Assembly: GCA_016882545.1 (NCBI GenBank)
Contig: VGPW01000011.1
Location: 1-33,666 of the forward strand
From: Cyanobacteria bacterium M_surface_10_m2_179
Lineage (GTDB): Bacteria; Cyanobacteriota; Cyanobacteriia; PCC-6307; Cyanobiaceae
Reading direction: 5' to 3'
DNA: 33,666 bases
This document shows positions 1 through 33,666 of the stretch, piece by piece; the stretch's first letter is position 1; each line of letters begins with the position of its first letter. The notes below the pieces were generated by a model. The model was not told where the DNA came from and did not search any database. It worked only from the letters and a program-made list of their open reading frames with translations. The position numbers were made by a program, and so were the translations under genes.

Positions 1-463
1 GGATCACCTCGATCAGCTGCTGCAGGAAGTTGAGGCTGCGCCCATCGCTGCCCATCAGCGCTTCCTGGGCCAGATCCACGGCCGCCGCATCGTGTTGTCC
101 GTTGGGCAGCCAGCCCTGCAGGTTGCTCAAGAGATCGGGGTTGAGCTTGCCGATCTGTACGGGCAGCTGGGCCATCTGCTCATCGAGGCAGGCCTCCAGC
201 AGCGGTGGGTTGAACGTTTCCAGCTCACTGATGGCCACCACCCGCAGGTGATCGCTCTCGCCGAGAAAGCGGGCCCGGGTGATCGTGTCGCCACCGGCGG
301 CCATCAGCTCATAGAGCTGGCTGGGATCGGGGGAGATCTCCAGGCGGAAATCGATCAACCGCTGAAAGCCATGGGGCCGCGGCCGCAGGCAGAAGCGATG
401 CGGCCCCAGCAACACCGGTTTGGTGTAGCGGTAGTCGAACCGGTGGATCAGGCGGGCGCGCAT
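1..463 (-). CDS. Transglutaminase-like protein, N-terminal part (cut by window edge)
   Basis: Reading leftward from the ATG at 461-463 gives 154 open codons to the window edge, so the C-terminus is missing. The protein begins MRARLIHRFDYRYTKPV and continues with HRFCLRPRP and FRLEISPDP. This matches the N-terminal domain of bacterial transglutaminase-like proteins (Bact_transglu_N; COG1305). The catalytic Cys-His-Asp core would lie beyond the edge and cannot be checked. The start overlaps the end of the alpha-E gene by 16 bases, so the two are probably translationally coupled. ATP-grasp, alpha-E and transglutaminase genes are a recurrent bacterial trio. Proposals for it centre on peptide or amide-bond chemistry, but no substrate is established. 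Family assignment is fairly secure from the N-terminal motifs and the neighbours. Confidence 0.8.
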   Translation of the reverse strand, partial: MRARLIHRFDYRYTKPVLLGPHRFCLRPRPHGFQRLIDFRLEISPDPSQLYELMAAGGDTITRARFLGESDHLRVVAISELETFNPPLLEACLDEQMAQLPVQIGKLNPDLLSNLQGWLPNGQHDAAAVDLAQEALMGSDGRSLNFLQQLIEVI

Positions 464-1443
464 GCCAGGTCGTCGCTGGTGGCGGTGGCTGCTGGGGCCA
501 GGCTCGGCAACACGAAGTAGCGGGCGTGGATCAGCTCGTGCAGGTTATTGAGATACTGCTGAAGGGCGTCGATCGCTTCATGCAGGCCGCCGGCGATCAA
601 TTCATCGATGCCGGTGTAGCTCCAGCGGGCCCGGGTGAGGCCGCTCAGGCACTCGAGCGCATCGGGATTGCCGGGCACCGGGCTGGCCGCCACCACCTGC
701 AGGGTTTCGTGGATGCGCTCCAGGCAGTAGCGCACCGAGCGGGGGAAGCTCGGATCGAGCAGCAGGAAGGCGGCCACCGCCCGCGGGGCAATCACCCCCT
801 GCTGCGACTGGCGGAACATCTGATACGCCCCGGCGGTGCGCAGCAGCGAGATCCACTGCAGTTCATCGAGCACGCCACCCACCTCCTCGGGGCTGGGCAG
901 CAGCAGGAAATACTTCACATCCAGGATCCGCGTCGTTTTGTCGGCGCGTTCGATCAGGCGGCCCAGGCGGCTGAACTGCCAGGAGAGATCGCGGCTGAGG
1001 GTGGCATCGGTGATGCCATAAAACAGCTGGCAACCGCGGCGGATCTCGCGCAGCTGTTCCTGGGGCGGCTGGTGCCAGAAGGTTTCGCTCTCCAGCAGGG
1101 TCCAGTAGAGGCCGTTGATCTGCTCCCACATCTCCGTGGTGATCACATCGCGGATCTGGCGGGCGTTCTCCCGGGCCAGGGCGATGCAGTTCACGATGCT
1201 GCTGGGGTTGGCCTCGGCCTTCACCAGAAACTCCACCACCTGCGCAGGGCCGCCGCTGGGAAAGAGCTGGTCGAACAGTTCACGATCGCCGCTGGCATCG
1301 ATCAGGGGCTGCCAGGGTTCAGCGCTGCCGGGGGGGCAGTCGAGCGCCATGGCCTCGCTCACCTCCACGAAGCGCGAGAGGTTTTCGGCCCGCTCCACAT
1401 AGCGATTGATCCAGTAGAGCGAATCGGCAACGCGGCTCAGCAT
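448..1443 (-). CDS. Alpha-E domain protein (DUF403/COG2307)
   Basis: This 331-residue, mostly helical protein begins MLSRVADSLYWINRYVERAEN, the hallmark start of the alpha-E family (PF04168). The helical repeats contain ARENARQIRDVITTEMWEQIN and a central SRLGRLIERADKTTRILDVKY segment, both typical of the family. The ATG lies inside the last codons of the ATP-grasp gene (7-base overlap), and the 3' end overlaps the transglutaminase-like gene by 16 bases. The family's biochemical role is unknown. Its constant pairing with a circularly permuted ATP-grasp enzyme suggests an accessory or adaptor function. The last residues (SLAPAATATSDDLACAPA) are low complexity and probably disordered. Length is normal for the family. 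Confidence 0.88.
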   Translation of the reverse strand: MLSRVADSLYWINRYVERAENLSRFVEVSEAMALDCPPGSAEPWQPLIDASGDRELFDQLFPSGGPAQVVEFLVKAEANPSSIVNCIALARENARQIRDVITTEMWEQINGLYWTLLESETFWHQPPQEQLREIRRGCQLFYGITDATLSRDLSWQFSRLGRLIERADKTTRILDVKYFLLLPSPEEVGGVLDELQWISLLRTAGAYQMFRQSQQGVIAPRAVAAFLLLDPSFPRSVRYCLERIHETLQVVAASPVPGNPDALECLSGLTRARWSYTGIDELIAGGLHEAIDALQQYLNNLHELIHARYFVLPSLAPAATATSDDLACAPA

Positions 1444-2876
1444 GCGCTTTCCTCCACGATCCAGGTGTCCTTGCAGCCGCCGCCCTGGGATGAATTCACC
1501 ACCAGCGAGCCGCGTTTGAGCGCCACCCGGGTGAGGCCGCCGGGAGTCACCCAGGCATCCTTGCCCCGCAGCACATAGGGCCGCAGATCCACGTGGCAGG
1601 GATACAGCTCCCCTTCGCTCAGGGAGGGCACGGTGGAGAGCTCAAGCGTGGGCTGGGCGATGAAATTGCGCGGATGGGCCTTGATCTTCTCGGCGAATTC
1701 GAGGATCTCCGCCTGGCTGGCATGGGGGCCGATCAACATCCCATAGCCCCCCGCTTCCGACACCGCCTTCACCACCAGCTCGTTCAGGTGCGCCAGCACG
1801 TAGGCCTGGTCGTCGGGCTTGGAGCAGAGATAGGTGGGAACGTTCTCGATGATCGGTTCCTCGCCCAGGTAATACCGCACCATCTCGGGCACGTAGGCGT
1901 AGATGAGCTTGTCGTCGGCCACGCCGGTGCCCGGTGCATTGGCGATCGCCACACGGCCCTGGGCATACACCTCCATCAGGCCCCGCACCCCCAGCATCGA
2001 ATCGGCGAGGAACACGGCCGGATCGAGGAAGTCGTCGTCGATGCGGCGGTAGATCACATCCACCGGCTCCAGGCCCTGGGTGGTGCGTATCCACACCCGC
2101 CCGTCCTGACAGGCCAGATCGCGGCCCTCCACCAGGGCGATGCCCATCTGCTGGGCCAGATAGCTGTGCTCGAAGTAGGCGCTGTTGAACACTCCCGGCG
2201 TGAGCAGCACCACCCGCGGCGCTTCGGTCCAGGGGGCGAGATCCCGCAGGGTCTGCAGCAGCTGGGAGGGATAGCTGTCGATCGGCTGCACGGTGCGGCC
2301 GCTGAACAGGCTCGGGAACATGCGCTTCATCACGCGCCGGTTCTCGAGGAAATAGGCCACGCCCGAGGGGCAGCGCAGGTTGTCCTCCAGCACCCGCCAG
2401 GTGCCGGCGCCATCGCGGATCAGATCCAGACCGGAGATCTGGCACCACTTGCCCAGGGGCGGCTTGAAGCCGCGCAGCTGCGGCCGCCAGCCCTGGGAGC
2501 TCTCCACGTCTTCCCTGGGGATCACGCCATCGCGAAGGATGGCCTGATCGCCATACACATCCGCCAGGAACAGATCGATCGCCTCAAGGCGCTGGATCAG
2601 GCCGCGTTTCAGCAGCTCCCAGTCGCTGGCGCCGATCAGGCGGGGCAGGGGATCAAAGGGCAGGATGCGCTCGCCGCCGCGGCTGCCGGAATCGTTGAGC
2701 CGGAAGGTGGCACCCAGGCGCTTCAGCAACATGCCGGCCGCGGCGTGGTTGCGGTTCAGCTGCTCCAGCCCGAGCGCCCCCAGGGACGACAGCAGCGGCT
2801 GCAGGGCGCGGCGGGGCCCAGCGCTGGCGCTGAAATATTCGTCGTAGCCCTTGCTTGGCCGGTAGTCGGTGAACAT
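1437..2876 (-). CDS. Circularly permuted ATP-grasp type 2 protein (COG2308)
   Basis: The 479-residue protein starts at the ATG at 2874-2876 (MFTDYRPSKGYDEYF). The frame stays open further upstream into the ureC 3' end, but the family N-terminus is this FYDE-like segment, so I chose the internal ATG. Family motifs are ISGLDLIRDGAGTWRVLEDN (around residue 140-160), the following SGVAYFLENR, VDVIYRRIDDDFLDP and a late GGYGMLIGPHAS segment. Members are predicted ATP-dependent carboxylate-amine ligases; the substrate is not known. It is first in an overlapping trio with the alpha-E and transglutaminase-like genes. An 86-base gap separates it from ureC upstream on the same strand, without a convincing terminator, so some read-through from the urease operon is possible. 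Confidence 0.9.
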   Translation of the reverse strand: MFTDYRPSKGYDEYFSASAGPRRALQPLLSSLGALGLEQLNRNHAAAGMLLKRLGATFRLNDSGSRGGERILPFDPLPRLIGASDWELLKRGLIQRLEAIDLFLADVYGDQAILRDGVIPREDVESSQGWRPQLRGFKPPLGKWCQISGLDLIRDGAGTWRVLEDNLRCPSGVAYFLENRRVMKRMFPSLFSGRTVQPIDSYPSQLLQTLRDLAPWTEAPRVVLLTPGVFNSAYFEHSYLAQQMGIALVEGRDLACQDGRVWIRTTQGLEPVDVIYRRIDDDFLDPAVFLADSMLGVRGLMEVYAQGRVAIANAPGTGVADDKLIYAYVPEMVRYYLGEEPIIENVPTYLCSKPDDQAYVLAHLNELVVKAVSEAGGYGMLIGPHASQAEILEFAEKIKAHPRNFIAQPTLELSTVPSLSEGELYPCHVDLRPYVLRGKDAWVTPGGLTRVALKRGSLVVNSSQGGGCKDTWIVEESAC

Positions 2877-2962
2877 CGCCGAGCCTGCGGTGGCGTGATC
2901 ATGCAGAGCTCCCCGGCCCCTCCAGGTTGCTGTTGCTACGGAAGCGCAGGCTTGGCGAGCAC

Positions 2963-4675
<1,713 letters not shown>

Positions 4676-4684
4676 GGGGAGTTG

Positions 4685-5002
4685 TTAGTCGAGGGGGCCG
4701 TTCACCAGGCCGTTGAAGCCAACAATGCGGCGCTCGCCCGCGAAGGGCACCAGCTGCACCTCGCGGCTGTCGCCGGGCTCAAAGCGCACAGCGGTGCCCG
4801 CAGGGATGTCGAGCCGCAGGCCGCGGGTGGCTTCCCGATCGAAGGCCAGGGCGGCGTTGGTTTCAAAGAAGTGGAAGTGCGATCCCACCTGCACGGGGCG
4901 ATCGCCCGTGTTGGCCACCAGCACGGTGGTCACGGGCCGGCCGGCATTGAGCTCAAGCTCGCCGGGTTCGGGAATCAGTTCACCGGGGATCAGGGGGGGC
5001 AT
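4685..5002 (-). CDS. ureB: Urease beta subunit
   Basis: This 105-residue protein starts [21 protein letters not shown] and contains [23 protein letters not shown] and a late [19 protein letters not shown] segment. These are standard features of the small beta subunit of three-gene bacterial ureases. It packs against UreC in the (UreABC)3 complex and carries no catalytic residues. It lies 16 bases after ureA and nine bases before ureC in one minus-strand operon. Length is typical. Confidence 0.97.
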
Positions 5003-5018
5003 GGGGGTGCGGCGGATG

Positions 5019-5321
5019 TCAGCGGATCGGGTCGTGCAGGGTCACGAGCTTGGTGCCGTCGGGGAACACCGCCTCGATCTGCACTTCATGCACCAGCTCG
5101 GGGATGCCCTCCATCACCTGCTCGCGGCTGAGCCAGGTGGTGCCCTCTTGCATCAGTTCGGCCACGCTCTTGCCGTCGCGGGCGCCCTCCAGCACCTGGA
5201 AACTCAGCCAGGCCACCGCTTCCGGGTGGTTGAGCTTGAGGCCGCGGTTGAGGCGTCGCTCCGCCAGCAGGGCCGCGGTCACGATCAGGAGCTTGTCCTT
5301 CTCCTGAGGGGTCAGATGCAT
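5019..5321 (-). CDS. ureA: Urease gamma subunit
   Basis: The 100-residue protein from the ATG at 5319-5321 begins [21 protein letters not shown], which is the conserved UreA start and the normal length. The open frame extends eight codons further upstream, but that extension has no family support. Internal motifs include [16 protein letters not shown] and [21 protein letters not shown]. It forms the urease core with UreB and UreC. It lies 73 bases after ureD, and I saw no NtcA-type box in that gap. Confidence 0.97.
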
Positions 5322-5394
5322 GGCAGGGGGGCAGCCGGAGCGCAAAGCCCAGAGATCGAGATCACTCTGATCCGAGCCGGTGCGGTGGTTGTGT

Positions 5395-6303
5395 TCATCC
5401 TGAACAGTTGAGGGCGGCTGGGTCCAGCCCCGTCCAGGGGTTTTCCTGGAACGGCCACACCCGCGGCAATTGCGGCGGCTCCAGGCCGCGCGCCTGGCGG
5501 ATCAGGGCCCAGAGCCGGCAGAACCAGTAGCGGGCGGCCTGGCTGGAGGGGCCGCGGTAGCGAGCCACCAAACCCTGCTCCAGGGCACCGCAGGCCATGG
5601 TTCCCTCAAGGTTGTTGCGGGCTGCTCGGGCTTGGTTGAGCAGCTGCTGGAGCTGCTCGGTTGGCAGGGGTTGCGGCGAGGCCCACACCAGCGAGCCGAA
5701 CACCGGCTCCCCGGCCATGCCGTGCTCGCCCGCTAGGGCGTTGCCTTCGAGCTGCAGGCGATCCACCAGTTCCCAGCGGTTGGGCCGGCGGATCTGCAGG
5801 CCCGAGCGCCAGCAACCGCCACCCAGGCTTTCGCCCGCGGCGGTGCGCCCCAGCCGCACCACATCCATGGCCAGGAAGCTGGCGTTGTCGGCCAGGTTCA
5901 CCACCAGCTGTTGCTCAAACAGCGCATCGGCGTAGAGCACCAGCTCCTGCGGCAGCCACTCCAGATCGCTGCCAGCCTCCAGCTCGAACTGCAGTTCCTG
6001 AGCGGCCCAGCGCCCCTGGGGATGGCAGCGGGAGCGCCGCACCGTGCCATACACCTTCTGTGCCGCCACGCTGGTGAGCAGGGCTTGGCTGCCGGGCTCC
6101 AGCCGCGCCTGCAGCGAGAGCTGGTCGCCCCCCACCAGGCCGCCGGCGGTGTGCAGCAGCGGTAGTTCGCAGTGGCCGCTTGCCTGGGGAAAGGCGCGCA
6201 TCAGCTTCAGCGGGGCGCTGGCGCCGCCCTGATGGCGGGTGATTCCGTCGCGGCGGCTGAACTGAAGCCGGGCGCTGGCGCACCAACCGGAGTGATCGTC
6301 CAC
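5395..6303 (-). CDS. ureD: Urease accessory protein UreD
   Basis: This 302-residue protein is the scaffold subunit that binds apo-urease and recruits UreF and UreG for nickel insertion. Family signatures are [18 protein letters not shown] (around residue 48-65), [15 protein letters not shown] and [16 protein letters not shown]. The start is a GTG at 6301-6303; no better upstream start is visible. It is the first gene of the minus-strand ureDABC operon and is divergent from ureE, with 57 bases between starts. A shared promoter region is therefore expected there, although I could not fix a -35/-10 pair or an NtcA site. Confidence 0.95.
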
Positions 6304-6360
6304 AGCAGCGACGGCCTCGGGTCGACGTGGTTCCAGAGTGGCCTATATCGCGCAACCCTG

Positions 6361-6849
6361 ATGGAGCAGCCCGCCGCCGTTGTGCTCGTGGAGCGTCTGC
6401 CTGCGGCGGAGGGGCCTGCGGGTGCTCAGGCTTGTTTGAACCTGCCGCTGGCGGCGGATCAGCGCACCAGCCTGCGCGGGCACCGCCGCTCCGCTTGCGG
6501 CCGCGATCTGGTGTTGCAGTTGCCGCGGGCCGCGGCGCTCCAGCCCGGTGAATGGCTCCGCAGTGCCGATGGCTCGGTGCTGGTGCGGGTGGAGGCGGCG
6601 GCCGAGCCGGTGATGGAGGTGCGCAGTGGGGATCCTCTGGCGCTGCTGCAGGCCGCCTATCACCTCGGCAACCGTCATGTGGCGATGGAACTCCACGCCG
6701 ATCGGCTGCTGCTCCTGCAAGACAGCGTGCTCGCCGATCTGCTGCGCCAGCGGGGGCTGCAGGTGAGCTTGCACACCTTGCCTTTTCAGCCCGAGGCGGG
6801 GGCCTACGAGGGGTCGGGGCCTCAGCACAGCCACCACCACCACCATTGA
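6361..6849 (+). CDS. ureE: Urease accessory protein UreE (nickel chaperone)
   Basis: From the ATG at 6361 the product is 162 residues. The open frame extends upstream, but that part is antisense to ureD and has no family support. UreE delivers nickel to the UreDFG-apourease complex. Recognisable parts are the N-terminal QRTSLRGHRRSACGRDLVL beta segment, ARVEVRSGDPLALLQ-like central motif (here AEPVMEVRSGDPLALLQAAY), GNRHVAMEL and the C-terminal metal-binding tail HSHHHHH (residues 156-162). No clear Shine-Dalgarno is visible before the start. It leads the plus-strand ureE-ureF-(ABC)-ureG-urt block and ends nine bases before ureF. Confidence 0.93.
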   Translation: MEQPAAVVLVERLPAAEGPAGAQACLNLPLAADQRTSLRGHRRSACGRDLVLQLPRAAALQPGEWLRSADGSVLVRVEAAAEPVMEVRSGDPLALLQAAYHLGNRHVAMELHADRLLLLQDSVLADLLRQRGLQVSLHTLPFQPEAGAYEGSGPQHSHHHHH

Positions 6850-6858
6850 GCCGGAGCT

Positions 6859-7536
6859 GTGGAGGCCAGCGCCCGCCTGCGGTTGTTCCAGCTGGTGAGT
6901 CCGGCGTTGCCGGTGGGCGCCTTCAGTTACTCCGAGGGGCTGGAGCTCTTGGTGCAGCGCGGTGTGATCAGCGATGCGGCGGCGCTGGAGGCCTGGCTGC
7001 AGGCGGAGCTGCGCCGCGGTGCGGTGGGGTTGGAAGCGGCGGCCCTGGCTCCCCTGGCCGCCGCCTGGATGCAGTGGCGGCAGGGGCTGGTAGACGCCGC
7101 TGCGCTGGAGCAGCTCGATGGCTGGTTGCTGGCCCAGCGGGAGGCACCGGAGCTGCGGGCGCAGCAACGGCAGATGGGGCGGTCGCTGCTGGAGTTGCTG
7201 GCGGATCTGGGATGGCCGTTGCCGGGGCCTGCCGCATCCCTGGCCTGGCCGGCGGCCTTTGCCTGGGCGGCTGTGTGTCTGGAGATCGGGTCGCCCGCCA
7301 TGGAGGAGGCCTACCTCTATGGCTGGGTTGCCAATCAGATCAGTGCCGCTGTGCGCCTGGTGCCGTTGGGGCCCACCCAGGGGCAGCGCCTGCAGCTCGC
7401 CCTGGCGCCGCTGCTGGCGGAGCGAGCCGCGGCGCTGGCTGATGCCGACTCCCAACGGCTCTGGACCGGAGGCGTTGGCGCCGGCTTGGCGCAGCTGCAG
7501 CACGCCGAGCTCTACTCCCGTCTGTTTCGCAGCTGA
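6859..7536 (+). CDS. ureF: Urease accessory protein UreF
   Basis: The 225-residue helical protein starts at a GTG (6859), nine bases after ureE. The N-terminal LFQLVSPALPVGAFSYSEGLE is the UreF signature, and EEAYLYGWVANQISAAVRLVPLG near residue 160 is also diagnostic. UreF acts with UreD to recruit and activate the GTPase UreG during nickel-centre assembly. The normal neighbour ureG does not follow directly: a three-gene ABC transporter lies between. Length and motifs look intact. Confidence 0.95.
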   Translation: MEASARLRLFQLVSPALPVGAFSYSEGLELLVQRGVISDAAALEAWLQAELRRGAVGLEAAALAPLAAAWMQWRQGLVDAAALEQLDGWLLAQREAPELRAQQRQMGRSLLELLADLGWPLPGPAASLAWPAAFAWAAVCLEIGSPAMEEAYLYGWVANQISAAVRLVPLGPTQGQRLQLALAPLLAERAAALADADSQRLWTGGVGAGLAQLQHAELYSRLFRS

Positions 7537-7593
7537 CCATCCAGCTGGTTTGCCTGCTTTGCGCCGCCATGATGCGGGGATGCAGGTGCGCTG

Positions 7594-8478
7594 ATGCTCT
7601 CCATCTGGATCGGAGCCGTTGATCAGGGCCTGGCCTATGCCGGCCTAGCCCTCGGCGTGTATCTCACCCTGCGGGTGCTCAACTTCGCCGACATCACGGT
7701 GGATGGCTCCTTCGCCCTCGGCGGCGGCAGTGCAGCTCTGTTGCTCACCCAGCAGGTGACGCCGCCCCTGGCCCTGCTGGCGGCGGCGGCGTTGGGGGCA
7801 CTGGCGGGCCTGGTGACCGGATTGATCCACACCCGCCTGGGGGTGAATGATCTGTTCGCCGGCATCCTCACCACCACCGGGCTCTACTCGATCACCCTGC
7901 GGCTGATGGGCCGCTCCAACATTCCCCTCACCGAGGTGGCCCTGCCGCTGCAGCACTGGCCCGATCTGGGCCTGGGCAGCGATGGCCAATGGCTCCTCGC
8001 CCTGGCGCTCGCGATGGGTGGCTTGATCGTGTTGCTGGCGCTGTTGCTGGGCACCGACCTGGGCCTGGCCCTGCGGGCCATCGGTAACAACCCGGTGATG
8101 GCTCGTGCCAATGGCATCAGCACCCGCCGGGGCCTCTGCCTCGGCATCGCGGCCGGCAACGCTCTGGTGGCCCTGGCCGGAGCGCTCGTGGCGCTTTATC
8201 AGGGTTTTGCCGACGTGACCATGGGCATCGGTTCGCTGATCCTCGGCCTGGGTGCGGTGATCGTGGGTGAATCGGTGTTGCGGCCCCGCGGCGTGTCCTG
8301 GGCGCTGCTGGCGGTGGTGCTGGGTTCGGTGTTGTTCCGGGCGATGATCGCCCTTGCCCTGCAGCTGGGCATGGATCCCGTGGATCTGAAGCTGGCCACG
8401 GCGCTGTTGCTGTTGGCGGCCCTCGGCCTGGGCCGGCTGCGGCTTCCCGGTCTGTCGGCGCCTGGGGGTGAGCCGTGA
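7594..8478 (+). CDS. ABC transporter permease, COG4120 type
   Basis: This 294-residue membrane protein (start MLSIWIGAVDQGLAYAGLAL) has about eight to nine hydrophobic segments. It shows the branched-chain-type permease pattern (BPD_transp_2) with LRVLNFADITVDGSFALGG early and GLALRAIGNNPVMARANGIS in the cytoplasmic coupling region. It belongs to the uncharacterised COG4120/COG1101/COG2984 transporter set; some members of related sets handle amino acids. The gene overlaps the ATPase by four bases (GTGA) and starts 57 bases after ureF. Substrate is unknown. Its position inside the urease accessory cluster suggests a nitrogenous substrate, but that is inference. Confidence 0.87.
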   Translation: MLSIWIGAVDQGLAYAGLALGVYLTLRVLNFADITVDGSFALGGGSAALLLTQQVTPPLALLAAAALGALAGLVTGLIHTRLGVNDLFAGILTTTGLYSITLRLMGRSNIPLTEVALPLQHWPDLGLGSDGQWLLALALAMGGLIVLLALLLGTDLGLALRAIGNNPVMARANGISTRRGLCLGIAAGNALVALAGALVALYQGFADVTMGIGSLILGLGAVIVGESVLRPRGVSWALLAVVLGSVLFRAMIALALQLGMDPVDLKLATALLLLAALGLGRLRLPGLSAPGGEP

Positions 8479-9269
8479 GCCTGGAGATCGAAGGGCTGGC
8501 CTGGGGCCATCCCCAACCTGGCGGCGGCTGGCGGCAACTGTTCAACGCCTTCAGCCTTCACTGCCCGAGCGGCCAGTTTGTGGTGCTGATCGGCAGCAAC
8601 GGCTCCGGCAAGTCGACGTTGCTCAACCTGATCGCTGGCAGCCTGCCGGCAACGGCTGGCTCACTGCGCTTGGAGGGCCGGGAGCTGTTGCGGCTGCTGG
8701 CGCACCGCCGCGCCCGCAGCATCGGTCGGGTGATGCAGAACCCGCTCGATGGCACCGCTCCCGGGCTCACGATCGCTGAAAATCTGCGCCTGGCGGAATG
8801 CCGGCGCCGCTCCCTGCTGCAGCCCCGCGCCCTGCTGGGCCTGCATCCCGGCCGCGGCGATCGGCGTCGCTACGCCGCGCTGCTCGAAGAGTTGGGGCTG
8901 CCCCTCGCGGATCGGCTGGAAACGCCGGTGGGTCAGCTCTCCGGCGGTCAGCGCCAAACCATCAGCCTGGTGATGGCCAGCCTCGGGGAGCCGCGGCTTT
9001 TGCTGCTGGATGAACACACCGCCGCCCTGGATCCCCGGGCTGAAGCCAGCGTGATGCAACTCACCGAGCGGCTGGTGCAGCGGTTGGGCAGCACCACCTT
9101 GATGGTCACCCACAGCCTCGAGCAGGCCCTGCGCTATGGCGATCGTTTGGTGATGCTCCAGGACGGCGCGGTGATCGGCGACTGGACGGCCGAGCAGCGG
9201 CAACAGTTCACCCCGGCTGCGTTGCAGGCTCTCTACGGCAGCGCCACAGTGCCGTTGGAACGCACCTGA
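8475..9269 (+). CDS. ABC transporter ATP-binding protein, COG1101 type
   Basis: The 264-residue ATPase starts at a GTG overlapping the permease stop by four bases. Walker A is GSNGSGKS (residues 40-47), the ABC signature is LSGGQRQ, Walker B is LLLLDEHTAALDP and the switch histidine is in MVTHSLEQ. The glutamate after Walker B aspartate is present, so it should be catalytically competent. The HTAALDP variant of the D-loop region is characteristic of this COG1101 subfamily. It would energise import through the adjacent permease. Confidence 0.92.
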   Translation: MSLEIEGLAWGHPQPGGGWRQLFNAFSLHCPSGQFVVLIGSNGSGKSTLLNLIAGSLPATAGSLRLEGRELLRLLAHRRARSIGRVMQNPLDGTAPGLTIAENLRLAECRRRSLLQPRALLGLHPGRGDRRRYAALLEELGLPLADRLETPVGQLSGGQRQTISLVMASLGEPRLLLLDEHTAALDPRAEASVMQLTERLVQRLGSTTLMVTHSLEQALRYGDRLVMLQDGAVIGDWTAEQRQQFTPAALQALYGSATVPLERT

Positions 9270-9274
9270 GGGTC

Positions 9275-10276
9275 ATGAGTCTGCGCCGCCGCCAGTTTCT
9301 GGCTCTCTCGGGTGGATCGCTCTTGCTGGCGGCCTGCGGACGTTTGGGTGGGCAGAGCCCGCGCAAGGGTCCCCTGATCGGCATGCTGCAGATGGTGGAT
9401 GCCCCGCCACCGAACCTCACCCGTGAGGGGTTTGAGCAGGCCCTCGCCGCTGCCGGCTATCGCGATGGTCAGACCATCACCTACCTACAGAAGGATGCTG
9501 CTGGTGAACTGCCCAACACCACCCTGGTGATGCAGCAGTTCCACAGCGAGAAGGTGGACATGGTGCTGGCGGTAGGCACGCCACCCCTGCAGGCGGCGAT
9601 GAAGGTGCTGCCTGAATCGGTGCCGGTGATCTTCTGCTACTGCTCCAATCCCTGGGGTGCCGGGGCCGGCACGCCACCGGGTGGTGTGGGTCAGCACCGC
9701 CCCAATGTGGTGGGCACCGTGGGCACCAACCCCGTGGGCAAGGAGCTTGATCTGGCCCGCGAAGTGAATCCAAAGCTCAAGCGCGTGGGGCTGATCTTCA
9801 ATCCCGGTGAGCCCAACTCGGATTACGAGGCCAAGATCCTGCGCCGTGAGGCCGAGCAGCGTGGGCTCGAGCTGCTGGAGCAGTCGGTGGCCAATTCCGG
9901 CGAGGTCTTGCAGGCCGCCAAGGCCCTGGCGGCCAAGGAGGTGGAGGCGTTCGTGAAAATCGGCGACTACGCCACCATTCAGGCCTTCGCCTCGATCTGC
10001 AAGGTGGGCCTCGAGCACCGCATTCCGGTGTATTCCGTCGACCCCCCCGACATTCAGCTGCCGGGCTGTCTGGGGGTGATCGGCTGGAACTACCGCGATG
10101 ACGGCATGGCCGCCGGCAAGCTCGCCGTTCGCGTGCTCAAAGGCGAGTCGCCGGCGCAGATGGCCTTTGAACCGCTCACCAAAACTGATCTTCTTGTGAG
10201 CTTGGCTACGGCCACGGCGATCGGCATCACCGTGCCGGATGAGCTGGTGCAGCGAGCCAATCAAGTGGTGCGTTGA
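9275..10276 (+). CDS. ABC transporter substrate-binding lipoprotein (COG2984)
   Basis: This 333-residue protein begins [21 protein letters not shown]. It has a twin-arginine-like RRQFL motif and a lipobox with Cys21, so it is probably a Tat-exported lipoprotein held on the outer face of the plasma membrane. The body fits the ABC_sub_bind family (PF04392): [45 protein letters not shown] and a late [17 protein letters not shown]. The ligand is unknown. It starts six bases after the ATPase, and its stop overlaps the ureG start by one base (TGATG), which ties this cassette to ureG translation. Confidence 0.88.
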
Positions 10277-10881
10277 TGGCAGCCAGTCGTCTGCGGGTGG
10301 GGGTGGCCGGCCCGGTGGGCTCCGGCAAAACCGCCCTGGTGGAAGCGTTATGCCGGCGGCTCCGGGATCGTCTGCAGCTGGCTGTGGTCACCAACGACAT
10401 CTACACGCAGGAAGACGCCCAGTTCCTCACCCGTGCCGGCGCGCTGGAACCGGGGCGGATCCGCGGCGTGGAAACCGGAGGTTGCCCCCACACCGCCATC
10501 CGCGAGGACTGTTCGATCAACCGCGCCGCGGTGGCTGAGCTGGAGGCGGCCTACCCCGGTTTGGATTTGGTGCTGGTGGAGAGCGGCGGCGACAACCTGG
10601 CCGCCAGCTTCAGCCCCGAGCTGGTGGATCTCTGCATTTATGTGATTGATGTGGCGGCCGGCGACAAGATTCCCCGCAAGGGTGGGCCGGGCATCACCCG
10701 CTCCGATCTGCTAGTGATCAACAAGATCGATCTGGCGCCGCTGGTGGACGCCAGCCTGGAGGTGATGCAGCGCGATACGGAGCGGATGCGGCCGGGGCGG
10801 CCCTGGTGCTTCACCAACCTCCACACCGGCGAAGGGCTAGAGCAGGTGGAGGCGTTTGTGCTGCAACAGCTGCCTGGATGA
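10276..10881 (+). CDS. ureG: Urease accessory GTPase UreG
   Basis: The 201-residue GTPase couples GTP hydrolysis to nickel insertion into urease. Visible motifs are the P-loop GPVGSGKTA (residues 12-20), [12 protein letters not shown], the nickel-binding Cys-Pro-His in [17 protein letters not shown] and the base-specificity motif NKID. I chose the ATG at 10276, which shares one base with the upstream stop; a TTG one codon earlier is possible. Length and motifs are normal. It is separated from ureF by the ABC cassette but remains in the same direction and apparently the same transcript. Confidence 0.96.
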
Positions 10882-10921
10882 GCGGCATTTCGTAGCAACC
10901 GACACAGACGAAAGCGTGCTC

Positions 10922-10937
10922 CAAGTTGATCAACTTG
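10922..10937. promoter_or_regulatory. Perfect 16-base palindrome in the ureG-urtA gap
   Basis: CAAGTTGATCAACTTG reads the same on both strands. It lies 41 bases after the ureG stop and about 38 bases upstream of the proposed NtcA box. It is not followed by a T-run, so a terminator is unlikely; a dimeric repressor or activator operator is more plausible. No known factor was recognised. Confidence 0.45.
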
Positions 10938-10974
10938 CGTTGTGGGGCAATGAGTCTCATCGGTTCGCGAAATA

Positions 10975-11016
10975 GTTCGATCCGATACAAAAGCGGCCTC
11001 TGGGCGCCGATACGTT
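10975..11016 (+). promoter_or_regulatory. NtcA-activated class II promoter of urtA
   Basis: GTTCGATCCGATAC (10975-10988) fits the NtcA consensus GTA-N8-TAC with one change (GTT). Exactly 22 bases later comes TACGTT (11011-11016), a TAN3T -10 box. The 22-23 base spacing is the classic arrangement for NtcA-activated cyanobacterial promoters, where the box replaces the -35. A start near 11022 would give a leader of about 40 bases before the urtA ATG. Nitrogen control of urt genes by NtcA is established in other cyanobacteria; for this site it is prediction. Confidence 0.7.
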
Positions 11017-11061
11017 CCACAAACCGCTGACCGGCGGCAGCCCTTTTGTGACTTTCCCTAC

Positions 11062-12354
11062 ATGACGTCCCCTTCGATGCGGAAAACTTCGCTGCGTTTG
11101 CTGGGCGGTGCCACGGCTCTGGCCACCTCGCTCTCCCTGGTGGCCTGCGGTGGCGGCGAGAAGGCCGGTGGAGATTTCGATGGCGAAGTGAAGGTAGGCA
11201 TCCTTCACAGCCGCTCCGGCACCATGGCCATCTCCGAGAACACGGTGGCCGAAGCCGAGCTGATGGCGATCGATGAGATCAACGCCAAAGGCGGCATCAC
11301 CATCGACGGCAAAAAGCTGAAGATCGTTCCCGTTGAAGAGGACGGCGCCTCCGATTGGCCCACCTTCGCTGAGAAGGCCACCAAGCTGATCGATCAGGAC
11401 AAGGTTGCCGTTGTCTTCGGTGGCTGGACCTCCGCCAGCCGCAAGGCGATGCTGCCGGTGTTTGAGGCCAAGGACCACTTCCTCTTCTACCCGATTCAGT
11501 ACGAAGGTCAGGAGTGCTCCAAGAACATCTTCTACAGCGGTGCTGCTCCCAACCAGCAGGCTGAGCCCGCTGTGGATTGGCTGCTGAAGAACAAGGGCAA
11601 GGACTTCTTCCTGGTCGGTTCGGATTACGTGTATCCGCGTACCGCCAACACCATCATGAAGGAGCAGCTCAAGGCCAATGGTGGCAAGGTGGTGGGTGAG
11701 GATTACCTACCCCTCGGTAACACCGAAGTGGCTCCGATCATCGCCAAGATCAAGCAAGCCCTGCCCAAGGGTGGTGTGATCGTGAACACCCTCAATGGCG
11801 ATAGCAATGTGGCCTTCTTCAAGCAGATGAAGGCTGCCGGCATCACCCCGGCCAACGGCTATTCGATCATGAGCTTCTCGATTGCCGAAGAGGAGATCGC
11901 TGCCATCGGTCCTGAGTATCTGGAAGGCACCTACGCCGCCTGGAACTACTTCCAGAGCCTGGATACTCCCGCCTCCAAGGAGTTCACCAAGAACTTCAAG
12001 GCCAAATACGGCGACAAGCGCGTCACCAATGACCCCGCTGAAGCCGCCTATATGATGGTCTACCTCTGGGCTGCTGCAGCCGAGAAGGCCAACAGTGTTG
12101 ACGACAACAAGGTGCGTGAGGCCCTGGTCGGCGTGAGCTTCGATGCTCCAGAAGGCAAGGTCACCGTGCAGCCCAACCACCACGTTGAAAAGCTCGTGCT
12201 GATCGGCGAGGTGCAGAAGGATGGCATGTTCAAGATCCTCGAGAACAAGGGCTTCGTGAAGCCTGTGGCCTGGAACCAGTACGTGCCCGAAACCAAGGGC
12301 TTCACCTGCGACTGGACCCAGAAGCGCCCTGACGCCGGCAAGTACAAGATGTGA
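11062..12354 (+). CDS. urtA: Urea ABC transporter substrate-binding lipoprotein UrtA
   Basis: This 430-residue protein has a signal peptide ending in lipobox LSLVAC, with the lipidated Cys at residue 29, followed by a flexible Gly-rich stretch. The periplasmic-binding core starts with VKVGILHSRSGTMAISENTV. It contains VAVVFGGWTSASRKAMLPVFE and LFYPIQYEGQECSKNIFYSG, which are diagnostic of UrtA/FmdD urea-binding proteins. It captures urea at low concentration for the UrtBCDE membrane complex. Two in-frame ATGs exist (11062 and 11077). I kept the first; MRKTSLRLLGG from the second would also give a normal signal peptide. It is preceded by an NtcA-type promoter and followed by a strong hairpin. 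Confidence 0.96.
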   Translation: MTSPSMRKTSLRLLGGATALATSLSLVACGGGEKAGGDFDGEVKVGILHSRSGTMAISENTVAEAELMAIDEINAKGGITIDGKKLKIVPVEEDGASDWPTFAEKATKLIDQDKVAVVFGGWTSASRKAMLPVFEAKDHFLFYPIQYEGQECSKNIFYSGAAPNQQAEPAVDWLLKNKGKDFFLVGSDYVYPRTANTIMKEQLKANGGKVVGEDYLPLGNTEVAPIIAKIKQALPKGGVIVNTLNGDSNVAFFKQMKAAGITPANGYSIMSFSIAEEEIAAIGPEYLEGTYAAWNYFQSLDTPASKEFTKNFKAKYGDKRVTNDPAEAAYMMVYLWAAAAEKANSVDDNKVREALVGVSFDAPEGKVTVQPNHHVEKLVLIGEVQKDGMFKILENKGFVKPVAWNQYVPETKGFTCDWTQKRPDAGKYKM

Positions 12355-12383
12355 TCCACACATCTCACATCTCTTGAGGCAGC

Positions 12384-12409
12384 GGGGGAGAGAAATCTCC
12401 CCCTTTTTT
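12384..12409 (+). terminator. Intrinsic terminator or attenuator between urtA and urtB
   Basis: A perfect eight-base stem GGGGGAGA (12384-12391) / TCTCCCCC (12396-12403) with a GAAA tetraloop is followed by six T (12404-12409). It starts 30 bases after the urtA stop. Because urtB lacks its own obvious promoter in the remaining 50 bases, this is best read as a partial terminator. It would let binding protein be made in excess over membrane components. Confidence 0.88.
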
Positions 12410-12459
12410 GCTTCGCCCTTCTTCGTTTCTCCCCTTGCCTGAGGCCCCTGCTGGTCGCG

Positions 12460-13617
12460 ATGGATCTCCTCTACGACACACTGTTTAACGGCCTGGCCAT
12501 CGGCTCGGTTCTGGTGCTGGCTGCACTGGGCCTGGCGGTGGTGTTTGGCTTGATGGGTGTCATCAACATGGCCCATGGCGAGTTGATGATGCTTGGTGCC
12601 TATACCACCTTTGTGGTGCAGAACATTTTCAAGGCGGTGCTGCCGGATGCCTTGTTCCCGATTTACATCCTGGTGGCATTGCCCCTCGCCTTTGCGGTGA
12701 GTGGTCTGGCTGGATTGCTGCTGGAGAAAACAGTGATCCGCCGTCTCTATGGCCGTCCGCTCGAAACGTTGCTGGCCACCTGGGGTGTGAGCCTGATCCT
12801 GCAGCAGTTCGTGCGTTCGGTCTCGAGCGCCTTTGCCATCGGCCTGGTGGTGGCCGTGGTGGCGGGAATCCTGGTGGCTCGCTTCACCCCGAAAGCCTGG
12901 TGGCAGCAGCGCTGGACGCCCCTGCTCGGCACCGGCAGCTGGATCGTCACGGGTCTGGTGGGTGTGGCGATCGCTTCGCTGCTCGGAGAGCAGCGTGTGT
13001 TTGATCAGCCCTGGTTCAGCGCCCGCAACATTGATGTCACCGCACCGGAGTGGCTGCGTGGATCGATCGATGTGGGGGTGGTGAATATGCCGGCCGCCCG
13101 TCTTTTCATCATCGCCCTCACCGTGGTGGCGCTGTGTCTTGTGAACTGGTTCCTGCAGAAGAGCGTGTGGGGCATGCGCATTCGTGCGGTCACCCAGAAC
13201 CGCACGATGAGTGATTGCCTCGGCATCCCCACCCAGAAGGTGGACGCTCTCACCTTTCTGATTGGCTCCGGTCTGGCCGGTGTGGCTGGAGTGGCGGTGA
13301 CGCTGCTCGGTTCGGTGGGCCCCAACCTCGGCGGTAACTACATCGTGGATTGCTTCATGGTGGTGGTGCTCGGCGGCGTGGGCAAGCTGGCCGGCACGGT
13401 GCTGGCAGCCCTGGGGATCGGCATCCTCAGCTATGTGGTGGGCTCCGGCTCCCTGCTGTTGGTGTGGCCGGCCATGCCTGAAGGGCTCAATGCGGTGATC
13501 ACCTTCTTTGCTACCACCTCGATGGCGAAGGTGTTGGTGTTCGCCCTGATTGTGGTGTTCCTGCAGATCAGGCCGGCTGGGTTGTTCCCGCAGAAAGGCC
13601 GCATGGTGGAGGCCTGA
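12460..13617 (+). CDS. urtB: Urea ABC transporter permease UrtB
   Basis: The 385-residue inner-membrane permease has the branched-chain-type fold (LivH family). Motifs include LAVVFGLMGVINMAHGELMMLGAY near the N-terminus, RPLETLLATWGVSLILQQ, the coupling-helix region GMRIRAVTQNRTMSDCLGIPT and the C-terminal VVLGGVGKLAGTV. With UrtC it forms the membrane channel for urea. It starts 105 bases after urtA, beyond the hairpin, and ends three bases before urtC. Length is typical for cyanobacterial UrtB. Confidence 0.96.
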   Translation: MDLLYDTLFNGLAIGSVLVLAALGLAVVFGLMGVINMAHGELMMLGAYTTFVVQNIFKAVLPDALFPIYILVALPLAFAVSGLAGLLLEKTVIRRLYGRPLETLLATWGVSLILQQFVRSVSSAFAIGLVVAVVAGILVARFTPKAWWQQRWTPLLGTGSWIVTGLVGVAIASLLGEQRVFDQPWFSARNIDVTAPEWLRGSIDVGVVNMPAARLFIIALTVVALCLVNWFLQKSVWGMRIRAVTQNRTMSDCLGIPTQKVDALTFLIGSGLAGVAGVAVTLLGSVGPNLGGNYIVDCFMVVVLGGVGKLAGTVLAALGIGILSYVVGSGSLLLVWPAMPEGLNAVITFFATTSMAKVLVFALIVVFLQIRPAGLFPQKGRMVEA

Positions 13618-13620
13618 TCG

Positions 13621-14774
13621 ATGGCGGATCTGCTTGCCTCACGCAACCTGCGGTGTTGGCTCCCCTGGGCGTTGATCGTGCTGGGAGCCTTGGTTCTGCC
13701 GGTGGTCTTGCCACCGTTTCGCTTGAACCTGCTCGGTCGTTTCCTCTCCCTGGGCATCGTGGCTCTGGGTGTGGATCTGATCTGGGGCTACACCGGCATG
13801 CTCAGCCTTGGGCAGGGCATCTTTTTCGCGCTGGGTGGCTACGCCCTGGCGATGTATCTGCAGCTCAATGAGCTCAAACCCGGTGAATTGCCGGAGTTTT
13901 TCTCGCTGTATGGGGTGAAGAGTCTGCCGGCGTTCTGGCAGCCCTTCGGTTCACCCCTGTTCACCCTGATTTCCATCTGGGTGATCCCGGCCGTTGTAGC
14001 TGGCCTGCTGGGTTATTTGGTGTTCCGCAACCGCATCAAGGGGGTCTACTTCTCGATCCTCACCCAGGCGGCGTTGCTGGTGTTCTTCAACTTCTTCAAC
14101 GGCCAGCAGAAGCTGATCAATGGCACCAATGGCCTGAAAACATCCACGGCTCGCATCTTCGGTGAGCTGATCGGTAGCGATGGGATGCAGCGCAACCTGT
14201 TCTGGCTCACGGTGGTGCTCACCGTGGCGGCCTATCTGCTCTGCCGTTGGCTCACCGATGGTCGCTTTGGTGATGCCCTGATCGCCATCCGCGACGACGA
14301 ACCGCGCCTGCGCTTCACCGGCTACAACCCCACCGCCTACAAAACCGTGGTGTTTGCCGTTGCCGGTGCTCTGGCCGGCATCAGCGGTGCGCTCTACACG
14401 GTGCAGTCCGGCATCGTCTCCCCCCAATACATGGCCGTTCCCTTCTCGATTGAGATGGTGATCTGGGTGGCGGTGGGAGGCCGCGGCACCTTGATCGGCG
14501 CGGTGCTCGGTGCCGTGCTGATCAACTACGCCAAGAGCCTGGTGAGTGAGGCCTTGCCGGAAACCTGGCTGTTCATCCAGGGCGGTTTGTTCCTGTTGGT
14601 GGTGTTGGCTCTGCCGGATGGTCTGGTGGGTTGGTGGCGTCAGGGAGGTCCGTCCCGCCTGATCGCCATGGTGGGCTGGCCGCCGCGCACGGCCACCTAT
14701 CCCGCCCTGGATCTCGACCCTCAGGTGGCGGCGGAACAGGAGCAGTTGCAGAACCCACGCGCCGGCCAGCAACG

Positions 14775-14778
<4 letters not shown>
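13621..14778 (+). CDS. urtC: Urea ABC transporter permease UrtC
   Basis: This 385-residue LivM-type permease has LGIVALGVDLIWGYTGMLSLGQG early, a coupling segment DALIAIRDDEPRLRFTGYNPTAYK and a late VAVGGRGTLIGAVLGAV. It pairs with UrtB to form the urea channel. The C-terminal 45 residues are hydrophilic (ATYPALDLDPQVAAEQEQLQ) and cytoplasmic. It starts three bases after urtB and overlaps urtD by four bases (ATGA). Confidence 0.95.
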
Positions 14779-15541
<763 letters not shown>

Positions 15542-15545
<4 letters not shown>

Positions 15546-16249
15546 CCTTGCTCGATATCCGCGGACTCAACGTCTTCTACGGCGAGAGCCACATCCTGCG
15601 GGATGTCGACCTCAACGTCGGCGCTGGCGAGATGGTTTGCCTGATCGGCCGGAATGGCGTTGGCAAAACCACCCTGCTCAAAACGGTGATCGGGTTGCTG
15701 CAGCAACGCCACGGCGATCTGCAGCTGGAGGGCCGCTCACTCACCGCCCTGCCTCCCCACGCCCGGGCCCGGGTGGGGGTGGGCTACGTGCCCCAGGGCC
15801 GCGAGATCATCCCTCAGCTCACGGTGCGCGAGAACCTGCTGCTGGGCTTGGAGGCCCTGCCTGGCGGTCTGGCCAAGAACCGCCACATCGATCCCCTGGT
15901 GTTCGAGCTGTTCCCGATCCTGGAGAAGTTCCTCGCCCGCCGCGGCGGCGACCTCTCCGGTGGTCAGCAACAGCAGCTGGCGATTGCCCGGGCCCTGCTC
16001 GGTAAGCCCAAGCTGCTACTGCTCGATGAACCCACGGAGGGCATTCAGCCTTCGGTTGTGCTGGATATCGAGCGGGCGGTGCGGCGGATCATCGAGGCCA
16101 CCGGCATCAGCGTGCTGCTGGTGGAGCAACACCTCCACTTCGTGCGCCAGGCCGATCGCTACTACGCCATGCAGCGTGGCGGCATCGTGGCCAGTGGGCC
16201 CACCTCGGAGCTCAGCAAAGACGTGGTGGATCGTTTCCTCACGGTGTGA
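15542..16249 (+). CDS. urtE: Urea ABC transporter ATP-binding protein UrtE
   Basis: The 235-residue LivF-type ATPase shows Walker A GRNGVGKT, signature LSGGQQQQLAIARAL, Walker B LLLLDEPTEGIQPS and LLVEQHLHFV. The GIQPSVV after Walker B is typical of UrtE. It begins with an ATGA overlap with urtD and completes the urtABCDE set. Its last 11 bases overlap the convergent end of the permease relic on the opposite strand, so no separate terminator fits between them. Confidence 0.96.
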
Positions 16250-17816
16250 GGTCGGTGGCGACCTGGGCCTCCACGGAGGCCCTCGGCAGCCGCGCCCGTA
16301 CGGCCAGCGGGAACACAGCCAGGGCGAACAGCGCCACCAGCAGCAGCTGGCGGGGCCCGTCCTGGCTCACTTCGGCGATCAGCAGCAAGCCGCCGAGATA
16401 GAGAAACCACCAGCTCCCTGAAGCGGCCTGCAGAGGCTGCCTGCGCTGGATCTGCAGCAGCCCAACCAACAACGACGGCAGCACCACCAGCAACACAGCA
16501 CCTTCCAAAGCACTGCGACCGCACCAGATCACCGCCCAACTGGCCGCCACGAAGGTGAGCGGGCAGAGCAGCTCAGCCCAGGGCAGCCGGAAGGCACGCG
16601 CTGCCTCGGGCCGTTGCCGCCGCAGGGCCAGCAGACTCACCGGCCCCACCGCCAGGGCGATCACCAGGGTGGCGGTGAGGAAGCTCGCCACCCGCTGCCA
16701 GCTCGGTCCCCCCAGCAGCATCACCAGGCCGATCGCCAGGCTCCAGAGCAGGGCCACCACCGGCACGGCCTGCCGGTTGAGCCGGCCCATCGAGCTGGGC
16801 AGCAGCCCCAACCGCCCCATCATCCAGGCCACCCGCGCCGAAACGCCCATGTAGGTCATGGCGGTGGCGCCGGGGGAGATCACCGCGTCGCTCAGCAACA
16901 GCGCCGCCACCCAGCCCATGCCCAGCCCCATGGCGATCGCCACCAGCGGTCCGCCATGGGCGGTGAGCTGTAGCCCGCTCCAGCCCTGCGCCAGCGCCTG
17001 GGGCGGCACGGCCACCAGGAAGCTCAGCTGCAGCACCAGATAGATCAGCAGGGACACCCCCAACCCCAGACCCATCGCCAGGGGCACGTTGCGCTGCGGA
17101 TCGCGAGCCTCGCCGGCCAGGTCCATGGCCGTGCGGAACCCCAGCAGGCTGAACAGGATGCCGCCGCCGCTGATGGCGCTCACCACGCCGGTCAGGCCAG
17201 AGCCTTGGGGGTTGGCATGCAGGCTGAGATTGCTCTAATGCCCCGCCGTGGCCATCAGGCTCAGCGACACCAGCAGGGGCACCACCAGCTTCCAGCTGGT
17301 GAGGCCATCGATCCAGCGGGCCAGCCAGCTCACCCCGGCCAGGTTGATCCAGGCCATTAACACCAGCAGCGCGGCGGCGATGCCCAGCCCGGCCCCGCTG
17401 AGCACCTGGCCCTGGCCACCATCGGCGGTGAGCCAGGGGAAGCTGCTGGCCAGGTATTGCACCATTGCCAACACTTCGATCGTTGGCAACGTTAGGTAGG
17501 CGATCCAGGCGCACCAGCCGCCGATGAAGCCAGCCCAGCGGCCGTGGCTGAGCAGCGGGATCTGGGCGAGGGCGCCGGAACTGGGTACCAGGGCGCCGAG
17601 TTCGGCGAACACCAGTGCCAGGGCAAAGGTCATCAGCCCGCCTAACAGCCAGGCCAGCAGGCTGGCGGGCCCGGCGAAGCGGGCGGCGTAGAGCGGTGCA
17701 AATAACCAGCCCGAGCCGATGGTGCTCGTGACCACCGCCAGGGTGAGACTGCGCAACCCCAGGCTGCGCTGCAACGTCTCGGGGGTCGGTGCTGTCGCGC
17801 CGTTGGTCGCCGACAT
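16239..17816 (-). pseudogene. APC-family amino-acid permease split by an in-frame TAG
   Basis: Two minus-strand segments, 17816-17238 and 17234-16239, are in the same frame and are separated only by a TAG at 17237-17235. The first half has the APC start LGLRSLTLAVVTSTIGSGWLFAP and about six membrane helices, ending LSLMATAGH. The second resumes SNLSLHANPQGSGLTGVVSAI and continues with the conserved GFRTAMDLAGEARDPQRNVP loop and further helices. Read through, the protein would be 525 residues, normal for COG0531-type permeases. I chose the ATG at 17816 (MSATNG); upstream alternatives reach 17894. No other lesion is evident, so this is a fresh nonsense mutation, a sequencing error or, less likely, a read-through stop. 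Substrate is unknown. Confidence 0.8.
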
Positions 17817-17852
17817 GGGCCGAGGCGACTGCGCCCATGCTGTGGGATTTGA

Positions 17853-17867
17853 TGCACAATCGGTGCA
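17853..17867. promoter_or_regulatory. Inverted repeat between divergent permease and exported-protein genes
   Basis: TGCAC (17853-17857) and GTGCA (17863-17867) flank a five-base centre. The site is 19 bases before the exported-protein ATG and 36 bases before the permease start, a good place for an operator controlling one or both genes. The arms are short, so chance occurrence is possible. Confidence 0.3.
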
Positions 17868-17886
17868 CGATTTAGAAACTCTCCCA

Positions 17887-18369
17887 ATGGGCAACTCTCT
17901 GCGCCGGACGGCTCAACTGGCCCTGGCCTCAGCCGGTAGCTGCATGCTGCTCGCCGCGATGCCTGCAGGTGCCCAAACCTGTCAGTTCCTGGCGCCTGTC
18001 GGTGGCAACGGCACAACCAACATCGTGACTAAAACCATCGGTGCCGGTGACCCCCTGCCCTTCAGCCGCCCCAACTGGAACACCGACTTCTTCGTCACCC
18101 AGCCCTACAACTCCTACAAGTTGTTCTTCACAGCGAACTCCTCGGTGAGCGCCACCTATCCGATTCAGGGCTATCTCAAGTTCACCGATGGTTCCAACCT
18201 GCAGGTGATCAACGAGTCCTATGCCCCCCAGGTGGGCACCGGCCGTCAGTGGAATGTGCAGGCGGTTCCCGGCAAGACCGTGAGCCAGGTGAACTTCAAG
18301 ATCGGCGCCAGTGCTGATCAGGCGGCCACCGGCTTCACTTACCGCATCTCGGTGCAGGGTTGCAACTGA
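17887..18369 (+). CDS. Small exported protein of unknown function
   Basis: I do not recognise this 160-residue protein. It has a clear Sec signal peptide: NSLRRT, a hydrophobic core with LALASAGSCMLLAA, then AGA at about residues 27-29 as the likely cleavage site. The mature part begins QTCQF and ends QGCN. It therefore has one Cys near each end (32 and 159), which could form a disulfide closing a beta-rich fold (alternating segments such as NSYKLFFTANSSVSATY and FTYRISVQG). It is probably periplasmic or outer-surface. I chose the ATG at 17887 because it gives the signal peptide; the frame is open further upstream. It is divergent from the permease relic and convergent with pabC, one base apart. 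Confidence 0.75.
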   Translation: MGNSLRRTAQLALASAGSCMLLAAMPAGAQTCQFLAPVGGNGTTNIVTKTIGAGDPLPFSRPNWNTDFFVTQPYNSYKLFFTANSSVSATYPIQGYLKFTDGSNLQVINESYAPQVGTGRQWNVQAVPGKTVSQVNFKIGASADQAATGFTYRISVQGCN

Positions 18370-18370
18370 G

Positions 18371-19183
18371 TTAAAGCAAGCCCCACCAGAGCGCTTCGGC
18401 GCCCTGGTGGGGTTCAAGCTCCCGTCCATCCAGTGTTCGGATCGCCCGGCAGCTGAGGCTGTTGATCAGCAGCCACTGATCGCCGGGTTCTGGTGTGGCG
18501 GTTAGCACCGCTTCCTCCGCCAAGGCCAGCTCCAGCAAACGGCCGCGCATCACCCCCGGCAGGCAGCCACTGCTGAGAGGTGGTGTGAGCCAGGTGCCCT
18601 GCCGCAGCACGAGCACGTTGGCGGCAGCTCCGCAGCACAGCTCACCCTCGCTGTTGAGCAGCAATGCCTCATCGGCTCCAGCCGTTTGCGCTTCGCGTCG
18701 GGCCTGAATCGCCTGGCCGTAGGCGAAGGTTTTGCATTGGCTCAGCAGGCTGTGGGTGTTGCGCTGTTCCCGGCGACTCACGATCGCCGTCACCGCCCGA
18801 AAGCTCGGGGTGTGTGGGTTGAGCTGCAGCCAGAAGCGGTGCCCCTGGGATGGAGCTGGCAGGTCGATTCCCCGCCCCGTGCCGCCGCCCCGGCTCCAGT
18901 TCAGCCGCAGGGCGCCGCTGTGTTGCTGGAGCCCCGCCCGCTGCACCGCCTCCTGGATCAGGGGCACCAGCTCCGCCGGCGGCGGCGGTGGCGCCATCCC
19001 CAGCAGAGCCGCGCTGCGATGCCAGCGTTGGTGGTGAGCGCTGAGCAGCTGGGGTTCGCCCCGCAGCACAAGCAGCGTTGTGAACACGCCATCCGCCAGC
19101 AGCAGGCCGCGATCGTCCAAGCCGATCGAGAGCTCCTGGGGACTGCCCCATTGGCCGCCGATCCAGGCGATCGGGCCACTCAT
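18371..19183 (-). CDS. pabC: Aminotransferase class IV, probable aminodeoxychorismate lyase
   Basis: The 270-residue PLP enzyme fits class IV aminotransferases. GLDDRGLLLADGVFTT is the N-terminal signature, the PLP lysine is Lys151 in QCKTFAYGQAIQAR, and EGELCCGAAANVLV precedes the SGCLPGVMRGRLLE phosphate-binding region. It is assigned as 4-amino-4-deoxychorismate lyase, which releases p-aminobenzoate for folate, because it overlaps pabB by four bases. A branched-chain or D-amino-acid aminotransferase role cannot be excluded from motifs alone. Its 3' end carries a strong hairpin. Confidence 0.82.
   Translation of the reverse strand: MSGPIAWIGGQWGSPQELSIGLDDRGLLLADGVFTTLLVLRGEPQLLSAHHQRWHRSAALLGMAPPPPPAELVPLIQEAVQRAGLQQHSGALRLNWSRGGGTGRGIDLPAPSQGHRFWLQLNPHTPSFRAVTAIVSRREQRNTHSLLSQCKTFAYGQAIQARREAQTAGADEALLLNSEGELCCGAAANVLVLRQGTWLTPPLSSGCLPGVMRGRLLELALAEEAVLTATPEPGDQWLLINSLSCRAIRTLDGRELEPHQGAEALWWGLL
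18381..18412. terminator. Long UUCG hairpin inside the pabC 3' end
   Basis: CCCCACCAG (18381-18389) pairs with CTGGTGGGG (18404-18412). Inside, GCGC-TTCG-GCGC (18391-18402) extends the stem with one A/C mismatch. The near-symmetric hairpin begins 11 bases after the exported-protein stop and lies within the last codons of pabC on the other strand. The flanking T-runs are weak on both sides, so it may act as a bidirectional terminator or as an RNA-stabilising end. Confidence 0.6.
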
Positions 19184-20520
19184 TGCAGCGCCTCCAGCAG
19201 GGGGTTGAGCTTCCAGCCCAGCTCGTCAGCCTCGGCCTGGGGATCGGAGTCGGCCACGATGCCGCAGCCGGCGTGGCAGCGCAGGGTGTTGTGGTGCAGC
19301 AGCAGGCTGCGGATCAGGATGCTGCTGTCGAAGCTGCCGTCAAAGTCGCGCCGCAGCAGTGAGCCGCAATAGGGGCCCCGGGCCACGGGTTCCAGCTCTG
19401 CCAGCCGCTGACAGGCTCGCAGTTTGGGGGCGCCGCTGATCGATCCCCCCGGCCAGCAGGCCCGCAGCAGATCCACCCAGCTGCGATCGGGCGGGAGTTG
19501 CCCCGTCACCACTGAGGTGAGGTGGTGCACCTGCGGGTAGCTCTCCAGACCCACCAGCTGCGGCACACCGATCGAGCCGGGCACACACACCCGCCCCAGG
19601 TCGTTGCGCAGCAGATCCACGATCATCACGTTCTCGGCCCGGTCCTTGGGGCTGCACACCAAATCCACGGCCTGATCGGCGTCCCGCTCCGGGTTGGGAT
19701 CACGGGGGCGTGTGCCTTTGATTGGCCGCGTCTCCACGCAACCCGCGGCATCCACCTGCAGAAACCGCTCCGGTGAAGCCGAGATCACCGCTTCGCCTTG
19801 GGCCTCGCCGGCCGCCACCACCAGCCCGGCAAACGGAGCCGGACAGCGCTGCCGCAGGCGCACGAACAGTTGCAGGGCTGCCTCGCCCCCGCCCTGCTCC
19901 GGCAGTGTGGTGCTGCAGCAGGCGGTGAGGTTGGCCTGAAACAGATCGCCGCTGGCGATCCGGGCGCGGATCTGCTCCACACCGCTGGCGAAGCCTTGGC
20001 GGTCGCTATGCCACTGCCAGTGCGCCTTCGGCACGGCGATCGCTGGGGTGGGGCGGCTCTGGTGTGGCTGGGTCGGCAGCTGCTCCAGCCAGTGCGCCAT
20101 GGTCTGCACCCGCTCCGGATCGTGCCCTTCCAGCCAGAGCTGCTGGTTCATTAGATCGAAGCGCAGCACCGGGTCATGGCGGGCGATCCAGAGGCTCGCC
20201 ATGGTGTCGGGCTTCCAGGGGTTGGCGGGTTCCACCCAGGCACCCGCCTCGTAGCTGAGCCAGCCGCACCAATGTCCGGGGCCCAGGTTGGCCAGCTGCG
20301 CGAAGGGGTCGCTGGCGCCGCTGTCCCCGGGGAGCCCGCGGCAGCAGCGTTGCTCCAGCGGATCCACCGCCAGGGTGGCCCAGCGCCCGAGCGGGCTGCC
20401 ATCTCCATCCAGCCAGATCAGACCTTCCAGACCCCACCGCTCAGCCAGCAGCGGGGCCAGCTGCGCCGGCGGGCGCCAGGCCACATGGTGCCGCGTGGTG
20501 TGGATCGGCGAGGCTGCCAT
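19180..20520 (-). CDS. pabB: Aminodeoxychorismate synthase component I
   Basis: This 446-residue chorismate-binding enzyme uses ammonia to convert chorismate to aminodeoxychorismate in the folate pathway. C-terminal motifs are unmistakable: SGDLFQANLTACC, ISASPERFLQ, ETRPIKGTRPRD (the conserved lysine of PabB-type enzymes), DRAENVMIVDLLRNDLGRV, HHLTSVVTGQL and PGGSISGAPKLRA. The N-terminal half is more divergent (GHWCGWLSYEAGAWVEP). The PIKGT motif and the adjoining pabC favour PabB over TrpE. It overlaps queC by one base and pabC by four. No pabA glutaminase is in the window. Confidence 0.9.
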   Translation of the reverse strand: MAASPIHTTRHHVAWRPPAQLAPLLAERWGLEGLIWLDGDGSPLGRWATLAVDPLEQRCCRGLPGDSGASDPFAQLANLGPGHWCGWLSYEAGAWVEPANPWKPDTMASLWIARHDPVLRFDLMNQQLWLEGHDPERVQTMAHWLEQLPTQPHQSRPTPAIAVPKAHWQWHSDRQGFASGVEQIRARIASGDLFQANLTACCSTTLPEQGGGEAALQLFVRLRQRCPAPFAGLVVAAGEAQGEAVISASPERFLQVDAAGCVETRPIKGTRPRDPNPERDADQAVDLVCSPKDRAENVMIVDLLRNDLGRVCVPGSIGVPQLVGLESYPQVHHLTSVVTGQLPPDRSWVDLLRACWPGGSISGAPKLRACQRLAELEPVARGPYCGSLLRRDFDGSFDSSILIRSLLLHHNTLRCHAGCGIVADSDPQAEADELGWKLNPLLEALQ

Positions 20521-21227
20521 CAGCGGCCGCGCGCGGCTGCGCTGGCCAGATTGGGATGGCCGGCCTCCACCAGGGCGGCATCGCGGATGCGGCAGCTGTC
20601 GCAGACCCCGCAGGGCTGCTCGCCGCCGCTGTAGCAGCTCCAGGTTTCCCCCACCGGCACCTGCAACCGCAGGGCTTCCTGCACGATCTGGGTTTTGCTC
20701 CAGGTCACCAGCGGAGCCCAGAGCTGGGTGCCATGGCCCTCGCGGCCAGCCTTGCTGGCGAGATCAGCAAGCTGCTGAAAGGCCTCGAGGTAGTCGGGCC
20801 GGCAGTCGGGGTAGCCGGAGTAATCCACGGCGTTCACCCCCAGCACCAGCCGCTCGGCCGACCTGGCTTCCGCCAGGCTGAGGCCGATGGCGATGAACAC
20901 CGTGTTGCGGCCCGGCACATAGGTGGAGGGGATCACCCCGCTTTGCACGCCCTCGTTCGGGATGGCGATCGCCGCGTCGGTGAGGGCTGATCCGCCCCAG
21001 GACGCCAGATTCACCGCCACGGTGTGGTGCTCCGCCAGACCGAGCGTCTGGGCCACTTGCGCAGCGGCCTGCAGTTCCCGGCGGTGGCGTTGGCCGTAGT
21101 CGAAGGAGAGGCCGATGACGCGATAGCCCGCTTCCTGCGCCAGGGCTGCAGCGGTGGCGGAGTCGAGACCGCCGGAGAGCAGGGCAATCGCGGTGGGCAA
21201 GGCTGGGAGATCGGGCGCCGGTTCCAT
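20520..21227 (-). CDS. queC: 7-cyano-7-deazaguanine synthase QueC
   Basis: The 235-residue ATP-dependent enzyme makes preQ0 from 7-carboxy-7-deazaguanine on the queuosine route. The PP-loop is [13 protein letters not shown] (around residue 15-27), followed by [29 protein letters not shown] and [16 protein letters not shown] are typical. The C-terminal zinc site is formed by the Cys cluster in [22 protein letters not shown]. It lies 21 bases after queE and overlaps pabB by one base. Confidence 0.95.
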
Positions 21228-21248
21228 GATGCCGAGCGGCTGCCCGCC

Positions 21249-21895
21249 TCAGCGCACCCCCAGCCATTTGTGGCTCTGCAGGCTGAGGCGCCACTTGGGA
21301 TGGGCCCGCACAAAGTCCACCACCAGCTCCTGCCCCGCCGCACAATCCCAGCCCGGCTGCAGCAGCAGCTCCGGCGCTGGCGTGCCCGGCGCTCTCGCTT
21401 GCGCTGCCGCCGCCATCGCTTCAGCGAAGCCCAGATCGCTGGCGGCGTGCACCACCACCTTCAGCTCATGGCAGGCGGCCAGCACGGCGGGGGCGGGGGC
21501 CTTGTGGGGTTTGGGCGAGAGGGTGATCCAGCGGAAGGCTCCGCTCAGTGCACCCACGCCGCTGGTTTCCAGATGCAGCGGCACCCCGGCGCCGGCCAAC
21601 GCCTCACACAACGGATCGAGGTTGTGCTCCAACGGCTCACCGCCGGTGATCACCACAAAGGCCGCTCCGGCCTGCACCGCTTGCTCTGCCTGCTGCGCAA
21701 GCTCTTCCACTGGGCACTGCGGATGCACGTGCGCCGGCCACGACTGCTTGGTGTCGCACCAGCTGCAGCCCACCCCGCAGCCCCCGAGCCGAATGAAGAA
21801 GGCACTCCGACCGGCATGGATCCCCTCGCCCTGGAGCGAGTGGAAGGTTTCCACCACCGGCAGGGTGTGGGAGTGGGGCCTCCCGCCTGTGCCCA

Positions 21896-21896
<1 letters not shown>
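21249..21896 (-). CDS. queE: 7-carboxy-7-deazaguanine synthase QueE
   Basis: This 215-residue radical-SAM enzyme rearranges carboxytetrahydropterin to 7-carboxy-7-deazaguanine. The iron-sulfur ligands are Cys40, Cys44 and Cys47 in GGCGVGCSWCDT, a CX3CX2C motif. ETFHSLQGEGIHAGRSAFFIR precedes it and VVITGGEPL follows it. The start overlaps the pyrG stop by one base. Along with queC it supplies preQ0 for tRNA queuosine; queD and queF are not in the window. Confidence 0.94.
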
Positions 21897-23584
<1,688 letters not shown>

Positions 23585-23625
23585 TCAATTTACCGACCCG
23601 CTTCGGCCCGCTCTAGTCCCGCTGC

Positions 23626-24792
23626 TTAGTGGCCGTTGGGGTCGCTGTCGAGGCTGTGCATGTAGTCCTGCACCCGGCAGCGGCGCTGGGGTTGGCGCAG
23701 CTTGAGCAGGGCGCGCGATTCGATCTGCCGCACCCGCTCCCGCGAGAGGTGCAGGTCTTCGCCGATCTGCGACAGCGTCTGTGGTGTGTCGTCCTCGAGG
23801 CCGTAGCGCAACCGGATCACGGCGGCTTCCCGGGCCGTGAGCTCATCGAGCAGGGCCTCCAGGTCGTTGTGCAGCTCCTCGCGGGTGAGCTCCTGTTCGG
23901 GTGTGGCGTGGCCGTCCTCCAGCAGATCGCCCAGTTCCGTGTCCTGCTCGCGGCCCACGCGGGTGTCCAGCGACACCGAGCGCGGCACCCGCATCAGGGT
24001 CAGCCGTACCACCTCCTCGCTGAGCCCCAGCTCCCGTGCCAGATCCGCCACCGAGGCGAGGCGGCCGTGCTCGCTGGCGATCTGCCGCTGGGCCTTCTTG
24101 ATCCGGTTGAGCTTCTCGGTTACGTGCACCGGCAGCCGGATCGTGCGGCTCTGGGTGGCGATGGCGCGGGTGATGCCCTGGCGGATCCACCAGTAGGCGT
24201 AGGTGCTGAACCGGAAGCCGCGGGTGGGGTCGTATTTCTCCACGGCCCGCTCCAGGCCGAGGGTTCCCTCCTGCACCAGATCGAGCAGCTCCATGCCGCG
24301 CTGCTGGTATTTCTTGGCCACGGCCACCACCAGCCGCAGGTTGGCCTGAATCATGCGGTCGCGGGCGCGGCGGCCGTGATGCAGGGCCTGCTTCAGCTCC
24401 GCCACGCTGAGCTTGCTGTGCTCGGCCCATTGCTCCTGGCCGCGCCGCAGCCGCTCCCGCAACGCCGGCACACTGCAGCCCAGCTGCTCGGCCCACTGCT
24501 GCAGGGCAGGCCAGTGCCCCAGTTGGGTGGCGAGGCGCTGGCGACCATCCTCCAGGGCGATCAGTTCGGCCAGATCGGGTGCTGAGCTCGCCAGCCGCCG
24601 CCGCTCCTGCAGCAGCCGTTCGCGCCGTTGCACCTGCCGCGCCAGGGTGAGCTCCTCTTCATGGCTGAGCAGGTCAACACGGCCGATGTCCTGGAGGTAG
24701 AGCCGCACCAGATCCGTGCTGCTGCGCCTGGTGCCAGAGGAGGGTTTGGGGCTGGAAGGGCCCTTCGACACAGGCTCAGCGTGAAACAGCAC
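23626..24792 (-). CDS. Group 2 sigma-70 factor (RpoD/SigA-like)
   Basis: This 388-residue sigma factor has region 1.2 (DLVRLYLQDIGRVDLLSHEEE). A helical insert follows, then region 2 with MIQANLRLVVAVAKKYQQRGM and FRFSTYAYWWIRQGITRAIA. Region 3 begins near IRLPVHVTEKLNRI, and region 4 contains LRYGLEDDTPQTLSQIGEDL and SRERVRQIESRALLKLR. The long acidic 1.1 region of the primary sigma is absent, so it belongs to the non-essential group 2 factors common in cyanobacteria. The start is a GTG at 24792; no upstream ATG fits. Its exact Sig letter cannot be fixed without alignment. Confidence 0.92.
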   Translation of the reverse strand: MLFHAEPVSKGPSSPKPSSGTRRSSTDLVRLYLQDIGRVDLLSHEEELTLARQVQRRERLLQERRRLASSAPDLAELIALEDGRQRLATQLGHWPALQQWAEQLGCSVPALRERLRRGQEQWAEHSKLSVAELKQALHHGRRARDRMIQANLRLVVAVAKKYQQRGMELLDLVQEGTLGLERAVEKYDPTRGFRFSTYAYWWIRQGITRAIATQSRTIRLPVHVTEKLNRIKKAQRQIASEHGRLASVADLARELGLSEEVVRLTLMRVPRSVSLDTRVGREQDTELGDLLEDGHATPEQELTREELHNDLEALLDELTAREAAVIRLRYGLEDDTPQTLSQIGEDLHLSRERVRQIESRALLKLRQPQRRCRVQDYMHSLDSDPNGH

Positions 24793-24805
24793 CCCAACGA
24801 TCGAG

Positions 24806-24817
24806 TCTCAGCTGAGA
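24806..24817. promoter_or_regulatory. Perfect 12-base palindrome upstream of the sigma-factor gene
   Basis: TCTCAGCTGAGA is self-complementary and ends 13 bases before the sigma-factor GTG, in the 77-base gap after aspS. It could be an operator or a leader hairpin. I know no matching cyanobacterial regulator. Confidence 0.3.
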
Positions 24818-24869
24818 TCTGTCCTCAAATCGCGGGTTTCTGTTCGGGATTGCCGCGTTGGGCGGTGGC

Positions 24870-26699
24870 TCAGGCCTCGGCTTCGTCGTCCACCCAGGTG
24901 CTGGCCACGTGCAGCTCCTCGAGCTGTTTGGCGGCCACACCGCCGGGGGCGCCGGTCATCAGGCAGCGGGCCTGCTGGGTTTTGGGGAAGGCGATGGTGT
25001 CGCGGATCGATTCCTCGCCGGCCAGCAGCATCACCATGCGATCCACGCCGAAAGCCAGGCCGCCGTGGGGTGGTGCGCCCATGTCGAGCGCTTCCATCAG
25101 GAAGCCGAACTGCTGGTTGGCCTCCTCGAGGGGCAGGCCCACGGTTTGCAGCACCTGGCGCTGCAGTGCCGAATCGTGGATGCGCAGCGAGCCGCCACCC
25201 AGCTCCAGGCCGTTGAGCACCAGGTCGTAGGCCTGGGCGCGGGCTGCTGGCAGGGTGTCGGCCCAGGCGGCGGGGTCGCTGCCCAGGTCGGTGGTGTTGG
25301 GGGCGCAGAAGGGGTGGTGCAGCGCCTCGTAGCGGTGTTCGTCGGCGTTGAACTCAAACATCGGGAAATCCACCACCCAGAGGAAGTTCCAGCTGTCGTT
25401 TTCGCTGTCGGGCTTCACCATCCCCAGCTCGCGGGCCAGGTATTGGCGCACGCGATCGAGGGCCTTGTTCACCGTGGCGGTGTCGCCGGCGCCGAACAGG
25501 ATCAGGGTGCCGGGCTCAGCGCCGGTGCGCTTGAGCAGCTCGGCCTTCTTCTCCTCAGAGAGGTTGTCCTTGATGGCGCCGATCGTGTCGATCTCGCCGC
25601 CTTCGCGCACGCGGATGAAGGCCAGGCCGCCGGCACCGGCTTTCTGGGCTTCGCTGAACACATCGCCGCCCGGCTTGATGCGCACATTGCTCACGGCGTC
25701 GTTGCCGCCGGGCACGGCGATGCACTTCACCGAGCCGCCGGAGGCCACGGCGCCCGAGAACACCTTGAAGCCCATGTCGGCCACTAGGTCGCTCACGTTG
25801 GTGAGCTCCATGCCGTAGCGGGTGTCGGGGCGGTCGGTGCCGTAGCGCTCCATGGCGTCATGCCAGGTGAGGCGCGGGAAGGGGCGCGGCAGCTCCACAC
25901 CTTTCACCGTTTTCCAGATGGAGGCGATCAGGGCTTCATTGAGCTCGAGGATCTGCTCCTGATCCATGAAGCTCATCTCGATATCCAGCTGGGTGAACTC
26001 CGGCTGGCGATCGGCGCGCAGGTCTTCGTCGCGGAAACAGCGGGCCACCTGGTAGTAGCGCTCGATGCCGCCCACCATCAGCAGCTGCTTGAACAGCTGG
26101 GGCGATTGGGGCAGGGCGAACCACTCCCCACCGCAGACGCGGGAGGGCACCAGGTAGTCGCGGGCGCCTTCAGGGGTGGAGCGGGTGAGCACCGGGGTTT
26201 CCACCTCGATGAAGCCCTGCTCTTCCAGGAATCGGCGGGCTGCCTGGATGGTCTGGGCCCGCAGGCGCAGATTGCTGTTCATCCGCTCGCGGCGCAGGTC
26301 GAGGTAGCGGTGGCGCAGCCGCAGCTCTTCGCGGGTGTTCTCCTCGTCGTGCACCGACACGGCGAAGGGCAGATTCCCCTTCACGCTGTTGAGCACGTTG
26401 ATGGCGCTGGCCAGCACTTCCACCCGGCCAGTGGCCAGTTTCTCGTTGATGGCATCAGCCGGGCGCTCGCGCACCTTGCCCTCCACCTGGATCACCGTTT
26501 CATTACGCAGGTGTTCGGCCACGGCGAACATCGCGGCGCCCTCGTCCGGGTCCACCGTGATCTGCACAGTGCCGCTGCGGTCGCGCAGGTCGACGAAGAT
26601 CACCCCGCCGTGATCACGGCTGCGATCCACCCATCCGCACAGCTGCACGGCCTGCCCGGTGGCGTCTTGGCGCAGGTCGCCGCATCCGTGGCTGCGCAT
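24870..26699 (-). CDS. aspS: Aspartyl-tRNA synthetase
   Basis: This 609-residue class II synthetase charges tRNA-Asp. The N-terminal anticodon-binding OB fold has [26 protein letters not shown]. Motif 1 to 2 regions include [23 protein letters not shown] and [25 protein letters not shown], and motif 3 is [20 protein letters not shown]. The bacterial GAD insertion domain lies between. I chose ATG 26699 ([10 protein letters not shown]) because family members start here; an ATG 12 codons upstream is less likely. It is the last high-GC gene before the compositional drop. Confidence 0.95.
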
Positions 26700-26874
26700 G
26701 CTGTGGTCTGAGAGAAGATGTGGTGATTGTCCCATCTCGCATGTTGAGTGCTGCTTCGGGATGCGACGGGTACTCAGGCAAGCTCCCAGAGCTCATCGGG
26801 CATTCGCGATAGTGATTCCATGTTTTCTGCCTATTGGCGTCGCTAGCATCGATGAGTTATTAGTTAAATCGTGA

Positions 26875-26906
26875 AAAAGCCTGTGCGTACTGGCGCACAG
26901 GCTTTT
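26875..26906 (-). terminator. Intrinsic terminator of the low-GC operon
   Basis: Arms AAAAGCCTGTGCG (26875-26887) and CGCACAGGCTTTT (26894-26906) pair perfectly over 13 bases with a six-base loop. On the minus strand the stem runs into five T. It lies 32 bases after the last gene of the minus-strand operon, exactly where its terminator is expected. It is symmetric enough to work in both directions. Confidence 0.88.
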
Positions 26907-26938
26907 AGATGATCAAATAAATTGTTGGGCAAAGGCTA

Positions 26939-27502
26939 TCAGACTGTCTTCAGCAGAGAAAGCAGATTCTGGGACGCAAATACATCTCTGTAGAAGGTTA
27001 ATTGCTCGCTCTTGAAGTAGCAAGCACCACGATGCCCACGCCGAACCCAGCATACGGTTCCTTTGGCAATGGTCTCACCGCTTTCGTCATCCAGGCAATG
27101 CCATTCAAAGTGCACGAATTCTCCCCAGAACATCACGATTGGCCAGCACATCGTGACATTGGGCTGAGCGATTAACGCCCACCAATGCTTCTCGCGCTCA
27201 GTTTGTTCTGTGAGTCCATAAAAAGGACCATCTTGGCAGAAATAAACCAAATCATTCCTGTATTCACCGCGAAGCAAGTCTCCGCGGGCTCGCCGCAGCG
27301 CCTCGCAGTGGGTGGGCCACCAAGCTTTGTTCTCTGCCTCAATCTCATTTGGGCTGTAGTCAGCACCGATGGACGGTAGTTCGGCTTCTTTCTTGGTAAT
27401 GAATTCCTCGGCTTGAGCAATCAGCTTGTCACCGAGCTCTTTGGACACGAGCCCGGGCCGGGAAAAGTCAGCGGAAAGGTCAGCGTAGTACTTGCGAGTC
27501 AT
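26939..27502 (-). CDS. Hypothetical protein, possibly SnoaL/NTF2-like
   Basis: This 187-residue protein is not confidently recognised. It starts at the ATG at 27502 (MTRKYYADLSADF); a TTG three codons earlier is possible. A charged helical N-terminal half is followed by a region rich in aromatic residues: REKHWWALIAQPNVTMCWPIV, FWGEFVHFEWHCLDDESGE and GTVCWVRRGHRGACYF. This alternating-strand pattern with many Trp and His resembles the curved sheet of SnoaL/NTF2-like proteins. That resemblance is a visual impression only. It is the last gene of the low-GC operon, 56 bases after the kinase gene and just before a terminator. No signal peptide or membrane segment is seen. Confidence 0.7.
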   Translation of the reverse strand: MTRKYYADLSADFSRPGLVSKELGDKLIAQAEEFITKKEAELPSIGADYSPNEIEAENKAWWPTHCEALRRARGDLLRGEYRNDLVYFCQDGPFYGLTEQTEREKHWWALIAQPNVTMCWPIVMFWGEFVHFEWHCLDDESGETIAKGTVCWVRRGHRGACYFKSEQLTFYRDVFASQNLLSLLKTV

Positions 27503-27558
27503 GGGAATCAAGTGGAAATGAGTGATTTGAGAGGGATTGAATCGCCTCGGTAATCGGC

Positions 27559-28038
27559 TTATTGAGGATTGGGATGATCAAGTGTTGATAGCTCGTATGT
27601 GTTTTTCCCGTTCAGCCACTTATAGGAGACCAGGTCCACGGACTGTTGAATCAAAAATAGACCCAAGCCACCGATTTGACGTTCGTGAACCGGTTGATCT
27701 GTATCTACAGATTCCCGTTCCCCAAATTTAGGGTCGAACATAGGACCATCATCCTCGGTTCGGATGATGAAGTAATCATGACTAGAATCACTCTTTTTGA
27801 GGGTCGCAACCTTGAGAGTTACTGGCTTAAGATTGTTTGAGCTCGTAAATTCTGCTGAGGCACGAATAATATTTGAGATGAGCTCTTCAAAAGCCAGCCT
27901 TAGCTTGTATGCACGAGATTGATCATGGACGTTGCTTTCAATCTGGGCTCCAGCAAAGTTCATAAACTCTTCCCAGCAATCCATTGAAGCCGGGGCTTCA
28001 ATCTTGCCAAGTTCAGCCTCGATTCCTTGATCATTCAT
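27559..28038 (-). CDS. Anti-sigma-type serine kinase (HATPase, RsbW/SpoIIAB-like)
   Basis: The 159-residue protein has a GHKL ATPase fold: N box RLAFEELISNIIRA (Glu51/Glu52 and Asn56), G1 box TEDDGPMFDP (Asp97, Gly98) and G2 box IGGLGLFLIQQ. Proteins of this size phosphorylate STAS antagonists and bind a partner such as a sigma factor. It starts five bases after the STAS gene stop, and a GGAGGAG ribosome site sits in the last STAS codons, so the two are tightly coupled. The position matches slr1861 in the icfG cluster (from memory). The phosphatase gene that separates them there is missing here. Confidence 0.87.
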   Translation of the reverse strand: MNDQGIEAELGKIEAPASMDCWEEFMNFAGAQIESNVHDQSRAYKLRLAFEELISNIIRASAEFTSSNNLKPVTLKVATLKKSDSSHDYFIIRTEDDGPMFDPKFGERESVDTDQPVHERQIGGLGLFLIQQSVDLVSYKWLNGKNTYELSTLDHPNPQ

Positions 28039-28043
28039 CGCAT

Positions 28044-28367
28044 CTAAATCTCCTCCGTACTCTGCACAATGACAACCGCCTGAGCAAGGCCAGTTTTAGT
28101 AATCGTTTCTACAATCTGATCAGAGGGGCCAACTAGATAAAGACTTGAACTGTGCGGCATCTTCTGCTTAGCAAATATGATGGCGCGCAGACCAGCACTA
28201 CTAACGAATTCAACCCCTTGCAAATCTATGCGCAACTGCTCCAAGGCATGCAGCTCAAGTGCCGTCAACTTGCTGAGCAATTCAGGAGCGGTCTTGGTAT
28301 CAACATCGCCGGACAACGTAAGTGTGACATGAATGTCACCTTGGGTCATTTCAATCGATAGGGCCAT
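28044..28367 (-). CDS. STAS-domain anti-sigma factor antagonist (second copy)
   Basis: From the ATG at 28367 the protein has 107 residues and is a single STAS domain. The strand pattern IHVTLTLSGDVDTKTAPELL is followed by LRIDLQGVEFVSSAGLRAI. By alignment with SpoIIAA the phosphorylatable residue should be Ser57 in SSAGL. The frame is open upstream into glgX, but the family start is here, 34 bases after the glgX stop. It is the likely direct substrate of the kinase encoded next to it and corresponds to slr1859 in the Synechocystis cluster (from memory). Confidence 0.87.
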   Translation of the reverse strand: MALSIEMTQGDIHVTLTLSGDVDTKTAPELLSKLTALELHALEQLRIDLQGVEFVSSAGLRAIIFAKQKMPHSSSLYLVGPSDQIVETITKTGLAQAVVIVQSTEEI

Positions 28368-28401
28368 GGTGGGTAGGATTGAGTGAGGGTGAATCTGTTG
28401 A

Positions 28402-30510
28402 TTACGTCTCGCGAGGAGACGCATTGAAGATAACAACTGAGCGCTCTCCAACCAGGATGCCGTTCTCATTGAACGGAGCCGGATTGTTCATATGTGGCGA
28501 TACAGAATCGCCAGTGTTGAAGCAAAGGCTCCATGAATAGCCTTCCGGAAGGCCTGGTAAATCAAACCACGTTGCATAGTGTGCCATGTTTGTTGCAACA
28601 TAGACAGCATCCATCTGACCGTGAGCAGCGTCATCGCATGTCATCAACCAGGCGAGTTGTCTGGATTCAGCTGACCAATCGACTTGCCAAGGAGTTCTAC
28701 CGTGGAAGCTGCAACTCGGCATACCACCACCTCCGCTATGGCTAAAGCTATTAACCCGAAGACAGGGATGCTTGTGTCGGAAGTGGATCAGAGCTTGGGT
28801 GAGATCAAAGAGTTGCTTGTTATTATCTAGCAGAGTCCAATCGACCCATGAAATTGGGGAATCGATGCAGTAGGCGTTGTTGTTTCCATGTTGTGAGCGA
28901 CCGAATTCATCCCCCATCAGTAACATCGGTGTACCTCGACTCGTCATGAGTATGCTTAACGCATTCATTGATTGCCTTGTACGGAGCGAACGAACGCCTA
29001 TGTCCTCCGTCCAACCCTCTGCGCCGCAATTCCAGCTGTGATTGTCGTCTCCACCGTCGCAGTTATTTTCTCCATTAGCTTCGTTATGCTTGTTATTGAA
29101 TGAGACTAAATCAGCGAGAGTGAAGCCATCGTGGCAAGTAATGAAGTTAATCGACGTGGCTGGAGATCGACCATTCCATTCGTACAGATCGGGCGATCCT
29201 TGAACTCGCTGGGCCATCTCACCAACTTGTGCCTCGTCTCCCTTTAAATACTTTCGTGCTGTGTCACGATATTTACCATTCCATTCAGACCAGCGACCAA
29301 AAGCAGGGAAAGTACCAACTTGATACAGACCGCCAGCATCCCAGGCTTCTGCAATGAGTTTGCAAGATGAAAGAATGGGATCAAAGGCAAGTGATTCAAG
29401 CAGAGGAGGATTGCTTAGAGGTGCACCCCATGGATCTCTACCTAAGATGCTTGCCAAATCAAATCTAAAACCATCAATATGATACTCAGACGCCCAGTAT
29501 CTCAAGCAGTCAAGAACCAGATTGCGGACAACTGGGTTATTGCAGTTAAGAGTGTTGCCGGTTCCGCTAAAATTAAAGTAATAGCCATCAGGCGTCAACA
29601 TATAATAGATTTTATTATCTAATCCCTTGAATGAAATTGAGGGTCCTCTCTCATTGCCTTCGGCAGTATGGTTAAAAACAACGTCGAGAATCACCTCAAT
29701 ACCAGCCTTATGCAATTCTTTGACGAGTTGCTTGAATTCGTCCACCTGCATTCCAAACTTTCCGGATGCTGCAAAGCCGGCTTTTGGAGCGAAAAATGCT
29801 ACAGTACTGTAACCCCAATAGTTGTAAAGACGTTCACCCGTATCAGGATGAATCCGAGAATTCTCGAATTCATCAAACTCAAATATGGGCATCAATTCAA
29901 CGGCATTGATACCCAATGACTTTAAGTAAGGAATCTTCTCGGTTATTCCAGCATAAGTACCTTTGAATTTCACCCCCGAGCTATCACTCTGTGTAAACGA
30001 GCGCACATGCATCTCGTATACTACTAAATCAGCGTCGTTAATCTCTAGAGGAGAATCCCCTTCCCAGTCAAAGTCGTCAAATGCAACGCGAGAACGGTAT
30101 TGATATGCTTTGCTCCAATCTGGCTCTACACCCCATTCGTCTCTGCCTGAAAGAACCCGTGCGTAGGGATCCATCAAGATATTGTCAACATTAAAACGAT
30201 GTCCTTCCTCTGGAGCAAAAGGACCATCAATTCTAAAACCATATTCTACATCTTCATAATCTAGGCCGTAAACAACGATAGAATAGACATCTCCAATTCG
30301 GTAATGGTCAGGTACACGAATCTCACCCAAAGCAACTTGTTCCGACCTGCTATATACAACGAGTGTGCAGGAAGTGCCTGCAGACGTGTATACAGAAAAG
30401 TTAAGACCACCGGGCACTGAAGAGACGCCAAATGGTAATGGCTTTCCTGGCCTAACCCGAAATCCCGCGATCGTGTCGGTTGGGAGATTGTCTATTCTTT
30501 CGAATTCCAT
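28402..30510 (-). CDS. glgX: Glycogen debranching enzyme, GlgX/isoamylase type
   Basis: The 702-residue GH13 enzyme hydrolyses alpha-1,6 branches of glycogen. An N-terminal CBM48-like domain (PFGVSSVPGGLNFSVYTSAG) leads into the barrel with VYEMHVRSFT and EVILDVVFNHTAEG. The nucleophile is Asp351 in IDGFRFDLAS, the acid/base Glu388 in LIAEAWDAGG and the third acid Asp461 in ITCHDGFTLADL. All three are intact. I chose the ATG at 30510, five bases after the STAS stop; a TTG three codons earlier is possible. It sits between the two STAS genes, matching slr1857 (from memory). The paralogous housekeeping glgX is not in the window, so this may be an additional copy. Confidence 0.93.
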   Translation of the reverse strand: MEFERIDNLPTDTIAGFRVRPGKPLPFGVSSVPGGLNFSVYTSAGTSCTLVVYSRSEQVALGEIRVPDHYRIGDVYSIVVYGLDYEDVEYGFRIDGPFAPEEGHRFNVDNILMDPYARVLSGRDEWGVEPDWSKAYQYRSRVAFDDFDWEGDSPLEINDADLVVYEMHVRSFTQSDSSGVKFKGTYAGITEKIPYLKSLGINAVELMPIFEFDEFENSRIHPDTGERLYNYWGYSTVAFFAPKAGFAASGKFGMQVDEFKQLVKELHKAGIEVILDVVFNHTAEGNERGPSISFKGLDNKIYYMLTPDGYYFNFSGTGNTLNCNNPVVRNLVLDCLRYWASEYHIDGFRFDLASILGRDPWGAPLSNPPLLESLAFDPILSSCKLIAEAWDAGGLYQVGTFPAFGRWSEWNGKYRDTARKYLKGDEAQVGEMAQRVQGSPDLYEWNGRSPATSINFITCHDGFTLADLVSFNNKHNEANGENNCDGGDDNHSWNCGAEGWTEDIGVRSLRTRQSMNALSILMTSRGTPMLLMGDEFGRSQHGNNNAYCIDSPISWVDWTLLDNNKQLFDLTQALIHFRHKHPCLRVNSFSHSGGGGMPSCSFHGRTPWQVDWSAESRQLAWLMTCDDAAHGQMDAVYVATNMAHYATWFDLPGLPEGYSWSLCFNTGDSVSPHMNNPAPFNENGILVGERSVVIFNASPRET

Positions 30511-30515
30511 AGCAA

Positions 30516-30842
30516 TCAAGAGTTGGGGATTAATTCAAGTGAATCGTAGATTGTGAAGAACTGATAAAAGCCAGTCACTTTCATCGTATCTGCAATTTCT
30601 TCAGCGACTCCGATGAGTGCTAGGTCAACACCCATATCTTTTGTCTTACGCTGAAGCGTTAATAACGTCCGGAGCCCAGCGCTTGACATGAAGGGTACTT
30701 CCGTTAACTCAAGAGCTACGGGATGCCCCTGCTGCAGTTGGGTATCAATAAAGTCTCGAAGGTCACCGACTGTCTTGGAATCCACTTGACCCGTGACCTT
30801 GATCACTTGCCAGTCTTTGAACTGTTGGAGGGCAACTTGCAT
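30516..30842 (-). CDS. STAS-domain anti-sigma factor antagonist (first copy)
   Basis: From the ATG at 30842 the 108-residue protein is a stand-alone STAS domain: WQVIKVTGQVDSKTVGDLRDF, then VALELTEVPFMSSAGLRTLL. The predicted phosphosite is Ser54 in SSAGL. It starts 11 bases after the AGE-type gene and ends five bases before the glgX ATG. It corresponds in position to slr1856, described as a phosphoprotein of the icfG cluster (from memory). It differs enough from the second copy to have a separate partner. Confidence 0.87.
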   Translation of the reverse strand: MQVALQQFKDWQVIKVTGQVDSKTVGDLRDFIDTQLQQGHPVALELTEVPFMSSAGLRTLLTLQRKTKDMGVDLALIGVAEEIADTMKVTGFYQFFTIYDSLELIPNS

Positions 30843-30853
30843 GGTAAAAGGCC

Positions 30854-32683
30854 TCACTTAGGAGATACTGTAACTTTAACATGCAGTCGATGTTCTGACT
30901 CAGGCAGATTAACTGTCAGCAATTCGGCATTGAAATCTGTATAAGCCTCGCCTTCGATTTCACACTTGCTAATGACCAAAGAACCTTTTGGAAGGATATC
31001 TGGTTCAACACGGAGTACCCGATCTTTGAATCCATTTGGCAGTGGCTTAAAGTGAAGATCTAGCGGACGCTTCTTGATCATGAGATCAATGTAAACTGTT
31101 GACAAGAAGCATAGTTCAGTGGAGTGATATGCGCTCATTGAATGACTGCCCTTGAAGCGCTCTGTCCCCACCAAATAAGGCACGCCATTGGCTAGGACGT
31201 TGAAGTAAACGCCTCCGTCATTGTTGTCCAGGAAGAATGCATTGTAGAAGGCAGCAGATTCATCTGAATATTTCTTGTAAGCGCCATTGTCTGGCATATG
31301 ACCTTGGAGGATTAAATAAGCGAGGATACCTTGCTCTTGTTGCCACCAAGCTTTACGATCATGCCACGCGTAGCGATGGTATTTCTCGTTTTGGCCAAGT
31401 ACTCTTTCAACGACATCATACCAACCGAAGCGCTGGTTATCATAGCCAACTTTAGGCATTAAATCGGCAATCTTCTTCGCAACCTCAAGATACTTATCTT
31501 TGCCGATTTCCGAGTAAAAGCGCATGAGGTTCCAAGCTATTTTCAGATTGTGCCCTACAACGGCTCTGTTTTGCTGCCAACCCCACGTCTGATCTTTACT
31601 CCAATCATCAAAGAACTTTTCTTGCACGAAAGGACTGTTGTCGTAATCAGGAAAATGCGTCGTGATCGTGTCAAATGTGTCTTCAAGCATCTTCTTATAA
31701 CGCTCTTCCCCTGTTGCCAGCCATAGGTTAATCAGGTAGGCCGGCGCATGGTCGCCTACCGAGTTCCAGTTCTTCTTGGCTTTGTTTCTACCGAGGCTTT
31801 CCTCATGAGCACTGAGAGTGACTGCATGGATGTGAGAATAGTAACCACCCTTGTCATGATCTTTGAAGCATTCATCAAAGAGGTCAACAGTCTTTTCTGC
31901 ATCTGAAAGGATGCGGGGATCTCCTGTCAGCCTGTAGGTCTGGATCGGACCTGCCAGGGCATAAATCTGCTCATAGGCAGGAATGCAGTCATAGTCATCA
32001 CCAAACTCTGAGACGAGCAGCTTTTGCTCCTCACCCCCGCTGCTTACCTTCTGCCCATGATACCAATAAATTAAACCTGTATCGGTATCAGTAAACCTCA
32101 TCTTGTCGCGTAAATATTCCGTACCTTTCTCTGCGGCATCTAGATAAAGATCCTTGCCGGTTAGCATGTATGCACATGCCATGCCGTATACCATTCTAGA
32201 GATTGTATCGGTTTCCTGAAGGAAATCACTATCTTTCTTCCCACCAGTGAGGTTGATAAGTGTGCGATAATTGCGATAATCAATCTCTTGATTGGGCGCA
32301 TCAAACTGCCATTTGCAATACGAAGCTGCGATTTGGTCGATCTGTTGAATCCACCATCCTTGTTCATCGCTATATCGATATTCATTCTTATTGTCGCCCG
32401 CAAACAGGATGTAGTTAATTTCGAACTTGATCTTTTCTTCTGGGAAGTAAGTGCCGTAGGCAAAGATCATTTGCCCAGGTACTAATAGTCTTTTGAGCTC
32501 TCCTGATCTGTCTGGCCAGTCTTCACCAAGGTTCTGGGTTTGTTTAGCGTATGTGTTGCCTGTTAACTTGCCTTGGTACTCTCGGCCATCAGACGTTTTG
32601 ATTCCGATGAGCTTGTTGGCTTCGTCATAGGAGGTGACATAGCCTGAGATCAGATCTGAAAATGTGAAGTTGAGATCGTTCAT
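30854..32683 (-). CDS. AGE-family sugar epimerase/isomerase with extra terminal domains
   Basis: This 609-residue protein has a central (alpha/alpha)6-barrel of the N-acylglucosamine 2-epimerase family, roughly residues 105-540. Family motifs are ETDTISRMVYGMACAYMLTG, DGGYYS-like KGGYYSHIHAV, the catalytic-type histidine His378 in VVGHNLKIAWNLMRF and KAWWQQEQGILAYL (Trp446-Gln451). Family members interconvert sugars such as mannose/glucose or N-acetylmannosamine/N-acetylglucosamine; the substrate here is not known. About 100 N-terminal residues (strand-rich, with VPGQMIFAYGTYF) and about 60 C-terminal residues are additional to the usual 400-residue family. It is second in the operon, 40 bases after the DJ-1-type gene, and corresponds to slr1855 (from memory). 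Confidence 0.88.
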   Translation of the reverse strand: MNDLNFTFSDLISGYVTSYDEANKLIGIKTSDGREYQGKLTGNTYAKQTQNLGEDWPDRSGELKRLLVPGQMIFAYGTYFPEEKIKFEINYILFAGDNKNEYRYSDEQGWWIQQIDQIAASYCKWQFDAPNQEIDYRNYRTLINLTGGKKDSDFLQETDTISRMVYGMACAYMLTGKDLYLDAAEKGTEYLRDKMRFTDTDTGLIYWYHGQKVSSGGEEQKLLVSEFGDDYDCIPAYEQIYALAGPIQTYRLTGDPRILSDAEKTVDLFDECFKDHDKGGYYSHIHAVTLSAHEESLGRNKAKKNWNSVGDHAPAYLINLWLATGEERYKKMLEDTFDTITTHFPDYDNSPFVQEKFFDDWSKDQTWGWQQNRAVVGHNLKIAWNLMRFYSEIGKDKYLEVAKKIADLMPKVGYDNQRFGWYDVVERVLGQNEKYHRYAWHDRKAWWQQEQGILAYLILQGHMPDNGAYKKYSDESAAFYNAFFLDNNDGGVYFNVLANGVPYLVGTERFKGSHSMSAYHSTELCFLSTVYIDLMIKKRPLDLHFKPLPNGFKDRVLRVEPDILPKGSLVISKCEIEGEAYTDFNAELLTVNLPESEHRLHVKVTVSPK

Positions 32684-32723
32684 GTTTCGATTTGCAATGG
32701 GGTGGGAGTTGTTGATTAAAATG

Positions 32724-33305
32724 TTAGAGGCCGCAGATAACGTCCCTAAAACGTTCTACGAAACTACCGACGCAACCTGGATGTTTGCCTGTTATCAGTA
32801 AGCCCTGCTGATGGAGTTCCACCGTAGCTCCATCTTGTACTATTAATTTGGCACCAGCGTTTTCTACATCACAGATGATGTTGTGCGCACAGGTAACCTC
32901 ACGTGACTTGATAAGACTTGGGTCCGCGCAGAATAACCATAGAGAGTGACAGATCGTGCCGATAGCCAATTCACCCTGGTCCATTAAGGTGACGGCTTGT
33001 CTCAAGAGATTGACCGCAGGTGCTTGATTAGTAGCGGCCAGCTTCTCCTGATAGCGGAGTCGATCCATAGCATAACCACCGATCAGTATGAGTCCCTTGT
33101 AATCGGTGAGATCGATAGTGCTAACACAATGCTTGACTACAACCTTGCTGGTCTTGTCATTGCCCTCAAAAGTGAGAGATTCATTCCCCCACAAATAGGA
33201 GGCGTAATCAACATCTATTCCGTTGCTTGGAAAGTACTCATTGAATACGTTGAATTCAGTCTCGTCGTAGTGCTCTTCAATCAGCACGAGCACTTTGGTG
33301 GGCAT
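32724..33305 (-). CDS. DJ-1/PfpI family protein
   Basis: The 193-residue protein has the flavodoxin-like glutamine-amidotransferase fold: KVLVLIEEHYDETEF, then YKGLILIGGYAMDRLRYQ and the nucleophile elbow IGTICHSLWLF with Cys119 and His120. The conserved N-terminal glutamate is likely within EEHYDETE. Members include chaperone/deglycase and isonitrile-hydratase-type enzymes; the exact activity cannot be told. It is the first recognised gene of the low-GC operon, with a possible promoter 27 bases upstream, and matches slr1854 in position (from memory). Confidence 0.87.
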   Translation of the reverse strand: MPTKVLVLIEEHYDETEFNVFNEYFPSNGIDVDYASYLWGNESLTFEGNDKTSKVVVKHCVSTIDLTDYKGLILIGGYAMDRLRYQEKLAATNQAPAVNLLRQAVTLMDQGELAIGTICHSLWLFCADPSLIKSREVTCAHNIICDVENAGAKLIVQDGATVELHQQGLLITGKHPGCVGSFVERFRDVICGL

Positions 33306-33666
33306 AGAGAGGGCTCCCTATCACTGTCCGAAATATAGGCCTTAGGCCTTTTAGGGGCACAATATTCATAAACTGTCATCTTTGAATATTTTGTGGCCTT
33401 GGATACATCCTCGACTCAGTGCTTACCAAGCTTCTTGGAAATGATTGATTTTCGACTGTCTGGAGCGCCACAATGGTATTCGATCTGTATTTCTTTGGAT
33501 TCTTGTGGCAAAACTTACGGAACCCAACTTTTTCAATGCTAGCGAGACACGCTTGACACCCCAGGGCTGATTCAAAGTGTGTCATAGGCATGCTTGCCGG
33601 GGCTGCGAGCATGGGTTGAGGTCGGTGGGATTGCCCCCTCTCAGTGCCCCAAAGCGTTTCTGCCGC
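33306..33666. other. 361-base terminal region without a supported gene
   Basis: This stretch holds the possible operon promoter and a tandem TAGGCCT heptamer at 33336-33349. It also contains a 78-codon minus-strand open frame at 33376-33612 that has no recognisable domain and odd composition. G+C rises again in the last 70 bases, hinting that the low-GC segment ends here. No RNA gene or terminator was seen. Confidence 0.5.
33332..33362 (-). promoter_or_regulatory. Possible promoter of the low-GC operon
   Basis: On the minus strand TTGTGC (33362-33357) and TATATT (33337-33332), 19 bases apart, resemble -35 and -10 boxes. They would place a start near 33325, about 20 bases before the DJ-1-type ATG. 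The spacer contains a tandem heptamer (see findings). The -35 match is poor. Confidence 0.3.

Follow-up and report, generated by a model that had tools for sequence, protein, structure and literature searches.

An icfG-type partner-switch cluster on a probably imported low-GC island, with its phosphatase apparently concealed by an ISAs1-family insertion at a contig edge

The right-hand part of the DNA analyzed here raises the question of how a kinase–STAS partner switch could be reset when no phosphatase gene accompanies it. The window, 33,666 nucleotides in length, is the entire contig C11 of a freshwater cyanobacterial MAG (G000), in which the initial annotation had recognized an icfG-like cluster lacking a PP2C gene, and had concluded that the switch must draw on a phosphatase from elsewhere, run in one direction only or be regulated through synthesis. 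Profile matches and coordinates confirmed the gene content, the order, the minus strand and the gap of 5 bases between STAS2 and the kinase (table 1); AGE, STAS1, GlgX, STAS2 and the kinase follow in this order, so the recognition of an icfG-type cluster was right. A genome-wide profile search with PF07228 likewise produced no match on C11, confirming that the window holds no PP2C. The conclusion drawn from that absence, however, is not supported, as the genome search that had been proposed revealed a cluster-type PP2C on a second contig of G000 (C29) together with a core PP2C in the arrangement ftsY-PP2C-argH. Loss of the phosphatase is contradicted by the gene on C29.

Table 1. Features of the window, with the matching positions on C29 where they apply
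Feature	Coordinates	Strand	Remarks
SigC-type sigma factor	23626..24792	-	native neighbour; the kinase lies two genes upstream
Conserved island gene, NTF2/SnoaL-like by a moderate model	26939..27511	-	seventh cluster gene, behind the kinase
HATPase_c_2 serine kinase (RsbW/SpoIIAB/Slr1861-like)	27559..28038	-	PF13581, 47.2 bits, above cut-off
STAS2, anti-anti-sigma type	28044..28469	-	PF01740; TIGR00377 above cut-off
GlgX glycogen debranching enzyme	28402..30519	-	TIGR02100, 680 bits (cut-off 640.9)
STAS1, anti-anti-sigma type	30516..30857	-	PF01740; TIGR00377 above cut-off
AGE-fold protein (GlcNAc 2-epimerase family)	30854..32683	-	PF07221, 49.3 bits
DJ-1/PfpI-family gene	32724..33305	-	first gene of the cluster unit; PF01965, 55.2 bits
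10-bp target duplication, left copy	33552..33561		right copy: C29 5454-5463
ISAs1-family element, left 105 bases	33562..33666	+	full 1242-bp copy: C29 4212-5453

The STAS1 gene overlaps both the AGE and the GlgX gene by 4 bases. The AGE-fold gene is presumably slr1855-like, as judged from gene order, and its product gave zero matches at E 0.001 when compared with PDB sequences by phmmer. Both STAS proteins carry a phosphorylatable serine at the conserved Rsb/Spo site (SSAGL), the motif lying at residue 58 of the listed translation of STAS1 and at residue 90 of STAS2 as listed, or 56 when counted from the ATG at 28367, which is more likely the true start than 28469; the two proteins belong to separate orthogroups, that of STAS1 extending across phyla. 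The kinase retains the ATP-binding motifs of the HATPase_c_2 kind (12-row alignment, inspected by eye), and its comparison with plasmid records yielded seven matches, each below 60% identity. The product of the gene behind the kinase, for which no Pfam or NCBIfam match was detected, may adopt an NTF2/SnoaL-like fold with moderate confidence, the best of five AF2 models reaching a pLDDT of 72.4 (the remaining ones 41–52) and its top PDB match being the SnoaL-like 3dxo (E 3.3e-6, TM 0.39/0.56). This product is 94% identical to its counterpart in the congeneric genome G407, compared with 91% for AGE and 85% for DJ-1/PfpI. An Rfam search returned no match inside the cluster, and a promoter scan called one site, other than the TTGACA in the 10-bp target duplication.

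At about position 27,000 of C11 the GC content falls from 59–71% to 45–49%, and both halves of this low-GC island, on C11 and on C29, have third-position values of 0.43–0.59 as against 0.87–0.88 in aspS and pyrG. The island, situated between aspS and gcvT, was in all probability acquired horizontally.

The end of the window provides the key to the missing gene. C11 terminates 105 bases into an ISAs1-family element, its suffix forming an exact 107-base match that covers this part of the element. This element has the transposase, terminal inverted repeats and short (10-bp) duplication of that family, differing in that the transposase of the assembled copy is split over two overlapping frames, in both of which NF033564 scores above its cut-off. 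The assembly probably broke here because the element is present more than once, and the phosphatase seemed absent from the cluster because the contig edge fell at this repeated sequence. An identical 10-mer flanks the outer junctions on C11 and C29; the end of C11 and the right junction on C29 are thus, judged by their sequences, the two sides of one insertion. Beyond this junction C29 encodes a GH13 amylase, a HAMP-SpoIIE (PP2C) phosphatase and gcvT, in that order. The target duplication, the synteny with G407 and the empty aspS/gcvT site of relatives together make it most likely that the PP2C gene starts some 3.4 kb past the right-hand end of C11, within the same low-GC island but in a unit transcribed divergently. 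The finding that, according to the initial annotation, would overturn its reading was a PP2C gene of the same operon lying immediately past the edge: in substance this is borne out, the island being the same, although the unit is divergent and no part of the operon. DJ-1 would accordingly adjoin GH13-PP2C in the present-day genome. The left flank of C29 as assembled differs from the end of the window, which counts against direct proof of linkage.

In the congener G407 the arrangement is uninterrupted, aspS-[cluster]-[GH13-PP2C]-gcvT, so that the PP2C lies in the cluster directly, as compared with the connection via the insertion-sequence junction to C29 in G000. The GH13-PP2C pair also adjoins gcvT in G288 and G571, and of the 21 aspS loci examined in congeners 18 have gcvT directly alongside, as an empty site. 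A linked PP2C was observed in 10 of the 12 carriers of the cluster within the family, the two without one being G436 and G370; it was also lacking in the cyanobacterial genomes G145 and G187, in a classification that set aside the cyanobacterial genomes G229, G382, G278, G251 and G005. Where gcvT of G000 borders the island, it resembles G407 (46–57%) no more than G330 (49–54%), which does not demonstrate a single import shared by G000 and G407.

The PP2C on C29 comprises two hydrophobic segments together with HAMP and SpoIIE/PP2C domains, from which we read it as a putative membrane phosphatase with a sensor region outside, and its metal-binding aspartates and PP2C motifs are retained (10-row alignment, by eye). 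In the tree it falls into a clade (100/96) with the cluster-linked PP2Cs of the family, and this clade stands beside icfG-type PP2Cs of other cyanobacteria and of Chloroflexota (94/87). The core PP2C, present in G000 on two near-identical contigs, was rejected as the switch partner: cluster-free genomes carry one SpoIIE gene with a similar score, and the core enzyme lies outside the cluster-PP2C clade, albeit on a very long branch that makes this exclusion unsure.

We consider it probable, on the strength of these sequence comparisons, that G000 possesses a complete icfG-type partner switch on the imported island, with the phosphatase in the divergent GH13-PP2C unit and hidden by the ISAs1 insertion. 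The most serious competitor, which we regard as unlikely, holds that the PP2C is in the genome but unlinked following recombination between two copies of the element, a trans-encoded phosphatase then serving the switch. C29 was indeed assembled from a different locus through the element into GH13, and G436 offers a precedent, its cluster and a same-clade PP2C being some 2.5 Mb apart in the coordinates of a single 3.85-Mb contig; the end of C11, however, is the matching left junction to the right junction of C29, and assembly through a repeat explains the left flank of C29 equally well. It is highly improbable that the MAG mixes strains, C11 and C29 stemming from different cells of which one has no phosphatase: the two near-identical ftsY-PP2C-argH contigs and a contamination estimate of 2.32 would fit such a mixture, but the shared target duplication indicates one insertion event, and even a mixture would consist of strains sharing that insertion. 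An equally slim chance is left to a phosphatase-less switch, synthesis-controlled or reset by a borrowed enzyme with the core PP2C as lender, which would suit the absence of a PP2C from C11 and the existence of the core gene but runs against a cluster-type PP2C of island-like GC with a matching junction in the same genome.

Under the complete-switch interpretation, the ISAs1 element would have jumped between two divergent units, the cluster unit and the GH13-PP2C unit adjoining DJ-1. The kinase would phosphorylate the STAS proteins at the SSAGL serine, the membrane sensor-HAMP-SpoIIE/PP2C phosphatase would strip that phosphate, and the balance between the two would set which partner the kinase holds. 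Gene content, both junctions of one insertion, motifs and the kinship with cluster-linked PP2Cs can be read directly from the DNA; the linkage of the two halves in the genome as it is today, the action of the C29 enzyme on these STAS proteins, the input signal and the output we infer. The likeliest process served may be glycogen or sugar use, given GlgX, AGE and GH13.

The likeliest partner or target of the kinase would be the SigC-type sigma factor. Its best match is NF005785 SigC (542.7 bits, just below the cut-off of 554), the next sigma family reaching 435, and genes in the orthologous position score 513.2 (G571), 516.6 (G288) and 534.3 bits (G330) against the same cut-off. The view of this gene as an unrelated RpoD-like neighbour was rejected, SigC being the best match. 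A SigC-type gene is near the cluster in G000, G288 and G571 and absent from the fetched stretch in 8 of the 12 carriers, and the sigma gene is found beside aspS also in cluster-free genomes. In Synechocystis PCC 6803, whose reported icfG operon is slr1852–slr1862, two sources describe Slr1861 as an anti-SigC factor that also phosphorylates Slr1856, Slr1859 and Ssr1600 (PMC12329169, PMC8670252), one of them listing the target sigma factors of the STAS proteins Slr1856 and Slr1859 as unknown (PMC12329169); in the portion of the literature found, work on the icfG operon concerns one cyanobacterium.

Compared by description and without the IcfG sequence, the Synechocystis cluster shares AGE, both STAS proteins, GlgX, the kinase and a SpoIIE/PP2C phosphatase with G000. 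Its phosphatase IcfG reportedly acts on Slr1856 and not on Slr1859. It lies between STAS2 and the kinase, whereas that of G000 belongs to the divergent GH13 unit and has a membrane sensor and HAMP; the G000 island further differs by its position beside a SigC-type gene and by the conserved gene behind the kinase. The kinase-STAS-PP2C triad and its motifs are those of RsbU-RsbV-RsbW and SpoIIE-SpoIIAA-SpoIIAB, in contrast to which the G000 cluster has no sigma gene inside, two STAS proteins and interleaved carbohydrate enzymes. In SiaABCD of Pseudomonas, with the membrane PP2C SiaA, the STAS protein SiaC acts on an enzyme, SiaD. SiaA-PP2C (6k4e) is the best structural match of the modelled C29 phosphatase domain (E 2.2e-12), in a weak model (pLDDT 64.7, pTM 0.40, alignment of three sequences), but G000 has no cyclase gene and the full-length PP2C scores 59.6 bits against NCBIfam SiaA, far under the cut-off of 700; an enzyme output is an analogy only.

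Beyond the family, the best 80 of at least 546 loci were considered, from which 11 with less than 4.5 kb after AGE were dropped; gene labels came from profiles trained on 21 loci, most of them from cyanobacteria, and phyla were assigned from record names, some records being MAGs. The AGE-STAS1-GlgX-STAS2-kinase order was conserved in 58 of the remaining 69 loci, in six phyla, which strengthens the coupling of the switch to glycogen or sugar use suggested by the initial annotation, direct coupling remaining conjectural. IcfG between STAS2 and the kinase had served there as the reference order; among the loci considered, only 8 of the 26 cyanobacterial ones with a PP2C have it in that slot, the phosphatase varying in position and sensor domain while the core order is constant. 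In 16 Cytophagales-type loci no PP2C was detected within 10-kb flanks, and whole-genome searches located the best SpoIIE 19.5–21.0 kb downstream of AGE in all 16, on which ground phosphatase-less clusters in these bacteria were rejected; a PP2C was present there in the six loci fetched, that of L175 being REC-SpoIIE by Pfam. One short Bacteroidota contig (L119) was without a PP2C. STAS genes flank AGE and GlgX in bacteria as unlike as Dyadobacter and Nostoc. Because both STAS genes stay beside AGE and GlgX across distant bacteria, direct enzyme control by STAS is conceivable, and a more speculative, rather doubtful extension, made less likely by the SigC match, is that this order represents an old glycogen-control module, common to six phyla or more, in which an unchanging core is combined with interchangeable PP2C inputs (membrane sensor-HAMP, Cache-HAMP, GAF, or REC behind histidine kinases), whose primary output could be direct STAS control of AGE and GlgX, SigC control being a cyanobacterial addition.

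Together, these observations remove the anomaly of a phosphatase-less switch, which originated at a contig edge, and illustrate that a repeated insertion sequence can conceal part of a pathway in an assembly. They also frame two testable hypotheses, enzyme control, with STAS genes that stay near AGE and GlgX in a number of phyla, and SigC control, with the island placed by a SigC-type gene; the picocyanobacterial island and the distant carriers of the cluster offer several hosts in which both may be tested.

The cluster in the window most probably belongs to a complete icfG-type switch lying in an imported island. In this picocyanobacterial assembly (G000; 127 contigs, 85.65% complete), of which the window is one entire contig, C11, the genes lie on the minus strand and are transcribed in the order DJ-1, AGE, STAS1, GlgX, STAS2, kinase and a conserved gene, with 4-base overlaps at AGE/STAS1 and STAS1/GlgX and 5 bases between STAS2 and the kinase; both the order of the first six and the 5-base gap, claimed in the initial annotation, were seen in the window genes. 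GC content per kb is 59-71% up to position 27,000 and 45-49% past it. Many cyanobacteria, and some Accumulibacter-type loci, have a homolog of the conserved gene close to the cluster, and in a model of moderate confidence its product resembles NTF2/SnoaL-like folds. In a Nostoc locus (L065) and a few others, the homolog makes up the C-terminal end of a longer reading frame, which appears EthD-like by eye at its N-terminus.

Coordinates of features in the window and on contig C29 of the same genome (L040, a stretch of C29)
Feature	Location	Strand	Properties
5' ureB sRNA	window, 4234-4520		Rfam RF02514, 115.3 bits
SigC-type sigma gene	window, 23626-24792		between pyrG and aspS; NCBIfam SigC 542.7 bits (cut-off 554), next family 435.2
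Conserved gene	window, 26939-27511	minus	no Pfam or NCBIfam match
Insertion element, left end	window, 33562 onward		1242-bp element with ISAs1-family transposase frames
ISAs1 transposase	L040, 4294-5432		split into two overlapping frames
GH13 with CBM20	C29, 5713-7557		past the element, before PP2C
PP2C	C29, 7680-9752		690 residues; hydrophobic segments ~24-48 and 350-381; HAMP 377-426; SpoIIE 487-687
gcvT	L040, 9733-10896

The window ends inside an insertion element, and its last 107 bases were found exactly on C29. The sequence left of the element in the window, CTTGACACCC, recurs as CTTGACACCC to the right of the element on C29, where the left flank is a different one, CACCCGTGCC; by chance, ten matching bases at a given position would be expected about once in a million. 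Terminal-repeat sites, with one mismatch allowed, number three in the assembly, two of them left ends and one a right end, as expected if at least two copies of the element were collapsed. The split of the transposase may reflect a frameshift, a programmed shift or an assembly error.

A genome-wide search recovered three SpoIIE/PP2C genes. Those on C65 and C108 occupy two near-identical ftsY-PP2C-argH loci within one assembly, indicating a strain mixture or a duplication. The third lies on C29, where the order past the element is GH13-CBM20, PP2C and an adjoining gcvT, in surroundings of 47-50% GC; in window numbering it would start at ~37,030, ~3.4 kb past the edge. The nearest cluster-bearing relative, G407, holds on one contig aspS, the conserved-gene homolog, kinase, STAS2, GlgX, STAS1, AGE, DJ-1, a divergent GH13-PP2C unit and gcvT, its PP2C being 68% identical to that on C29. 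Taken together, the element junction, the C29 gene and the G407 synteny argue against the initial reading of a cluster devoid of PP2C, whose switch would borrow a phosphatase, work one-way or be controlled by synthesis: the absence is most probably a contig-edge effect. Between G000 and G407, the signaling parts (kinase 62%, PP2C 68%, STAS2 84%, STAS1 88% identity) are more diverged than the enzymes (GlgX 90%, AGE 91%); DJ-1 is 85% identical.

The insertion site was examined in 25 congeneric genomes, aspS being matched in 21. At 18 of these 21 loci gcvT lies beside aspS; the two matches end 23-252 bases from each other at 16 loci, and 895 and 1138 bases from each other at the two where gcvT matched only in part. 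The exceptions are G000, G407 and G389, the last on a contig that begins within aspS. In the G000 gcvT, the 400 bases at the far end from the island have 68-69% GC and share 81-88% identity with cluster-free G330, whereas the island-side 400 bases have 55% GC and share 49-54%. Since G330 and G397 remain 74-78% identical in that same stretch, a recombination breakpoint within gcvT is suggested; the gene looks mosaic, with a native-like far half and a diverged, lower-GC island-side end. Counting against one shared import of the island, identity of this end to G407 is likewise just 46-57%, GC across the entire G407 gcvT being 49-58%.

The order gcvT-island-aspS-sigma-pyrG was found in G288 and G571, in which a divergent PP2C-GH13 adjoins gcvT and a second PP2C lies behind the kinase; G407 shares aspS-sigma-pyrG. 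The sigma gene stands beside the island in these three and G000, and SigC is likewise the best match of its counterparts in G571 (513.2 bits), G288 (516.6) and cluster-free G330 (534.3). As it adjoins aspS in cluster-free genomes too, the gene is native to the genus, the island having landed next to it. The other eight cluster carriers exhibited no such sigma neighbor in the fetched stretch.

Regarding mechanism, published Synechocystis work reports Slr1861 as the kinase of Slr1856, Slr1859 and Ssr1600 and as an anti-SigC factor, IcfG as dephosphorylating Slr1856 and not Slr1859, and slr1852-1862 as a single operon (PMC12329169, PMC8670252, PMC11619594). By homology, the window kinase and the C29 PP2C would control how far STAS1, and perhaps STAS2, is phosphorylated, and the SigC-type factor encoded nearby would be a natural candidate partner of the switch. 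One further STAS match, which may fill the role of Ssr1600, exists in G000 outside the cluster, on C2, and each of five cluster-free relatives searched has a like-scoring one (frames of 127-195 aa). Gene order also hints that the STAS proteins may directly control GlgX or AGE; SiaC acting on SiaD is a precedent for STAS control of an enzyme.

AGE matches occur in 38 of 400 family genomes, 12 of which carry this cluster type (identity of at least 75%). PP2C is linked in 10 of the 12, counting G000 through the element junction and G508, whose linked PP2C is of GAF type; G436 and G370 have no linked PP2C, and the distant PP2C of G436 groups in the clade of the C29 gene. In eight congeneric genomes that gave no match to AGE, a PF07228 search found one gene in six and three each in G386 and G405 (both incomplete), G405 having a 57%-identical PP2C adjoining gcvT at a contig end. 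Four genomes (G324, G342, G257 and G291; L041-L044) hold a diverged AGE-GlgX pair (AGE 50-52% identical), with no STAS or kinase within the 14-kb stretch and one PP2C each; therefore, the extra phosphatase tends to accompany the switch, not the enzymes. GlgX is split into two frames in L044. L061, a contig assigned to the MAG of an uncultured proteobacterium, has an AGE 83% identical to that of the window and is probably a mis-binned picocyanobacterial one.

Beyond the family, at least 546 named loci have AGE, and the 80 best of them span Cyanobacteria, Bacteroidota, Chloroflexota, Pseudomonadota (including Accumulibacter, Contendobacter and Pararhodospirillum), one Geobacteraceae bacterium and one planctomycete. 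In the 69 of these 80 in which AGE is followed by 4.5 kb or more, the order AGE-STAS1-GlgX-STAS2-kinase on one strand was conserved in 58 (Cyanobacteria 25/30, Bacteroidota 22/22, Chloroflexota 3/6, Pseudomonadota 6/9, Geobacteraceae 1/1, planctomycete 1/1), and PP2C lay within the locus in 48. STAS1 and STAS2, labeled by profiles built in this analysis, form two groups separated by one branch (100/99; 66 rows, 64 different). The PP2C is less constant in place: the Synechocystis-like slot between STAS2 and kinase, on which the initial comparison relied, holds for 8 of 26 cyanobacterial PP2C-bearing loci; in the others the gene follows the kinase, separates STAS1 from GlgX, lies upstream or is encoded on the opposite strand. 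Its front end comprises HAMP with membrane segments in the window lineage and G099 (below cut-off in Accumulibacter), Cache and HAMP in Geobacteraceae, GAF in a Nostoc, G014 and Synechococcus 1G10, REC in Chloroploca and REC-GAF in Anaerolineae; the G205 PP2C and the second one of G571 carry several hydrophobic segments instead. Cluster-linked PP2Cs are not monophyletic: the Bacteroidota, Pseudomonadota, Geobacteraceae, planctomycete and G508 sequences fall on the opposite side of the tree, a pattern that swapping of phosphatases would be expected to leave.

Sixteen Cytophagales-type loci (Dyadobacter, Runella, Rhabdobacter, Hymenobacter, Arsenicibacter) have no flanking PP2C; in all 16, the genome's top SpoIIE match is found 19.5-21.0 kb downstream of AGE, its presence on the AGE contig being verified from length and gene content in six fetched loci and assumed for ten. 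In the long gene run of L175-L180, with Pfam domain calls for L175 only, the ordered core is followed by an nSTAND/WD40 protein and other large proteins, then by a propeller histidine kinase, another histidine kinase and, about 20 kb downstream of AGE, PP2C. A mostly open-access literature search, by title and abstract start, found the Synechocystis work and no account of the module in other phyla, which is weak evidence of novelty. Worth following are the cross-phylum core with its changing phosphatases and the SigC-type neighbor.
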